Assembly (NCBI RefSeq): GCF_019688735.1
Contig: NZ_JAIFYA010000002.1
Location: 372,001-436,000, forward strand
DNA: 64,000 nt
Source of the DNA: Thermosulfurimonas sp. F29
Lineage (GTDB): Bacteria; Desulfobacterota; Thermodesulfobacteria; Thermodesulfobacteriales; Thermodesulfobacteriaceae
Direction: 5' to 3'
The notes under the pieces were generated by a model, which worked only from the letters and a program-made list of their open reading frames with translations, ran no database searches and was not told where the DNA came from. Positions 1 through 64,000 of the stretch are shown one piece after another. Every line of letters begins with the position of its first letter. Within the stretch, counting starts at the first letter, position 1. The position numbers and the translations under genes are program-made.

Positions 1-2337
<2,337 letters not shown>

Positions 2338-2367
2338 TCTCAAACCTCCCCGTGAAATTTCAGCCCT

Positions 2368-2396
2368 ATCTAAACCGATGTTCTCAATTTTTTCAA
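2368..2396 (-). promoter_or_regulatory. candidate sigma-70 promoter for metK-ahcY
   Basis: On the minus strand TTGAAA (2391-2396) and TTAGAT (2368-2373) are 17 nt apart. Initiation would fall near 2361, leaving a short leader that contains the metK ribosome site. The -10 hexamer is weak, so this is an inference from spacing and position. Confidence 0.35.
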
Positions 2397-2433
2397 GCTA
2401 CTCTTCGGAAGTCAGGAGTCTCTTCAAATAGGT

Positions 2434-2455
2434 GGGGAGGGCTAAAGCCCTCCCC
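2434..2455 (-). terminator. perfect 10-bp hairpin downstream of porin gene
   Basis: A perfect palindrome with arms GGGGAGGGCT and AGCCCTCCCC separated by two bases lies 36 nt past the porin stop and upstream of metK. It is well placed to end the porin transcript, but neither side carries a clear T-run, so it may work as a 3' stabilising hairpin instead. Confidence 0.45.
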
Positions 2456-2490
2456 GGTACTGCACGACCCCACGAATTTTTCCGGAGTTT

Positions 2491-3882
2491 CTAAAAGCTT
2501 ATCTGGAGGACCGTCTGGACGCGGAAGCCGTCCTCGAGGCCATCCGTGCCCTCGGGATCGTACTTGCCCCATCCGGAGAAGGTATCCTTGGAGATCCGGT
2601 AGTTCCGATCGTAATTGATCCACTCGAAGTTCAGCATGAGGATGTTTTTCCCGGTGAGGTAGTAGGCCAGCCCCAGCATGTAGTGTTCGGCCTCGTCCGA
2701 GGAGTCGGAAACCCAGCGTCTTCCGTCCCAGAAACGCTCCCCGTCGTTGGGATCGAAACGGTCGTAACGCCCGAAAAGGTGAAGTTTCTCTCCGAAAACG
2801 GGAAGGACCACATCGGCAAAGAGCGACCAGCATTTCGTGTCCAGTTCGGTGTCCTTGAGACCGTCTCCGTCGGTGTCCACCACCCACTTTCCGTCGTTGT
2901 TGCCGGTGGAAGTGCTGTATTGTGCGTAGACGACGAACCACGGGTGCTGATAGGAGAGCATGAAAAGATCAACGCTGTAGTCGGGATCCCACGAGAGGTT
3001 ATCGTTGTTCCCTTCCCCCCGGACGAAAAAGTAACTGAACTGGAGGCCGGCCAGGGGAAGGGGTCCGGAGGTGCTGTGGGGAAAGGGTCGCAGGGTGAGA
3101 CGCCCCTCAAGGGCCTTGTTTTCGTTGACCTCGTCGCCGTGGTAACCCGCTCCGTTCATGTAGGAGAGCCAGAAGGTTCCGTACTTTCCGGCATAGTGGT
3201 TGAAGAGGGGATAGTGGGCGGTAAGTTGCCGTACGAAATCTCCGTCGAGTTTGCCCCCCAGATTCCCGGCCAGGGAGATACCCCGGTCCGCGGAATTGAA
3301 GGTGCCGAAGAACTCCCGGGCCATGGTCCCCTGCATCCGGTAAGGATTTATGTGCTCCTCGAAATCGAGCCAGGGGAAATGCCCCTGCCCGAACTCCGCC
3401 TTGAGGTGAGTGAGAATTCCCAGGTCGGGAAGGTCAAACCGGGCATAGGCGTACTTTACGCGCAACTCATAACTTCCGTTCTGGTCGTGAATGTCCGGCG
3501 TGAACCGAAAGGACAGCCAGGGATTGATTCTCTTTTTGAAGTTTAGATAACCCCGGGTTACGGCGAAATAGCTCCGACCGTCCTCCTTTCCTCCGTCGAA
3601 CGGTCCGTAACCGTTGGAGTAGTCCAGATAGGTAAGGGTTCCGACCTTTACCGCCTTTTCCCTCTTTTCCCTTTCGGCCCTGGTGCGGGCCTGTTTTTCC
3701 CGGGCCGCCTCGGCTTCCGCCTCGCGCTTGATCTCGCGGGCCTCCTCCTCGGTTAGGATCCCCTTGCGCACCAGGATTCTGAGGAGGGGATCCTCTATCC
3801 CGGAGGCCGCCCGAAGGCTCCCCGCCCCCATCACACACAGGAGCAACACCAACAATCCGCCGATCATTCTCCGGTACCTCAT
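2491..3882 (-). CDS. outer-membrane porin-like beta-barrel protein
   Basis: A 463-residue exported protein with a clear signal peptide (hydrophobic core LLVLLLCVMGAG, cleavage after SLRAA). A short charged helical segment, about residues 40-75 and rich in Glu, Lys, Arg and Ala, comes next. The rest alternates aromatic and polar residues like a beta-barrel and ends in a C-terminal Phe (LQISF), the usual barrel-assembly signature. This matches the general plan of phosphate-selective or similar trimeric porins whose N-terminal helix forms a periplasmic coiled coil. The substrate cannot be told from sequence. The ATG has a GGGAGGTGTCC ribosome site. Monocistronic, with the hairpin at 2434-2455 behind it. 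Confidence 0.8.
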   Translation of the reverse strand: MRYRRMIGGLLVLLLCVMGAGSLRAASGIEDPLLRILVRKGILTEEEAREIKREAEAEAAREKQARTRAEREKREKAVKVGTLTYLDYSNGYGPFDGGKEDGRSYFAVTRGYLNFKKRINPWLSFRFTPDIHDQNGSYELRVKYAYARFDLPDLGILTHLKAEFGQGHFPWLDFEEHINPYRMQGTMAREFFGTFNSADRGISLAGNLGGKLDGDFVRQLTAHYPLFNHYAGKYGTFWLSYMNGAGYHGDEVNENKALEGRLTLRPFPHSTSGPLPLAGLQFSYFFVRGEGNNDNLSWDPDYSVDLFMLSYQHPWFVVYAQYSTSTGNNDGKWVVDTDGDGLKDTELDTKCWSLFADVVLPVFGEKLHLFGRYDRFDPNDGERFWDGRRWVSDSSDEAEHYMLGLAYYLTGKNILMLNFEWINYDRNYRISKDTFSGWGKYDPEGTDGLEDGFRVQTVLQISF

Positions 3883-3973
3883 GGGACACCTCCCTCGATG
3901 TTTTTTCTCTCCGGATTCTTATCGAGGGAGGTGAAGGGAATCCGGCGGGATTGTGAACTTTTTGCGGCTTCGG

Positions 3974-4960
3974 CTAGATTTCGTCGAAGGGCCGCCGGCG
4001 CAGGCGATGCGGCAGGGCCAGGCGCTCGGCCACGGCTAAATCCTCCCCGGTGACCTCGGTCCTTCCGGAAAAGGCGGCGTGGGCCCGTGCCGCCCGCGCC
4101 ATGGTGAGGTCGGCCCGGTGACCGTCAACGCCCAGGGTTATGGTCTTTTTGGCGATGGCGTAGAGCATTTCCTCCGGAATCTTCACCCGGGGAAGCCTCT
4201 CCCGGGCCTCCACGACCCGGGCGACGAGGGCCTCGGTCTCGGCTCGGAATCTTTCCTTGAAGGCCTCGGGGTCGCGGGTGAACTCCTCCCAGCGTTCCAT
4301 GATGAGCACCCGGGCCCTGGGATCCTTCAGGCCCTCCACCGTCACGCAAAGTCCGAAGCGATCGAGGAGCTGGGGACGCAGTTCTCCCTCCTCGGGATTC
4401 ATGGTGCCCACCAGCACGAAACGGGCCGCGTGCGAGAAGCTCACCCCCTCCCGTTCCACATAATTCACCCCCATGGCCGCCACATCGAGAAGGGTGTCCA
4501 CCAGGTGATCGGGAAGGAGATTGACCTCGTCCACATAAAGGAATCCCCGGTGGGCCGCGGCAAGCAACCCCGGCTCGAAACGCCTCTCTCCCCGGGTGAG
4601 GGCCGCCTCGAGGTCGATGCTTCCCACCACTCGATCCTCCGTGGCCGAAAGCGGAAGTTCCACCACCCGCACCTTGCGCCTGGTGCGGGGGAGTTCTCCC
4701 TCCCTTTCCAGATGCTCCCGGCAGAAGGGACAGAGATGTTCCTCGTCGTCGGGATCACAGGAAAATGGGCAGCCCTCCACCACCTCGATCTCCGGCAGGA
4801 TGTCCGCAAGGGCCCGCACCACCGTGGACTTCCCGGTGCCCTTCTCCCCCCGGATGAGGACTCCGCCTATCCCGGGATCGATCACATTCAGGAGGAGAGC
4901 CAGTTTCATGTCCTCCTGACCCACTATGGCCGCGAAAGGAAATATCGGTCTCTTCACCAC
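3974..4960 (-). CDS. magnesium-chelatase subunit I (ChlI/BchI)-type AAA+ ATPase
   Basis: A 328-residue AAA+ ATPase with the full ChlI/BchI signature: Walker [10 protein letters not shown], a Cys-containing insert ([10 protein letters not shown] and CPFC), [17 protein letters not shown], Walker [11 protein letters not shown], and [20 protein letters not shown] with sensor and arginine-finger residues. Relatives power metal insertion into tetrapyrroles; in non-photosynthetic anaerobes that would be a cobalt, nickel or unknown chelation. No VWA (ChlD) partner or catalytic large subunit is in view. The start is GTG at 4958-4960 (a second GTG follows) behind GGGAGG. It begins only 11 nt after the second cas2 stop on the same strand, so it is probably co-transcribed with cas1-cas2-cas2. 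Confidence 0.88.
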
Positions 4961-4971
4961 GAACCTCCCTT

Positions 4972-5262
4972 TTAAAGGATAAGGTGATCCCCTTCCGGAA
5001 GACGGGTGTGCTTTCCGTAACCCAGGTGCACCACCGGGCGGCGACAGGTCTCACAGAGCCGGTAGTATCGCACCCGATCCTCCAGGGCGTCAATAACTTC
5101 CTCCACCGTCTGTCTCATGACGGCGAACTCCTCCGGCGTTAACCGACATTCGAACACGCTGTAAAGCACCCGTATCCCGAAATCTTCCATTATGCGGGCC
5201 ACCTTTCGGAGCCTCTTTTCGTCGGCGATGTCGTAGCACACGAGGTAGTAGTTCTGTTTCAC
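4972..5262 (-). CDS. cas2: CRISPR-associated endoribonuclease-fold protein Cas2 (second copy)
   Basis: A 96-residue Cas2 with the ferredoxin-like start [17 protein letters not shown], where the Asp of YDI is the family's metal ligand, followed by the conserved VLYSVFEC strand. It has a CxxC pair (RLCETC) near residues 70-75. It starts at a GTG overlapping the stop of the upstream cas2 (GTGA), so translation is coupled. It differs clearly from its neighbour, so the pair is an old duplication or two lineages rather than a recent copy. Cas2 dimers bridge Cas1 dimers during spacer integration; with two versions, homo- or heterodimers are possible. Confidence 0.93.
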
Positions 5263-5546
5263 AGGATCAATTCCTCCGGTGGTTCCTCCGCGAAGTATAC
5301 CGGACCGGTGAATTCAACATTTTGGAGACAGTTCCGGCAGAGGCGGTAAATGCGCACCCGGTCCTCCGTGCGTTTTATGAAGTCCGCAAGCCAGGACACT
5401 ACACTCTCCAGCTCCCTTTCCGTTAGCCAGCACTCGAACACGCTTTTCTGAACCGGTTTGCCGTAATCCTTCAGGAATTTGTGCACCCTTTGCAGGCGCT
5501 TGGGATCCCCTATATCGTACGAGATGATGTAGAACTGCCGATCCAT
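5259..5546 (-). CDS. cas2: CRISPR-associated endoribonuclease-fold protein Cas2 (first copy)
   Basis: A 95-residue Cas2: FYIISYDIGDPKRLQRVHKFL at the N-terminus with the YDI Asp, then VQKSVFECWLTERE, and a RLCRNC Cys pair in the same place as in the second copy. The ATG (5544-5546) lies 12 nt after the cas1 stop. It is the middle gene of cas1-cas2-cas2. Both copies keep the core residues, so neither looks dead. Confidence 0.94.
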   Translation of the reverse strand: MDRQFYIISYDIGDPKRLQRVHKFLKDYGKPVQKSVFECWLTERELESVVSWLADFIKRTEDRVRIYRLCRNCLQNVEFTGPVYFAEEPPEELIL

Positions 5547-5558
5547 GAGGAAATTATA

Positions 5559-6578
5559 TCAAATCATGAATGGACGGTATTCCGGACTCTCACCTTTGAG
5601 TACCCGGGCCAAAAGATATACCTGTTCTCGCAGGATGTCAGCGTACCGGAAGCGCTTTCCCCGGGGAGGATAAAGAGCCTCCTCCTTTAACCTTTCCTGA
5701 AACTGTTTTACGAACTTCTTGAGTCCGGCCCGGCCGAGTTTTACGGGCTGGATCTCCTTCGGTTCTTCCTCGTCCGGAAAGGTCTCCTGAGTGAAGTCCT
5801 CGGGCTTTATGGTCTTCCAGTTCAGGACTCGAATTACCACCGTATCCACTATCACCGGGCGCCATTCCTCCATGAGATCGAGCACCAGGGAGGGCTTGCC
5901 GTAGTCCGGCGAGTGCAGGAACCCCAGGTAAGGATCGAGCCCCGCGGTTTCCACCAGGCTCCAGATCCGGGAAAGGAGGAGGGTATAACCCAGGGAAAGG
6001 AGGGCGTTTACGGGATCTCTAGGAGGGCGGCGGGTGCGTTCGCGGAATTCGAAACCGGATCGTTTGAGGAGGGTCCCCAGTCCCTCGAAGTAGTGACGCG
6101 AGGCCATCCCTTCGATACCGAATATCTCTTCGACATTTTTGGCCGCAGGAAGTTCCGTCAGGGCGCGCTTGAGGTGGAATATCGGACCCTCGAGAGAGGT
6201 TTCCCCCAGTCTCCTTTTCTGACGGACGAGGTATTCCCGCTGGTTGTGAATTTTCCCGTGCACGAAGGCCCTGGCCAGCTGGATCCGCCTGGTCGGATCG
6301 TGAAATGTCCGAAACTGGTGCAGTCTCAACTCTATGTTTTTCCCGAAGGGAGTGGAGAGTTTTCCCAGGTACTTTCCGGAAAGGGTCAGGAAATGGACCT
6401 GTATTCCGCGTTTTAGAAGGGTCTGGAGGGCCGGAGCTGTGAAACTAACTCTTCCGAAGACCACCACCTGATCCACCTCGGCCAGCCTGACCTCTTCTTT
6501 CTTATGGCCGATTTCCAGTTTGAGCCTTTCCCCCTCCCGCGACACCTTTAATCCCTGTTCGGTGAGGTAAAGGATCAT
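5559..6578 (-). CDS. cas1: CRISPR-associated integrase Cas1
   Basis: A 339-residue Cas1, the metal-dependent integrase of spacer acquisition. The N-terminal beta domain starts MILYLTEQGLKVSREGERL; the helical domain holds the conserved NALLSLGYTLL and the active-site stretch GFLHSPDYGKPSLVLDLMEEWRP with its His and acidic residues. I set the start at the ATG at 6576-6578, preceded by GGGAGG. A longer frame upstream only translates CRISPR repeats and is not real. The gene starts 32 nt after the array and is followed by two cas2 genes, so the adaptation genes may be transcribed through the array. Confidence 0.96.
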   Translation of the reverse strand: MILYLTEQGLKVSREGERLKLEIGHKKEEVRLAEVDQVVVFGRVSFTAPALQTLLKRGIQVHFLTLSGKYLGKLSTPFGKNIELRLHQFRTFHDPTRRIQLARAFVHGKIHNQREYLVRQKRRLGETSLEGPIFHLKRALTELPAAKNVEEIFGIEGMASRHYFEGLGTLLKRSGFEFRERTRRPPRDPVNALLSLGYTLLLSRIWSLVETAGLDPYLGFLHSPDYGKPSLVLDLMEEWRPVIVDTVVIRVLNWKTIKPEDFTQETFPDEEEPKEIQPVKLGRAGLKKFVKQFQERLKEEALYPPRGKRFRYADILREQVYLLARVLKGESPEYRPFMI

Positions 6579-6610
6579 TTCAGCCCTCCCTGATGCTCCT
6601 TTTATTTGAG

Positions 6611-7572
6611 GTCGCAATCCCTTATTCGTGAGGGAAAGTTTTCTCACAAGCGTGTCGCTTATGCTTGGTGGCGCATAGTTGGATCTGGGTCGCAATCCCT
6701 TATTCGTGAGGGAAAGTTTTCTCACCGTTCGTTACACATGTCAGGAATGCACTCCACTTTACCGTGTCGCAATCCCTTATTCGTGAGGGAAAGTTTTCTC
6801 ACCTTGTGGTTGATCTTTCATGGAGTCCTGCAGTAAGGGGTCGCAATCCCTTATTCGTGAGGGAAAGTTTTCTCACGAAAGTTCGGAGATGGAAAGGTTT
6901 TGCGCCTCCACGCAATCGTCGCAATCCCTTATTCGTGAGGGAAAGTTTTCTCACATTTTTCTCAATATGTTATTCATTTGACAGGTCTCGGTCGCAATCC
7001 CTTATTCGTGAGGGAAAGTTTTCTCACCGGAAGCTTTAACACGCTAGTTTTTACTGATTTTGCTGGGTCGCAATCCCTTATTCGTGAGGGAAAGTTTTCT
7101 CACACTCAGACAACTTCGTCAGGTTGGATTCGCGCTCTCTGCCGTCGCAATCCCTTATTCGTGAGGGAAAGTTTTCTCACTTTCTTTTAAGGAGGTGTGT
7201 CATGGAAGTGTTCAGGGAGGAGTCGCAATCCCTTATTCGTGAGGGAAAGTTTTCTCACTTGGTATAGAGAGGATTTTAGGTGATATTGAAGCCATGATAA
7301 GTCGCAATCCCTTATTCGTGAGGGAAAGTTTTCTCACTTGGGCTAAAAGGGTTTCCAGGAAACTTTATTTGGCTCTACGGAGAGTCGCAATCCCTTATTC
7401 GTGAGGGAAAGTTTTCTCACTCGGACCCTCCTCGGGTAATGATTACTCTAACCTATCCTGTCGCAATCCCTTATTCGTGAGGGAAAGTTTTCTCACTCAC
7501 TCCGAGTGGAAACGCCATCTTGATAATTTTTCTAAGTCGCAATCCCTTATTCGTGAGGGAAAGTTTTCTCAC
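6611..7572 (-). CRISPR. CRISPR array, 13 identical 37-nt repeats, 12 spacers
   Basis: Thirteen identical 37-nt repeats begin at 6611, 6689, 6766, 6840, 6918, 6991, 7067, 7144, 7222, 7301, 7384, 7460 and 7536. Spacers are 36-46 nt and all different. Read on the minus strand, each repeat starts GTGAGAAAAC and ends GGGATTGCGAC. That would give the 8-nt crRNA handle ATTGCGAC, close to the ATTGAAAC-type handle of type III and I arrays, so I assign minus-strand transcription, collinear with the cmr and cas genes. An internal CCCT/AGGG pair (CCTCAC...GTG region) could form a short stem. No degenerate terminal repeat was seen. No cas6 is present in the window, so crRNA processing must rely on a Cas6 encoded elsewhere. 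Confidence 0.98.
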
Positions 7573-7832
7573 AGTATGCTTCGTAACTCCTGTACTTTCC
7601 TGTATTTGTAAATCATACCTCGATAAGGGATAAAGAACCCTCCCCGAAAGCCCCATCGCACCCGGATTCTGCCCCAACTTATTAACAGTAACTCCTCAAG
7701 AAATCACGCAAAATCAAAATTGATGGGGTTCCTCCCCTCAATACCCCAAAAATCACAATTTAATACCGGGTTATAAAACCCTCACGAAAAAAGGGACCCT
7801 TATCGCCCGGTTTTCAAAGAACTATTTATTAA
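7573..7832 (-). promoter_or_regulatory. CRISPR leader region
   Basis: This 260-nt non-coding stretch is richer in A and T than its surroundings and lies between the primase-like gene and the first repeat on the minus-strand reading. With the orientation assigned to the array it occupies the leader position, where new spacers are inserted and the array promoter lies. The other flank of the array has only 32 nt before cas1. I see no strong -35/-10 pair. A fragment near 7778-7790 resembles the repeat's TTCGTGAGGG core. Confidence 0.6.
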
Positions 7833-9599
7833 TTAAAACACATCATCCCCGTCCGGGTAAGGGGTGCGACCCTTCCGGCGTCGGACTGCCACCCGATCGC
7901 CCTCGAGAAAAACGAAATAATCGCCAGCCCGCAGCCTCCCGGAATGCCGCCGTAAGTACTCCCTGAGCTCGTCCTCCAGATGGCAAAGCCTCTCCCGGGT
8001 GTGGAGATAAATCCCGGCCAGCTCCGCAGGAGAACTGTAAGCAAGGGTCAATCTATCCGTCCGCCCGGGAACCAGGTGAGGATCAACATGGAGTAGCGGA
8101 GAAGGATAACGCCCCCTCAAGATCCTCCCGAACACACACCCACAGGGGGTGTCCATCACAAAATCCCTGAACCACGACTCCAGTTTGATGCAGCTTATGG
8201 GATTGCGGGGAACCCCTCTGAACATCCGCTCAAGCCTCGTATAACTGTAGTCCGGAGTGCCGGAAAGAATTCGATGAACCAGCTCCCGGCCGTTGCGCAG
8301 GAATCCCACCGAAAGCATCACCGTAAGCTTTTCCTCCCGGGAAAGACGCCTGCCGGCCTCGGCCCTCCTGATGACCAGATCCACAATCGCGCATGAACGG
8401 CGAAGCCTTTTCAGCTCGGGAGGATCTCCCTCCGGCAGAATCACGGGGGTGGACCGACGACAGAATTCCCTCACTGCTCCCGGAGAAATGGGTCGTATCC
8501 GTTTGAGGAAAGAAAGCTGTTCCGGGTGGGGGACACCTTCGGAATCAACGAAAAGCGAACGCTCAAGCGTGGCCGGATGTATCCCTAAAGGGAGTTCAAA
8601 GCCCTTCTCCAGCCAGCCCACTCCCTCGCCCCGGGTTCCGATTTCGTAAGAATAGAATATCCCCTCACCGGGAAAGGGAAGCCTCTCCTTCAGGGTCTCA
8701 AAAAATCGTCTGACCCAGAGAAAGTAAACCGGCTCGGAAAAGAAAAACCACAACCGATAGCGAAACGGGTTAACCCGCTCCAGCGCACCCTCAAGCCCCC
8801 ACGCCCGAGCCCGATGCCACACCAAAAGGGCCTCCTTCTTTACGGCTTCGGCCTTGATGGCCAGCCAGCCCCGATTACGCCGGTTTCGGTCCACCTCGCG
8901 CTCCGGAAGAGCTATTACGAAATAGGCGCTATGGAGCCTGTTGTCCTCCGTAAGCGGGAAATAAACGAGATAGGTCCGCCCCAGAAGGTGCCGTGAAAGT
9001 TTCTCCGAGGTGGGAGCTCCGTCCCTGATGACGAGAGCGGTCCTTCCGTAAACGGTAATTTGCATCTCGGCATGAAGGGGTCTTCCACGGAAAAGTGTTC
9101 GTAACGGTTCGAGTTCTCGATCCCCGAGATTGGGAGGAAAGTACCTCAGCGGGGTTTCCTGAAATCCGGCCTCGAGAGGCCCGGCCACCGCGGCGGCTGC
9201 TCCGGGGCGCCCCAGCTCCCGCAGCACCTGCGCCAGTTTCCGGCGCACGGTCTGCGAATCGGCCAGCCTCAAAACCCGATAAAAAAGTGTGGCCGCTCGC
9301 GGCAGATCTTCCATTTCATAGGCCACCTCCGCCCGGGCCATAAGATAGCGCGAATTGTCGGGATCACGAGAAATAGCAAGATCGTAACACTCCGCGGCCT
9401 GAGCCTTTAATCCCAGGGCCTCGCAAAGACTTCCCCACCGAAAATATTCCTCGGCCGTTTGTCCGGGGCGCAAACGATGCCGGAGAATTATCTCCCTGGC
9501 CTTGAGATCACGACCCTCCGAAAGAAACTTCTCGGACTTTTCGAGGAACTCGTTCACGATGATACGGCTATTCCCGAAAAATTTTCCGAATCTTTTCAA
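7833..9599 (-). CDS. TPR + primase-polymerase-like protein, catalytic residues apparently lost (CAPP-like)
   Basis: 588 residues. About residues 45-140 look like TPR helices (EEYFRWGSLCEALGLKAQA; AECYDLAISRDPDN). Residues about 185-360 align by eye with the archaeo-eukaryotic primase (AEP) domain of TOTE and CRISPR-associated primase-polymerases: GRTYLVYFPLTEDN, then LWFFFSEPV, ELPLG and SLFVD. Where active members carry the DxD metal ligands (AIDFD) this protein has IALPE (229-233), and the GNGAHVW His position reads PFRYRLW (278-284). Asp352 of SLFVD is kept. The C-terminal part has Cys403, Cys470, Cys486 and Cys488 plus RYPSPLLHVD (498-506), the accessory region seen in CRISPR-linked relatives. 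It sits upstream of the leader, array and cas1, so a role in spacer acquisition is inferred. The start (TTG 9597-9599) is uncertain; GTG at 9555-9557 is an alternative. Confidence 0.72.
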   Translation of the reverse strand: MKRFGKFFGNSRIIVNEFLEKSEKFLSEGRDLKAREIILRHRLRPGQTAEEYFRWGSLCEALGLKAQAAECYDLAISRDPDNSRYLMARAEVAYEMEDLPRAATLFYRVLRLADSQTVRRKLAQVLRELGRPGAAAAVAGPLEAGFQETPLRYFPPNLGDRELEPLRTLFRGRPLHAEMQITVYGRTALVIRDGAPTSEKLSRHLLGRTYLVYFPLTEDNRLHSAYFVIALPEREVDRNRRNRGWLAIKAEAVKKEALLVWHRARAWGLEGALERVNPFRYRLWFFFSEPVYFLWVRRFFETLKERLPFPGEGIFYSYEIGTRGEGVGWLEKGFELPLGIHPATLERSLFVDSEGVPHPEQLSFLKRIRPISPGAVREFCRRSTPVILPEGDPPELKRLRRSCAIVDLVIRRAEAGRRLSREEKLTVMLSVGFLRNGRELVHRILSGTPDYSYTRLERMFRGVPRNPISCIKLESWFRDFVMDTPCGCVFGRILRGRYPSPLLHVDPHLVPGRTDRLTLAYSSPAELAGIYLHTRERLCHLEDELREYLRRHSGRLRAGDYFVFLEGDRVAVRRRKGRTPYPDGDDVF

Positions 9600-9602
9600 T
9601 AT

Positions 9603-9773
9603 TCATAAAATTTCAACATCAAAACCCATTTTTATGTCTCCCCTGACCAGGGAGCCGAAAACGAGGACTCCCAGAAGATTTTCCCCGTAAAACTCCCGAA
9701 TTTTGGGAAAAAATTCTTGAAGTCTGGTTCTTACGATTTTTGTTAGGGGTTTGGGGGAGAGGTTTAGAGGCAT
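9603..9773 (-). pseudogene. truncated minimal nucleotidyltransferase (MNT) fragment
   Basis: A 56-codon frame begins at the ATG at 9771-9773. It reads PKIREFYGENLLGVLVFGSL followed by VRGD, the helix plus GSxxRG motif of MNT-type nucleotidyltransferases. Where a full protein would continue with the SDxDLLV metal-binding strand it has FDVEIL and stops. Full-length relatives are about 100-150 residues; compare the intact gene at 47576. The stop codon lies just before the primase-like gene. I read it as a remnant of an MNT gene cut when neighbouring DNA was exchanged. Confidence 0.6.
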
Positions 9774-9797
9774 TTATTTCTTTTGTTATTTTTTAAA

Positions 9798-11045
9798 CTA
9801 AATTCTTTGCCATGGAAAAACAGATTTCCTATATAAATCTTCAAAATTTTCAAACTGGCTTTTACAGATATTTTCCACTTTTTCTCTCAATTCTTCAACA
9901 ATCTCTTTTTTAATCGGAGTTAATCCATGGGCTAATATAGAATTGTTTCTTTGATATAATAAATCCTGAAAATTTTTTATTTCTTTTCCAATTGGATCAC
10001 CCAAATCATTTAATAATTTATAACATTTCCATAGTCCTATTTTATTTTCTTGTTCTAATATTTTTTTCCATTCAGGCAAAAGATCTTTACGAATTATCTT
10101 TTCTTTTATCTGTTCAAAGTTTACATTCGAACTATCTAAGTTATATTTACAAAAAAGAAGAACTTGAGCTATAAGTTCTACAATTCTATATAATCTAGCA
10201 ATAGCATCATCATATTTCCCTTCTTCTATCCGACGATCAGTATTTGCCAATAAATCAGCTATAATTGCTGGATGTTTTTCTTTCTTATAAATTAAATTTC
10301 CAATAAACTTTATATGACTTATTTCTTTCGGGAAAAGTTTTTTTAACTTTTCTTCTTGAACACCTTTTAACTCTTTTTTAGCTTCTTCAAAAAATTTCGC
10401 AGCCTTATGATGGTGAAATAAGTCCCACTCGTGATAACCTCGTATAATGAAATTTAAATATTTTACTTCACTTTTATAATCTGACAATAGATTTATGAAA
10501 TTTTGGATGTCACCAATCAACGAATGTGCAATTTTAAATTGATATTGCAATAAACTTTTATAAGCTAATTCAAATTTGAAATAACTGTTAATAATAAAAG
10601 GTTGAAAAGATACAACTTTTTCAGTACCAGATTTTACAATACCTTTTTCTCTTTTTCCTTGGATATAACTAAGGCGACCTATATCTTTTTGAAAAGCCAC
10701 CATTACGATGGCAGAAGACATAGGTTTAGTTCCAGAAGTAAAATCAGCAATAATTTGGCTAGAATCTAACCCTTTTTTAAATAACCATCTTAGGGCTTCT
10801 TCAGTCTTCTTAACACACTCATTTAAGTCGTTAGGATCTGGAATTTCAAAAAACTTATAATTCCTCGAAGATAGTTTTAACTCCTCAACTACTACTTTAG
10901 CGTTATCTTTGGAATCCTTAGATACAAGAAAAGCAACAAAGTTAGGATTTCTATCAGAAATAGAAAGTTTGATAGCGTTTAAAATACTTTCTGGACTGTC
11001 ACCTATGCCTGTTCCAACTGAAATCAAAAGCCCCTTTTTAAACAT
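9798..11045 (-). CDS. CARF-HEPN CRISPR ancillary RNase (TIGR02710/Csm6-like)
   Basis: 415 residues from an ATG (11043-11045) with a GGGAGG ribosome site. The N-terminal Rossmann-like CARF domain starts GLLISVGTGIGDSPESI and contains DFTSGTKPMSS, the TSGTK-type ligand loop typical of TIGR02710/Csm6-group sensors. The C-terminal helical part ends in RNNSILAH (about residues 366-373), an R-x6-H HEPN ribonuclease motif. The expected role is a non-specific RNase switched on by cyclic oligoadenylate made by the Cas10 encoded upstream. It overlaps cmr6 by 8 nt. The gene is strikingly A+T-rich compared with cmr2-cmr6 and the chromosome around it, a sign of separate acquisition. Confidence 0.87.
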   Translation of the reverse strand: MFKKGLLISVGTGIGDSPESILNAIKLSISDRNPNFVAFLVSKDSKDNAKVVVEELKLSSRNYKFFEIPDPNDLNECVKKTEEALRWLFKKGLDSSQIIADFTSGTKPMSSAIVMVAFQKDIGRLSYIQGKREKGIVKSGTEKVVSFQPFIINSYFKFELAYKSLLQYQFKIAHSLIGDIQNFINLLSDYKSEVKYLNFIIRGYHEWDLFHHHKAAKFFEEAKKELKGVQEEKLKKLFPKEISHIKFIGNLIYKKEKHPAIIADLLANTDRRIEEGKYDDAIARLYRIVELIAQVLLFCKYNLDSSNVNFEQIKEKIIRKDLLPEWKKILEQENKIGLWKCYKLLNDLGDPIGKEIKNFQDLLYQRNNSILAHGLTPIKKEIVEELREKVENICKSQFENFEDLYRKSVFPWQRI

Positions 11046-11949
11046 TCTTGTTAAACCTCCCGTGACCCAAAGCCGTCTTGGCTCCAAAGCCGTGCTCCGT
11101 TAGCGCGGCTTCAAAGGCCTCTCTGACTCTTTTCCGGAACTCCTCTTCCAAATCTTCGTGTATCAGCAGGATAAAACGGAATTTACTTCCGGGAGCCACG
11201 GCCAGGAATGGGAGAGGACGGGGATGTTGGTCCTCAGTGGGGCCTCTTCTTTCTTCGTAATATTCAGGATAATGGCAGGTGATGATCTCCAGGGTAAGCT
11301 CGGGAGGCTCAATCGGCAAAGCATCCAGGAAGACGACTTTGCCTCTTTGGGCTGACTTGCCTTCCTTTTCCATCCTTCCGAAAGGCTTTGAAAGCTCGTT
11401 CCAGAAAAGATTATCTTCCCGGGCCCAGTTTTCAAAAAAGTTCGGATCCTCCTGGGCTTTTTCTACCAGATAGACCAGACGCACCACGCCTTTTATACTT
11501 TCCGCCGGGATGTAGGGAATCCCCAAAGTCCTGTGGAAAGTGAAACCGCGCTCCATAGGATGAGCGTTTCCGAGGCCGATAATGAGGGGAGCCTTAAGGA
11601 TGTAAGTGTTAGCCCACACTTCGTATCCAGAGGCCCTAAAGGCCTGGCAAAGGGCTTCCATCTCTTGATTTTTCCGCTCAAGGAGGCCCTCAAGGTTAGG
11701 CCTGATTTTGTGGTAGGTATCAAGCACTTCTCGGGCCTCTTTTTGCGCCTGGAATTGATACATCGGAAAACGCAGACCTTTTTGGGTGTTCCAGTAAGCA
11801 TAAAGACCCTTGTTAAAGTGAAGACCAAAATTAAATCCCGAGCCTGGATGTTCAAAAAAAGAAGCAAGCTTTTCCGGTAGAGGCCGGAATTTTTGAGGAT
11901 TTTGCTGAACTTTTTGTCTTTGCTCTTTTCTGCGGCCAGGCTTAGGCAC
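11038..11949 (-). CDS. cmr6: type III-B RAMP protein Cmr6
   Basis: 303 residues, the Cmr6 subunit that caps the Cas7-like backbone of the Cmr effector. Features seen: GLGNAHPMERGFTFHRTLGIPYIPAESIKG in overlapping pieces, where IPAESIKG is the family's conserved turn, and the C-terminal Gly-rich RAMP loop GFGAKTALGHGRF. A basic N-terminal tail (about residues 1-20) precedes the fold. GTG start at 11947-11949 behind GGAGG; overlaps cmr5 by 8 nt and the CARF gene by 8 nt. Confidence 0.93.
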   Translation of the reverse strand: MPKPGRRKEQRQKVQQNPQKFRPLPEKLASFFEHPGSGFNFGLHFNKGLYAYWNTQKGLRFPMYQFQAQKEAREVLDTYHKIRPNLEGLLERKNQEMEALCQAFRASGYEVWANTYILKAPLIIGLGNAHPMERGFTFHRTLGIPYIPAESIKGVVRLVYLVEKAQEDPNFFENWAREDNLFWNELSKPFGRMEKEGKSAQRGKVVFLDALPIEPPELTLEIITCHYPEYYEERRGPTEDQHPRPLPFLAVAPGSKFRFILLIHEDLEEEFRKRVREAFEAALTEHGFGAKTALGHGRFNKNV

Positions 11950-12367
11950 CCTTTTCCTCCACGAACATCTTACTCATCACCTTTAGCCACTCAAGGAATC
12001 TCAAAGCTTCTTCCTGTAGGGTGAGATACTCCAGGGCTTCTTTTTGGGAGATTTCTTCAATGGTAGTGGCGGGAGCTTCAGGATCAAAAGAAAGCATATC
12101 TTGGTTTTTGAGCCAGGAAGCCAGGGCTTCAAAGGCAAGCCAGTGTTTGGCCTCTTGGCCTTCTTTTTTGTATCTGCCGTTTTTCTGGTCAGCGGCCTTG
12201 GCCAGAAGGAAACAAAGGGTATGTCCCAGGCCGTTTTGCATGATCATAGCCGGAAGTCCGGCTACAAAGCTCGAAAATTCCTTGGCTCCTCCATCACCCA
12301 GGACTTTAATAGCAGCACGGGCCTTTTCGTAAGCAAACCGGGCCCGCTCCTGTCCCTCAGTTCTCAT
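11942..12367 (-). CDS. cmr5: type III-B small subunit Cmr5
   Basis: 141 residues, all-helical, the small subunit that forms the inner filament of the Cmr complex along the target RNA. Its N-terminal RARFAYEKARAA and the segment FVAGLPAMIMQNGLGHTLCF match the Cmr5 family well, and length and position between cmr4 and cmr6 agree. It shares 4 nt with the cmr4 stop (ATGA), so translation is coupled. Confidence 0.93.
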   Translation of the reverse strand: MRTEGQERARFAYEKARAAIKVLGDGGAKEFSSFVAGLPAMIMQNGLGHTLCFLLAKAADQKNGRYKKEGQEAKHWLAFEALASWLKNQDMLSFDPEAPATTIEEISQKEALEYLTLQEEALRFLEWLKVMSKMFVEEKGA

Positions 12368-13266
12368 GACGCACCTCCTGAAGAGGCATCAGGGGCTATC
12401 CAGTAAACTTTGCAAATACCCTTACCCAGGGTGAAGTCACCTCCTATTTGGATGTGGGTGGCAACCGCATCGATTACCAGAGAAGCTACATCCCGAGGAA
12501 GAAGACGAAGTCCTCCTTCCTTGCATGAGCTATCGGGTTTGCGGTCTTCGGCAAAAAAGCTCAGGAAATAAAGCACGGAATCTGCCGGAAGGTATTCCTG
12601 ATACCGCAAAGAACCTTCTTTGGCCGTGCCGGTGGCATCATCAATAGTTATGTGGGCCTGGACCTCGGTGGCGGTGCGCACGAGATAGCCGAAGACCTCA
12701 TCGGATATGAGGACTGCCTTTTGTAGCTCGGGAAGATTTTTGTTTAGCCAATTCTTGTCATCGAGAGAACTATCCTGAGCTTTCTTAGCCACCAGATCCT
12801 CAAGGACTATCTCATCCGGAAAGGAACCCGTGAGCGGGATAAACTGGTCCTCCTGAACTTCTTTCTGCCCTAAAGAATTTTCTAACCCCAAAAGAGTGAG
12901 GTCTTCGGCAAAGCGCTTGAGCACCGCCGGAGAGGTCACATGCACAAATGGGACCACATTGGAGCGCACGGGGAAGAAAAGGATCCTGGCATCAGTCACA
13001 GTTACCGCCCCGGCCCAGCTGGCTTCTTCACCCGCCTTGCCGAAGATGCAATCCGCAAGATCTTTCCTTAATCCCATTTTCTTCCAGACCTTCTCGCACC
13101 AGTCCCTGAGAGCCCCTTTAATTCCCGAAGCCTGCACCATCGGCCAGGCAGTGTGGCGCTCACGCTGGATGGGAAGGTCCACCGCTTTTAAAGCCTGTCC
13201 GGCTCCGGCATGAATGGGCGTTAGGGCATAAAGAAGACAAAGCCTCTTTTCTTCACCCCAGATCAT
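12364..13266 (-). CDS. cmr4: type III-B Cas7-like backbone subunit Cmr4
   Basis: 300 residues. Cmr4 forms the repeating crRNA-binding backbone and cuts target RNA at 6-nt steps through a conserved Asp in an N-terminal loop; here ALTPIHAGAGQALKAVDLPIQRERHT supplies the expected region, with Asp in AVDLPIQR. QASGIKGALRDWCE is the RAMP motif, and a C-terminal Gly-rich loop reads IQIGGDFTLGKG. It starts at an ATG (13264-13266), 11 nt after cmr3 ends. All features fit an active subunit. Confidence 0.94.
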   Translation of the reverse strand: MIWGEEKRLCLLYALTPIHAGAGQALKAVDLPIQRERHTAWPMVQASGIKGALRDWCEKVWKKMGLRKDLADCIFGKAGEEASWAGAVTVTDARILFFPVRSNVVPFVHVTSPAVLKRFAEDLTLLGLENSLGQKEVQEDQFIPLTGSFPDEIVLEDLVAKKAQDSSLDDKNWLNKNLPELQKAVLISDEVFGYLVRTATEVQAHITIDDATGTAKEGSLRYQEYLPADSVLYFLSFFAEDRKPDSSCKEGGLRLLPRDVASLVIDAVATHIQIGGDFTLGKGICKVYWIAPDASSGGAS

Positions 13267-13277
13267 CTCATTCCTCC

Positions 13278-14297
13278 TTAAAAAGGCATTAGTTCACAAA
13301 GCCCGTAGTCCTCTTCGGTGTAAAATACCGCTCCTGCCGGAAAATAGGCTCTGGCCGGTTTGTGAAAGCCCTTTCTCATGTCCCAGCCGCCCACGCGCAG
13401 GAGTTTGCCCGAAGCGTAAGGAAACTTTAAAAGCCCGAATCTTTCGGCCCGGGTGTAGAGAAGAGGAGATAAAACCAGGACACGACCCCTGCCGTTTTCG
13501 GGAAACTCCGGGATCTCGCTCTCGTTTAGCCTTCGGTAACGCACCAGGCGTCCTTCTCCCCCTAGCTGAAAGACCCCTTCGGCTTTTAAGTGAGAGGGAC
13601 AAAGCGGCTTGTCCAGCCCCACCACAAGAGAAACCTCCGGGGTGAAACGGAGGTGGCGAGAAGCATAAAGATGTCCGGTCTTTACTGCACGACGAATATT
13701 ATCCCGGGCTATTCCAACTCTTTCTTCTGTTCTTATGAGAAATTTGGTGGGCACGGCTAAAGCTTCATCTTCGGAAATATCCCTTAGCTCCCCGGCAACA
13801 TCAAGCTCAAAGCCCCCCTCGTTTTCCAGGGCCTTCCGCGTAAGCCAGAACTTTCCGGAAAGAGGCTCCATGTCCGGAAGGGGTTTTTCTATCCACAGAG
13901 GCTTTTCCCGGGAAAGCTTTACAGGAGGATGTTTTTCGGGCCTGGCCTCCCGCACTTCAAGCCTGTTTCGGCCTTTTCCCACATAAAACCAGCTTGCCGG
14001 CGCGGGAAAAAGGACCACCCCTCGGACTTTAAGAAGAGGCCCCAACACTCGAAAACCGGGCTCCTCGGGGGTGCCCCAGTAAGGCAAATTTTCAAGAGGC
14101 TTGCCTGTCTCTAACCCTTCGGGGGCAATGCCTTTCTGGGCCAGAATGGCTGCACGCAGGGCGCCAATTATAGTCTCCGGCACCGGCGGGAACACAGGCT
14201 TTCCAGCCTCATGGGTTTCGCCGGCCACCATGGGCTCCCCGCCCCGGAAAAAGAGGGTGTCAAGAGGCTTTAGTTCAAGCCACTGTTTTATGTGCAT
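13278..14297 (-). CDS. cmr3: type III-B Cas5-like subunit Cmr3
   Basis: 339 residues, the Cas5-group protein that binds the 5' handle of the crRNA and contacts Cas10. The N-terminal KPLDTLFFRGGEPMVAGE and PPVPETIIGALRAA are diagnostic of Cmr3. A C-terminal Gly-rich stretch (SGKLLRVGGWDMRKGF) corresponds to the RAMP loop. Start ATG at 14295-14297 inside the cmr2 tail (23-nt overlap). Confidence 0.93.
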   Translation of the reverse strand: MHIKQWLELKPLDTLFFRGGEPMVAGETHEAGKPVFPPVPETIIGALRAAILAQKGIAPEGLETGKPLENLPYWGTPEEPGFRVLGPLLKVRGVVLFPAPASWFYVGKGRNRLEVREARPEKHPPVKLSREKPLWIEKPLPDMEPLSGKFWLTRKALENEGGFELDVAGELRDISEDEALAVPTKFLIRTEERVGIARDNIRRAVKTGHLYASRHLRFTPEVSLVVGLDKPLCPSHLKAEGVFQLGGEGRLVRYRRLNESEIPEFPENGRGRVLVLSPLLYTRAERFGLLKFPYASGKLLRVGGWDMRKGFHKPARAYFPAGAVFYTEEDYGLCELMPF

Positions 14298-17094
14298 GGC
14301 GTCGCCATGCCTCCCCTAAAAATCTGGCTATCTCCAGAGCTTCAAAACCTAAATCACTTTCTCCTTGTGGGTATTTTCTTCTACCTAAAAGAACGGCAGT
14401 GACCATTCGGGAGAGTCGGGATACCTCCTCGTGATGGCTTAGCCTCTCGCTCCGAATCTGAGTTCTTATAAATTCGGACACCCTATCCGGTCCCTGATCC
14501 CTCAAAGCCCTGAGCCCTTCGGCCAGTTCCCGTGGACGATAGGCAAAGGAAGAACTGAGCTCTTTGCGGGCAAAGGCCTCCACCAGCTCCCGAAAAGCCT
14601 CCCACACCAAAACCTCTTCGGCAGAAAATTTAACGGTATCCCGAAAACCCGCCACAAAAGTGCGCCTTTCCCCGGCCCGCCGGTGAAGTTCAAGGGCCAG
14701 GGCCGCCCGACCGGAATCTTTGGCCAGGTTAAGTAGCTCATGGGCCCGCTCAACGGCCGCCCTGAGCGGCCACTTGTGATGCACGATGAGAAGCCCACCG
14801 GAGATGGAAATTTTCTCGCCCGGCCCCAGGTGAAGTAGCAAAAGATCGTCGTCGTTTAACTCCGAAGCTTCCCTAATCTCCTGAGTTTCATTCCATAAGT
14901 AAGACATCTTACGGCCCTCACGGATCAGAATAGAGGTCTTCCTGCGGAGTCTTACAAAGGCCCAGTTGTAGGCCTCGCCTATCCTTCGGGCGGCAGAGAT
15001 CGCGGTGGATACCGGAAAGATCGCGCACACATCGTCTCCCCCGGCATAGATGAGCTTTCCCCCGTGGGTCTCAACGAGATAGGGCACGGTGTAGAGGGCA
15101 AAGTGGGCCAGGGCCTGAGAGATGGCCCCATGGGTGGCAGGGGAAAGGAGCCGCCTGCAGGAGAGAAAATCCTGCCAGAATTCCACAAAGTTTTTGCTAA
15201 CCTTACCGTTTCTGATTCTTTCCACCAGTTCGGGATGCAGAACGCTTTCCCATGTTGCGGCAAAACCTCCGGAAAGAAGTTTACCCATCCGGTCTCCGTC
15301 CATAAGGAGAATGGCATAGTAGCGATCCTGAAGAAGGATCTCATCCCCCCGGTCTTTCCGACGAGAGAGGAGTTTTTCTACTTTGTTACGGATTTCCTTT
15401 TCTTCTCCTTCGGGTATTTCTTCTATTTCGTTCTTTTCGCGGGCCTCTTTTCGGTGAAGTATCTCGGCAACTTCTCTGGAGGATAGCCCCAGCTCTTTCA
15501 TGTCCTCTTCCGCCCTGTTAAGCCACTCGCTTAAGGCCATTTCCGTGCTGGAGGGAAACTTCTCCGCCTCTTTGAAAAAGGAATAAAGTGGATGCCCATC
15601 CGATACTGCCCGATAGGCCAGGCGTTTTATGAGGGCTATGGCGGAGAGCCTTTCGGTATCCTTAAACTCGGATTGAGGAAAGGCTTTGCGGATTTTTTGC
15701 CAGCAGGGATCTTCCCTAGGCCGGGGGTTGGGGTCGGGGCGGCGCTCGGGATGAAGAAGACACTTTTCCATCCCCGCCTCCGCACACTCCACACACGAAA
15801 ACCTCAGGGCCTCAAGATCCGGATGCAGGTGGCATTTGACACCCGGCTCCTCGGCCCGGGTGTTTGGCGGGGAGAGCTTTTCCGCGGCCAGCCCCCGCGC
15901 CAGAAGATCGTGAGAAGCCGGATAAAAGAACTTTTCGGTGAGATTAAGATAGGGAAAATTTTTCTTCCTGGCTTCCTCAAGATAAGCCCTAAGGGATACA
16001 ACCAAATTTTCGGGAATAAAATCCTGCCCTTTATTTAGAAGGCTTTCGTCGAGCAAGGGCACGGCCGTCCAGTGGAACTCCCAGAAGTGTTCGGTTTGGC
16101 GTGAAAAAATCTTTTTAAAGGCGATAAGGCACTCCGCAGGAACCTTTCCGAAGGCCCTTTCTTCAACAAGATTTCGTACCCTCTCGGCAAGGTCAAGCCA
16201 GACTCCTTTTACGGTCTCTTCTATCTTTTTAGCAGTATTTTTTTCCTCACCCTCAGGGACCAGGAAGAGAAACTTATTGGGAAGGGTGGCGGCACGAGTC
16301 TCCCGCTGATAGCGTTCGGCCCATTCTCCGAAACCGCACTTTTCATCAAGCCGACTTTCAATTAAGGCCTGGTCCACGGGAAAGGGATAGATAATGTGGT
16401 CTGAACCGTAAAGGCAGATTACCGTCCAGAGGCCTTCTGAGGCCAGCCAGGAAAGGATGAGCGAGGCCGTCCAATAATCGCGAAGCTTGCGCGAGCGGGC
16501 GATAAAGTTCTGGACCGGGGTGAGGCTGAAAAGCATGAGGGAGGCCTTTCGGTTTGAGGAAAGCCTGTAGCAGGAGTAAAGGGCCGAGGTTAGCGCACAG
16601 TGTTGCCAGATGGAGTGATCCGGGAGGCGGGTATCTGCCGGGAGGTAATGCCAGCGCCAGGAAAGCCCTCCTATATTTTCCTTCCCCAGGCGCCAGGGAA
16701 GCACATGGCGGAAGTAGTGAAAGACGGAAAAGAAGTCGTTTAACCTCTGAGTATCATGTTCTACCAGGCGGGTTAATGATTCTTCTGCTCCGGTGGAAAG
16801 GGAACGAAGATCAAAGGCTTCGATTTTCCCTGTGGGATGGGTGATGCGAGGATGGTGGGGAAATTCTATCTGTCCTCCTTCTTCCCTTCGGGGAAGAAAG
16901 GTTCGATCCAGCCCCGAGGCCACCTGGTCGGCCTTTTTGAGGAGGGATTCTTCAGCCGAAATATAGAGTATATCCTTTAAGCGAGCCGCCCGGCTTACAT
17001 GCTCCCTGATGGAGAGGGCTTTGTCCGGCGGATCGTGAAGAAAAACGGCAAGCTTCTCCCGCCAGTATTCTTCACTTCGCTTAAAGGCACTCAT
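14275..17094 (-). CDS. cmr2: type III-B Cas10 subunit Cmr2 (cyclic oligoadenylate synthase)
   Basis: 939 residues, the large Cas10 subunit. The N-terminus has FLHDPPDK with His20-Asp21, the Cmr2 HD-like motif that in relatives can cut single-stranded DNA. A Cys-rich zinc region lies about residues 420-455 (CHLH, CVEC, CLLHP). The palm domain has YAGGDDVCAIFP near residue 684; GGDD is the cyclase motif that makes cyclic oligoadenylates. An earlier palm segment reads ILLMDGDRMGKLLSGG. Together with the CARF-HEPN gene downstream this indicates working second-messenger signalling. It overlaps cmr1 by 14 nt and cmr3 by 23 nt. Confidence 0.96.
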   Translation of the reverse strand: MSAFKRSEEYWREKLAVFLHDPPDKALSIREHVSRAARLKDILYISAEESLLKKADQVASGLDRTFLPRREEGGQIEFPHHPRITHPTGKIEAFDLRSLSTGAEESLTRLVEHDTQRLNDFFSVFHYFRHVLPWRLGKENIGGLSWRWHYLPADTRLPDHSIWQHCALTSALYSCYRLSSNRKASLMLFSLTPVQNFIARSRKLRDYWTASLILSWLASEGLWTVICLYGSDHIIYPFPVDQALIESRLDEKCGFGEWAERYQRETRAATLPNKFLFLVPEGEEKNTAKKIEETVKGVWLDLAERVRNLVEERAFGKVPAECLIAFKKIFSRQTEHFWEFHWTAVPLLDESLLNKGQDFIPENLVVSLRAYLEEARKKNFPYLNLTEKFFYPASHDLLARGLAAEKLSPPNTRAEEPGVKCHLHPDLEALRFSCVECAEAGMEKCLLHPERRPDPNPRPREDPCWQKIRKAFPQSEFKDTERLSAIALIKRLAYRAVSDGHPLYSFFKEAEKFPSSTEMALSEWLNRAEEDMKELGLSSREVAEILHRKEAREKNEIEEIPEGEEKEIRNKVEKLLSRRKDRGDEILLQDRYYAILLMDGDRMGKLLSGGFAATWESVLHPELVERIRNGKVSKNFVEFWQDFLSCRRLLSPATHGAISQALAHFALYTVPYLVETHGGKLIYAGGDDVCAIFPVSTAISAARRIGEAYNWAFVRLRRKTSILIREGRKMSYLWNETQEIREASELNDDDLLLLHLGPGEKISISGGLLIVHHKWPLRAAVERAHELLNLAKDSGRAALALELHRRAGERRTFVAGFRDTVKFSAEEVLVWEAFRELVEAFARKELSSSFAYRPRELAEGLRALRDQGPDRVSEFIRTQIRSERLSHHEEVSRLSRMVTAVLLGRRKYPQGESDLGFEALEIARFLGEAWRRHAHKTVA

Positions 17095-18334
17095 TTATAC
17101 CTGCTCTCTGCATGGCCTGATCAAGCCGCTCGTGAACTTTTTGCCAGATTTCTATCTGTTGTTTTTTTGAAATCCATTCAACTTTTTCATTAGATTTCGA
17201 GTAAAGTTTCGGATCTAAATAATACGGAAGATGTAAAACGAAAACTTTATATATATTAGAATATTTTTTAACCAAAAAACGAAGAGGCGAAGCTAATCTT
17301 GCATCCGGGACATACTTATTCTTCTTCTGGCTCCATTTTCCCCAGCCGACATTTACCGCAGGATGATTAGTTAAAGGAAAACCTAAAAGATGTCTTTCTG
17401 CTATATTGTGCGTGCCATCTGGATCTAATTTTGTTTTTTTAGGCCAATTATATTCTTCAGGTACATAACCTGTGCGCACATAAATATAAACTTCTGCAAG
17501 AAATTTCAGGGCCTCTTGCCAAGATTTAAATTTCTCTGCCTTCCATAAAAGTATTTTGCCTTCATGATCTGTTGCCAGAGTGTGAGGGTGAGGCTTATCA
17601 AAGCAATCTTTCCAGTAAGGCAAACTTCCCTTCAGCCCGTCTTTGAGTTTTAGGATACAACTTTCAGGTTCTATCCCTTCCACCTGAAAACTTCCCCAGC
17701 CGTTGCGGGAACGGGAGCCGACAGCTCCGAAAGCCCGAAAGTAAAGGAGGGCGGTCTTAAAGATCTCGGCTTCTTCATTATCTTCCAGAAGATATTCGGG
17801 GACTCCCATGTTTAGCGTAAAAGACTCTCCCGGAGCGAGATAGGAGCGTCTTACTCTAAAACCGTCTGAATAAAAAAGGCCCATTCCTCCCAGGTAAGAA
17901 AAAGGAGAAATTTCATGCCTTTTTTGGCAATCGGCTTTCTTTTTGTATCTACAAGTGGGATTTTCTTTAAGACATTCTTTAGGGCAAAAATCCACTTCTG
18001 GATGAACCACATAATTTTCTTTTTTAGAAATTACGTCTTTAGTGGACTCTACTTCCCCTTCAACCCAGATCCTTACCAGACTCTTTTGGGCCTTTTCTCC
18101 CCCGCCGCCGAAAAATTCCGTTTCTCTCTCCAGTAACTCTTTATGATCCTTCACCCTGCTTCCTGCGGCCACCCGCCACCAGTAGCGCAGAAGGCCTTTG
18201 AAGGGTGCAGCGCGCAGGGCCGCCTCCTGCCACGCATCGCCCAAGAACATGGGCGTTACGATGCGGCAGGTGAGAATAAGAATTGCGCGGTTTTCGAACC
18301 TGCGGCGAAGAAACTCGCCCCCCTTGACCCCCAT
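17081..18334 (-). CDS. cmr1: type III-B RAMP protein Cmr1
   Basis: 417 residues, first gene of the cmr operon. Cmr1 sits at the head of the effector and helps capture the 3' side of target RNA. Diagnostic segments: CRIVTPMFLGDAWQEAALRAAPFKGLLRYWW in overlapping pieces near the N-terminus, FFGGGGEKAQKSLVRIW, and FGAVGSRSRNGWGSF in the middle. A Cys-containing insert (DFCPKECLKENPTCRYKKKADC, in pieces) about residues 110-135 may bind metal. The middle and 3' part is noticeably A+T-rich, like the CARF gene and unlike cmr2-cmr5. No ribosome site fits the ATG at 18332-18334. Confidence 0.93.
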   Translation of the reverse strand: MGVKGGEFLRRRFENRAILILTCRIVTPMFLGDAWQEAALRAAPFKGLLRYWWRVAAGSRVKDHKELLERETEFFGGGGEKAQKSLVRIWVEGEVESTKDVISKKENYVVHPEVDFCPKECLKENPTCRYKKKADCQKRHEISPFSYLGGMGLFYSDGFRVRRSYLAPGESFTLNMGVPEYLLEDNEEAEIFKTALLYFRAFGAVGSRSRNGWGSFQVEGIEPESCILKLKDGLKGSLPYWKDCFDKPHPHTLATDHEGKILLWKAEKFKSWQEALKFLAEVYIYVRTGYVPEEYNWPKKTKLDPDGTHNIAERHLLGFPLTNHPAVNVGWGKWSQKKNKYVPDARLASPLRFLVKKYSNIYKVFVLHLPYYLDPKLYSKSNEKVEWISKKQQIEIWQKVHERLDQAMQRAGINECL

Positions 18335-18341
18335 GGGGATT

Positions 18342-18370
18342 TTTTAACTCCTACACGCCGGAGAAGTCAA
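18342..18370 (-). promoter_or_regulatory. candidate promoter of the cmr operon
   Basis: On the minus strand TTGACT (18365-18370) and TTAAAA (18342-18347) are 17 nt apart, and the -10 ends 7 nt before the cmr1 ATG. Transcription would begin at or next to the start codon, which agrees with the absence of a ribosome site. The -10 match is partial. Confidence 0.4.
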
Positions 18371-18462
18371 GAGGGCCGCTCCGGAGCCGGAGAAACAAAG
18401 TTATCCACTCAAGTGCAAAATATAAACTTCGCTTCGGTTTTGGAGGATTTTACACGAACGAC

Positions 18463-18491
18463 TTGCCATTTTTTGCCTTTTAAGGTATCTG
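18463..18491 (+). promoter_or_regulatory. candidate promoter for fadL-acyl-CoA ligase operon
   Basis: TTGCCA (18463-18468) and TATCTG (18486-18491) are 17 nt apart and would start a transcript near 18498, ahead of a GGAGGTG ribosome site at 18509-18515. The -35 is good and the -10 partial. Confidence 0.35.
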
Positions 18492-18519
18492 TGACGGGAT
18501 TCCACGCGGAGGTGAAATC

Positions 18520-19809
18520 ATGCACAGGATGTTTTTGCTTTTACTTCTCTGGATCCTGGGGACAAATGGAGTCTTCGCCGCGGGGTTTCAGCTCTTCAAC
18601 GAGGGCTCGGCCCGGGTGATGGGGCTTTCGGCGGCGGTCACCGCCCGCACGGACATGGTGGAGGCCGCCTGGTACAACCCCTCGGCCACGGCCTTCCTCA
18701 AGGCCCCCGAGGTGATGGCCGGCCTCTCCCTGGTCTATCCCACCGTTAAGTTCGAAAACGACCGCGGGCCCAACTTCGACATGGTGGAGAAGGTGCACCC
18801 TCTACCCTTCCTTTACGCGGCCTACCCCCTGAACGAGCGCCTCACCCTGAACCTCTCTCTGAATGTCCCCTACGGGCTGGCCACCGACTGGGACGGCGAC
18901 TGGGCCGGGCGCTACGATGCGGTCTACACCTCGCTTTTCTGTTACTTCATCACCCCTTCGGTGGCGGTGAAGCTCACCAAGAGGCTCTCCCTGGCGGTGG
19001 GGGCCCAGATAGTCTATGCCGACGCCGAGCTGAGGAAATCCGTGGCCCCCACCACCACCGGGGTGGATGTCAAAACCAAGCTTACCGGGGACGACTGGGA
19101 CGGAGGGTTCCTGGTGGCTCTGACCTACCGCCTGCGCGAACACACCACCCTGGGCCTGGTGTACCGTTCTCAGGTCACCCTGGACCTCGAGGGAGACGCT
19201 AAATATTACAACAATGCCCCGGGAACCGTCGCCGTCCTGCCTGCTCCGGGTGGAGGTTTCACCTTCGTGTCGGCTTCTCAAGCCTTCCGCAACGGGGACG
19301 GTGAGGTGTTTCTCGACCTTCCGGACACGCTTTCCTTTGGGATCACCACCCGCTACTTCCGGCGCTGGATCCTGAGTCTGGATCTGATGTGGACGGGATG
19401 GAGCACCTACGAGCAGCTCAAGTACAAATTCGAACACGAGCCCGGAAATCCCACCGGTGCTCCGGGTACGGTCGTCCAGCCCAAGGACTGGGACGATGTG
19501 TGGGCGGTGAGGTTCGGGGCCGAATATTTGCTTAACGACCGCTGGTCTCTCCGCTTCGGCTACGCCTTCGATCCCTCGCCCATAGACGACCGCTACCGGG
19601 GGCCGGAGCTTCCCACCAACGACCGGCACTTCTTCAACCTCGGGGTGGGTTATCGCCGGGGCAACCTCACCATGGACGCCGCCTACACCTATGTGCACAT
19701 GGAGGACGCCAAGCCCGGCACGGCTCCCGAGGCGAACCGATCCAATCTTGACGGTACCTACACCGGGCACGCGCACATCGTGGGCTTTGACCTGAGCTAC
19801 CGGTTTTAG
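18520..19809 (+). CDS. FadL/OmpP1-family outer-membrane hydrophobic-compound transporter
   Basis: 429 residues with a signal peptide (FLLLLLWILG, cleavage near VFAA). The mature protein begins AGFQLFNEGSARVMG, the hallmark N-terminal hatch of FadL/TodX/OmpP1 channels, followed by AAWYNPSATAFL. Repeated amphipathic strands follow and the chain ends in the aromatic FDLSYRF. FadL-type channels move long-chain fatty acids or other hydrophobic molecules across the outer membrane. The acyl-CoA ligase gene starts 2 nt after the stop, which supports fatty-acid uptake followed by activation. Confidence 0.93.
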   Translation: MHRMFLLLLLWILGTNGVFAAGFQLFNEGSARVMGLSAAVTARTDMVEAAWYNPSATAFLKAPEVMAGLSLVYPTVKFENDRGPNFDMVEKVHPLPFLYAAYPLNERLTLNLSLNVPYGLATDWDGDWAGRYDAVYTSLFCYFITPSVAVKLTKRLSLAVGAQIVYADAELRKSVAPTTTGVDVKTKLTGDDWDGGFLVALTYRLREHTTLGLVYRSQVTLDLEGDAKYYNNAPGTVAVLPAPGGGFTFVSASQAFRNGDGEVFLDLPDTLSFGITTRYFRRWILSLDLMWTGWSTYEQLKYKFEHEPGNPTGAPGTVVQPKDWDDVWAVRFGAEYLLNDRWSLRFGYAFDPSPIDDRYRGPELPTNDRHFFNLGVGYRRGNLTMDAAYTYVHMEDAKPGTAPEANRSNLDGTYTGHAHIVGFDLSYRF

Positions 19810-19811
19810 GT

Positions 19812-21557
19812 ATGACGCGGACGCTCGAGCCCTTTCGACCCTCTCGGGGCGAGGGATCCATCCCGGAGGTCTTTTTCCGTTCGGTGCGGGACTTCGGGCC
19901 CCGCAGGGCCCTTTCCATCTTTCGAGAAGGGGCCTACAGGCACCTTACCTACGAGGAATTGGGCCAGAGGGTACGGTGGCTGGCCTCGGGGCTTCGGGCT
20001 CTGGGACTCGTTCCCGGAGAACGCTGCGCCATCCTGGGCCCCAACTCCCCGGAGTGGGCTCAGGCCTACCTTTCCGTCCTTTCCGCCGGAGGGGTGTGCC
20101 TTCCCCTGGACTCCCTCCTCAAGAGTTACGAATTCCGGCATATTCTGGAGGAGGCCCGGGTCCGCTTCATCTTCGTGGCCCCGCGATTTCTAGAAACCAT
20201 TCTGGAGCTGGACGAGGAACTGGGGCTCTTCAGGCGCATAATCCTGCTGGAGAGGGTCTCCGGAGAGTTTCCCGGGAAGGTAACCTTCCTTGAGAGGGTG
20301 TTGGAGGAGGGGCGGAGGCGGGCCCGGGAACCGGTCTTTACCGATCCCGGCAAGGTGGCGGTTCTCATCTACACCTCCGGTACCACCGGCAAGGCCAAGG
20401 GGGTGATGCTCACCCATCGGAACATCGTCTCCGATGTGGTGGCCTGTTATGTGAGTCTCCCCTTTGACGAAAACGACCGTTTCCTCTCGGTGCTGCCCCT
20501 TCACCACACCTTCGAGTGCACGGCGGGATTTCTTCTGCCCCTCTACGCTGGGGCGCACATAACCTTCGCCCGCAGTCTCAAGAGCCGCGACATCCTGGCC
20601 GATCTGAAGGCCTCGCGGGCCACCGTTATGCTGGGGGTTCCCCTTCTCTATCAGAAACTGTACGAGGGGATAGAGCGAGCCGTGCGCCGGGCCCCTCTTC
20701 CGAAGCGTCTTATTTTTCGTTCGCTTCTTCGGGCGGTGGCTGCCGCCGGAAGGATGGTCCGGGAGGAGGCCGCCGGGCGTCTTCTCTTTCGCGGGCTCCG
20801 GGAGAAGGCCGGGCTCGCCCACCTCCGCTTTTTCGTCTCCGGCGGGGCCCCTCTTCCCCCGCATCTTCCGAAACTCTACCGCCGGCTCGGTATAAAGCTC
20901 ATCCAGGGCTACGGCCTCACCGAGGCCAGCCCGGTGCTCACGGTGAATCCCCCCTCGTCCCCCCGCGACGAGAGCGTGGGACTTCCCCTTCCGGGAGTGG
21001 AGGTCAAGGTGCGGGAGCCCGATTCCGAAGGGGTGGGCGAACTCTGCTTCCGGGGGCCCATGGTGATGAAGGGCTACTTCGAAAACCCCGAAGCCACCCG
21101 GGCCGCCTTCGACGAGGAGGGTTTCCTGCGCACCGGGGATCTCGGTTTCGTGGATCGTGAGGGGTATGTGCACATCTGCGGTCGGGCCAAAAATCTCATC
21201 GTGACCCCGGCGGGCAAAAATGTTTATCCCGAGGAGATCGAGGCCGAACTGGACAAGAGTCCCTACATCCTGGAAAGCATGGTCTTCGGATTCCCGCGGG
21301 AGGGGGGAGAGGAGGTCTGGGCGGTGATCGTGCCGGACTACGAGGCCATCGAGCGGGACTTTCGGGGGCGGCACCTCAAGGAGGAGGATGTGGAGAGGAT
21401 CATAGCCCGGGAGGTGCGGGCGCGTATGTCCCCTCTGGCGGATTACAAACGGGTCAAAAGATTCCTCATCAGGGACGAGGAACTACCGAAGACCTCCACC
21501 CGCAAGATAAAGAGACACCTGGTCGTCCCCAGGCTCATCGCCGATCTCCGAAAGTAA
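19812..21557 (+). CDS. long-chain acyl-CoA synthetase (AMP-forming)
   Basis: 581 residues of the ANL superfamily; activates a fatty acid to acyl-AMP and then acyl-CoA. Motifs: the ATP-binding loop IYTSGTTGKAKGVMLTHRNI from about residue 187, FVSGGAPLPPHL, YGLTEASPVLT (A5), RTGDLGFVDREGYV (A7-A8), and near the C-terminus LPKTSTRKIKR with the catalytic Lys (A10). Length fits bacterial FadD-type enzymes. It follows the FadL-like gene with a 2-nt gap, so uptake and activation are encoded together. A hairpin terminator lies directly after the stop. Substrate chain length is not visible from sequence. Confidence 0.92.
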   Translation: MTRTLEPFRPSRGEGSIPEVFFRSVRDFGPRRALSIFREGAYRHLTYEELGQRVRWLASGLRALGLVPGERCAILGPNSPEWAQAYLSVLSAGGVCLPLDSLLKSYEFRHILEEARVRFIFVAPRFLETILELDEELGLFRRIILLERVSGEFPGKVTFLERVLEEGRRRAREPVFTDPGKVAVLIYTSGTTGKAKGVMLTHRNIVSDVVACYVSLPFDENDRFLSVLPLHHTFECTAGFLLPLYAGAHITFARSLKSRDILADLKASRATVMLGVPLLYQKLYEGIERAVRRAPLPKRLIFRSLLRAVAAAGRMVREEAAGRLLFRGLREKAGLAHLRFFVSGGAPLPPHLPKLYRRLGIKLIQGYGLTEASPVLTVNPPSSPRDESVGLPLPGVEVKVREPDSEGVGELCFRGPMVMKGYFENPEATRAAFDEEGFLRTGDLGFVDREGYVHICGRAKNLIVTPAGKNVYPEEIEAELDKSPYILESMVFGFPREGGEEVWAVIVPDYEAIERDFRGRHLKEEDVERIIAREVRARMSPLADYKRVKRFLIRDEELPKTSTRKIKRHLVVPRLIADLRK

Positions 21558-21559
21558 TT

Positions 21560-21591
21560 CCCCCCGTTCGGGTTGACCGGCGGGGGGTTTT
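21560..21591 (+). terminator. rho-independent terminator after acyl-CoA synthetase gene
   Basis: CCCCCCG (21560-21566) pairs with CGGGGGG (21581-21587) across a 14-nt loop and is followed by TTTT. It begins 3 nt after the stop codon and separates this operon from asd. Confidence 0.7.
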
Positions 21592-21643
21592 GCCCTAGAT
21601 TAGAGGCGATTTTCCCAAAAAAAGCAGGGTCGGAGGTTTCGGG

Positions 21644-22669
21644 ATGGGCAAGGAGTTTAATGTGGCGGTGGTGGGGGCCACCGGGGCCGTGGGGCGCATG
21701 ATGATCAGGGTGCTCGAGGAGAGAAACTTCCCGGTAAAGAACCTCCGGCTTTTCGCCTCGGAGAGGTCCCGGGGCGTGAAGCTCAGGTTCCGGGGGGAGG
21801 AGATTCCGGTGGAGGTGCTCTCGGAGACCAGGAGTTTTTCCGGAATCGACATCGCCCTTTTTTCCGCCGGAGGGGCCCGCAGTCTGGAGTACGCTCCGAA
21901 GTTTGCCGCCGACGGGGCGGTGGTGGTGGACAACTCCAGCGCCTGGCGTATGGATCCTGAGGTGCCCCTGGTGGTGCCGGAGGTGAACCCCCACGCCGTG
22001 GCCGGCTACAAAAACAAGGGCATCATCGCCAATCCCAACTGTTCCACCATTCAGATGGTGGTCCCGCTCAAGCCCCTCCACGATTACGGGCGCATAAAGC
22101 GCATCGTGGTGGCCACCTATCAGGCGGTCTCGGGAGCCGGCCAGAAGGCCGTAGAGGAGCTTTCCGCTCAGGTACGGGCCTGGTGTGCCGGAGAGGAGAT
22201 GCCCGATCCCAGGGCCTTTCCGCATCAGATCGCCTTCAACTGTCTGCCGCACATCGATGTCTTTCTTGAGAACGGTTACACCCGTGAAGAAATGAAGATG
22301 GTGAACGAGACCAAGAAGATCATGGAGGACGATAGCATCCGGGTCACCGCCACCACGGTGCGGGTGCCGGTCTTTTACGGGCACGCCGAGGCGGTGAACA
22401 TTGAGACCGAGCGCAAGATCACCCCGGAGAAGGCCCGGGAGCTCCTTTCGAATTTCCCGGGGGTGGTGGTGATGGACGACCCGGGAAACCGGATCTATCC
22501 CCTTCAGATTCAGGCCGCCGGTCGTGACGAGGTCTTCGTGGGCCGCATCCGGGAGGACGAATCCATCGAGTGCGGACTCAACCTGTGGATCGTGGCCGAC
22601 AACCTGCGCAAGGGGGCGGCCACCAACGCCGTCCAGATCGCTGAGATTCTTGTAAAGGACTATTTGTAA
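21644..22669 (+). CDS. asd: aspartate-semialdehyde dehydrogenase
   Basis: 341 residues; reduces aspartyl phosphate to the semialdehyde with NADPH, feeding lysine/diaminopimelate, threonine and methionine synthesis. The N-terminal GATGAVGRMMIRVLEER is the dinucleotide fold, NPNCSTIQM carries the catalytic Cys (about Cys133), and RVPVFYGHAEAVNIE contains the conserved substrate-side residues. Length matches the family. The start at ATG 21644 has a GGAGG site 8-9 nt upstream. The SplB-like gene follows with one base between. Confidence 0.96.
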   Translation: MGKEFNVAVVGATGAVGRMMIRVLEERNFPVKNLRLFASERSRGVKLRFRGEEIPVEVLSETRSFSGIDIALFSAGGARSLEYAPKFAADGAVVVDNSSAWRMDPEVPLVVPEVNPHAVAGYKNKGIIANPNCSTIQMVVPLKPLHDYGRIKRIVVATYQAVSGAGQKAVEELSAQVRAWCAGEEMPDPRAFPHQIAFNCLPHIDVFLENGYTREEMKMVNETKKIMEDDSIRVTATTVRVPVFYGHAEAVNIETERKITPEKARELLSNFPGVVVMDDPGNRIYPLQIQAAGRDEVFVGRIREDESIECGLNLWIVADNLRKGAATNAVQIAEILVKDYL

Positions 22670-22670
22670 T

Positions 22671-23822
22671 TTGGACCGTAACTTCGGGGGGCAACCCCCT
22701 CAACCCTTTATGCTCGAGGAGATCCTGGTGGAGGAGGGGGCCCTCGATTTCGGGCTCACCCGGGAGGTCCTCTCCCGGGCGGGGGATGTCCCGGTAAGGG
22801 TCATCCCCTCCTACAGGGATTATCCTTTTCCCTTTAGGCCCTGGCCCGCGCTCCTTTCCTGGGGAAAACGGAGGCTTTTTCTCGTGCCCTACGCGGGAAG
22901 GTTTTTCCGGAATTGTCCCGGGACCACCCGTTATCTCTGCTGCGGCTACCGGATCTTCCACTTCGGGGAGGGGTGTCCGCTGGACTGCTCCTACTGCATC
23001 CTCCAGGCCTACTTCAACCGGCCGGGGCTCAAGCTCTGGGCCAACCTCTGGGAGGAGGGCTGGCCGGAACTTGAGGCCGCCCTTAACGAGGCCCGCAGAG
23101 ACAACCGCATTCTCCGGATTGGGACCGGGGAGTTCGCCGACAGCCTGGCCCTGGAGCACCTCTGCGGGGTGGCCGAGGAGTTGATCCGCCGCTGGGTCGA
23201 GCTTCCCGCCCCCGCGGTGCTGGAGTTGAAGACCAAGGTGGCCCTGCGGGAGGACTGGTTGCGGAGGCTTCCGGCGGACCCCCGCATCGTCTTCGCATGG
23301 TCTTTAAACGCCCGGACTATCACCCGGAAGGAGGAAAGGGGCTCGGCCTCCCTTGAGGAGCGACTTTCGTCCGCGGCCCGCGCCGCTCGTTCGGGGTTCT
23401 CCGTGGCCTTCCACTTCGACCCCGTAATCCTCTTTCCCGAAACCCTGGAGGCCTACCTGGAGGTGGTGGACCGGATCTTTGCCACCGTCCCCGCGGAGCG
23501 CATCGTCTGGATCAGCCTGGGGGCCCTGCGTTTCATGCCGGATCTCAAGGAGGTGGCCGAGGAACGCCTCCCCGAAACCAGGATCTTCACCGGAGAGTTC
23601 GTGACCGGGCTTGACGGCAAACGCCGCTACTTCCGCCCCCTTCGCACGGAGGCCTTCCGCCGCCTCTGTCGGCGCATCCGCGAACACGCCCCGGAGGTCT
23701 GCGTCTACCTCTGCATGGAAAGCCCGGAGGTCTGGCGCGAGGCCCTGGGGTTTGTCCCCGCGGAACGGGGCGGCCTTCCCCGGATGCTCGACGAGGCCGC
23801 CCGAAGGGTGTGCGGACTTTAA
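22671..23822 (+). CDS. SplB-like radical SAM protein (spore photoproduct lyase family)
   Basis: 383 residues. The radical SAM cluster motif is CPLDCSYC, Cys102, Cys106 and Cys109 in the numbering from the TTG at 22671, with the spacing CxxxCxxC. Upstream CCGYRIFHFGEGC and downstream ILQAYFNRPGL match the spore photoproduct lyase family rather than other radical SAM groups. The true lyase repairs spore photoproduct in Bacillus; here there is no hint of sporulation, so another DNA-repair or unknown reaction is likely. The start is unclear: TTG directly after asd, or ATG at 22710. It overlaps the convergent Uma2 gene by 4 nt. Confidence 0.8.
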   Translation: MDRNFGGQPPQPFMLEEILVEEGALDFGLTREVLSRAGDVPVRVIPSYRDYPFPFRPWPALLSWGKRRLFLVPYAGRFFRNCPGTTRYLCCGYRIFHFGEGCPLDCSYCILQAYFNRPGLKLWANLWEEGWPELEAALNEARRDNRILRIGTGEFADSLALEHLCGVAEELIRRWVELPAPAVLELKTKVALREDWLRRLPADPRIVFAWSLNARTITRKEERGSASLEERLSSAARAARSGFSVAFHFDPVILFPETLEAYLEVVDRIFATVPAERIVWISLGALRFMPDLKEVAEERLPETRIFTGEFVTGLDGKRRYFRPLRTEAFRRLCRRIREHAPEVCVYLCMESPEVWREALGFVPAERGGLPRMLDEAARRVCGL

Positions 23823-24424
23823 TCCCCCTCGGGAAGTCCGGCGTAAAGTTCCGAAAGGGAAAACTCGATCCCGAGACACTCGAGTCGCACCCGGTCCTCC
23901 GGACGGGTATAGACCTCCTCCTCCCATTCCCGCGAGCGTCGGAAGAACATCGCCTCGGGCCGATCCTGGGAGAGGATGAGATATTCTTTAAGACTGGGGA
24001 TCTGAACATAGACGAAGAACTTTTCGAAACGATCAATGCGAGCCGTAGAGGGAGAGGTGACCTCCACGATGAGGCAGGGACTTTCCACAAAAAGCGGATC
24101 CCTATCCTCGGGATCACAGGCCACCACCAGGTCCGGATAATAGAAAAAGTCCCGATCCCTGAGCCGTACACGGAGTTTGACATCCGCTACGAAAACTTGA
24201 CAGTTCTTTCTTTCCGCGGTTGGCCACAACAGATGGGCCAGCTTGACCGTGAGAAGATTGTGTCTCTTGGAGACCCCGGACATGGCGTACACATATCCGG
24301 CCACATACTCGTGTTTGACCTCCGAGGCCTCCTCGAAACGCAGATATTCCTCTACGGAGACCGGCCCGAAAACTCCCTCCCCTTTTCCTTCTATTTCCGG
24401 GACGACGCGCCGGGCCGCCTCCAC
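23819..24424 (-). CDS. Uma2-family (DUF820) putative restriction-endonuclease-like protein
   Basis: 201 residues with the Uma2 plan: a basic N-terminal YLRFEEASEVKHEYVAGYVYAMSG, then the PD-(D/E)xK-like core FYYPDLVVACDPEDRD and CLIVEVTSPSTARIDRFEKF, where the Asp, Glu and Lys/Arg positions are present. Such genes are multicopy in some bacteria; their function is unsettled, and nuclease activity is inferred from fold only. The start is GTG at 24422-24424 behind GGAGGG. Stand-alone, convergent to the SplB-like gene. Confidence 0.82.
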   Translation of the reverse strand: MEAARRVVPEIEGKGEGVFGPVSVEEYLRFEEASEVKHEYVAGYVYAMSGVSKRHNLLTVKLAHLLWPTAERKNCQVFVADVKLRVRLRDRDFFYYPDLVVACDPEDRDPLFVESPCLIVEVTSPSTARIDRFEKFFVYVQIPSLKEYLILSQDRPEAMFFRRSREWEEEVYTRPEDRVRLECLGIEFSLSELYAGLPEGD

Positions 24425-24474
24425 CCCTTCCCTCCGAGATCGTTTCTCTCTTTCATGTTATCATAGTCCCCACT

Positions 24475-25767
24475 ATGGCCAAAACCCTGATCCTGATACT
24501 CCTCTCTCTTTTGTTGTGCTCTTTTTCGGCCGGGGCCTCCTGCCGGAGGTGCCACCGGCTGGAGCTTGACCGGAACCACTCCTTCCCCTGCACCAGGTGT
24601 CACGCCGGGAACCCGAAGGGAAAGACCGCGGAGGAGGCCCATCGGGGGCTGGTTTTGCGTCCGGCCCATCCCCGAAACTGGCGTAAGGCCTGTGGCCCCT
24701 GCCACGCAAAGGAGATCCGAATCCTTATCCGGGCCTCTCATTACACTCTGGCTCCGGCGGTAAACGCCGTGCTTTCCGCCTTCGGCCTCCCGCGGGTGAG
24801 GTCCCTCCTGGAGATTCCCGCACCGAAGAGCATAACCACCAGGGCCGACCTGGTTTACGACCTCCTGCGCCGCCGTTGCCTCAAGTGTCACCTCTTTTAC
24901 CCCGGGGAGGACTATCCCGAGGCCCGTCGGGGCACGGGATGCGCCGCCTGTCACCTGCCCTATGCCGGGGGAAAACTCGCGGATCACCGGTTTCAGAAAC
25001 CCTCCTCCCGTAACTGTCTGCACTGCCACTACGGCAATCGCATCGGATGGGACTACTACGGTTTCTTCGCCCACGATCTTCCCTACGCCTTTCGCACCCC
25101 CCTGGTGGAGGGAGAATTTCCCGCCCGTCCTTGGGGAATAGAGTTCCACGAGATGACCCCGGATGTGCACGCTCGAAAGGGCCTCACCTGTGTGGACTGC
25201 CACGGACGGGCCGAGCTCATGGAGGGTAAGCCCGGGAAGAGCTGCCTGGCCTGTCATCGCAAAGTGAAGGGACGCCGTCCCTTCCACACCGAAAGGGTGC
25301 TTGCCAGGGTCCGCTGTATCGCCTGCCACGCCGTGTGGATGGCCCGGGACGAGGGTCTCTACCTCACCCTCTACGAGAACCCGGACTGGGACGAGTGGCA
25401 GGAGCTCTTCGTGCAGCAGGACGCCGAGATCGAGGCCCAGTTCCGGGAATTCTTCCGGGGAAAGACCCCCAAGGGGATCATGACCGACAGGCTTACGGGA
25501 AAACCGCGCCGGGGAGTGTGGTTCCTGACCCTCGAACGGAGGCGGTTCGAGAGGGTAACCCTGGGGCGGGACCGAGAGGGGCGAGTCTCTCCGGTAAGAC
25601 CCGTTCTGGACCTGCATCTCTCCTATGTCAACGCCGCCGACGAGGTGGTGGTGGAGGACTGGCATCCCGCGGGCTCTGTGGAGCGTCCGGTGAGCCCTCA
25701 TACTGTCGGGCCCGGTGACACCCTTCGGAGCCTGGAGATCCTGAAGCGTCTGGGCCTTTTACCATGA
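24475..25767 (+). CDS. nine-haem c-type cytochrome, exported
   Basis: 430 residues with a signal peptide (LILILLSLLLCSF, cleavage near AGAS). Nine CxxCH haem sites follow: CRRCH, CTRCH, CGPCH, CLKCH, CAACH, CLHCH, CVDCH, CLACH and CIACH, all before about residue 290. The last ~140 residues have no haem site and may form a separate domain (FFRGKTPKGIMTDRLTGKP). It is periplasmic or surface-bound, a probable electron carrier in anaerobic respiration; I cannot match it to a named family. No ribosome site precedes the ATG; TATCAT at 24459-24464 could be a -10. The stop overlaps the next start (ATGA). Confidence 0.88.
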   Translation: MAKTLILILLSLLLCSFSAGASCRRCHRLELDRNHSFPCTRCHAGNPKGKTAEEAHRGLVLRPAHPRNWRKACGPCHAKEIRILIRASHYTLAPAVNAVLSAFGLPRVRSLLEIPAPKSITTRADLVYDLLRRRCLKCHLFYPGEDYPEARRGTGCAACHLPYAGGKLADHRFQKPSSRNCLHCHYGNRIGWDYYGFFAHDLPYAFRTPLVEGEFPARPWGIEFHEMTPDVHARKGLTCVDCHGRAELMEGKPGKSCLACHRKVKGRRPFHTERVLARVRCIACHAVWMARDEGLYLTLYENPDWDEWQELFVQQDAEIEAQFREFFRGKTPKGIMTDRLTGKPRRGVWFLTLERRRFERVTLGRDREGRVSPVRPVLDLHLSYVNAADEVVVEDWHPAGSVERPVSPHTVGPGDTLRSLEILKRLGLLP

Positions 25768-26924
25768 AGGTCCCTTCCGTGCGTCTTTCTCCCCGGGGAG
25801 TGCGCAGGGTCCTTGCCGGCCGCCTGTGGCTCGAGGAGAGGGACCTCGCCGAACGCCCCTCCGAGCCCCCGGGCACGGAGGTGCGCCTGCTTTCACCGGA
25901 GGGATACTTCCTGGCCCGGGGCTACACGAACCCCCGCAGTCGCATTCCCGTGCGCATCTTCTCCCGGGAGGATCAGTCCCTGGATGTGCCCTTTCTTGCG
26001 GAACTCTTCAAACGGGCCCTAAACCTGAGACGAAAAATTTATCCCGGGGAGGAAGCCTTTCGTCTGATCCACGGAGAGGGGGACGGGATTCCGGGGCTTA
26101 CGGTGGATGTTTACGGCGGGGTGATTGTGGTGCAGATCTCCACCGCCGGTCTGGAGAGGCGGCGGGAAGAAATCCTGGCGGCGCTCTCCGGGGTCCTTTC
26201 GCCCTCGGCCCTGGTCCTGCGGAACGATCTCCCGGTGCGCCGGGAGGAGGGCCTCGATCTTTATGTGGAGGTGGTCTCGGGGCGCGTCGATCCCCCCATC
26301 GAGATCACCATGGACGGCCTGCGCTTTCTGGTGGACCCCCTCGAGGGACAGAAGACCGGATTTTTCCTGGATCAGCGGGAAAACCGCCGGTTCGTAAGAA
26401 GGCTCTCCCGGGAGGCCCTGGTGCTGGACCTTTTCGCCTACACCGGGGCCTTCGGGATTTATGCCCTGGCCGGAGGGGCCCGGCGCGTCTTCGCGGTGGA
26501 GCGTTCGGAAAGGGCCCTGGCCCTGGCCGAGGAAACGGCCCGTCTGAACGGTTTCGGGGATCGGTTCTTTCCCATTCCGGGACGGGTGGAGGAGTTCCTC
26601 CGCGAGGCCCCGGATACGGATCTGGTGATCCTCGATCCCCCGGCCTTCGTGAAAACTCATCGGGCCCTTTCCGCAGGACTCGAAAAATACCGGGAGGTAA
26701 ATCGCCTGGCCCTGAGGGCCCTCGGGCGGGGCCTGCTCTTCACCTCTTCGTGTTCACAATTCGTTTCCGGAGAAAAGCTTCTCGAGATCGTGCGAGGGCT
26801 TTCCCGGGGAAGGTCCCTGAGACTCCTCTCCCGCCACTTTCAGGCCCCGGACCATCCGGAGAATCCGGCCCATCCCGAAACGCTCTACCTCAAGGGCTTT
26901 ACCTTCTGGGTCTCCGGGGTTTAA
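25764..26924 (+). CDS. class I SAM-dependent rRNA methyltransferase, RlmI-like
   Basis: 386 residues, RlmI/YccW family, which methylates a cytosine of 23S rRNA (m5C1962 in E. coli). An N-terminal PUA domain occupies about residues 1-75; then EAFRLIHGEGDGIPGLTVD, the family segment GQKTGFFLDQRENRRFV, SAM motif I LDLFAYTGAFGIYAL (about 221) and VILDPPAFVK (about 288). A catalytic Cys is offered by FTSSCSQFV. It is translationally coupled to the nine-haem cytochrome gene by a 4-nt overlap, an odd pairing that may only reflect genome compaction. Confidence 0.9.
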   Translation: MKVPSVRLSPRGVRRVLAGRLWLEERDLAERPSEPPGTEVRLLSPEGYFLARGYTNPRSRIPVRIFSREDQSLDVPFLAELFKRALNLRRKIYPGEEAFRLIHGEGDGIPGLTVDVYGGVIVVQISTAGLERRREEILAALSGVLSPSALVLRNDLPVRREEGLDLYVEVVSGRVDPPIEITMDGLRFLVDPLEGQKTGFFLDQRENRRFVRRLSREALVLDLFAYTGAFGIYALAGGARRVFAVERSERALALAEETARLNGFGDRFFPIPGRVEEFLREAPDTDLVILDPPAFVKTHRALSAGLEKYREVNRLALRALGRGLLFTSSCSQFVSGEKLLEIVRGLSRGRSLRLLSRHFQAPDHPENPAHPETLYLKGFTFWVSGV

Positions 26925-26934
26925 ACTGAAAATC

Positions 26935-27159
26935 GTGATAAAGAATATTCGAAAGTGGAGGGAATTTGAAAGGCGATGGGAGGCGGAACAGCCCGTCGAT
27001 TACCGGGCCAACTATCGGATTTTTATGGAATTGATGGAAATGGCCCGAAAGATGGGGGTATGGCCCCCCTCCGATCCTCTGGAGGGTCTGGAGGTGGATA
27101 TCAAAGTGGCCCGCCTTCTGAATCGTTTTCGTTATGAATCTTCTTCCCGTTCTGGCTAA
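26935..27159 (+). CDS. small conserved-looking protein paired with nucleotidyltransferase
   Basis: 74 residues from a GTG at 26935-26937. Highly charged and helical (KWREFERRWEAEQPVDYR; FMELMEMARKMGVWPPSDP). No domain recognised. Its 3' end overlaps the nucleotidyltransferase gene by 26 nt, the usual arrangement of a toxin-antitoxin-like or abortive-infection pair, so I infer a partner role. The overlap decides that both frames are used. Confidence 0.6.
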   Translation: MIKNIRKWREFERRWEAEQPVDYRANYRIFMELMEMARKMGVWPPSDPLEGLEVDIKVARLLNRFRYESSSRSG

Positions 27160-27679
27160 AATTCTCGATCAGAACGAGATTCCTTACATGATTATCGGGG
27201 GGCAGGCCGTTCTTCTTTACGGAATTCCCCGCCTTACCCGGGATATTGATATCACTCTGGGACTGGAAGCCACATCCGTGGAAAAACTTCTGGAATTGGT
27301 GGAAAGAGTCGGCCTTCAGGTACTGGTAAAAGATCCTCGTCGTTTTGTAGCTGAGACCTGGGTCTTACCCACTCTTCACTCAGAGACGGGTTTGAGGGTG
27401 GATTTTATTTTTTCCTGGAGTCCATTTGAACAGGAAGCCTTAAAGAGGGTTAGGGAAGTAATCATCGAGGGGTATCCGGTAAAGTTTGCTTCTCCCGAAG
27501 ATGTGATTATTCACAAGATGCTGGCCGGAAGACCCCGAGATCTTGAAGATGTACAGGGTATTTTGAGCAAACAAAAGGTGGATTTTGAGAGGATTCGTAT
27601 CTGGCTGGCCCGTTTTTCCGAGGTAGCCGGCCGCGACCTCGTGCAGGAATTCGATCAACTTCTAAAGAAAGCTACCTGA
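27134..27679 (+). CDS. nucleotidyltransferase (AbiEii/DUF6036-like)
   Basis: 181 residues. YMIIGGQAVLLYGIPRLTRDIDI contains the GG...RxTxDID signature of the nucleotidyltransferase fold found in AbiEii-type toxins and related pair systems, with a further acidic residue in RVDFIFSW. The C-terminal half is helical (PEDVIIHKMLAGRPRDLEDV, the conserved K...GRxxDxxD helix). Probable role: NTP transfer to RNA or protein as a defence or toxin module, by analogy only. It overlaps the convergent mrp gene by 8 nt. Confidence 0.75.
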   Translation: MNLLPVLAKILDQNEIPYMIIGGQAVLLYGIPRLTRDIDITLGLEATSVEKLLELVERVGLQVLVKDPRRFVAETWVLPTLHSETGLRVDFIFSWSPFEQEALKRVREVIIEGYPVKFASPEDVIIHKMLAGRPRDLEDVQGILSKQKVDFERIRIWLARFSEVAGRDLVQEFDQLLKKAT

Positions 27680-28835
27680 GGATCCCGGCCAGGAAGTCCT
27701 GGATCAGGGTGTCCGGCCCCATGTCCGGGGCACCCCCGGTCACCACCCGGATACGGGCGGCCTCTAGCCTCTCCTTCCATTCCGGAGCGACCTCCGGCGC
27801 CAGAAGGTGCGTGGCCACCTGTTCCTTGAGGAAAGCCTCGAGATCCTGATCCTCGGGGCGCTTGATCACATCCTTGACCCGGACCCTTCCGGCCTCCACA
27901 TCGTAAACCGCGAAAAGATCGGCGGTGGCCGGATCCCTGGCCAGTTTGTTGCCCTCCACCGGCACGGCCACCCGCATGTAGCGCCCTTCCTCCACCTCGC
28001 GCCACATCTCCTCCGTGGCCGCCACCACATTGCGCACCAGTTCCTCAAAGGCCCTGGCCGTTATGGACTCCGGATAGGCACCCACCACCGGTTTGCCCGC
28101 ATCCCCGGCGGCCACCACCCGGGGGTCCACCGGGATGCGTCCTAGGAAACGGATGCCCAGCTCCTGAGCCAGGCGTTCCCCACCTCCGCGCTTGAAAAGA
28201 TCGAGCTCCTTTCCGCAGTGGGGACAGATGAATCCGCTCATGTTCTCCACCAGCCCCAGGATGCGCATCTTGACCTTGCGGCAGAAGTTGATGGACTTCT
28301 GCACATCGATGAGGGAAACTTCCTGAGGAGTGGTCACCACCAGGGCGTAGGCGTCGGGAATGGTCTTGGCCACGGTAAGAGGCTCGTCTCCGGTTCCGGG
28401 GGGAGCGTCTATGATGAGGTAGTCCAGCTTCCCCCAGTCGATGTCGCCGATGAACTGTTTTATGGCCGAGATCTTTAGGGGCCCCCGCCAGATGACCGCG
28501 GCGTCCTCCTTGGGAAGCAGGGGTTCTATGGAGAGGAATTTGAGGTTGGGTGAATAGCTGATGGCCCCCAGGCGACCGTCCGGCCGGCGGGGAAGCCGCT
28601 CCCGCCGCACCCCCAGCATCTTGGGAATGTTCGGGCCGTGAAGGTCCACATCCAGCAGACCCACCATGAAGTCCTGAAGGGAAAGCCCCACCGCCAGGTT
28701 CACCGCCACGGTGCTTTTCCCCACACCGCCCTTTCCGGACATGACCATGATCTTGTGCGAGATGCGCGAGAGCTGCTCGCGAACCCGCCTGTCCTGCTGA
28801 TCGAGAAGGACGCTCTTTTCCTGCGCCTGGATCAT
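27672..28835 (-). CDS. Mrp/NBP35 P-loop ATPase fused to ORP/NifX-like domain (MrpORP)
   Basis: 387 residues. The N-terminal Mrp/NBP35 ATPase has a deviant Walker A SGKGGVGKST (33-42), DVDLHGPNIPKMLG, DYLIIDAPPGTGDE, and the CxxC of ICPHCGK, which in this family binds a bridging iron-sulphur cluster. From about residue 287 (MRVAVPVEGNKLARDPATADLFAVYD) a dinitrogenase-cofactor/NifX-like domain follows, as in the MrpORP proteins of sulphate reducers, linked there to metal-cluster assembly and cell division. ATG start behind GGAGGG. Next on the strand upstream is a DsrE-like gene, starting 26 nt apart, so they may be co-transcribed. Confidence 0.9.
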   Translation of the reverse strand: MIQAQEKSVLLDQQDRRVREQLSRISHKIMVMSGKGGVGKSTVAVNLAVGLSLQDFMVGLLDVDLHGPNIPKMLGVRRERLPRRPDGRLGAISYSPNLKFLSIEPLLPKEDAAVIWRGPLKISAIKQFIGDIDWGKLDYLIIDAPPGTGDEPLTVAKTIPDAYALVVTTPQEVSLIDVQKSINFCRKVKMRILGLVENMSGFICPHCGKELDLFKRGGGERLAQELGIRFLGRIPVDPRVVAAGDAGKPVVGAYPESITARAFEELVRNVVAATEEMWREVEEGRYMRVAVPVEGNKLARDPATADLFAVYDVEAGRVRVKDVIKRPEDQDLEAFLKEQVATHLLAPEVAPEWKERLEAARIRVVTGGAPDMGPDTLIQDFLAGILR

Positions 28836-28861
28836 CTTAGCCCTCCGTAATAGAGATCAAT

Positions 28862-29200
28862 TTAGGCCCGAACATAGCGAAAACCCTGGTTCTGCCACTC
28901 CACCAGGGCTTTAATGCCCGCCGGCACCGTGCGGGCTCCCTGGGGAAGGAGGGAGGGATCTATCCCGAAGGCCCGCATGGCGTTTTCGCAGAAATACACC
29001 TCCACCCCGTCCCTCCGGGCCTCGCGATAGAGTTCCTCCACCTCCTCAAAGCGCTTCAATATGGTGATCCCCTCGGCGTTTACCAGCACCCTTACCGCGT
29101 GGGGGGCGCCGCCGAGAGCCCTGACGAAGTTCCGGGCCACCTTCAGGGCCACCTCAAACCTCTGCGATTCCGGCACATGCAGGACCAGATTGTATTCCAT
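28862..29200 (-). CDS. DsrE-like family protein
   Basis: 112 residues from the ATG at 29198-29200, which has GGAGG at 8 nt; a GTG 9 nt earlier is too close to that site. The sequence EYNLVLHVPESQRFEVALKVARNFVRAL, then VEVYFCENAMRAFGIDPSLLP, is the DsrE/YrkE-like alpha/beta fold with one conserved Cys after VYF. Family members relay sulphur or act as small regulatory partners. It precedes the MrpORP gene and may be co-transcribed with it. Confidence 0.8.
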   Translation of the reverse strand: MEYNLVLHVPESQRFEVALKVARNFVRALGGAPHAVRVLVNAEGITILKRFEEVEELYREARRDGVEVYFCENAMRAFGIDPSLLPQGARTVPAGIKALVEWQNQGFRYVRA

Positions 29201-29244
29201 GGGCACCACCTCCTTCGGGGTTCGCTCTGCTATTTAATCACGAT

Positions 29245-29274
29245 TTGTCCTTCCGGCAAGCACGATGCTAAACT
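29245..29274 (+). promoter_or_regulatory. promoter of holA, predicted leaderless transcript
   Basis: TTGTCC (29245-29250) and TAAACT (29269-29274) are 18 nt apart. The -10 ends six bases before the holA ATG (29281), and no ribosome site is present, so transcription should start at the ATG. Confidence 0.45.
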
Positions 29275-29280
29275 TAGGAC

Positions 29281-30432
29281 ATGCCCGTTTTTGCCGGACT
29301 GCACTTTCGGCGCCTGGTGGAGCTTGCGCGGAAGGACCGGCTGGCTCCTCTCTACATATTTGTGGGCGAACCCGCGGAGGCCCGGGACAAGGCCGGACGC
29401 ATCCTCTCGGTGCAGGAGGAAAGGGGGGCGTTGATCGAACGGGTGGATCTCGCCGAAACCCCTCCGGACACCCTCCCGGCCCTCCTTTCCTCCGGGGGGC
29501 TTTTCGGTCCCCGCCGGCTGGTGCTTGCGGCCTCCGGCGAGGTGCTTTCCGAAAGACCCGAACTCGCCCCGGAGATCCTCCGGGCCCTCTCCCCCGGAGG
29601 GGTGCATCTGCTCCTTCTCGCGCGGGAGTTCCCCGAGGATCACGAGCTATATCGCTTCGCCGAGGAGAAGGGGGCGGTGGTCCCCCTTGCGCTCCAGAAG
29701 GGAAGGGCCCGTTTTCTAAACGAACTTGCCGAGCGGCTTTCGGCCGAGGGAAAGAGCATGGAAAGGACGGTGGCCGAATACTTCCTGAGCCTCGTGGGGG
29801 AGGATTACGCCCACTTCCGAAACGAGCTCGAAAAAGTGATCCTCCACGCCGGGGAAAGGGAAACCATCCGCCGGGAGGATGTGGAGGCCGTGGTGGTCCC
29901 GGCGGAGGAGGCGGCGCTCTTTCTTCTGGGGGACACCCTTCTTGAGAAAGGCCCGGAGGCGGCCCGGGGCCTTCTCCGTCGTCTTCTCGATCACGGCGAG
30001 GCACCCCCCCGGATCGAGGCCGCGCTCTTCACCTACTTCAAGCGTCTCTGGTTGCTTGCCCATCTAGTCTCCCGCCGACCCGAGCTTCTGCGCGAGAGGA
30101 ACTTCGAAAACTTCCGTCGAACCCTGGAGAACCTCCTCAAAGAGGTGTGGACGGACAAACCCCCGGCGCTGCTTTCCCGGGTTCACCCCTACGCCCTCTT
30201 TCGCCTGAAAAGACACCTCGATAACCTTTCCGAAGAAAGGATCCCCGAAATCTTTGAAGCCCTTTACGAACTCGACGCGGCCCTCAAACGGGACTTTCAG
30301 GCCCCGGAACGGGCCTTCTATTCCTTCTTTCTTAGGGTATATCACCTAAGAGGCCGGGCTCCCCTGAAAGAAGGTTCCGCAGATCGTCCAGCTTTCGCAG
30401 GAGCCCTTCCCGGGAGCGGAAGGGGATTTTAA
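29281..30432 (+). CDS. holA: DNA polymerase III delta subunit
   Basis: 383 residues, the clamp-loader delta subunit that opens the sliding clamp. The fold is recognised by the N-terminal LAPLYIFVGEPAEARDKAGRI, the mid segment SGGLFGPRRLVLAASGEV, and VGEDYAHFRNELEKVILHAG followed by the VVPAEEAALFLLGDTLLEKG helix, all typical of HolA. There is no active Walker A, as expected. The 3' 101 nt overlap a convergent ParB-like gene, so the last ~30 residues (rich in Gly, Ala and Ser) may be an added tail. Confidence 0.88.
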   Translation: MPVFAGLHFRRLVELARKDRLAPLYIFVGEPAEARDKAGRILSVQEERGALIERVDLAETPPDTLPALLSSGGLFGPRRLVLAASGEVLSERPELAPEILRALSPGGVHLLLLAREFPEDHELYRFAEEKGAVVPLALQKGRARFLNELAERLSAEGKSMERTVAEYFLSLVGEDYAHFRNELEKVILHAGERETIRREDVEAVVVPAEEAALFLLGDTLLEKGPEAARGLLRRLLDHGEAPPRIEAALFTYFKRLWLLAHLVSRRPELLRERNFENFRRTLENLLKEVWTDKPPALLSRVHPYALFRLKRHLDNLSEERIPEIFEALYELDAALKRDFQAPERAFYSFFLRVYHLRGRAPLKEGSADRPAFAGALPGSGRGF

Positions 30433-31240
30433 GGCTCCATTCCTCCCGTTCCAGGGCCGGAGGGATTTCGAGGAGGACCCCCTTTCCCCTCAGGACTTCC
30501 CTCAGGCGCAGGGCCTTTTCCTCCATTCTGCTCAGAGAGGGCCTGAGTGCTTTTCGCAGGGCCCGCAGGAACTCCTCCCGTCTTTCAAAACCCCGGAACC
30601 GGGACAGAACCTCCTCCAGGGGGAGATCCTCCCGACGGGCTAGATCGAGAAGCCCCTCCACGACCTCCTGTCTTTCGGAGGCGGTGAAGCGCAGGCGTTC
30701 TAGGAGATCGAGCAATTCGGGCTGGGCCTTCCGGGGACACCGCAGAAGGGCCCGAGCCGCCCGGGGGGAGAGGCGGCCGGAGGCCACCTGGAGTTTCAGG
30801 GACTCCGGGGCCTCGGAAAGGGCCTTAAGAAAGAAATAGCCCTCCGGATCGGACCGCAATCCGAGAAGGGGAAAGACCCTTCGCACCACCTCCTCCGGAG
30901 AGAGATAACGACTGAGACGGGCCACCACCTCGGCCTTCTCCGCCAGGTTGAGACCCCGAAAGAGGTTGCTCTCCAGGGCCAGCCACTGGGCCTCCACCGG
31001 AGGCATCCCGGGAAGGACCCGGCAGGAAACCTCCTCCAGACCGAGGGCCCTTGCGGCAAGCAGTCGCCCCTCCCCGGCCACGGGAACGAATCCGTCCTCC
31101 CCCTCGAGCACCACCGGGGGTTCGATGACTCCGCGGCGTTTTACGCTTTCCAGAAGCAGGGTATCCCGTGGAGGGAGGGAGAAAACGAAGGTGCGCGAGA
31201 GGAGGTCTACATCCGCGAGCCTCAGGGTAACGATCTTCAC
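30332..31240 (-). CDS. ParB/RepB/Spo0J-family nuclease-domain protein
   Basis: 302 residues from a GTG at 31238-31240. N-terminal ParB-like part: SVKRRGVIEPPVVLEGEDGF, VAGEGRLLAARALGLEEVSC (the GERR-like CTPase/nuclease box) and ALESNLFRGLNLAEKAEVVARL. A helical centre (SGRLSPRAARALLRC) resembles the ParB helix-turn-helix. The C-terminal ~80 residues are unlike ParB dimerisation domains. No parA is nearby, so a chromosome-partition role is doubtful; a transcriptional or unknown role is possible. It follows purC by 19 nt and runs 101 nt into holA on the other strand. Confidence 0.78.
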   Translation of the reverse strand: MKIVTLRLADVDLLSRTFVFSLPPRDTLLLESVKRRGVIEPPVVLEGEDGFVPVAGEGRLLAARALGLEEVSCRVLPGMPPVEAQWLALESNLFRGLNLAEKAEVVARLSRYLSPEEVVRRVFPLLGLRSDPEGYFFLKALSEAPESLKLQVASGRLSPRAARALLRCPRKAQPELLDLLERLRFTASERQEVVEGLLDLARREDLPLEEVLSRFRGFERREEFLRALRKALRPSLSRMEEKALRLREVLRGKGVLLEIPPALEREEWSLKIPFRSREGLLRKLDDLRNLLSGEPGLLGDIP

Positions 31241-31259
31241 CGGATCTTTCCGGCTCCCC

Positions 31260-32153
31260 TCAGGAAAGGTCTTCTCCGGTAAGTCTTTTCAGGGCCTCGA
31301 GGTACCGTTCCCTGGTCTTTCGCACTATGTCCGGAGGGATCTCCGGAGCCGGAGGCTTTTTGTCCCAGCCGATCTCCATGAGCCAGTCCCTTATGAACTG
31401 CTTGTCGAAGCTTTTCTGGGGGCGTCCGGGCTGGTATTCCTCCCGGGGCCAGAAGCGGGAGGAATCCGGGGTGAGAACTTCGTCCACCAGGATGAGTTTC
31501 CCGTCCACCAGACCGAACTCGAACTTGGTGTCCGCGATGATGATGCCGCGGGTTTCGGCGTACTCGGCGGCCCTGCGATAGAGGTCCAGCGAGATCTCCC
31601 GCACCCGTTCGGCCATCTCACGCCCGATTAGCCGGGCACACTCCTCAAAGGTGATGTTCACATCGTGTTCGCCCTGGGCGGCCTTGGTGGAGGGGGTGAA
31701 AATGGGCTCCGGGAGCCGGTCGGCCTCGCGCAATCCCTCCGGAAGCGAAATTCCGCAGACCTTTCCGGTCTGCCGGTATTCCTTCATGGCCGAACCGGTG
31801 ATGTAGCCCCGCACGATGCACTCCACCGGAAGCACCCGGGCCTTTCTAACCAGCATGCTCCGCCCGGAAAGCACCTCCCGATAGGGCTGAAGCTCTTCCG
31901 GATACTCCTCTACCCGTGCGGAAACCAGGTGATGGGGCACCACATCTCTCAGGAAATCGAACCAGAAGAGAGACATGCGGGTGAGAATGCGCCCTTTGTC
32001 CGGAATGGGAGTGGGCAGCACCACATCGAAGGCGGAAATGCGATCCGTGGCCACGATGAGGAGCTTGTCCCCCAGATCGTAAATGTCCCGGACCTTGCCC
32101 CGGGAAAGAAGCTTTAAACCCTGAAAATCGGTCTTATACAGCGCCGTTGACAT
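31260..32153 (-). CDS. purC: phosphoribosylaminoimidazole-succinocarboxamide synthase
   Basis: 297 residues, the longer SAICAR synthase type; joins CAIR and aspartate with ATP in purine synthesis. Signatures: LLSRGKVRDIYDLGDKLLIVATDRISAFDVVLPTPIPDKG in overlapping pieces, ECIVRGYITGSAMKEY, and FGLVDGKLILVDEVLTPDSSRFW. ATG 32151-32153 has AAGGAA upstream. Its promoter must lie in the short divergent region that also holds the palindrome at 32170-32186. Confidence 0.97.
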   Translation of the reverse strand: MSTALYKTDFQGLKLLSRGKVRDIYDLGDKLLIVATDRISAFDVVLPTPIPDKGRILTRMSLFWFDFLRDVVPHHLVSARVEEYPEELQPYREVLSGRSMLVRKARVLPVECIVRGYITGSAMKEYRQTGKVCGISLPEGLREADRLPEPIFTPSTKAAQGEHDVNITFEECARLIGREMAERVREISLDLYRRAAEYAETRGIIIADTKFEFGLVDGKLILVDEVLTPDSSRFWPREEYQPGRPQKSFDKQFIRDWLMEIGWDKKPPAPEIPPDIVRKTRERYLEALKRLTGEDLS

Positions 32154-32169
32154 GGTAAGTTCCTTGTAG

Positions 32170-32186
32170 CATAATGATATTATGCG
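32170..32186. promoter_or_regulatory. perfect 7-3-7 palindrome between purC and small ORFs
   Basis: GCATAAT and ATTATGC flank a 3-nt centre. The right arm contains the ATG of the small plus-strand ORF at 32183, and the whole site lies 17 nt upstream of purC. It is the size and symmetry of an operator for a dimeric repressor, and either arm could double as a -10 element. Confidence 0.5.
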
Positions 32187-32311
32187 AAAAGAATGGGCGA
32201 GACATTTTTTGAATTTGGCTTTAGGAGTTGCCTTAACAGGTATTGTGCAACCCCTTGTTCAAAAAGAGGTTGACAAAAAAGTTCTAATGAAAGGAGAAAA
32301 TAATGCTTGAA
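32183..32311 (+). CDS. very small membrane-type protein (42 aa)
   Basis: 42 residues: a charged start (MRKEWARHF) followed by one hydrophobic stretch LNLALGVALTGIVQPLV and a Lys/Glu-rich tail. It would be a single-pass peptide. The stop overlaps the next small ORF by 9 nt, and the base composition is lower in G+C than purC or the gene at 32415. No ribosome site is visible; the ATG lies inside the palindrome. Expression is inferred from the coupled, well-initiated ORF behind it. Confidence 0.5.
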
Positions 32312-32413
32312 GCTTATCTCATGATTGGTATAAGCGCTCTTTGCGTGGCTGTAATTGTACTTTTGGTTGATCGGAAAAGCAGACGTTCTTCGCATAAAGA
32401 AGTTCCCTCCTGA
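32303..32413 (+). CDS. very small membrane-type protein (36 aa)
   Basis: 36 residues with an acidic start, a strong hydrophobic helix (MIGISALCVAVIVLLV) and a basic tail (DRKSRRSSHK), i.e. an inside-positive single-pass peptide. An AAGGAG ribosome site sits 6-7 nt ahead of the ATG. Together with the 42-residue ORF it makes a two-cistron unit of tiny membrane proteins, like small accessory or stress peptides. No family recognised. Confidence 0.55.
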   Translation: MLEAYLMIGISALCVAVIVLLVDRKSRRSSHKEVPS

Positions 32414-32414
32414 T

Positions 32415-32789
32415 TTAAGCCGCGGCGCGGGCCAGTTTCCGGGTGCGCTTCTTGAACCGCGAGGCCAGCCGACGATAACGCTCGTAACGCTCCCAGTCTT
32501 TCTCGGCCTTGGCCTTTTCCGCGAGCTCCCTGAACTTTTTGATCTTGGCCTTGAGCTCGCGCATGGAGCCACCCACCCTGCGGGGAGCCTCCTCAATGCC
32601 GTAGACCTTTTTGAGGGCGGAGATCAGCTCCTCCTTGTTCATGCCGTGAACCCCGGTGATCTCCGGGATCTGAAGGGCCAGCTCCCGCAACTCCTTGATG
32701 GTCATTTTCTCCAGCTTTTTGGGAAGCGGCGGAAGACCTCCCTCTTCGGGCTGAGTTTCCTGAACTTCCTCCCTGACCTCCTCAGCCAT
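32415..32789 (-). CDS. Rho N-terminal-like (SAP-type) helical protein
   Basis: 124 residues. KLEKMTIKELRELALQIPEITGVHGMNKEELISALKK resembles the Rho_N/SAP helix-extended-helix module that binds nucleic acid. The C-terminal part is a basic coiled helix (ELKAKIKKFRELAEKAK; RRLASRFKKRTRKLARAAA). A short acidic, Pro-rich N-terminus precedes it. It lacks the rest of Rho, so it is a small nucleic-acid-binding protein of unknown role. ATG at 32787-32789 with GGGAGGG upstream. Confidence 0.72.
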   Translation of the reverse strand: MAEEVREEVQETQPEEGGLPPLPKKLEKMTIKELRELALQIPEITGVHGMNKEELISALKKVYGIEEAPRRVGGSMRELKAKIKKFRELAEKAKAEKDWERYERYRRLASRFKKRTRKLARAAA

Positions 32790-32883
32790 GACACCCTCCC
32801 GCGGAATTTTACCGAAACATAAACCATCCCCTCCGATCCTTCAACCCTTTCCCGGAACCGGAGAGCATCTTATTTTTTTCGGT

Positions 32884-32912
32884 TTGGGAAAAGAGGAGTT
32901 AGCGGGTAAAAT
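32884..32912 (+). promoter_or_regulatory. promoter of DUF2250-like gene and lon, predicted leaderless
   Basis: TTGGGA (32884-32889) and TAAAAT (32907-32912) are exactly 17 nt apart. Six bases separate the -10 from the GTG at 32919, so transcription should begin on the start codon. This promoter also serves lon, whose start overlaps the end of the upstream gene. Confidence 0.5.
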
Positions 32913-32918
32913 GAGGGC

Positions 32919-33218
32919 GTGCTTCCCTGGGGAGTACTTGAGGAGGAAGACTGGCGCATCCTGAGGGATCTTTACGCCCTTGCTCCGGATTGTGCCAAAT
33001 TCCTGTCCCGAAGATTGCGAATGGATCCGGGAGAGACCATGCTAAGACTCAGGAGACTGGAGGCCCTGGGGTTTCTGGAACGGGTACGGGGACGCTTTCT
33101 CAAGAAAAAGGGTTTGCGGCGTCCCAAACACATGAACCACACCTATTACGAGCTCTCGCGGGAGGCCCGGCTTCACCTGAGGGCTCTACTTTTTGCCGAG
33201 GAGGTTAAGGACGCATGA
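32919..33218 (+). CDS. DUF2250-like winged-helix protein upstream of lon
   Basis: 99 residues from [29 protein letters not shown] and [23 protein letters not shown] form a winged-helix DNA-binding unit of the DUF2250 kind; [18 protein letters not shown] closes it. The start codon of lon (33215) overlaps its stop (ATGA), so the two are translated together and this protein is a good candidate regulator of lon or partner of it. There is no ribosome site, in line with the leaderless promoter. Confidence 0.75.
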
Positions 33219-35623
33219 TGGAAGAGGTTTCCTTCTCCAGTCCGGAACTCATGGAGGGCGAGAGCATCGAGGTTCCCGAGATCCTTCCCCTTATGGCCAT
33301 AAGGGACATCGTACTCTTCCCGGGTATGGTAATACCCCTTTTCGTAGGACGGGAAAAGAGCCTTAACGCGGTCTCCGAGGCCCTCAACGGCGAAAAACTT
33401 CTGGCCCTGGTCACCCAGAAGGATCCCATGGAGGAAGACCCCCCTCCGGAGGGACTTTTTCGGGTAGGGGTGGTGGGCCTCATTATTCGCACCTTCAAGC
33501 TCCCGGAGGATCGGCTCAAGGTGCTGGTTCAGGTGCTGGCCCGGGTGGAGGTGGACGAATTCCTGGAGACCGAGCCCTCTTTCCGGGTTCGCATTACCCC
33601 GATCCGGGAAAAGGAACCCGAGACCCTTTCCGTGGACGCCGAGGCTCTTATGCGTTCGGTGCGGGAGACCGCGGAAAAGGTGCTCGCCCTTCGCGGCCTC
33701 CTCAACCCGGATCTTTCGGCCCTTCTCGCCTCGGTGGAGGAACCCGGCCGACTTTCCGATCTTGTCGCGGCCCATGTGCGTTTCAAAATCTCCGAGGCCC
33801 AGGATCTCTTAGAGACTTACGAAGGCCTGGAGCGTCTCAAGAAGATTTACAGGTATCTCCAGCGCGAATTTGAGATCGCCAGCCTTCAGGCCAAGATCCA
33901 GACCGAGGCCCAGGAAGAGATGGCCCGTTCCCAGCGGGAATACTTCCTTCGGGAACAGCTCCGCGCCATCAAGCGAGAACTGGGGGAAACCGACGAGCTC
34001 GAGGCCGAGATCGAGGAGTTGCGGGAGAAGATCAGAAAGGCCCGGATGCCCAAGGAGGTGGAAAAGGAGGCCCTAAAACAGCTTTCCCGTCTCGAAATGA
34101 TGCATCCGGACACCGCCGAGGCCACGGTGATTCGCACCTACCTCGACTGGCTCATCGAACTTCCGTGGCGCAAGAGCACCCGGGATCGACTGGATCTCAA
34201 AGAGGCCAAGAGGATTCTTGACGAGGATCACTACAACCTGGAAAAGATCAAGGAAAGGCTCCTTGAGTACCTTGCGGTGAAGAAGCTCAATCCCAGGGCC
34301 AAGGGCCCCATCCTGTGTTTCGTGGGGCCTCCGGGGGTGGGGAAGACCAGTCTGGGGCGTTCCATAGCCCGGGCCCTGGGACGCAAGTTCGTGCGGGTCT
34401 CTCTGGGCGGAGTACGGGACGAGGCCGAGATCCGGGGACACCGGCGCACCTATGTGGGAGCACTCCCCGGACGCATCATCCAGGGTCTCAAGCAGGCCGG
34501 CGTGAACAACCCGGTCTTCATGATCGACGAGGTGGACAAACTCTGTGCGGACTTTCAGGGAGACCCTTCGGCGGCCCTTCTCGAGGTGCTCGACCCGGAA
34601 CAAAACAAAGAATTCGTGGACCATTACCTGGGCGTTCCCTTCGATCTCTCCAAGGTCATGTTCATAGCCACGGCCAACATGACCGATCCCATTCCCCCGG
34701 CCCTTCTCGACCGGATGGAGGTAATCTACCTTTCCGGTTACACCCCTGAGGAAAAACTGGTCATCGCCAGGCGCTATCTCCTCCCCCGGCAGCTCCGTGA
34801 ACACGGTCTCAGGGAAAAGGATCTTCACCTTTCCGACCGGACCATCTTTCGGGTCATTTCGGAGTACACCTCCGAGGCGGGGGTACGGGAGCTGGAAAGG
34901 AAATTGGCGGCCCTCTGCCGAAAGGTGGCCCGGAGGCTGGCCGAGGGTGAGAAGGGCCCCTTCCGGATCACCTCCGGAAACCTTCACAAATACCTCGGTC
35001 CTCCCGAATACCTGGAAGAACTCTCTCAGGAGGAGGACGAGATCGGGGTGGCCACCGGGCTGGCCTGGACCCCTTACGGAGGCGAGGTCCTCTACATTGA
35101 GGTAACGGTAATGGAGGGGAAGGGCAACCTGATCCTCACCGGACAGCTGGGTGAGGTGATGAAGGAGAGCGCCCAGGCCGCCCTATCCTACATCCGGGCC
35201 CGGGCCAAGGAATTGGGCATTTCCGCCCGGTTTTACGAGAAGTACGACCTTCACATTCACATTCCTTCCGGAGCCATTCCCAAGGACGGCCCCAGCGCCG
35301 GAGTAACCATGGCGGTAGCCATGATTTCGGCGCTTTCCAGACGCCCGGTACGCCGCGATGTGGCCATGACCGGAGAGATCACGCTCCGGGGACGAGTCCT
35401 ACCGGTAGGAGGCATCAAGGAAAAATCCCTTGCCGCCCTCCGTAAAGGAATCCATAAAGTCCTTCTTCCGGAAAAGAACCTGAAGGATCTCGAAGACATT
35501 CCCCCTGAACTCCGGCGTAAAATCGAATTCATCCCGGTAAAACACCTGGACGAGGTGCTGGAGCTGAGTCTTCTCAGGAAGAAAAGACCGAGTCGAGTCA
35601 GAACCACCCGCAAGAAATCATAA
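33215..35623 (+). CDS. lon: ATP-dependent protease Lon
   Basis: 802 residues. The LON substrate-binding domain begins [25 protein letters not shown]; a long coiled linker ([32 protein letters not shown], in pieces) follows; the AAA+ module has Walker [10 protein letters not shown] near residue 370 and Walker [11 protein letters not shown]; the protease domain has the catalytic dyad Ser694 (DGPSAG) and Lys737 (GGIKEKS). All active residues are intact. Removes damaged and regulatory proteins in the cytoplasm. The distal part of the operon with the DUF2250-like gene; a transposon-derived repeat starts 37 nt after the stop. Confidence 0.97.
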
Positions 35624-35659
35624 GACCTGGCCCCTGCCCCTTTTCCGTCCGGGAGGCCT

Positions 35660-36046
35660 AATTGCCTCACGAGAAAATCTATTTGAAATGGGATTCCCGG
35701 GATGGCCGGATGCTCCGGTACCCTCTCGTACGGCGTCTTCGGCTCCTCGTAAATCTTCTTAACCTTGCTCCCTATACGCCTCTTCTCAATCAGCTTCACC
35801 GAAGGCCGAAAGACCTCCAGAACCTCCAGGGCTCCCTCTGTATCATACCGAAAATAGCCAAAAATATCTTCGGGCTACCGTCCGGTGCTTCTCCCACCCG
35901 ACAATCCTGAGACCACTTGAGAAGATTATGGCGGTTGGGGATCGGCCACGAGGTCAAACTCCTTATCGGGCATAATTCTCCTCCCCTGGAGGATGCTTTG
36001 GGGAGGAGGTTAAAGGTTTTCGAGCAAATTTTTAAATGAGGCAATT
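35660..36046. mobile_element. MITE-like non-autonomous element, copy 1
   Basis: 387 bp ending in inverted AATTGCCTCA (35660-35669) and TGAGGCAATT (36037-36046). It is nearly identical to 38825-39216. On the minus strand it carries the C-terminal tail of a transposase, [20 protein letters not shown], then [26 protein letters not shown], typical of rve/DDE integrase-type transposases, and near the other end a short ATG frame with its own GGAGGAG site (MPDKEFDLVADP). I read it as an internally deleted insertion sequence moved in trans. No target duplication is clear. Confidence 0.75.
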
Positions 36047-36053
36047 CGCTATC

Positions 36054-36082
36054 TTGACAATTTATGGAGAAAAAGTTAGTCT
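36054..36082 (+). promoter_or_regulatory. promoter of tRNA-Lys
   Basis: A consensus TTGACA (36054-36059) and TAGTCT (36077-36082) are 17 nt apart, giving initiation near 36089, seven bases before the tRNA. The -35 starts 8 nt beyond the end of the MITE-like element. Confidence 0.5.
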
Positions 36083-36095
36083 TGAATTTGCTCAT

Positions 36096-36168
36096 GGGCC
36101 GGTAACTCAGCTGGCAGAGTACTGGCCTTTTAAGCCAGGAGTCGCAGGTTCGAATCCTGCCCGGCCCA
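36096..36168 (+). tRNA. tRNA-Lys (anticodon TTT)
   Basis: 73 nt folding into a full cloverleaf: acceptor GGGCCGG with CCGGCCC, a D-loop with AGCTGGCAGAG, anticodon arm CTGGCCTTTTAAGCCAG with TTT, and the T-arm GCAGGTTCGAATCCTGC. Discriminator A; CCA is not encoded. Confidence 0.97.
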
Positions 36169-36181
36169 TGTGATGGAGATT

Positions 36182-37036
36182 TTATTTTTGATACCGTTTT
36201 TTACGCTCGGCTTCAAGCAGGGTTTCTTTTTCTCCGGAGAATTCCGCGCCGGAAAATACCAGTGTACCCTTTTGGGTTGCAGCCTCGAATATGGGCTCGG
36301 CCCATTTCCTCCATCCGAGATCCCGGAGAAGGTGGTGTTCCAGAATAAGGATGGAAATCCCCATGTCTCGCACCAGGGAGATCAGGTTGCGCCGGGACAC
36401 ACTCAGGGCTTCATGGCCGTAGCGTGGACCTAGGTAGGTGGATGGCCCGTCCACGAGAAGTACCTCTGGCCTCACTTTTTTTATAAAATCAAGAATTTCC
36501 GGGTGTACGGGCCCGGAAACATCCGAAGTGTGGAGAAAACTTTCTCCCCCTTCCTTTACGGCTACGGCCATCACACAGCCGAAACGGGTTTCCGGGCCAT
36601 GCCAGAGAGGACCGGAAAGGTGTACCTCCACCCCGGGAAGCCTGAGTCTTCGGCCCTCAGCCACCTCCCATTGCACCCCGGCCATGCTGAGACGCTTCAC
36701 GAATTCCGCCGCCCGACGGGCCTGGCTGCGATTTATGTTCCTTACCGGGTCCTTGATGAGTACCCTTTTTCCCCGCAGATCTTCCGCCCAGTCCGGGGTA
36801 TAATGGTCAAAGTGATAATGGGTAATAATTACCGTATCGGCAAGAGAAAGCCTTTTGCGGATGCGCTCCCGAAGCGTATGAAGCCGTCTCCATTCCATCT
36901 GATCTGGAGGAAGTCCGTACCTACGCGGTCCCAGAGCTGCTCCGGGATCTATCAGAAGACGCGTCTCCCTGCACTCCACCTCCACGCACATGGAGCGTAC
37001 CCCCAGACTTTCGGCAGCAAGCACCCTGATGCGCAT
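36182..37036 (-). CDS. UPF0282-type metallo-beta-lactamase-fold hydrolase
   Basis: 284 residues. The MBL metal motif reads THYHFDHY, with further ligands in FLHTSDVSGP and a C-terminal His-containing ILEHHLLRD. The opening VLAAESLGVRSMCVEVE and LIDPGAALGPRRYGLPP is characteristic of UPF0282, a family found mainly in archaea. The reaction is unknown. ATG at 37034-37036. Convergent to nothing, it ends 13 nt after tRNA-Lys on the opposite strand. The occurrence beside mobile-element copies makes transfer from archaea plausible, but I cannot test it here. Confidence 0.85.
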   Translation of the reverse strand: MRIRVLAAESLGVRSMCVEVECRETRLLIDPGAALGPRRYGLPPDQMEWRRLHTLRERIRKRLSLADTVIITHYHFDHYTPDWAEDLRGKRVLIKDPVRNINRSQARRAAEFVKRLSMAGVQWEVAEGRRLRLPGVEVHLSGPLWHGPETRFGCVMAVAVKEGGESFLHTSDVSGPVHPEILDFIKKVRPEVLLVDGPSTYLGPRYGHEALSVSRRNLISLVRDMGISILILEHHLLRDLGWRKWAEPIFEAATQKGTLVFSGAEFSGEKETLLEAERKKRYQK

Positions 37037-37066
37037 ATCCTAAACCCTAATCGGCGATCGAGTTTT

Positions 37067-38521
37067 CTGGAAGTATGGGTTCTGTTCCTGTTTTTTGTGC
37101 TCCTCCTTACCGGCCCGGTTCGGGGGGAGGGGAGGGAAGCTTTCGGGCTAAGGCTTCTCTGGGACTACCCGCTGGGAGAGGCCGGCTTTTATGTTCGTGC
37201 CGGCCACTCTCCGGATGCCCATCTGGCCTTTTCTCCGGATGGTAGACTGCTGGCTCTGGGGACATTCGACGGCCGGCTCCTTCTCTTTGACACGCGGAAC
37301 GGAAAGGTTCTCCTCCGTCGAAAAATTCCGGAGGCCATGGTGAAACGTGTGGCCTTTTCCTCTGAAGGTCGCATGCTTTACTACGGTCTTCAGGGACCTG
37401 AGGGACGCATCTGTGCCCTGGCGCTTTCCGGGAAAAAGACCTTCTGGTGTCGCTCCACCGCCGGAGACCTTCTTCGAGGACAACCGCCGGCTCCGGGAGA
37501 TATTTACGGGATATATCGCCTCCCGGGAATTTATCGTCTCAAGGTACTTCCGGACGGAAGTCTTCTGGTGCTTGCACTCCATTCCTGGTATGATCGAAAG
37601 GTTCGTGCCTGGCGCAGGCGTTCGCGGCTTTATCATCTGAGTCCTCAGGGGGAACTTTTATGGGCCTATCCCCCCAGAGGACCGGCTCCGGTAACTCTTA
37701 TCTATGCCGATAGCAGTCTTTCGGGTGAGACGGTGGCCGTGGTTTCCCTGCTTCCCTCAGAAGCCCCCGAGGACAAGGATCTGGAGGGGCCACCTCCTCA
37801 GAGTCTGATAATTCTTTCCGGAAGGGACGGCAGGGAACTATGGCGCTATTCCCTCAAACCTCTCAGACCATATTTTGACCGGGTTGCGGCTTGGGAATCG
37901 GTGGCGGTATCTGCCGGGGGGCGTTTCGTAGCCCTGGGACTTTCGGACGGAAGGCTTTTCATTTTCGATCTCGCCGAAAAGAGAATTCGCCTTGTGTCTC
38001 TGGCCACTCCCATCATTCTGGGTGGGCTACCGGTGGCGGCTACGGTGGGATATGGACTTTTTGGTCCTGAGGGGGACCTTTATGTGGTGACCGGGGAGAG
38101 CACTTTGCCTTATGGAATGCCCCTTTCCGTGGATCGGCCAGCCGGACCGCATCCTGCGGCCCGTACCCTGTGGGCCATTGACCCCGCAACCGGAAGGATA
38201 ATATGGCGTTTTATTTCCCCGTTAAGGCTTCAGGGCCTGGCGATCTCCCGGAATGGCCGAACTCTGGCCGTGGCTACCGGGGCTTTTCGCCGGGCCGGAG
38301 TCCGGATTCATCAGTTCGGAGTGCTGGTTTTCGATCTGCACCGCTCGGGCGGAGGGCTTGAAAGGCTTTCTGGATACTTCCCTACTTCAGGAAATTGCTT
38401 TTTTCACCTGGCCGTATCCCCGGACGGAAACCTTGTGGCCGCGGTGGAGACTCCCTGGCGTGATGATAAGGATCGCCTTCGGGGAAGTTATCGAGTTATT
38501 ATGCTAAGAATTACTAAATAA
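37067..38521 (+). CDS. exported WD40/PQQ-like beta-propeller protein
   Basis: About 484 residues. A hydrophobic leader (VLFLFFVLLLTGPVRG) is followed by repeated blades such as LAFSPDGRLLALGTFDGRLLLFD, VAVSAGGRFVALGLSDGRLF and LAVSPDGNLVAAVETPW, so a seven- or eight-bladed propeller in the periplasm or outer layer is likely. The start is unresolved: the frame is open upstream through the antisense of the MBL gene, but no ATG, GTG or TTG fits ahead of the signal peptide. I use CTG at 37067; a GTG at 37097 would cut into the hydrophobic core. Function unknown. Confidence 0.7.
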   Translation: MEVWVLFLFFVLLLTGPVRGEGREAFGLRLLWDYPLGEAGFYVRAGHSPDAHLAFSPDGRLLALGTFDGRLLLFDTRNGKVLLRRKIPEAMVKRVAFSSEGRMLYYGLQGPEGRICALALSGKKTFWCRSTAGDLLRGQPPAPGDIYGIYRLPGIYRLKVLPDGSLLVLALHSWYDRKVRAWRRRSRLYHLSPQGELLWAYPPRGPAPVTLIYADSSLSGETVAVVSLLPSEAPEDKDLEGPPPQSLIILSGRDGRELWRYSLKPLRPYFDRVAAWESVAVSAGGRFVALGLSDGRLFIFDLAEKRIRLVSLATPIILGGLPVAATVGYGLFGPEGDLYVVTGESTLPYGMPLSVDRPAGPHPAARTLWAIDPATGRIIWRFISPLRLQGLAISRNGRTLAVATGAFRRAGVRIHQFGVLVFDLHRSGGGLERLSGYFPTSGNCFFHLAVSPDGNLVAAVETPWRDDKDRLRGSYRVIMLRITK

Positions 38522-38526
38522 AAAAA

Positions 38527-38604
38527 TGGCGTCCCCGCCGGGATTTGAACCCGGGTTGCCGGCGTGAAAGGCCGGTGTCCTGGACCTGGCTAGACGACGG
38601 GGAC
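38527..38604 (-). tRNA. tRNA-Glu (anticodon TTC)
   Basis: On the minus strand a cloverleaf of 78 nt including an encoded CCA: acceptor GTCCCCG with CGGGGAC, anticodon arm CCGGCCTTTCACGCCGG with TTC, T-arm CCGGGTTCAAATCCCGG, discriminator G. A run of seven Ts follows the CCA and may terminate it. Confidence 0.96.
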
Positions 38605-38824
38605 GCTACCTTCTAAAGATAGAAATAAAAAATTCCCTTCCTCCCTTTGCAACTTCAATGTACTCAGGCTTTGGGTATCTGTCAATATCATAGCTTGAGT
38701 ACCGATTAAGCTCTCGGAGAATTTGGTCTCACCCCTTTATGGGGCGTTCTGTTTTCCGGGATCTGCTCCGGAAGGGCAGAGATTGAAGTGAGCGGAGATC
38801 AGCTGGTGTTAAAATTGAAATCCT
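38605..38824. other. non-coding gap between tRNA-Glu and MITE copy 2
   Basis: No gene is supported. A plus-strand frame that ends at 38823 reads GEFGLTPLWGVLFSG and then EIEVSGDQLVLKLKS before a stop directly at the element border. It may be the tail of a lost gene into which the element inserted. The tRNA-Glu promoter should lie at its left edge. Confidence 0.35.
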
Positions 38825-39216
38825 AATTGCCTCACGAGAAAATCTATTTGAAATGGGATTCCCGGGATGGCCGGATGCTCCGGTACCCTCTCGTACGGCG
38901 TCTTCGGCTCCTCGTAAATCTTCTTAACCTTGCTCCCTATACGCCTCTTCTCAATCAGCTTCACTGAAGGCTGAAAGACCTCCGGAACCTCCAGGCCTTC
39001 CTCCTTATCATAATCATACCGAAAATAGCCAAAAATATCTTCGGGCTACCGTCCGGTGCTTCTCCCACCCGACAATCCTGAGACCACTTGAGAAGATGAT
39101 GGCGGTTGGGATCGGCCACGAGGTCAAACTCCTTATCGGGCATAATTCTCCTCCCCTGGAGGATGCTTTGGGGAGGAGGTTAAAGGTTTTCGAGCAGATT
39201 TTTAAATGAGGCAATT
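38825..39216. mobile_element. MITE-like non-autonomous element, copy 2
   Basis: 392 bp with the same inverted ends AATTGCCTCA/TGAGGCAATT and the same order of fragments as 35660-36046; differences are scattered substitutions and a few small indels. Same orientation as copy 1, so the two form a 2.8-kb direct repeat around tRNA-Lys, the MBL gene, the propeller gene and tRNA-Glu. A promoter for the J-domain gene begins 8 nt past its right end. Confidence 0.75.
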
Positions 39217-39223
39217 CGGAGGC

Positions 39224-39252
39224 TTGGAAATTTCGTTACAAGACCGTAAAAT
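39224..39252 (+). promoter_or_regulatory. promoter of J-domain gene, predicted near-leaderless
   Basis: TTGGAA (39224-39229) and TAAAAT (39247-39252) are 17 nt apart; nine bases lie between the -10 and the ATG at 39262, and no ribosome site exists. Confidence 0.5.
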
Positions 39253-39261
39253 GGTACCGGT

Positions 39262-40146
39262 ATGCGGCGCAATCCGTTTGAGATACTGGGACTTTCCCCG
39301 AAAATAGTGAAGGAGCTGGACGAGGAAAATCTCTTTCGCCTGGTGAGGGCCTGTTATCGTGCTCTCCAGCAGGTCCATCATCCTGATCTCTCCTCGGGCT
39401 CCGGCGAAAAAGCCCTTGAGCTTAACCTGGCCTTCGAAGCCCTCAACCTCTCCAAAAATCCGGAATCCTTCCGCAGATGGCGCAAGGCCTATATCAAACG
39501 CCTCTCCCGCAGGAGCCTGAAAAATCAGCTTGAGGAAATGGCCCTGCGACTGGGACGGGCCTTTCGGGAGAGGGATCATCTGGAGGAGGCCTTCTGGGAA
39601 AACCTCCTGGTTCGTGCCCGGGAGGGACACCTGATTTCTCCTCCTCCCCGGAGGCTGCGAATCAAGGTGTTTGACCTCTCCCTCAAATATCGACTACCCT
39701 ACCCCCTCTTCGGTCCAAAAGCTCCCTTCAAGGAATTCCTCTTCGATGGGGAGGGGAGGCTTTACATCAGGTTTTCCGGAAAACACACTCCCAGGAAGGT
39801 CTCCGGGCTCACGCTCGTGGGGTGTGTTCCGCGCGATCGGATTGAACCCTGGTTGCTCTTGGAAAAAACCCCCGGAGAGGAAGGCCTGATAGCCGAGGAA
39901 TACCTGCGCGCCGAAACCTTCAGACGGGCCTGCCTGCCACACCTAAAACCCCATCTCCTCCGCGAAGGATACCTCTTTTCCTTCCGCAATGAGGATTATT
40001 CCCGACTCTATCTGGAGGGACTCATCCTCAATATCGAATCCCTGGAGAAAAATTCTCTCATAAATGTCAAAAAAGATCTAGACGCTTTACATTTTTGTAA
40101 GAAAAATTCGGGGTTTTCCGACGAAGAGGAGCTTCCGGCCTGCTAA
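39262..40146 (+). CDS. J-domain protein of unknown function
   Basis: 294 residues. The N-terminal NPFEILGLSPKIVKELDEENLFRLVRACYRAL leads to HHPDL, the HPD motif (residues 40-42) that stimulates DnaK ATPase, followed by ELNLAFEALNLSKNP. There are no zinc or Gly/Phe regions, so it is a type III J protein. The rest (FDLSLKYRLPYPLFGPK; GRLYIRFSGKHTP) is unrecognised and may hold the client. It stands alone, upstream of glnB but separated by that gene's own promoter. Confidence 0.78.
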   Translation: MRRNPFEILGLSPKIVKELDEENLFRLVRACYRALQQVHHPDLSSGSGEKALELNLAFEALNLSKNPESFRRWRKAYIKRLSRRSLKNQLEEMALRLGRAFRERDHLEEAFWENLLVRAREGHLISPPPRRLRIKVFDLSLKYRLPYPLFGPKAPFKEFLFDGEGRLYIRFSGKHTPRKVSGLTLVGCVPRDRIEPWLLLEKTPGEEGLIAEEYLRAETFRRACLPHLKPHLLREGYLFSFRNEDYSRLYLEGLILNIESLEKNSLINVKKDLDALHFCKKNSGFSDEEELPAC

Positions 40147-40154
40147 TTCCGGTC

Positions 40155-40170
40155 TGGCATGTCTCTTGTA
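40155..40170 (+). promoter_or_regulatory. sigma-54-like -24/-12 promoter for glnB-glnD-glnA
   Basis: TGGCATG, four bases, then TTGTA reproduces the spacing of the RpoN consensus TGGCACG-N4-TTGCA with two substitutions. It lies 33 nt ahead of the glnB start, and initiation would fall near 40182, before an AAGGAGG ribosome site. Control of a glutamine-synthetase operon by RpoN is classical, which strengthens the call; the -12 GC is changed to GT, which weakens it. Confidence 0.5.
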
Positions 40171-40199
40171 TGTAAATTTTACTCCGGAGAAGGAGGTGA

Positions 40200-40541
<342 letters not shown>

Positions 40542-40545
40542 AAGG

Positions 40546-42939
40546 GTGCCGGTGGAAGCTCGCACCGCGGAAACTCCGGTAGAAAGAGAACGCTGTTTTT
40601 ACTTTGATCGTTTCGTCAGGAGGTTATGGGAGCCTCTTTTCCGGGAACGGGAGGATCTGCGTGAGCGGGTGGCCCTGGTGGCCCTGGGAGGATACGGCGA
40701 GGGATATCTCTGTGCGGGTTCGGATGTGGACCTGCTCTTCCTCCATACCGGACTTCCGGAAAAGGATCTCTCCCTTTTCGTGGAGCGTCTGATCTATCCC
40801 CTGTGGGACTATCGCTTTGAGGTCACCTACCGGATATTCACCCCTGAGGAGGCCCTGCACTTTGCCCTGGAGGATCCCACCTTTCTAACCGCCCTTTTTT
40901 TCGCAAGGCTGGTCTACGGAGCCGAGCCCCTCTTCCGGGAACTTACGGAGGGATTCCGAAGGCTTGTCGCCGGAAGGGCCAAGGAAATCTATCTCCGCCT
41001 CAGAAAATTCCGGGAGGCCCGGCTGAAGCGCCTGGGGGAGGAAATCTACTTCCTTGAGCCCCATCTAAAGGACGGACCCGGGGGGATTCGGGATTACCAG
41101 TTCCTTATCTGGGTGGGAAAGATTGTGTTCGGGGTGGAAGATCTTTCCGACATGGTGCGTACAGGATTGTTCACTCCCGAGGAGGCCCGGCGTATTTCCG
41201 AGGCTATATCTTTCGTGAGAAGGGTAAGGGAAAACCTGCACCATCTCTGTCAGAGGAAAGAAGATCGTCTTTTTATGGAATATCAGCCGGAACTGGCCCG
41301 TTGTCTGGGATATACACCGGATCGCACCGGAACCGAAAACTTCATTTCGGATCTATTCCGGGCCTTTGCCGTGATAAAAGAAGGGGTGGAAGATCTTATC
41401 GATGCCGTGGAAGACCTCTTTTTCCCGGAAAATTCGAGAAAAATTCGCTTCGAGGCTCCGGTCCCGAGCCCCGCTTTTTTAAAGCGCATCTTCGAGAGCC
41501 AGGCCCGCAGGGGTCTTTCCTTTGACCGACATTTAAAGAAGTATCTCCGCGGACGAAGTTTTCGGGAGGAGGAAATCTCGGAACTCCGGAAGGCCTTTCC
41601 CCTCCTGCTCGCCGAGCCTTTCAGCCTTACCATGCTGAGGAATTTACGCTCCACCGGAATTCTTTACTACCTTATCCCGGAATTTCGCCGGATTCATGGC
41701 AAGGTACAGTACGATCTCTATCACCTCTATGCCCTGGATGAGCATCTGTTTCTCACTGTGGATGCGCTGCATTCCCTGAAAGAGGAAAGGCCGGAACTGT
41801 GGGAAAAGGTGGCGGCGAGGGGGCGGGAGCTTTACCTGGCCGCCTTACTTCACGACATTGCCAAGGGGAAGCCGGATCACGCTGCGGTGGGGGCCCGGGA
41901 ATCCCTGAATATAATCGAACGGTTCGGCCTGGACAAAAAATCCGGCGAGGAAGTAAGTTTTCTCATCGGGAACCATCTGCTTCTCATAGACACGGCTCTC
42001 CGCCGGGATCTTGCCGAGGAAAGGGTTTCCGAGGAAATTGCCCTGAAGGTCAGGACTCCCGAAAGGCTGGCCGCCCTTTATCTTCTTACCCTCGCCGATG
42101 CCCGGGCTACCGGTCCGAAAGCCCTTACCTCCTGGAAGGCCGAGCTCCTGGAAGAGCTTTACCAGAAGGTCCGTAAGCTTCTGGAAAGTCGGGAAACCAC
42201 AAATCTGGCGGTCAAAAAGGAAACTCTTCTCCGGAAAACCCCGGGGGATATTGCCTGGAGTGTGCCCCTTCACCAGCTCGAGATCTATGAACTCCCGATT
42301 CTGGTTCGTCTTTGCGAGCTGGTAATCCGATTTCTCCAGGAAAATTCTGATTTTGTAGCCGAGGAGCTTGTGCTTCAGGATGGCCGCAGCCTCTTTGTAG
42401 TCTGCCGTGATCGCCCCGGACTCCTTGCGGATCTCTGCGGCTCGCTCCTGGCAGCGGATTTTCGTATTCGCCGGGTCCGGGCCTTCACCTGGCCTCAGGG
42501 GGTGGCGGTGGACGAATTCCGGCTGGAACCCCTTCTCCCCGAGGCGGACCTTAAAACCTGGCGTTCCCTTCTGTCCGAAATTTTTCAAGGAAGAGTCAAT
42601 CTTTCCGACCTTATGGCCCGCAAGTCCGGAACTTTTTTGCATTTAGGACCCAAAATAAAATGGAAAAACGGAGTGGAAATTAAATTGGACCAGAAAACCT
42701 CGGATTTTTATACTCTGCTGGAAATATATACCCCGGAAGACCCCTTCCTTCTTTATAAGATCGCTACTATAATCACGCAAAGCGGTTTCGTGATCGGTAA
42801 GGCCCTGATTTCGGAGAAGGAGGACATGTCGGCCCAGATCCTCTATCTCCAGACCCGGGAGGGGGAAAAGCTCTCGGCCGGAGAGGCCGAGGAGTTGTGC
42901 CAAAAAATCCAAAAAAAACTAAAGGAGGTTGCGTCATGA
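40546..42939 (+). CDS. glnD: bifunctional PII uridylyltransferase/uridylyl-removing enzyme
   Basis: 797 residues from GTG 40546, four bases after the glnB stop (another GTG at 40552 is possible). The nucleotidyltransferase domain has [20 protein letters not shown]; the HD domain has [20 protein letters not shown], which removes UMP; two ACT domains near the C-terminus ([38 protein letters not shown]) sense glutamine. It is shorter than the E. coli enzyme (890 residues) but has every domain. The stop overlaps the glnA start. Confidence 0.93.
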
Positions 42940-44348
42940 CGCCCAAGGAGGTACTGGAGTTTGCCCGCAAGAACGGTGTGAAGATGGTGGATCTCAAGTT
43001 TCTGGATCTTCCCGGTATCTGGCAGCACTTCAGCGTGCCCATCGAGCAGCTCACCGAGGAGTCCTTTGAGGAGGGATTCGGTTTCGACGGTTCCTCCATC
43101 CGGGGCTGGCAGGAGATCCACGAAAGCGACATGATCGTGGTCCCGGATCCCGCCACGGCGGTGCTGGATCCCTTCTTCGAGGTTCCCACCCTAACCCTTA
43201 TATGCAATGTGGTGGATCCCATCACCCGGGAGCCCTATTCCCGGGATCCCCGGTATGTGGCCCAGAAGGCCGAGGCCTATCTCAAGAGCACGGGTATCGG
43301 CGACACCGCCTACTTTGGCCCCGAGGCGGAATTCTTCATCTTTGACGACATTCGCTACGACTCCGCGGCCAACTACAGTTATTACTTCGTGGACTCCATA
43401 GAGGGCATCTGGAACTCCGGTCGAGAGGAAAACCCCAATCTGGGCTACAAGCCCCGGCACAAGGAGGGATACTTCCCGGTGCCGCCCTCGGACAAGTTTC
43501 AGGACATGCGCACCGAGATGACCCTCTACCTTCAGAAGGTGGGCATTGAAGTGGAGTGTCATCACCACGAGGTGGCCACAGCCGGTCAGGCCGAGATCGA
43601 CATGCGGTTCGCTCCGCTGGTCAAAATGGGCGACAACCTCATGTGGTTCAAGTACATCCTCAAGAATGTAGCCTACAAGCACGGCAAGACCGTGACCTTC
43701 ATGCCCAAACCCATCTTCGGGGACAACGGTTCCGGTATGCATACCCATTTCAGCATCTGGAAGGGAGACACCAATGTGTTCGCCGGTGATCGGTATGCGG
43801 GGCTTTCCGAGATCGCCCTCTACGCCATCGGTGGAATCCTGAAACACTGTCGGGCCATCTGCGCCTTCACCAATCCCACCACCAACTCTTACAAACGGCT
43901 CACCCCGGGCTTTGAGGCCCCGGTAAACCTCTGCTACTCCAGCCGGAACCGTTCCGCGGCCATCCGGATTCCCATGTACAGCCCCAATCCCAAGGCCAAG
44001 CGTATTGAGTTCCGGACCCCGGATCCCTCCTGTAACGGATACCTCGCTTTTGCGGCCATGCTGATGGCGGCTCTCGACGGTATCGAGAACCGGATTGATC
44101 CCGGTGACCCCATGGACAAGGATCTCTACAGCCTGCCGCCGGAGGAACTCAAGAACATCCCCACCACTCCGGCCACCTTGGAGGAGGCCCTCCAGGCCCT
44201 GGAGGAGGACCATGACTTTCTCCTCAAGGGAGGGGTCTTCACCGAGGACCTTATCGAGACCTGGATCAAGTACAAGCGGGAGAACGAGGCCGATCAGGTC
44301 CGGCTCCGTCCGCACCCCTACGAGTTCTATCTCTACTTCGACATCTAA
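42936..44348 (+). CDS. glnA: glutamine synthetase, type I
   Basis: 470 residues from the ATG at 42936, which has AAAGGAGG; an upstream in-frame extension is glnD coding sequence. Makes glutamine from glutamate and ammonia. Motifs: [11 protein letters not shown], the metal site [55 protein letters not shown] in pieces, and Tyr398 in DLYSLPPEE, the adenylylation site. Third gene of the glnB-glnD-glnA operon, with a strong hairpin behind it. Confidence 0.97.
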
Positions 44349-44355
44349 AGGACTC

Positions 44356-44386
44356 GGGGGCGGGTCCTGCAGGCCCGCCCCCCCTT
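44356..44386 (+). terminator. hairpin terminator after glnA
   Basis: GGGGGCGGG (44356-44364) pairs perfectly with CCCGCCCCC (44374-44382) around a 9-nt loop, 7 nt past the glnA stop and between convergent genes. Only TT follows on the plus strand, so it is very stable but lacks a long U-tract; it may serve both directions. Confidence 0.6.
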
Positions 44387-44404
44387 CATACCGATGATCT
44401 CTAT

Positions 44405-44749
44405 TCAGTGCATCAGGTAGGGTTTCAATTCCTCCAGTCCGAAGGGTTTGAAGAGGACGGGAACTCCCGAGCCGCAGGGTTCCGGCTCCGGCGTGGGGGT
44501 ATAGCCGGTGATGCAGAGGATCCTTATGTGAGGATAGTGTTTTCTTATCCAGACCACCAGCTCCGGTCCGCTTATTTCGGGTAGAATAACATCCACGATA
44601 GCCAATTCTATCTCGTGCCCCCTCTCCCGGAGGATATCCTGAGCCTTGCGGGCGTGGTCCGTATAAAAGACCTCGTGTCCGACAAGTTCGAGCAACTCCC
44701 TCAGGGTTTCTCCCAGCAGGGTCTCGTCATCAACCAGAAGGATTTTCAT
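44405..44749 (-). CDS. single-domain response regulator (CheY-like)
   Basis: 114 residues from the ATG at 44747-44749, placed by an AAAGGAG site; the upstream 7 codons belong to the kinase gene. KILLVDDETLLGETLRELL holds the acidic pair, LAIVDVILPEISG the phospho-acceptor Asp, CITGYTP the Thr/Ser switch and LFKPFGLEEL the Lys. No output domain, so it passes phosphate on or acts by protein contact. It overlaps the kinase gene by 20 nt and is surely its partner. Confidence 0.9.
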   Translation of the reverse strand: MKILLVDDETLLGETLRELLELVGHEVFYTDHARKAQDILRERGHEIELAIVDVILPEISGPELVVWIRKHYPHIRILCITGYTPTPEPEPCGSGVPVLFKPFGLEELKPYLMH

Positions 44750-46076
44750 GACCGGACTCCTTTTCCGCACTTTCTTCTTCGTCGCCGTTTACCGGAAGGA
44801 GGACCTTGAAAAGGGTGCCCTCTCCGGGACGGGAATATATGGAAAGGCATCCGTCGTGGGCCCAGACGATGTTGCGCACCGCGGCGAGCCCCAGCCCCCG
44901 CCCCAGCCCCTTGGTGGAATAAAAGGGTTCAGTGATTTTGGCCAGGGCCTCGGGAGGAATTCCGGGCCCACGGTCCTTCACCCTTATGGCCACCCACCGG
45001 CTCGCCGGGACCCCGCTGCAAAGACGCACCCTGTACCTTCCCCGGGCCTTTCGCAGGTGGCGGTGGTTCTCGGTCACCTCAAGCCTGATGGTGACCGTGC
45101 CCGGCTCTTTACCGTAGGCCTCCGCCGCATTCACCACCAGATTCACCAGCACATGTTCTAGGGCTATGGGATCAATGCGCACCGCGGGAAGATTTCGGGG
45201 CACCCGGGTAATCAGTTTTATGTGCAGGGGAAGGATGGTGGACAGAAAACGAAAGACCTCCGGCAGAAATTCATGAAGCCTCACCAGTCTCTTCCCCAGA
45301 CATTCACCCCGGGCATAAAGGAGAAGCTGCTTTACCAAGTGCGAGAGTTCCTGGGTGGCGAGTTCGGCCTTCTTTAGAAAGGGTTCAAGACCGGATCTCT
45401 CCTTTTTCATTTTCGTAAATTCAAGGGAGGCCCAGATCACATTTAATAGATTGTTAAACTTGTGGGCCAGATTGCCCACCAGAATATTCAGCGTTTTGGC
45501 TCTCTGGGTTTCCACGATACCGTTTTCGAAGAAAAAATTTCCCGGATACAGATCGTTCTCTCGCCCCCGGGCCTCCAGAAAGAGTGCATACAGACAGGCA
45601 ATCTTTTCCAGGGCCTCTTTCTCGTAACGACCATATTTTTGAGGAGCATTGGCTACCACCAGAATTCCACGGGGCTTTTTTCCCCGGAGAATCGGCCGAA
45701 TGGCAATCCTCTTGATGGGTACATGTCCCGGAGGAATGCCCCTGTAGTGTGGATCTCTTTCCAGATGATTGCTTATGTAAGTACTCCCCTCATTCAGAGC
45801 CTTTTCAAACACTCCTCTAAGTCGCCTGAGTCTGGTCACTCCACCCAGCTTGCAATCCTTGTAAAGAGGATCGGAAAAATCCGGAAAATACCAGCATTTC
45901 TTGTGTTCATCCCAGAGACCTATGGCTGCAAATTCACTTCCGGTAAATTCTTTGAGGGACTTAAGAATTTCTCGATGAACCCTTGAAAGAGGCCATGAAT
46001 ATGCCCTCCCGAGCAATCTGGCCAGGCGCCTGTCCAAACGTTCACGCAAAGAGGACGCACCTTTTCGCCCTGACAA
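44730..46076 (-). CDS. GAF-domain sensor histidine kinase
   Basis: 448 residues. A GAF-like sensor (about residues 40-175: SEFAAIGLWDEHKKCWYFPD to GILVVANAPQ) precedes the phospho-acceptor helix NLAHKFNNLLNVI, then an HATPase domain with VLVNLVVNAAEAYG (N box), VKDRGPGIPPEAL (G1) and GLGRGLGLAAVRNI (G2). There are no membrane segments, so it senses a cytoplasmic cue. The 'AHKFNNLL' H-box is the PAS/GAF-linked type. The start is a TTG at 46074-46076 with a weak GAGG; a later start is possible. Confidence 0.88.
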   Translation of the reverse strand: MSGRKGASSLRERLDRRLARLLGRAYSWPLSRVHREILKSLKEFTGSEFAAIGLWDEHKKCWYFPDFSDPLYKDCKLGGVTRLRRLRGVFEKALNEGSTYISNHLERDPHYRGIPPGHVPIKRIAIRPILRGKKPRGILVVANAPQKYGRYEKEALEKIACLYALFLEARGRENDLYPGNFFFENGIVETQRAKTLNILVGNLAHKFNNLLNVIWASLEFTKMKKERSGLEPFLKKAELATQELSHLVKQLLLYARGECLGKRLVRLHEFLPEVFRFLSTILPLHIKLITRVPRNLPAVRIDPIALEHVLVNLVVNAAEAYGKEPGTVTIRLEVTENHRHLRKARGRYRVRLCSGVPASRWVAIRVKDRGPGIPPEALAKITEPFYSTKGLGRGLGLAAVRNIVWAHDGCLSIYSRPGEGTLFKVLLPVNGDEEESAEKESGHENPSG

Positions 46077-46196
46077 ACCTCAGCCCCCCTTTTTCCAAAA
46101 CTTTAAGGGCTAATAACAAAAAACGGACATCATGACAAGTCCCCAAATTTCTGGTATGGGAAAGAGCAAAAATTTCGGGAGGAAAGGAGGAGGTTT

Positions 46197-46622
46197 ATGG
46201 AGCGGACGCTCTCTTTAATCAAGCCCGATGGTGTTTCCCGGAATCTGGTTGGAGAAGTTATTCGTTTTTTTGAGAAGGCGGGGCTCAGGGTGGTGGCCCT
46301 GAAGATGTTACGCCTTACCAAGGAGGAGGCCGCCGAGTTCTACAGCGTCCACAGGGACAAACCCTTCTTCGACAGCCTCACGGACTACATGTCTTCGGGG
46401 CCCATCGTGGCCCTGGTCCTCGAGGGGGAAAACGCCATCTCCCGCTGCCGGGAGATCATGGGAGCAACCAATCCCGCCGAGGCCGCCGAGGGCACCATTC
46501 GCAGGGCCTTCGGGCTCGACAAGGAGAAAAACACCGTCCACGGCTCGGACAGTCCCGAGTCCGCCGCCAGGGAAATAGCCTTCTTCTTCAGCGAACGGGA
46601 GCTCCTTGCGGGAAAGAGATGA
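46197..46622 (+). CDS. ndk: nucleoside diphosphate kinase
   Basis: 141 residues, full family length; balances NTP pools by phosphate transfer through a His intermediate. ERTLSLIKPDGVSRNLVGEVI and the active-site His115 in NTVHGSDSPESA are intact. ATG behind GGAGGAGG. It overlaps thiL by 4 nt (ATGA). Confidence 0.97.
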   Translation: MERTLSLIKPDGVSRNLVGEVIRFFEKAGLRVVALKMLRLTKEEAAEFYSVHRDKPFFDSLTDYMSSGPIVALVLEGENAISRCREIMGATNPAEAAEGTIRRAFGLDKEKNTVHGSDSPESAAREIAFFFSERELLAGKR

Positions 46623-47545
46623 CCGAAGAGGGTTTCCTCTCCTTCGTAAAGACTTTTCTTTACGAAAAAGAGGGAGAGGTCTGGGCCAGGGACGAGGACT
46701 GTGCCGTGGTAGAGGAGGCGGATTTTTTTCGCCTCTACACCGCGGACGCCCTGGTGGAGGGTGTCCACTTCCACAGGGGATACTTCTCCCCCTATGCCCT
46801 AGGGTTCAAGCTTGCGGCGGTGAATCTCAGCGACATAGCCGCCATGGGGGGCACGCCGGAGTGGGCTCTCCTCATTCTGGGGTTTTCCTCCCCCCCGGAG
46901 GAGGACTTCGTCAGGGAATTTTATAGGGGGCTTAATGAGGCCCTTGAGACCTTCGGGGCGCGGCTCGTCGGTGGCGACACGGTGAGAAGCCGGGAGCTCT
47001 GGGCCGGGCTCTTTCTGGTGGGCCGGGCGGAAAGACCGATCCTGCGCCGGGGGGCGCGGCCGGGGGATCTCATCTATGTTTCGAGGCCTCTCGGGGCCGC
47101 GGCCGCGGCCCTGCGGTACTTCAGAGAGGGGCGGGATCCCCCGAAGGATCTAAAAAAAGCCCACCTTTTCCCGGAACCCGAGGTGGAGCTGGGCCGTACC
47201 CTCGCCGGGGAAGGACTTCCCACCGCCATGATGGACCTCTCCGACGGTCTCCTTCTGGACCTCTCCCGTCTCTGCAGGATAAACGGGGTGGGGGCCCGTC
47301 TGAGAGACATACCCGTGGCCGATGGGGCCACCCTGGAGGAAGCCCTATCCGGTGGGGAGGACTACGCCCTCCTTTTCACCGTGCCCCCCGAGAAGGAATC
47401 CCGGCTCAGGGATCTGGCCCCCCGCGTCCTTCCCTTGGGGGAAATCTCTCCCGAGCCCGGAATCTTCCTCGGAGACCGTCTTCTCTCCCCTACGGGCTTC
47501 GATCACTTCGCCTCCCCGGGCCCGGACGGTCCGGAGCAACTTTGA
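46619..47545 (+). CDS. thiL: thiamine-monophosphate kinase
   Basis: 308 residues of the PurM/ThiL ATP-grasp-like fold; phosphorylates thiamine monophosphate to the active cofactor. Motifs: DEDCAVVEEADFFRLYTADALVEGVHF, KLAAVNLSDIAAMGGTP, GGDTVRSRELW and MMDLSDGLLLDLSRLC, then LSGGEDYALLFTVPP. The first Asp-rich metal sites are kept. Coupled to ndk. Confidence 0.92.
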   Translation: MTEEGFLSFVKTFLYEKEGEVWARDEDCAVVEEADFFRLYTADALVEGVHFHRGYFSPYALGFKLAAVNLSDIAAMGGTPEWALLILGFSSPPEEDFVREFYRGLNEALETFGARLVGGDTVRSRELWAGLFLVGRAERPILRRGARPGDLIYVSRPLGAAAAALRYFREGRDPPKDLKKAHLFPEPEVELGRTLAGEGLPTAMMDLSDGLLLDLSRLCRINGVGARLRDIPVADGATLEEALSGGEDYALLFTVPPEKESRLRDLAPRVLPLGEISPEPGIFLGDRLLSPTGFDHFASPGPDGPEQL

Positions 47546-47569
47546 AAAGTCCTTCCCGCGAGTTATATA
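47542..47569 (+). promoter_or_regulatory. promoter of MNT-HEPN pair, predicted leaderless
   Basis: TTGAAA (47542-47547) and TATATA (47564-47569) are 16 nt apart, with TATAAA overlapping two bases later. Six bases separate the -10 from the ATG at 47576, and there is no ribosome site. Confidence 0.5.
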
Positions 47570-47575
47570 AAAAAC

Positions 47576-48055
47576 ATGAACTATCGCGAGCTCTACTTTC
47601 GCTTTCTGGAACGCCTGGCCGAGGAGATAAAGCGTTATTACGGCAAACGGCTGGTTTCCCTTGCGGTCTTCGGGTCGGTGGCGCGAGGGACCTTTCGCCC
47701 GGACTCCGATGTGGATCTCCTTCTGGTGGTTCGGGATCTTCCCCGGGGAAGACGGGCCCGGGTGGAGGAGTTCATAGAAGGGGTGGAGGAACCCCTGGAA
47801 AGGAAAGAACACTTCCTTCCCGAGATTTCACCGGTAATAAAGACCCCGGAGGAGGTGAGGCTCGGTAGCCCTCTCTTTCTGGATCTTACGGAGGAGGCCC
47901 TTATTCTTTACGACGAAAAGGACTTCCTGAGAAACTACCTCGCGGAATTGAGGGACCGGTTGAAACGCCTGGGGGCCCGACGGGTGCAGCGGGGAGGTTC
48001 CCGTTACTGGATCCTCAAACCGGATTATCGTCCGGGGGAGGTCATTGAGCTGTGA
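47576..48055 (+). CDS. MNT-domain nucleotidyltransferase (antitoxin of HEPN/MNT pair)
   Basis: 159 residues. SLAVFGSVARGTFRPDSDVDLLLVV is a complete GSxxRG...SDxDLL catalytic site. In known HEPN/MNT pairs the MNT protein blocks its HEPN RNase partner by adding AMP groups near the active site. The C-terminal extension (LRDRLKRLGARRVQRGG) is basic. The stop overlaps the GTG of the HEPN gene (GTGA). It starts leaderless from its own promoter 30 nt after thiL. Confidence 0.85.
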   Translation: MNYRELYFRFLERLAEEIKRYYGKRLVSLAVFGSVARGTFRPDSDVDLLLVVRDLPRGRRARVEEFIEGVEEPLERKEHFLPEISPVIKTPEEVRLGSPLFLDLTEEALILYDEKDFLRNYLAELRDRLKRLGARRVQRGGSRYWILKPDYRPGEVIEL

Positions 48056-48484
48056 CCAACCTATCCCTGGCCCAGAGTTATCTTTTTAAGGCCCAAAAGA
48101 GACTGAAGATTCTTCCCGTACTTCTGGAGGAGGAGGAGGAGGACTACTCCGATGTGGTGCGGGAGGCTCAGGAGATTAGTGGAACTGGCCGAAAAGGCCA
48201 TGCTCAGGGAGGCGGGCATAGATCCTCCCCGATGGCACGATGTGGGAAAGATTCTTCTCGATAACCGGCACCTCTTTCCCGAGGAGATCCGGGAGGACCT
48301 CCCGGAACTGGCCCGCATCTCCAGACGCCTTCGGAAGGAGAGGGAACTGGCCTTTTACGGGGATGTGGACTTTATCCCCACCGAGGAGTACACGCGGGAG
48401 GACGCCCTACAGGCCATAGAAGAGGCCCGCTTTGTGGTGGAAGTGGCCGAGAAGTTCATAGAACCCGGAAAAAACCGCGCCTAA
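48052..48484 (+). pseudogene. HEPN-domain toxin gene with a +1 frameshift
   Basis: From GTG 48052 the first frame reads SLAQSYLFKAQKRLKILPVLL then YSDVVREAQEI and derails. The next frame resumes at GTG 48179 as VELAEKAMLREAGIDPPRWHDVGKILLDN. Removing A48178 joins them into one HEPN protein of about 143 residues. The downstream half carries the HEPN helix with NRHLFPEEI and a long tail. Either the toxin is dead or the read has an error. The 3' end overlaps the convergent cupin gene by 4 nt. Confidence 0.75.
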
Positions 48485-48822
48485 AAGAGCGGGGGCGCGT
48501 GCACGATGAAAAGCCGCAACGGCTCGGTGCCGGTATTCCTCACCCCGTGTTCCTCCCCAGGGGGAACGAGAATGTAGTCCCCGGGGCCGATCCTGCGCCA
48601 GACTCCATCGAGATACGCCTCCCCCTCTCCGGAAAGCACATAGATGGAGTCCGCCTGGGTATCGTGGGTGTGAACCGGTATCTCCACGCCGGGTTCTATC
48701 TCCAGCATGGAGACGCTGAGCCGCGGATCCCTGGCCCTGTCCACCAGCAGGGCGAACCCCACCCCCTCGAACCTGGGATGAGGGCCGAAAACTATGTCCT
48801 CTTTTCGATAAAAGTAGGCCAT
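48481..48822 (-). CDS. cupin-domain protein
   Basis: 113 residues, a single beta-barrel. EIPVHTHDTQADSIYVLSGEGEAYLDG supplies the first cupin motif (His, His, Asp/Glu region) and GDYILVPPGEEHGVRNTG the second with its His. Metal-binding residues are present; the substrate is unknown. It is the last gene of the rhamnose/glycan operon, one base after the glycosyltransferase, with GGAGG before its ATG, so a sugar-nucleotide isomerase role is possible. Confidence 0.8.
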   Translation of the reverse strand: MAYFYRKEDIVFGPHPRFEGVGFALLVDRARDPRLSVSMLEIEPGVEIPVHTHDTQADSIYVLSGEGEAYLDGVWRRIGPGDYILVPPGEEHGVRNTGTEPLRLFIVHAPPLF

Positions 48823-48823
48823 C

Positions 48824-49912
48824 TCAACCTCCTCGTACGAAAATTTTTCTCAAAAACCCGGGGGTTCTGAACCGCACGATCCGAAAGTAAAGCCAGGTGT
48901 AAAAGGCCACAAAGCCGAGGACGAAGAGCACGAGCACCGTCGTATTCCTCCAGAAAAGCACCCCCGGCCCCACGCACACGAGCTGCATAATCCACAGATA
49001 GGGGGAGGTGAAGGCGTTTCTTTTAAGGGCCTCCAGCTCGCTCCCGAAGGTAAGTTTGACCAATCTTTTATAAATCAACATGTGAAAGTGTAGCCCGTCT
49101 GGAAAGGCTGGGGAAATCCCCCTCAAAAATTTTTTACGGTAAATGGAGAAAAGGGTCTCCCACACCGGATAGATTACCAGCACCAGCGGAAACCAGGGGG
49201 ACACCTGCGGATGTCTGGCCACCAGCAGCACCCCGCAGACCGCGGCGCCGTAACCCAGGAGATAGGCCCCGCCGTCTCCCAGGAAGATGAACCCGAAGGG
49301 ATAATTCCAGAGGAAAAAGCCCAGGGTGGCAAAGAGCATCACCAGCCCCAGATAGGTCAGAAACTGGTCGTGAAGCAGGAAAGCCACATAGGCGTAGGCT
49401 CCGAAGACCATCATGGCCACCCCGGAGGCCAGGCCGTTGAAGCCGTCGATGATGTTGAAGGCGTGGCTCACCCCGGCCACGGCAAAGGCGGTAAAGAGGA
49501 GGGAAAACCAGGGGTGCCGGAGGAGGAGGTCGAACCCCGGCACCTCCACCCGGGGTATCCGGGCCGAAACCAGGAGGCAGGCCAGGGCCCCGGAGAGAAA
49601 GCCCGCAAGCAGTCGCCATCCCGGTCCCACCCCCTTGGTAACATCCTCCGCAAGCCCGCTCAGGAAGACCGGAAGGGCCGCAACCAGAAAAAGGAGGAAC
49701 TCCCGGGCGAAGGGCTTTCCCGCCAGGGCGAAGAGCCCCCCTGCCCCCCACAGCGCGAGATAGATGCACACCCCTCCCACCCGGGGCACCGAACCCCGGT
49801 GAAACTTCTGTACCCCTTCGCAGGAATCACAGAACGCCTCCAGACGAAACAGGCGAATGACCAGCACATTGAGGATAGTGCTCCCCAGAAAGGCCAGAAG
49901 AAGATATTTCAT
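48824..49912 (-). CDS. MraY/WecA-type undecaprenyl-phosphate glycosyl-1-phosphate transferase
   Basis: 362 residues with about ten hydrophobic segments. It moves a sugar-1-phosphate from a UDP-sugar to undecaprenyl phosphate, the first membrane step of a surface glycan. Family motifs: HRGSVPRVGGVCIYLALWG at the start, FNIIDGFNGLASGVAMMVFG in the middle with the catalytic Asp, and FLGDGGAYLLGYG. A C-terminal tail follows. It overlaps rfbD by 4 nt, so it belongs to the dTDP-rhamnose operon and likely starts the polymer that receives rhamnose. Confidence 0.9.
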   Translation of the reverse strand: MKYLLLAFLGSTILNVLVIRLFRLEAFCDSCEGVQKFHRGSVPRVGGVCIYLALWGAGGLFALAGKPFAREFLLFLVAALPVFLSGLAEDVTKGVGPGWRLLAGFLSGALACLLVSARIPRVEVPGFDLLLRHPWFSLLFTAFAVAGVSHAFNIIDGFNGLASGVAMMVFGAYAYVAFLLHDQFLTYLGLVMLFATLGFFLWNYPFGFIFLGDGGAYLLGYGAAVCGVLLVARHPQVSPWFPLVLVIYPVWETLFSIYRKKFLRGISPAFPDGLHFHMLIYKRLVKLTFGSELEALKRNAFTSPYLWIMQLVCVGPGVLFWRNTTVLVLFVLGFVAFYTWLYFRIVRFRTPGFLRKIFVRGG

Positions 49913-50760
49913 ACGATCTCCCGGATGAAGTCCCGGAGGGCCTCCTCCCAGGGCCTCATCGCCACGCCCCTCACGCTCTCGAGCGGGCTCCAGAGCGGGC
50001 GCCTGGCCCTGGTCGGAAACTCCGTGTGTTTCACCGGCCTTATCTCCGCCTCAAGCCCGGCGAACTCCAGAATCCTGCACGCAAATTCGTACCAGCTGCA
50101 CCATCCCCCGTTGGTCACATGATAAGTGCCGTAGGGTCTCTCATCGAGAATAATTTCCCATATTTTTCGGGCGGCATCCAGGGCGTAGGTGGGAGACACG
50201 AAGGTGTCGTTCACCACCCTTAAGGGCTCGCCGGCCCGGGCCTTTCGAAGGATCGTATAGACGAAATTTCCCCCCTTTCCGCTGGTCCCGGCCCTGCCGT
50301 AAAGACCGGCCACGCGCACTATGTAATAGCGTTCGAGGTAATTCCGAACCACGAGCTCCCCCGCATACTTTGAGATGCCGTAAATATTTATCGGATTTGG
50401 CCGATCCTCCTCGGTATACGGTTTCCCGATCTCTCCTTTCTTCCCGTCAAACACATAGTCGGTGCTGATGTGAACCAGAACGGAACCCGTTTTGAGGCAG
50501 ACATCCACCAGATTCTTGACCCCAACGGCGTTGACCGCAAAGGCCTTCTCCGGCTCGTCCTCGGCCTGATCCACCTTAACATAAGCGGTGGCGTTGAGAA
50601 TTAGATCCGGCCTCACCTCCGAAAGTAGCGCATCAACCCGCTTGCCGTCCGTAACATCCACCTCACTTCTGGTAAGAGGGAAAAGCTCCACCCCCTCCGG
50701 CCTCGTTTTAACCAGCTCGCTCCCCAGCTGCCCCCTGGCGCCCAGAAGAGCTATTCTCAC
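49909..50760 (-). CDS. rfbD: dTDP-4-dehydrorhamnose reductase
   Basis: 283 residues, short-chain dehydrogenase fold; last step to dTDP-L-rhamnose using NADPH. RIALLGARGQLGSELVK is the nucleotide loop; STDYVFDGKKGEIGKPYTEED and YGISKYAGELVVR contain the YxxxK pair. GTG start overlapping the rfbB stop by 4 nt. Confidence 0.95.
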   Translation of the reverse strand: MRIALLGARGQLGSELVKTRPEGVELFPLTRSEVDVTDGKRVDALLSEVRPDLILNATAYVKVDQAEDEPEKAFAVNAVGVKNLVDVCLKTGSVLVHISTDYVFDGKKGEIGKPYTEEDRPNPINIYGISKYAGELVVRNYLERYYIVRVAGLYGRAGTSGKGGNFVYTILRKARAGEPLRVVNDTFVSPTYALDAARKIWEIILDERPYGTYHVTNGGWCSWYEFACRILEFAGLEAEIRPVKHTEFPTRARRPLWSPLESVRGVAMRPWEEALRDFIREIV

Positions 50761-51770
50761 GACATCCTCGCAAACTCGTCCCTCAGTCTGGCCACAAAGG
50801 CCTCGACCTCCCTCTTTTTCTCCAGGAGCCAGTCTCTATTTTCCAGATACCATTCCACGGTGCGTCGCAATCCCTCCTCGAAATCCACCTTCGGCTTCCA
50901 GCCCAGTTCCCTCCGGATTTTCGTGATATCAACCGCGTATCTGAGGTCGTGTCCCGGTCTGTCCGGCACGAATTCTATGAATTCTTCCGATTTATTCAGC
51001 AATTCCAGAAGTTTCCTTATCACCTCCAGGTTCCTCTTTTCCTCGTTGCTTCCCACATTGTAGATTTCACCCTCCCGTCCCTTCTCTATGACCTTCAAAA
51101 CCGCCTCGGTAAAATCCTCCACGAAAAGCCAGGTCCGCACATTCCGTCCCGTCCCGTAAACGGGGATCTTCTCATTCGAAAGGAGCCTGGCCACGGAGAG
51201 CGGGATCAGTTTCTCGGGATATTGCCAGGGACCGTAGGCGTTCGAGGCCCTGATTACCACCGCCGGCAGGCCGTAGGTTTCCACGAAGGCCCTCACCAAC
51301 ATCTCCGCCGAAGCCTTGCTTGCCGAATAGGGAGAATTGGGTCTGAGAGGGGAATCCTCCACGAACTTCAGGTCGCCGTCCAGCGGAAGTTCTCCGTAAA
51401 CCTCGTCCGTGGATATGTGCACGAACTTCCGAACCCCGTACTTCAGGGAAAGCCTCAGGAGATTGAAGGTTCCGATCACATTGGCCTTCACGAAGGCGTC
51501 GGGATCAAGAATGCTTCGATCCACATGGGTCTCGGCCGCATAGTGCACCACCACCTCCGGCCGCTCCCTTTCGAACACCCCTTCGAGGCCCTCAAAATCG
51601 ACGATATCCTGCCGATAAAAACTGACCCTGTCCCTGACCTCCTCTATGCGCCTCGGATCCCCGGCATAGGTGAGCTTATCCACCACCGAGACGCGAAAAC
51701 CCTCTCCCGGAAGTCTCCTCACCAGATCGCTTCCAATAAACCCCGCCCCACCGGTCACCAGCACCCTCAT
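50757..51770 (-). CDS. rfbB: dTDP-glucose 4,6-dehydratase
   Basis: 337 residues, extended SDR enzyme with bound NAD. VLVTGGAGFIGSDLVRRL is the Rossmann loop; HISTDEVYGELP holds the catalytic Thr-Asp-Glu set and SPYSASKASAEMLVRAF the YxxxK. RASNAYGPWQYPEKLIPL is typical. Overlaps rfbC by 4 nt. Confidence 0.96.
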   Translation of the reverse strand: MRVLVTGGAGFIGSDLVRRLPGEGFRVSVVDKLTYAGDPRRIEEVRDRVSFYRQDIVDFEGLEGVFERERPEVVVHYAAETHVDRSILDPDAFVKANVIGTFNLLRLSLKYGVRKFVHISTDEVYGELPLDGDLKFVEDSPLRPNSPYSASKASAEMLVRAFVETYGLPAVVIRASNAYGPWQYPEKLIPLSVARLLSNEKIPVYGTGRNVRTWLFVEDFTEAVLKVIEKGREGEIYNVGSNEEKRNLEVIRKLLELLNKSEEFIEFVPDRPGHDLRYAVDITKIRRELGWKPKVDFEEGLRRTVEWYLENRDWLLEKKREVEAFVARLRDEFARMS

Positions 51771-52333
51771 CGGCCCCTCCGGTAAACGAAGTTAACCTCA
51801 GCCTCCCTCAATCGAGGAAGATTCCCGTCCTTTTCCGAAAGAATGGGCTCCTTCACCGGCCAGGTTATACCCAGATCCGGATCGTTCCATATTATTCCCC
51901 TGTCAAGCTCGGGGGCGTATTCCTTCGTAACCTTGTAGAGGATCTCCGTCCCCTCTTCAAGGGCCACGAAACCGTGCGCAAACCCCGGAGGAATCCATAG
52001 CATCAACCTGTTTTCCTCCGAAAGCTCAACCGCCACCCATTTTCCGAACCACGGGGAACCCTTTCTTATATCCACCGCCACATCCCATATTCTGCCTTTT
52101 ATACATCTTACAAGCTTTCCCTGCTCCATGGGCTCGAGCTGATAATGAAGTCCCCTCAAAACGCCTTTCTGAGATTTAGAATGATTGTCCTGGACGAAAT
52201 CATAGGGTATCCCGTTAGCCTTGAACTCCGAAGCCTTGTATGTTTCCATGAAAAAACCCCTCTCGTCCCCGAAGACCTTCGGTTCGATCAGAATCACATC
52301 CGGGATCTCAAGCGGTCTGAACTTAAAAGGCAT
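51767..52333 (-). CDS. rfbC: dTDP-4-dehydrorhamnose 3,5-epimerase
   Basis: 188 residues, cupin-fold epimerase, first gene of the operon. FGDERGFFMETYKASEF, VQDNHSKSQKGVLRGLHYQ with catalytic His, and MLWIPPGFAHGFVALEEGTEILYK are the family motifs. No rfbA (glucose-1-phosphate thymidylyltransferase) lies in the window, so dTDP-glucose must come from an enzyme encoded elsewhere. Confidence 0.96.
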   Translation of the reverse strand: MPFKFRPLEIPDVILIEPKVFGDERGFFMETYKASEFKANGIPYDFVQDNHSKSQKGVLRGLHYQLEPMEQGKLVRCIKGRIWDVAVDIRKGSPWFGKWVAVELSEENRLMLWIPPGFAHGFVALEEGTEILYKVTKEYAPELDRGIIWNDPDLGITWPVKEPILSEKDGNLPRLREAEVNFVYRRGR

Positions 52334-52451
52334 CCATCCTCCCCGGTGGTACTCAAATTTTTGTGTCCGGGTATTAAGAGATAATGGGTAGCCTCTCCTG
52401 CCGGAGGGACCCCCCGAGCAAAATGAAAAATCTAAAACAGGAGGTACACCT
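52334..52451. other. intergenic region upstream of rfbC
   Basis: No gene seen. It holds the minus-strand leader of rfbC (GGGGAGG site) and must contain that operon's promoter; TTAATA-like A+T-rich sequence lies at 52366-52384. On the plus strand AGGAGGT at 52439-52445 is the ribosome site of the interrupted ORF at 52452. Confidence 0.4.
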
Positions 52452-52628
52452 ATGAAGCAAGATAACCTCTTTACCGAAAAATTTCTAGAGGAACTCCATG
52501 TCCCTCAGGAATTCTTCTCCTGGCTCTTCAAACACCTGGGCCTGGCTCACCGCGCCATCCATGACCTGCTCCCCATTTTTCGAACCACCCGAGATGTTAG
52601 GATTTATAGGAATGGCAACTCAAAATAA
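52452..52628 (+). pseudogene. 5' fragment of a gene cut by an insertion sequence
   Basis: From ATG 52452, with AGGAGGT upstream, 48 codons read a helical, charged protein (LFTEKFLEELHVPQEFFSW; HRAIHDLLPIFRTTRD) before the frame enters the IS left end and stops after ten foreign codons. No homologue recognised. The remainder is not visible on the far side of the element. Confidence 0.5.
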
Positions 52629-53219
52629 TGGAGGTGAGCCATGAAAAAGTTTACTATCGACCAGATCATCAGAATCCTGGCCGAGGCCGACAGTCCCGGT
52701 AACTCCGTAGCCGCTATCGCAAGAAAATACGGTGTATCGCGAGACCATCTACCGGTGGCGCAAAAAATACCGCGGGTTTTCTCTATCCAAGTCCTCTTAC
52801 TTCTATCGGAGAAAAAAGGCTTTTTACGAAGAAAAACTGGCCAACCAGTCTTTGTCCTCGCAAGAAGCGAGGCTGGCGGCAGACCCCGAGAACGGAAGAA
52901 GCTTTTCCCATTGAGGTTGCCAGGAAGCCTCTGAAACGATGGAGCATGGACTTCAAGGAGGAACGGTTAGCTGACGGAAAAGTTCCGGATCTTTCAGGTC
53001 ATGGACGAGGCTACCCGATTTTTTCTGGGAGCGTGGTGGGACAGAAGGATAGATGGGAAGATGGGTGCGGAGTACTTTGACCATTTATGCCGGCATTATG
53101 GGCCACCGGAGGAGATAAGGCGGGACGATGGTCCTGAGTTTCGCTCCAGGGAATTCCAGAAGGTATACTCACAGGGAGGGTGGTTCAGAAAATGACAGCG
53201 GTAGGTAAAGACCCTAACA
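52595..53219 (+). mobile_element. IS3-like insertion sequence, decayed
   Basis: Ends TGTTAGGATTTA (52595) and, reversed, TGTTAGGGTCTTTA (53219) are imperfect inverted repeats. Inside, from ATG 52641 behind GGAGG, lies a transposase OrfA-like start (FTIDQIIRILAEA; SVAAIARKYGVSR), shifted by a frame at about 52740 where it continues RETIYRWRKKYRG. Further on is an OrfB-like piece (VMDEATRFFLGAWW; YGPPEEIRRDDGPEF) with two of the three DDE acids. At 625 bp it is about half the size of a working IS3 element, so it is internally deleted and dead. Confidence 0.8.
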
Positions 53220-53228
53220 TTCCAGGTG

Positions 53229-53458
53229 GTCCAAATTTCGGGGCCCATATCACTTCTTCCTCCAGGCTCAACTTCTCCTGAGATTTCGGCTAAAAATCGC
53301 TCCACCACCAGTTCCCCGATTTTGGCCTGTAGCCTCCGAATCTCTTCCTCATATCTTCCGGTATACAAAGACTTGCCGGGGGCAGGTACTCCCGGCCCGC
53401 CTTTTCCATTTCGAGAGCATGTTTCACCTTACCACGCTGTCCAGATTTCGGGGTCCAT
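53229..53458 (-). pseudogene. second transposase OrfA remnant
   Basis: On the minus strand broken frames read GKVKHALEMEKAGREY, then EEEIRRLQAKIGELVVER and FLAEISGEV, which matches the helix and leucine-zipper end of IS3-group OrfA. Two imperfect 20-nt direct repeats (53229-53248 and 53439-53458, 18 of 20 identical) bound it. Frameshifts make it non-functional. Confidence 0.6.
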
Positions 53459-53543
53459 TTCTTATTGGGATAGCCATAAAAAATTTGAACCAAAAGGAAG
53501 GAGAAGGGCACTAATAAAAACAAAAAAATCTGGGAGGATGACC

Positions 53544-54392
53544 ATGAGGGAAATGCTGATGATTACGCTTTTGTTTTTCCTGCTTTCGGGGCTTTCCTAC
53601 GGAAGAGGGCCCTTTCCGCAGAATCCCCGTCCGGCAAGGCCCGTGGTCCTGGCGCTCGATTTTGGAGTGGACCAGGCCCGGGTGGAGGGGACCTGTCCCC
53701 ACACCTTCGTCTTCACCGCCCGGATAAGGGCCCGCCGGCAGCTTCGTTACCGGTTCGTGCGAAGCGACGGGACCCGTTCACGGATTTACGAGACCGCCGC
53801 GCTTCCCTTCACCGAGGGGCCCGATTACATGGAGTGGGAGATAAAGGACCGCTGGACCCTGAACCGGGACTTCAAGGGCTGGGAGGCCATAGAGATCGTC
53901 TCTCCGGTCAGACTGGTTTCCCGCCGGGTAGAGATCAGCCTCAAGTGCACCGGCGCGGTAGGTCCGGTAGGTCCCCCGGTGCGGCTCAAGCCCGATCTCA
54001 CCGTCAAGGGAGGCTGGAGGGGAATTACGGTGGAGCCGGTGGGCCCCGTTCTTCCCCCGGGCTTAAAGGAGAAGCAGCGGGTCCGAATAAGGGTGAAGAT
54101 CAAGAACCGTTATGTTCCCACCCGGTTCTGTCTCACCACCCGGGGCCGGGGACACGGCGGGGCCTTTCCGGTGCTTCTCGAGGGCATGGACTATCCAAGG
54201 GGGCGGTATAGACCCGTCAAGAGGATAATCGTTCCCGGCATGGATAGGGACGAGGAAAGGGAGGTGGTGTTTTACGACGCCTTTCCCGCGGGCACGGCCA
54301 GAAAGTACCGCGTAACCCTGGATTACGAGAACTGGATCTGCGAGACCGACGAGAACAACAACCAGCAGACCGCTGGGTTCGGGCTGCCTTGA
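53544..54392 (+). CDS. exported CARDB-like adhesion-type protein
   Basis: 282 residues from the ATG at 53544, six bases after GGGAGG (an ATG at 53538 touches the site). Signal peptide MREMLMITLLFFLLSGLSYG. The C-terminal ~150 residues form a CARDB-like beta sandwich: KPDLTVKGGWRGITVEP, VRIRVKIKNRY and the ending YRVTLDYENWICETDENNNQ, the usual 'I-x-E-x-D/N-E-N-N' close. First of four exported proteins in a row. No anchor or sortase motif. Function unknown; CARDB modules often mediate cell adhesion. Confidence 0.75.
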   Translation: MREMLMITLLFFLLSGLSYGRGPFPQNPRPARPVVLALDFGVDQARVEGTCPHTFVFTARIRARRQLRYRFVRSDGTRSRIYETAALPFTEGPDYMEWEIKDRWTLNRDFKGWEAIEIVSPVRLVSRRVEISLKCTGAVGPVGPPVRLKPDLTVKGGWRGITVEPVGPVLPPGLKEKQRVRIRVKIKNRYVPTRFCLTTRGRGHGGAFPVLLEGMDYPRGRYRPVKRIIVPGMDRDEEREVVFYDAFPAGTARKYRVTLDYENWICETDENNNQQTAGFGLP

Positions 54393-54417
54393 TTTTACAC
54401 TCTCTGCTCTTCAGAAA

Positions 54418-54434
54418 GGAAAGAGCGGGGAGAG
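54418..54434 (+). repeat. left arm of 17-bp perfect inverted repeat
   Basis: GGAAAGAGCGGGGAGAG, the exact reverse complement of 55096-55112. It lies 42 nt ahead of the start of the gene at 54460. Confidence 0.75.
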
Positions 54435-54459
54435 AACAAAATTAAACAGGAGGTGGATT

Positions 54460-55077
54460 ATGAAGAGGTTAGTAATTCTTTCTATCATCTTTGTAGTACT
54501 GTCAGGGATATGTTTTGCAGGGAAGATTCCCGCATTACAACACAAGATTAATCCGAAGCAGATTCCACCGAAACCTGAAGTTGAAAGACTAAAGCCTCTT
54601 CGACCACCCTTACTTCCGGATATAAAAACCGAACTCAGGTGGGATCTTGTGAGGTATGTTGGGCAGTACTCAAGAAGAGCCATAGTACGCCTTACGGCAA
54701 CCTTTACCAACATAGGAGGTGACTTACAGCGCTGTCCTGACCCACCCTGTAAGGTGGTCCTACGGTCTCTTGAGCCCAGTTCTCCTCGCAGGGTGAGGGA
54801 GGTACTGGCTCAGCAGACATTTGATAGTTTTAGAAGCGGACAGAGAATAGTCCTTACCAAGGAAGTAGAGGTATATTGTGCAGAAGAGTTTTCTCCTATA
54901 TTTGAGGCACTTCACGATGTAAACTTTGAGAACCCTAATTCCTACTTTTATCACGACCCTGATTACCTTAGACCCAGAGGATATGACTCAAACTACAGAA
55001 ATGACACCAAAGAGATTGACCAGGATGATATAGAGAGAGCCTTATGGGATTGGGGCTGTAGACCAACAAGGAGATGA
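54460..55077 (+). CDS. exported protein of the surface-protein island
   Basis: 205 residues, signal peptide MKRLVILSIIFVVLSGICFA with cleavage before GKIPALQ, then a Pro/Lys/Gln-rich linker. LVRYVGQYSRRAIVRLTATFTNIGGDLQ resembles a CARDB-type strand pair. Cys pair in RCPDPPCK. The gene is lower in G+C than both neighbours and is bracketed by a 17-bp inverted repeat, suggesting arrival as a unit. Good AGGAGG site. Function unknown. Confidence 0.7.
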   Translation: MKRLVILSIIFVVLSGICFAGKIPALQHKINPKQIPPKPEVERLKPLRPPLLPDIKTELRWDLVRYVGQYSRRAIVRLTATFTNIGGDLQRCPDPPCKVVLRSLEPSSPRRVREVLAQQTFDSFRSGQRIVLTKEVEVYCAEEFSPIFEALHDVNFENPNSYFYHDPDYLRPRGYDSNYRNDTKEIDQDDIERALWDWGCRPTRR

Positions 55078-55095
55078 AGTAGAAGAAGTTTCCCG

Positions 55096-55112
55096 CTCTC
55101 CCCGCTCTTTCC
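55096..55112 (-). repeat. right arm of 17-bp perfect inverted repeat
   Basis: CTCTCCCCGCTCTTTCC, exact complement of the arm at 54418, 18 nt after the stop of the enclosed gene. As an RNA it could pair over 600 nt away; alone it is not a terminator. Confidence 0.75.
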
Positions 55113-55150
55113 ATTTTAGGAGTTACGAGAAAAGACCAGGAGGAGTAGAG

Positions 55151-58057
55151 ATGAAAAAGGTAGGACTGATAGCCCTGGTCATAGCTCTCCTTATCAGGGG
55201 AGGGCTTGAGGCCGGGACCATCAGGGGCATGGCCCTTAAGGGGACGATGATGAAGGAAACAAAGGGAGTTCCCTCATCCACCATTCGGAAACCTGAGCCC
55301 GGAGCCGTCAAGGGAACACCCCTCAGGGGTGCGGCACCGAAGCAGGGGGGCCCCTCATTCACTATCCGGAAGAACCTTTCCACCGGCTCAGAGAAGACCG
55401 GCCCCGTTCAATTGCGTGCAAGGGTGATAAATACCCGCTCCGATCTATCCCTAGAACGGGTCTACCTTGCGGGCTGCAATATCCATGTGGTGATAAGGAA
55501 CCGGGGGAAAGGTGCCGTAAGCGACGAGGACTACAGGACCGGAAGGCTCGTGGTGGAGCTTAAGCCCGCCGTGACCGGGAAGGAGGCCGTTAAGGCAAGG
55601 CTGCCAAAGACCGGAAAACACACCTTCACCCTCAAGAATGTGGATCCGAAGAGGATGCTCAGGAAACCCGGTGCCCGGGTGGATTTTGATACGAGGATAA
55701 AGTGTGCCGGGAGAATCTCAATAAAGATTTCCCTTGAAGGGTTTAAAAAGGATGGGAGCGCCGGAAGAAAGTATTTGTACAGTGCCCTGGTGCCGCCTCT
55801 GATTTGCACTCCAAGGGCTCTATCTTCCGGGATAAAAGTCACAAAGAAACCTTCCTCTGTGGGAGAAGGGGAAAAAGCTGGACTTCGCGGGCCTAAACAA
55901 AAAGAAAGGATCGCAAAAGGCCGGAAAATTACCTCTAAAACGGCGGTCTCCATGAGCAGGTCTCTGCAAAAGGCCAGATCTTTTTCCCCGACGCAAAAAG
56001 AACTGAAGCCTATGAGTAGAATCCCCGGAGGACTTGCAGGAAGGGGCTTTAAGCCCGCAGAAGAGCTGAAGGGCCGAACAGGCCGGATACCCAACCCGGT
56101 TAGGTTGATACCCTACTGCGGAAACGGTGAGTTCACCTCTCCCAAACACGGAGCCACATATTACTACCGAATGTTGGGCGTCATGGAGAACACTCTTTCC
56201 CTGCGAGAACAGGGCTCCCTGGAATGGACGGGAGAATGGGTCCACTGGAAAAAGCCCTGTGCTTACAGCACCGAAGGAGATTACAGCGAGTTTGATGATG
56301 AGAGGTACGAGTACAACTTCAGTTTGGTTTGCTTGGACGACGGTAAAACTTTTACCATGAAGCATGCTCTTGGTTTCTGGGCGTTTGAAAATCATGAAGA
56401 ATCTCGAGATTACTTTTTCCGTCCTGTATATGTGGAAGGAGCAGCAGCTCCAGCCTCGGGAAAGAGATTTCAGGTTGTGGTAAATGTGGTGGACAGGAAC
56501 AGCAACGAGACTGTGGCCACCTACAGAAGCGGCATCTTCCGGCTTCTCTACTATACGGGACAGGGAGAATTTTCCGAGGAGGAACCGTCCTCAGAACAGC
56601 CAACCGTGTTCACCATCGTTCCTCCTGTGGTTCTGGAGGAGTATCGGGCAGGAACAGAGAGCCAGGTGACCCGTGGGGAAGTGAATCTCATGAGGGCCGA
56701 CAATGTCGTCAGTATAAGTGAGGTAGGCCTGGGAGGAGGATTAGTGCTTAAGGTTGTTCCTATATTTAAGACCAGGGATGGATCTGACATAGCTGAAACG
56801 TGCGGCAATTTGGAGGTGAAGGACCGGACGAAAATGATAGTCTTCGTAGAAAAAGAAGATCCAATTTATCCAACCGATGTTGTGGTTATTGAGCGAACTG
56901 AGGACCTCTCGCCTCCATCATATGATTGGGTGGCTGATGGGTCCCGGTATTACCCCCAGCACCCGATAATATTTGCTGCAACTATGGAACGAAATTGGAA
57001 ACAGGTTATTTTCCGCTTCGAGCTGGAATTCTGCGGACGCCGCTTTGAGGTGCCCCATCAGGTAGTCGTTTATCGCGACAGGGATGAGGCCCATCCCATG
57101 AGGGTCTATATTGACAGGGTAAGACGCGGCGACTACCTCAGCGCAAGCACCACAAACTATGTGGAATATCACACCGAAGGTTACGCCACAGGGGGCTGTT
57201 TCAGGCTCTATGTGTGGAACCCCCTCACCGCCTCGTGGGAGCTTCTTCATAACGAGATCTACAATCTCGGAAGGGGAGATTTTTCGGTAAATCTTGAGAA
57301 TCTTAAAGAAGACTATGTGGGCAGGAGTGTGAAGCTGAGGCTGGACTGGTGCTCCCTCTGGGACCCTCCTGAAGGATGTAAATGCGAAGGTCGTGAAGAG
57401 GGTCTCATAGATTCTTATGTTCGAGAGTTCCCCTTCAGGAACATAGTGGTCCTTGCTCCCACTCAGGGCGAGGAGGTCTTGGTGAATACGGATTATGTGG
57501 TGAGGTGGGCCTCCTCGGATCGAGCGGGACAGGTAGAGATTTATTTCTGTCAATGGGGTAGCGGCGACTGTTTTCTTCGGGCGAGGATAGGAGATACCGG
57601 CTCCTATGTGTGGCATGTGAGGGAAGAGGATTATGCCCTTGGAGCAAGGGGCGCCACCATCAAGGTAAAAAAGATAAGTAATGGCTACGAGGTTGTCGGG
57701 GAGAGCAAGAAATTCAGGATCCTTCCCTGGGGGATAGACATAATTACTCCCGCAGGGGGCGAACGCATATCAAGGTCAGGGACCAGCTATACCCTCATCT
57801 GGGACCTCCATGTCCCTCCGAATAAGGTGGCGGGGAAGGTGAAGCTCTACTATCGGACACGCGCTCCACGAGAAGAGTGGTCGCAGTGGCAGCTGATAGA
57901 CGAGGTTTCACCGGAGCAGGAGACCTACACCTGGCGCGTTGGAGACCTCAACGTTGCTAATGTTCAGGCTCAGGTAAAGGTTGAGTGCCGGACCCATGTG
58001 GGGGACGTTTATAGGTCCCTTTCTGCTGTAAGCGAGGTCTTTGAAATTGTGCAATAA
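55151..58057 (+). CDS. large exported multidomain protein with Kre9/KNH-like repeats
   Basis: 968 residues, signal peptide MKKVGLIALVIALLIRGGLEAG. A basic linker, about residues 20-90, contains short repeated words (TIRKPEPG, FTIRKN; KGTMMKETKG, KGTPLRG). A CARDB-like sandwich follows about 90-220, a central region with Cys pairs, and two C-terminal domains that begin NIVVLAPTQGEEVLVNTDYVVRW and IITPAGGERISRSGTSYTLIW, each with an 'l.P..Ge....t.Y.i.W' start typical of Ser/Thr-rich Kre9/KNH-like modules. Surface adhesion or matrix role inferred. AGGAG site precedes the ATG. Confidence 0.75.
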   Translation: MKKVGLIALVIALLIRGGLEAGTIRGMALKGTMMKETKGVPSSTIRKPEPGAVKGTPLRGAAPKQGGPSFTIRKNLSTGSEKTGPVQLRARVINTRSDLSLERVYLAGCNIHVVIRNRGKGAVSDEDYRTGRLVVELKPAVTGKEAVKARLPKTGKHTFTLKNVDPKRMLRKPGARVDFDTRIKCAGRISIKISLEGFKKDGSAGRKYLYSALVPPLICTPRALSSGIKVTKKPSSVGEGEKAGLRGPKQKERIAKGRKITSKTAVSMSRSLQKARSFSPTQKELKPMSRIPGGLAGRGFKPAEELKGRTGRIPNPVRLIPYCGNGEFTSPKHGATYYYRMLGVMENTLSLREQGSLEWTGEWVHWKKPCAYSTEGDYSEFDDERYEYNFSLVCLDDGKTFTMKHALGFWAFENHEESRDYFFRPVYVEGAAAPASGKRFQVVVNVVDRNSNETVATYRSGIFRLLYYTGQGEFSEEEPSSEQPTVFTIVPPVVLEEYRAGTESQVTRGEVNLMRADNVVSISEVGLGGGLVLKVVPIFKTRDGSDIAETCGNLEVKDRTKMIVFVEKEDPIYPTDVVVIERTEDLSPPSYDWVADGSRYYPQHPIIFAATMERNWKQVIFRFELEFCGRRFEVPHQVVVYRDRDEAHPMRVYIDRVRRGDYLSASTTNYVEYHTEGYATGGCFRLYVWNPLTASWELLHNEIYNLGRGDFSVNLENLKEDYVGRSVKLRLDWCSLWDPPEGCKCEGREEGLIDSYVREFPFRNIVVLAPTQGEEVLVNTDYVVRWASSDRAGQVEIYFCQWGSGDCFLRARIGDTGSYVWHVREEDYALGARGATIKVKKISNGYEVVGESKKFRILPWGIDIITPAGGERISRSGTSYTLIWDLHVPPNKVAGKVKLYYRTRAPREEWSQWQLIDEVSPEQETYTWRVGDLNVANVQAQVKVECRTHVGDVYRSLSAVSEVFEIVQ

Positions 58058-58079
58058 AAAATAATTTTGGAGGTGTAAA

Positions 58080-59493
58080 ATGAAGAAGATCTATAACTTT
58101 TTTATTAGGCTTGGGGTTATTACTGGTGGCCCCACGGGCTTTTGCCCAGGTAGGATTTGGTGTTCCCTCCGTTCTGGATTTTGAAGCTCTCAATGCCCAG
58201 GCTTTCCCCATGGGAGTCGATAAGTGCGGGTTGTGGATAAAAATCGATGCTGTTATGTGCGATTTCGATCCAGGGACAGACTTGGAAGATTTTTTCAATG
58301 AAACACTGTATCAACAAAATATTCCCTTTGTCTGGATCTACAAAAATGGCACCAAAATCGCTGAAATAAAATTATCGGAATTCGATCCTTATAGAGGTCT
58401 TTCCGGAAGATGCCAGCAGCCTCCCTTCGATTTCAAATTTTATCAACCCATATTAACAGCCGGAGAATATGCCCATATCAAGATAAAATTAGATCCTCTC
58501 GATAGAATTCCGGAAGGCGCCTTTTCGAATGGGCAGCGGGTTAAGTTTGAGTACTCCGAAAACAACAACGAGAAAGAGGTTTTTATTGGGTGTAGAGATT
58601 TAAAAATAGAAAAGGTAAAATGCCCGCCAGGGAGAATATTTGTAAGAGGAGATGTCTCTGTTTCTGCAAAAGTAACAGATTTCCATGCAGATCCAGATCC
58701 AAGGGTGCGGGGAGCATACACTGATCGTGTATATGTAAAAATGGTTCTTTTTAACGAATCTCTCGGACATTATACCTACAAGGATATCTTGGACCAAAAG
58801 AATATTTATCTTCATTACGGTGAATCTAAGGTTGTAGAGCTTAAAGGTAGAATCCCTCTTGATATTTCTAGCGGTAGTTATTCTCTAAAAGTAATATTAG
58901 AAGAGCCTCGAGATAGAGATCGTTCTAATAATTCTTTTAAATGTCCTGTTATAATTGAACCCACCGCCGTTGAACAAATGGAACAGAGGATCAGGGAGGG
59001 CAGGGTTCCCATTGTTCATCCCGGCGGAGAAAGGGCGGCCAGAGTGGCTCAGGCAGCCTTCCCGGATCTGACCGTGAGAGAGGTTACCCGGGTAAGAGAA
59101 TGTGAATATGAAATCACTATCAAGAATCTTGGTGCTCCTCTTCAGGACAGTATTTACAGCTCAAATCCCGTGATACTGAGGGTGCGGGAGAGCAAATTCC
59201 CCTATAAGGCTCTGGCCAATTTCCGCCTGAATCAGGTTGACCCGGCGAAAAGGCTCAAGACCACCAACGGCGAGGTCTCCTTCACCTGGAGGGTGCCCCG
59301 AAACCTGATGCCTCTCGACAAAGATCTCACCTTCATGGTGGATCCGGACAGAAAGATCGCGGAGAGAAACGAGCGGAACAACGCCCTGGCGAAACATATC
59401 GTTTGTAGAGGGAAGGGTTCCGCCCCCTCGCCGGTTAAGGGAAGCAGGAAACCCCCGGTAAAGAGGTTGCTTCTTCCCGGAGGGAAAAGGTAA
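58080..59493 (+). CDS. exported CARDB-like protein, frameshift in the signal peptide
   Basis: A GGAGGTG site and ATG 58080 start MKKIYNFF, but a run of six Ts (58098-58103) throws the frame. With five Ts the reading becomes a perfect signal peptide MKKIYNFLLGLGLLLVAPRAFA, and the body continues to 59493 (about 470 residues). The body holds two CARDB-like units (RVYVKMVLFNESLGHYTY with SYSLKVILEEPRDRDRSNNS; ITIKNLGAPLQDS with RNERNNA) and a basic tail (RKPPVKRLLLPGGK). The first two-thirds are A+T-rich, the last third G+C-rich. It is a phase-variable gene, a pseudogene or a read error. Confidence 0.65.
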
Positions 59494-59520
59494 AAAGGGG
59501 AGTAGGCTCGTGGAAAGGAT

Positions 59521-60057
59521 ATGGGAAAGGAACCGCGAACATATTCTAAAGTCATATTGATCGGTTTCCGGGCCACCGGAAAGAGCACCGTGGGGGAGTT
59601 GCTCGCCGAAAGGCTGGGATGGTCCTTCGTGGACCTCGACGGGTACCTCGAGAAAAAGCTCGGGAAGAGCATCCGGGAGGTGGTGGAGGAGGACGGCTGG
59701 GAGGCCTTCCGGGAGGAAGAGCGGAAGGCCATGCGGGAGTTTGCCGGAAAGAGAAATCTGGTGCTCTCCCTCGGGGGAGGGGCGGTGATGCACGAGGCCG
59801 AAATGGAGGCCCTTAAGGAAGGGGCACTCGTGGTCTGGCTTGTCGCTTCGGTTGAGACCATCCTTGAGCGCCTTTCCCGCGATCCCAGAACCGCCACCCA
59901 GCGCCCGGCCTTAACGGAGAAGGCGCCGGAGGAGGAGGTACGGGAACTTCTTGCCGCGCGCGAGCCCCTTTACGCCCGTTTTGCGGACCTCAAGTTCGAC
60001 ACGGAGACCCTCTCCCCGGACGAGATAGTCCGGCTTGTTTCGGAAAAAGCTTTCTAA
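59521..60057 (+). CDS. aroK: shikimate kinase
   Basis: 178 residues; phosphorylates shikimate in chorismate synthesis. P-loop GFRATGKST (15-23), FVDLDGYLEKK with the substrate Asp, VLSLGGGAVM, and the lid Arg region RDPRTATQRP. AAAGG site close ahead of ATG 59521. Overlaps the convergent cytochrome gene by 4 nt. Confidence 0.93.
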   Translation: MGKEPRTYSKVILIGFRATGKSTVGELLAERLGWSFVDLDGYLEKKLGKSIREVVEEDGWEAFREEERKAMREFAGKRNLVLSLGGGAVMHEAEMEALKEGALVVWLVASVETILERLSRDPRTATQRPALTEKAPEEEVRELLAAREPLYARFADLKFDTETLSPDEIVRLVSEKAF

Positions 60058-60380
60058 TCCTTCCGAAAGGTCTTCCACACATACTCGGCGATGGCCCGGG
60101 CCTCATCGTCGGGGATTCTTCTCTCGGAAAAGGTGGGCATTCCCGGACCGGGATGACGCATCTTTTTCACGATGTCCTCCGGCGAGGTGATGCCGTTCCG
60201 GATGAGCACCTCCCGATAGAGCTCCTTGCCCTTGCGCACCACATTGCGCCCTCCGGGATGACAGAAGTTGCAGTGGCGCCGAAAGAGCCGGGCCCCCTTT
60301 TCCGGGGTCCCGGCCCGGACTCCACCGGAAAGAACCCAGAAAAGCCCCATCAGCAGCGCGAGTTTGCCCCACTTTTTCAT
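60054..60380 (-). CDS. small periplasmic mono-haem cytochrome c
   Basis: 108 residues with a signal peptide (LALLMGLFWVLSGGVRA). One haem site, CNFCH, and a distal Met in GPGMPTF, so a class I cytochrome c electron carrier. Its length and C-terminal AIAEYVWKTF fit this class. ATG with GGAGGG upstream. Separate from the nine-haem gene at 24475. Confidence 0.9.
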   Translation of the reverse strand: MKKWGKLALLMGLFWVLSGGVRAGTPEKGARLFRRHCNFCHPGGRNVVRKGKELYREVLIRNGITSPEDIVKKMRHPGPGMPTFSERRIPDDEARAIAEYVWKTFRKD

Positions 60381-60403
60381 GACGGTTCCCTCCTTATTTT
60401 TAT

Positions 60404-60988
60404 TTACCCCTCAAGGGCCGCAAGGATCCGGCGTCTGAGCTCTCCGATGCCCTCTCCCGTGCGACAGGAGGTGAGAAGGACCTCGGACAGGGCCTCTCCG
60501 AGCCCCCTGCGCCAGCGTTCCTCAAAGCTTTTCCGCTGAGACTTCTTAACCTTGTCGATCTTGTTGAGCACCGCAAGGTAGGGCCTCCTCAGTTCGTGCA
60601 CATAAAACACCAGGGTCCGGTCCAGCTCGTCGGGCTCGCGCCGGATGTCAAAGATGAGCACCAGAAGCCGCAGAGGCCGAGGGGCGGAGAGGTAGCCCTC
60701 CACCAGCCGCCGCCAGGCCTTCTGCACCCCGGGCGGAACTCTGGCAAAACCGTACCCGGGAAGATCCACCACCAGAAAGCGATGATCCACCCGGAAAAAG
60801 TTGAGGGCCCTGGTGAACCCCGGAGTGGAGGACACCCGGGCCACCTTCCTTCGCCCCAGAAAGGCATTGATGAGGGACGACTTTCCCACATTGGAACGCC
60901 CCAGGAAGGCCACCTCCGGAAGCCCCGGAACCGGCAAATCCTCCGGCTTAACCACGCTCTTGACAAACTGGATCTCGCGGAAGGACAT
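60404..60988 (-). CDS. engB: ribosome-assembly GTPase EngB/YsxC
   Basis: 194 residues. G1 loop FLGRSNVGKSSLI (30-38 core), G3 VDLPGYGFARVP, G4 LNKIDKVKK and the G5 SCRTGEG. The family helps 50S subunit assembly. AAGGAAAG precedes ATG 60986-60988. Divergent from the vapB-like gene, sharing a 67-nt promoter region. Confidence 0.95.
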   Translation of the reverse strand: MSFREIQFVKSVVKPEDLPVPGLPEVAFLGRSNVGKSSLINAFLGRRKVARVSSTPGFTRALNFFRVDHRFLVVDLPGYGFARVPPGVQKAWRRLVEGYLSAPRPLRLLVLIFDIRREPDELDRTLVFYVHELRRPYLAVLNKIDKVKKSQRKSFEERWRRGLGEALSEVLLTSCRTGEGIGELRRRILAALEG

Positions 60989-60994
60989 CTTTCC

Positions 60995-61027
60995 TTGACG
61001 AATAAAGAGGTTTTGTGTAATATTACA
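60995..61027 (+). promoter_or_regulatory. vapBC-like promoter with overlapping operator palindrome
   Basis: TTGACG (60995-61000) and TAATAT (61018-61023) are 17 nt apart. The perfect palindrome TGTAATATTACA (61016-61027) covers the -10, where binding of the antitoxin-toxin complex would shut off transcription. Confidence 0.6.
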
Positions 61028-61055
61028 TTAAACCTAATACCAAAGCAAGTTTAAC

Positions 61056-61286
61056 ATGGGTAAGGTAGTCAAAAGCTTCAGAGTAGAAGAATACTGGTGG
61101 CAAGCCCTGAAAGATTACTGTAATCGTGCCGGTAAATCCTTGAGTGAAACCCTATCAGAAGCCATTGCAGAATATCTGGCTCGACATCAGCTGGAAGATA
61201 AAAAAAGACTTATAGAAAATCTTCCCAAACTTTCTTTGGGGATAAAGAAACTGGATCGCCGCGATATCTATGAAGATTGGGATTGA
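61056..61286 (+). CDS. VapB-like antitoxin
   Basis: 76 residues. KSFRVEEYWWQALKDYCNRAGKSLSETLSEAIAEYLARH reads as a ribbon-helix-helix DNA-binding domain; the C-terminal DKKRLIENLPKLSLGIKKLD would wrap the toxin. Overlaps the PIN gene by 17 nt. A+T-rich, like its partner and unlike engB. Regulated through the palindrome at 61016-61027 by inference. Confidence 0.78.
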   Translation: MGKVVKSFRVEEYWWQALKDYCNRAGKSLSETLSEAIAEYLARHQLEDKKRLIENLPKLSLGIKKLDRRDIYEDWD

Positions 61287-61671
61287 TACTAATATTTTGG
61301 TTTATTATTTGGATGTCAAAAGCCCCTTTCATAAAGATATAAAAAGAAAACTAGATAAACTGATTATGGAAAATCGAGCGGTGGTAACTCCGCAGAATTT
61401 TATAGAACTCTCTTCGGTCTTGACTAAAAAAGAAGTTACCCCTGAGATTATTGAAGAAATTGTACAAACTATTTCAAGACTTTTTGTTATAGTTTGGCCT
61501 GATGAAAATACACTTACAAAATTTTTTGAACTTCTGAAAACTTATCCCAGACGGGGAGTAAAGGTTTTTGATTTGTTTTTGGTGGCCACCTTTTTAAGCC
61601 ACCATATTCATACCATTTATTCCTATAATACGAAAGACTTTCAGGACATAAAAGAAATTAACCTCTACTAA
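61270..61671 (+). CDS. VapC-like PIN-domain ribonuclease toxin
   Basis: 133 residues. PIN acids are in place: Asp6 (IGIDTNILVYY), Glu46 (NFIELSS) and Asp101 (VFDLFLVATF). Expected to cut tRNA or rRNA when free of antitoxin. The A+T-rich composition suggests recent acquisition. It overlaps the convergent DUF362 gene by 14 nt. Confidence 0.85.
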   Translation: MKIGIDTNILVYYLDVKSPFHKDIKRKLDKLIMENRAVVTPQNFIELSSVLTKKEVTPEIIEEIVQTISRLFVIVWPDENTLTKFFELLKTYPRRGVKVFDLFLVATFLSHHIHTIYSYNTKDFQDIKEINLY

Positions 61672-62578
61672 TCGCTATAAACAAACGCTTAACGAAACCC
61701 CGGATCAGGCGCAGGGGATGGAAGGTTACCGGAGAAAGTTTTTCGGGAAGCCCGAAATCCGAGAGATCCGGAAAATCGGGCGAGGTGCTCACCTCTTCGG
61801 GTCTGGCACCGTAAAGACGCATCCTGAGGGCCGTTCGCCAGAGGGGGACCTCTTTCGGAGAAAGACCCAGGGCCAGATAAAGGGCGGTGTCGAGGGCCAC
61901 GGGGTCTTTGGACGCAAAAAGAAGGCCCAGCTCCCTGGGCCGGCCTCCGGTGGGGCCGCGTTCCTCCATGGCCACAATAGCGTCAATCAGGTTTATGCCC
62001 ACCGGCAAAAGCTCCCCCACTTCGAGGATCGTGCGGAAAAAGAGGTCGCCTTTCTCCCCCAGTCGGGCGTGAAACAGGGGTTTTTGCCAGCCCACCACGC
62101 AGCCGAAGAGGTTCTTCACCGCCAGTGTAAGAAGAAGCTGATCGTGAGCCTTAAACCTGGGTAGATTCACGATCAAATCGGCACAAAGGGCTTCCCGGGC
62201 CAGCCTCACGGTAACCCCGCAGGCCAGCCTTACGGGGACTGAAGGAGTGAAACGGACGATTCTCACGGGAAGGCCGGAAAGAGCCCGGGTGAGTCCCGAG
62301 GCCCGGGCCACGCTCCGGGCCGTGCCGAAGGCCGGCGAGTCCCCCACCGTGACCTCCGCTCCCCGCTCCAGCAACCACTCGCACACCGCCCGCACCACCA
62401 CCGGATGGGTGCAGGAAAGGGCGGCGTTCCTCGGGGCCACCAGGTTGGGTTTCACCAGCACGCGCTGTCCCGGGACGACCTCGAAGCGGAGTTCCCGGAA
62501 AAGCCCGGCCACCGCCCCTCGCACCCCGGCGGGCTCGTAGGAAACACAGTACGCACACCGTACGGGAATCCCGGACAC
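61658..62578 (-). CDS. DUF362-domain protein
   Basis: 306 residues. VLVKPNLVAPRNAALSCTHP, RGAEVTVGDSPAFGTA, DLIVNLPRFKAHDQLLLTLAVKNLFGCVVG (in pieces) and GPTGGRPRELGLLFASKDPVALDTAL are the DUF362 signature. No ferredoxin CxxCxxC module is attached, unlike many family members. Function is not established; the conserved Lys/Asp/His suggest a metal-dependent enzyme. GTG start at 62576-62578. Confidence 0.85.
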   Translation of the reverse strand: MSGIPVRCAYCVSYEPAGVRGAVAGLFRELRFEVVPGQRVLVKPNLVAPRNAALSCTHPVVVRAVCEWLLERGAEVTVGDSPAFGTARSVARASGLTRALSGLPVRIVRFTPSVPVRLACGVTVRLAREALCADLIVNLPRFKAHDQLLLTLAVKNLFGCVVGWQKPLFHARLGEKGDLFFRTILEVGELLPVGINLIDAIVAMEERGPTGGRPRELGLLFASKDPVALDTALYLALGLSPKEVPLWRTALRMRLYGARPEEVSTSPDFPDLSDFGLPEKLSPVTFHPLRLIRGFVKRLFIAISRG

Positions 62579-62737
62579 CTCGACCTTCCCTCCGCCAGTC
62601 TCCTTCGGTACAGTTAATCGCTTCCGCGACCTCCGGCCCCGTTTAACGAATCGTGGCCTTCCGTTTTGCTAAATTCTCGGAAAGCCATTATAACCTTTAA
62701 TTCAAAGGTCTAACGGTAAACAATCAGGAGGCCGGAA

Positions 62738-62986
62738 ATGAAGCTGCGTCGTCTGGCGGTGAGCGAAGAAGGTTTCGTCTTCGATCCGGAGACCGGAAAC
62801 AGTTATACGGTAAACGAAACCGGACTCCGGATCCTGAGGCACCTTAAAGAGGGACTACCCCCCGAAAAGATCGTGGCGGAGCTGGTGAAGGAGTACGAGG
62901 TGAGCCCCGAGGAGGCGGAAAGAGATCTCTACGAGTTTGTGGAGACCCTGAAGGGACTCGGGCTGTGGGAGGGTGAACATGGTTAA
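62738..62986 (+). CDS. PqqD-like (RiPP recognition element-type) protein
   Basis: 82 residues. EEGFVFDPETGNSYTVNETGLRILRHLKEGLPPEKIVAELVKEYEV (in pieces) is the PqqD winged-helix plan. PqqD proteins bind a precursor peptide and hand it to a modifying enzyme. AGGAGG site ahead of ATG 62738. It overlaps the next gene by 8 nt, so the two are translated together. Confidence 0.82.
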   Translation: MKLRRLAVSEEGFVFDPETGNSYTVNETGLRILRHLKEGLPPEKIVAELVKEYEVSPEEAERDLYEFVETLKGLGLWEGEHG

Positions 62987-64000
62987 GGTGGCCGTCTCAG
63001 GCATTAATGCCGTGGACAATCCGGGGCCGGGACTGGGCATCATCAAGGGACTGCGGGAGGGAAAGATCCCGGTATCCATCGTGGGGCTGGCCTACGACGC
63101 CATGGAACCGGGCGTTTACCTTACGGAACTCATAGATCGGGCCTATCTCATGCCCTACCCCTCCGAGGGCGAGGAACCCTTCCTGAATCGCCTCCTTTAC
63201 ATCAAGGAACGGGAGGGCCTGGAGGTGGTCATCCCGGCTCTCGACGCGGAGCTTCCCCTTTTCATAGATCTGGCTCCGCGACTGGCCTCTTACGGCCTCA
63301 AGACCTTTCTTCCCACCCGCAAACAGTTCCGACTGCGGGCCAAGGATCACCTCCCCGTGGTGGCCGAGGCCGTGGGCATAAAGACCCCCACCACCCTGTC
63401 GGTCTCCTCCTACGAGGAACTGGGCCGCGCCCTTTCCGGACTCCGGTTTCCGGTGATGGTCAAGGGCCTTTTTTACAGAGCCCTGCGGGCCTACACCGAG
63501 ACCGAGGCCAGGCAGCACTTCCAGACCATCGCCGCGGAATGGGGCTACCCCGTGATCCTTCAGGAGGTGGTGGAGGGCGAGGAAATGAATGTGGTGGGCG
63601 TGGGAGACGGAGAGGGTGGACACTTCGGTCTCTTGGCCATCAAAAAGCTCTGGATCACCTCCCTCGGGAAAATCTGGACCGGGGTTACGGTGACCCATCC
63701 GGGACTTCTCGCCGCCGCGGAGGAATTCGTGCGACACTTTCGCTGGCGAGGAGCCTTCGAGCTCGAGACCATCGTTTCCGGAGAGGACATTTACCTCATC
63801 GAGATCAATCCCCGCTTTCCGGCCTGGGTGTACTTCGCCGTGGGAGTGGGGATAAACCTTCCGGAAAGACTGCTCCGGGCCGCCCTGGGGCAGGAACCCG
63901 AGAGAGACTGGGAATATCCCGCGGGAAAGCTCTACATCCGCTTCACCGACGATCTGGTAACGGATCTAGAGATATTTCAGCACATGGTCACCAGGGGGGA
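62979..64000 (+). CDS. ATP-grasp enzyme (cut by window end)
   Basis: 340 codons seen. N-terminal Rossmann-like VAVSGINAVDNPGPGLGIIKG, then a carbamoyl-phosphate-synthase-type ATP-grasp with FRLRAKDHLPVVAEAVGIKTP, RFPVMVKGLFYRA, VILQEVVEGEEMNVVGVGD and the metal site FELETIVSGEDIYLIEINPRFP. ATP-grasp enzymes join a carboxylate to an amine or thiol. The PqqD-like partner suggests a peptide or carrier-protein substrate. The C-terminus is outside the window. Confidence 0.88.
   Translation, partial: MVKVAVSGINAVDNPGPGLGIIKGLREGKIPVSIVGLAYDAMEPGVYLTELIDRAYLMPYPSEGEEPFLNRLLYIKEREGLEVVIPALDAELPLFIDLAPRLASYGLKTFLPTRKQFRLRAKDHLPVVAEAVGIKTPTTLSVSSYEELGRALSGLRFPVMVKGLFYRALRAYTETEARQHFQTIAAEWGYPVILQEVVEGEEMNVVGVGDGEGGHFGLLAIKKLWITSLGKIWTGVTVTHPGLLAAAEEFVRHFRWRGAFELETIVSGEDIYLIEINPRFPAWVYFAVGVGINLPERLLRAALGQEPERDWEYPAGKLYIRFTDDLVTDLEIFQHMVTRG

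Follow-up and report, generated by a model that had tools for sequence, protein, structure and literature searches.

A CRISPR-associated primase-polymerase homologue with an apparently erased active site, maintained across a clade of loci with paired cas2 genes

Catalytic CRISPR-associated primase-polymerases (CAPPs) are believed to produce prespacers, or to complete them, through DNA synthesis. The closest described relatives of the gene reported here are the CAPPs of type A with the TPR architecture (Marinitoga MpCAPP and MsCAPP; NCBIfam NF040561; PDB 7nqd, 7nqe, 7nqf and 7p9j), which follow a TPR-AEP-C-terminal domain (CTD) plan with conserved CTD cysteines and are encoded directly beside cas1 and a single cas2 in a type III setting. 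The D177A/D179A mutation abolishes the activity of MpCAPP (PMC8211822), mutations in motif I or III ablate Prim-Pols generally, and E260 is the third metal ligand of the Marinitoga CAPP (PMC10345425). Prim-Pol domains without detectable activity are also kept in a CRISPR adaptation protein in two CART-CAPP (RT-CAPP) fusions, where they are explained by the fused, active reverse transcriptase (RT) that does the work (PMC10415136).

We analyzed a homologue of these proteins, termed here the pseudo-primase, in a window of 64,000 nucleotides from Thermosulfurimonas sp. F29 (Desulfobacterota; contig NZ_JAIFYA010000002.1). The gene order is cmr1-cas10-cmr3-cmr4-cmr5-cmr6-CARF/HEPN, pseudo-primase, leader, 13-repeat array, cas1, cas2, cas2, so that the gene does lie between the effector operon and leader-array-cas1-cas2-cas2, as had been proposed from the sequence (Table 1). 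The open reading frame runs from 9599 to 7833 on the minus strand, which the original prediction left unstated, and the plus-strand frame over 7833-9599 contains many stops. An intact gene of 588 codons had been described; the open reading frame is confirmed with 588 codons from a TTG, but alignment with relatives places the likely start at codon 15, a GTG at 9557, which gives 574 aa. Residue numbers below refer to the 588-codon frame.

Table 1. Features of the pseudo-primase locus in the window, with strand and basis of assignment.
Feature	Position	Strand	Basis
Type III-B effector operon cmr6, cmr5, cmr4, cmr3, cas10, cmr1	11038..18334	-	
CARF-HEPN gene (Csm6-like, TIGR02710), directly upstream of the pseudo-primase	9798..11087	-	
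Pseudo-primase, dead CAPP-A1 homologue, 574 aa from GTG 9557	7836..9557	-	NCBIfam NF040561; alignment with relatives
TPR region, residues 19-140 of the 588-codon ORF	9180..9545	-	Pfam TPR matches; AlphaFold2 helices
AEP domain, catalytic site erased, residues 176-372	8484..9074	-	Pfam AEP-TOTE, 39 bits; AlphaFold2 model matches CAPP 7nqe, TMt 0.85
Motif I position, V228-I-A230 replacing D-x-D	8910..8918	-	
Motif II position, Arg282 replacing His; Arg in 29/30 dead-type proteins	8754..8756	-	
Motif III position, Ser317 replacing the catalytic Glu (E260 of Marinitoga CAPP)	8649..8651	-	PMC10345425
Clade-specific signature T322..G326..W329-x-E331; catalytic CAPPs have Q...GNLxK there	8607..8636	-	
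C-terminal domain with four invariant Cys (C403, C470, C486, C488) and RYPSPLLH, residues 396-508	8076..8414	-	
Presumed leader between pseudo-primase gene and array	7573..7835	-	Position only
CRISPR array, 13 repeats of 37 nt and 12 spacers of 36-46 nt	6611..7572	-	
cas1, catalytic E156, H222 and E237 kept	5559..6578	-	Pfam PF01867
cas2-alpha (RVQKSVFEC type)	5259..5546	-	Pfam PF09827; tree
cas2-beta (RVLYSVFEC type)	4972..5262	-	Pfam PF09827; tree

The pseudo-primase belongs to the family by profile, since NF040561 (CAPP type A1) scores it at 263 bits against a cut-off of 200, and it is encoded beside cas1 and cas2. The plan of TPR helices, AEP core and cysteine-bearing C-terminal region that had been read from the sequence is present in full, and Pfam matches together with an AlphaFold2 model indicate the TPR-AEP-CTD architecture and Prim-Pol fold of CAPP type A1. 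The model, built from 10 sequences with a mean pLDDT of 84, found the solved CAPPs 7nqe, 7nqf and 7p9j as its first structure matches (TMt ~0.85, E 6.5e-11), with 7nqe the best in the PDB. The CTD gave no match in Pfam, PDB-sequence or Foldseek searches. According to the model, the protein has retained the family fold, but it has very probably lost the chemistry.

Alignment with the Marinitoga CAPP core (7nqf) places D177 and D179 of MpCAPP at V228 and A230 and the motif II histidine at R282; we located E260 in the E-I-F-P-K-Q / E-V-F-P-K-Q motif by counting from D177, a position at which the pseudo-primase has S317. Motifs I (DxD), II (xxH) and III (E) of CAPP type A1 are thus replaced by V-x-A, R282 and S317, in agreement with the apparently dead active site of the original prediction. 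Also absent is the NTP-binding stretch FPKQ...GNLxK...PLGxH, which hardly varies among catalytic relatives. Because all three motifs are lost, we file the protein as a dead CAPP-A1 homologue and not as a primase-polymerase, and because mutants of such residues are dead (PMC8211822, PMC10345425), we infer the loss of catalysis with high confidence; judged from its sequence, the protein is very probably non-catalytic. Asp352, in SLFVD, had been taken to be the one surviving ligand. This does not hold: the position is variable among catalytic CAPPs, with an aspartate in only 7 of the 32 catalytic relatives, and we therefore rejected it as a residual catalytic ligand. None of the three metal ligands survives, and the site is therefore deader than had been thought. 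None of the three ligand columns is acidic in the pseudo-primase, and 29 of the 30 dead-type proteins have at most one acidic residue in these sequence columns, rather than two or more.

To place the loss among relatives, we ran the family profile over 395 genomes of the host phylum and then fetched the loci. Among 55 near-complete proteins, 23 lack the DxD and 32 have it. In a tree built after the four trait columns had been masked, a single branch with 100/100 support separates these two groups. Seven more proteins without DxD were found later, which brings the number sampled in the phylum to 30. The DxD is missing from all of these 30 relatives, and the complete triad is present in all 32 sister proteins of the same alignment, which rules out chance or misalignment; because the loss is clade-wide, we also rejected a sequencing error or a peculiarity of the host genome. 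The best explanation is that catalysis was lost in the ancestor of a clade that is spread across the phylum. A scan of all GTDB, limited to two strict peptide patterns, returned 11 loci, nearly all titled as the host phylum or deltaproteobacteria, and dead CAPPs may also occur more widely. No dead relatives were found on viral contigs and plasmids, and the single plasmid match (Halobaculum) was set aside as a DxD-type AEP.

Within the dead clade, the DxD is replaced by VxA, SxS, AxR, SxQ, QxF, ExE, HxR and others; no replacement is common to all, which fits the expectation for released sites. At the same time, R282, T322, G326, W329 and E331 have been gained as near-invariant residues. The mean pairwise identity of the AEP domain is lower in the dead clade than in the catalytic proteins (0.34 versus 0.43), whereas that of the CTD (0.49 versus 0.38) and of the TPR region (0.35 versus 0.23) is higher. 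In the AEP domain of close pairs, dN/dS was ~0.08-0.16, which indicates purifying selection; the values are approximate because dS is high in most pairs. The dead CAPP is almost certainly maintained by selection, and the combination of lost catalysis with a maintained gene is well supported.

The loci of the dead clade share a second trait. Both a cas2-alpha and a cas2-beta gene were present in 29 of 29 dead-CAPP loci with enough sequence, even where the gene order differs. These comprise 21 loci of the first set (three with a broken CAPP), one locus whose Cas2 pair lies on another contig of its genome (L145, genome G066) and all seven fetched later; four loci (L013, L053, L096 and L106) are truncated at a contig end and were uninformative. 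Catalytic-CAPP loci had one Cas2 in 31 of 31 cases, 22 of which have >500 bp of further downstream sequence. The Cas1 proteins likewise split into dead-CAPP and catalytic-CAPP sets, with their own catalytic residues intact. Because the link between the Cas2 pair and catalytic loss rests on one tree branch, it is not statistically independent evidence. The clade-wide loss with its own signature and the alpha/beta Cas2 pairing are both points that the original prediction had missed, and we found no description of such a pair in the open-access literature, of which coverage was incomplete.

When the 395 genomes were searched for Cas2-beta, 21 had high-scoring matches, and 20 of these are dead-CAPP genomes; the remaining genome (G004) has an orphan cas2-beta with cas1 and CAPP absent nearby. 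In another species of the host's genus, an orphan cas2-beta with 82% identity lies beside argB (L144:9648-9920), and cas1, CAPP and array are absent from its neighbourhood. Lower-scoring tandem Cas2 pairs led to further modules. CAPP-less tandem cas2 pairs after or beside cas1 are widespread in the phylum (L153-L158, L160-L163, L165, L168, L169, with further loci L171, L175, L178 and L179), and in two loci an RT-Cas1 fusion gene is followed by two cas2 genes (L177:223-2850 and L180:4983-7565). We therefore rejected the Cas2 pair as specific to the pseudo-primase as a general rule. No two-Cas2 module with an adjacent catalytic CAPP occurred among those sampled. A CAPP-less clade of 16 members lies nested within the dead-CAPP group of the Cas1 tree (83/74 and 94/90); a single dead-CAPP Cas1 clade was not rejected by the AU test (p = 0.136), and the Cas2 tree, built from short sequences, is too poorly resolved to place the CAPP-less clade. 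These results point to a likely series from a catalytic CAPP with one Cas2, through a dead CAPP with two, to two Cas2 alone. The existence of the CAPP-less modules implies that the pseudo-primase is dispensable somewhere, and a heterodimer of Cas2-alpha and Cas2-beta may represent a separate theme.

We propose that the pseudo-primase, a CAPP-A1 homologue, has been retained for a structural, non-catalytic function in the CRISPR adaptation complex, as a scaffold of the Cas1-Cas2 integrase, a reading to which we give a probability of about 60%. Points against it are the CAPP-less two-Cas2 modules, the broken copies of the gene in L102 (there together with cas1), L104 and L105, the CTD without a match among known folds, and the single tree branch behind the link to the second Cas2. 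That the protein belongs to the adaptation complex is in itself probable. A structural role is inferred from the conservation described above and from MpCAPP, whose residues 1-360 (TPR+AEP) bind Cas1 and whose CTD binds Ago and itself (PMC8211822). Docking is therefore already a second function of the AEP part in MpCAPP, and the simplest reading would be that the dead clade retained this docking platform and dropped the polymerase. By analogy with the Marinitoga protein, the TPR-AEP part of the pseudo-primase would dock on Cas1, a role that we consider somewhat better than an even bet. The Cys4 C-terminal domain, the best-conserved part and likely the working end of the protein, would hold a partner or a nucleic acid, either DNA or RNA. 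The Cas2 alpha/beta pair may form an asymmetric integrase, within which the pseudo-primase would position or protect prespacer DNA; DNA fill-in, if any, would be done by host polymerases. Repeat numbers as high as 48 to 83 in arrays beside dead-CAPP modules suggest that adaptation has worked.

A more specific conjecture follows from the pair. If Cas2-alpha and Cas2-beta form an obligate heterodimer, the integrase would be asymmetric and one pseudo-primase could mark one prespacer end. Such one-sided recognition of a single end or strand might fix the order and direction of spacer insertion in type III systems; the polymerase would have been given up as the second Cas2 arose, with the pseudo-primase later becoming dispensable in a further lineage. 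We regard this extended scenario as doubtful.

Some other explanations were considered alongside the structural role. The synthesis could be carried out in trans by a host or other CRISPR polymerase, the dead CAPP being a loading platform or a redundant leftover. The inactive Prim-Pol domains of the two CART-CAPP fusions provide a precedent (PMC10415136), Pol I or Pol III of the host is available in every case, and an RT occurs somewhere in 8 of 24 dead-CAPP genomes. However, the other 16 have no RT, 20 of the 24 have no second AEP-TOTE locus, and no polymerase gene was found to recur beside dead-CAPP loci. The host genome (99.95% complete) contains neither an RVT_1 match nor another AEP-TOTE match, which rules out these two candidates in that genome, and we consider synthesis in trans unlikely as a whole. 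We give still less credence to the view that the gene is a remnant under slow decay, carried along in the operon until it is lost. Three CAPP copies are indeed broken (L102, L104 and L105), two are very degenerate (L106 and L107), and the CAPP-less two-Cas2 modules appear nested among dead-CAPP Cas1s, but a dN/dS of ~0.1, about 30 largely intact open reading frames across many families, the newly gained near-invariant residues and the higher conservation of the CTD and the TPR region relative to the catalytic proteins speak against decay, and even the CAPP of L107 keeps the four cysteines and RYPSPLLH.

Two further readings, both very improbable in our estimation, concern the emptied site itself. 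The protein could still be an enzyme, with metal ligands or other chemistry shifted to acidic residues such as E274, E331 and D219; position 331 has newly become acidic in all 30 dead-type proteins, and E274 and D219 are retained from catalytic ancestors, yet all three residues lie outside the established catalytic triad, and nothing is left of the FPKQ, GNLxK and PLGxH signatures. Alternatively, the former pocket could bind a nucleotide or signal, for example a cyclic oligoadenylate, and link the capture of spacers with signalling by the adjacent CARF and Cas10 proteins. The genes directly upstream, a CARF-HEPN gene and a type III operon that includes cas10, would be a suitable setting, and R282, T322, W329 and E331 form a new conserved cluster at the former pocket. 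However, Pfam recognised no ligand-binding domain, and the CARF-HEPN gene also adjoins many catalytic CAPPs and therefore does not track catalytic loss.

Compared with CAPP type A, then, the pseudo-primase lacks the DxD, the histidine, the motif III glutamate and the NTP-binding signatures, has a conserved signature of its own and is accompanied by two cas2 genes instead of one. Inactive Prim-Pol domains were already known in RT fusions. Unlike the CART-CAPPs, the pseudo-primase stands alone and has TPRs, and RVT_1 is absent from the protein as well as from the host genome, which makes it a distinct case. Primase-related subunits without catalysis are also known in PriL/Pri2 and PriX, and a review proposes a role like that of Pri2/PriX for the CAPP CTD (PMC10345425), but the host genome has no catalytic AEP-TOTE partner, and Pfam, PDB-sequence and Foldseek searches gave no support for a PriL-type identity of the four-Cys CTD. 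In its proposed role, the pseudo-primase would resemble accessory adaptation proteins such as Cas4 or Csn2 in helping to set the ends or the orientation of prespacers (Cas4: PMC9048733), although their folds are unrelated and Cas4 is a nuclease. The RT-Cas1 modules of L177 and L180 share the tandem cas2 pair after cas1, but they encode a reverse transcriptase, lack a CAPP and occupy a distant position in the Cas1 tree.

An entire clade in which the protein persists without its chemistry implies a second, non-catalytic job, one probably shared with active CAPPs and masked there by the polymerase activity. Why RT-CAPP fusions keep an inactive Prim-Pol domain (PMC10415136) thus becomes testable in a simpler, RT-free protein. 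The alpha/beta pair suggests a heterodimeric Cas2 with built-in asymmetry, and the proposed role, if true, would be relevant to the control of spacer ends and orientation in type III systems.

Several minor observations were made at these loci. Directly upstream of the pseudo-primase, a 56-codon open reading frame (9603-9773, minus strand) carries a GSLVRGD motif like that of a truncated minimal nucleotidyltransferase, with no Pfam match at E 0.1. The within-array standard deviation of spacer length was slightly larger beside dead CAPPs (median 1.71 versus 1.33, p = 0.04, kinship not corrected), an effect too weak for spacer length to serve as a functional read-out. In L079, the gene immediately upstream of the catalytic CAPP encodes TPR repeats (L079:6101-7822); it recurs in 18 catalytic loci and in none of the dead loci. 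In one locus, a single open reading frame (L070:7934-10021) joins a dead TPR-AEP to the C-terminal part of Cas1, without the CTD end and the Cas1 N-terminus, either by in-frame deletion or by misassembly. The closest relative, from Thermosulfurimonas dismutans S95 (L102), is 66-89% identical in pieces; both its CAPP and its cas1 are broken, and its array has five repeats. The most degenerate member (L107:8060-9403) has lost R282 and D352 as well, and adjoins an array of 83 repeats.
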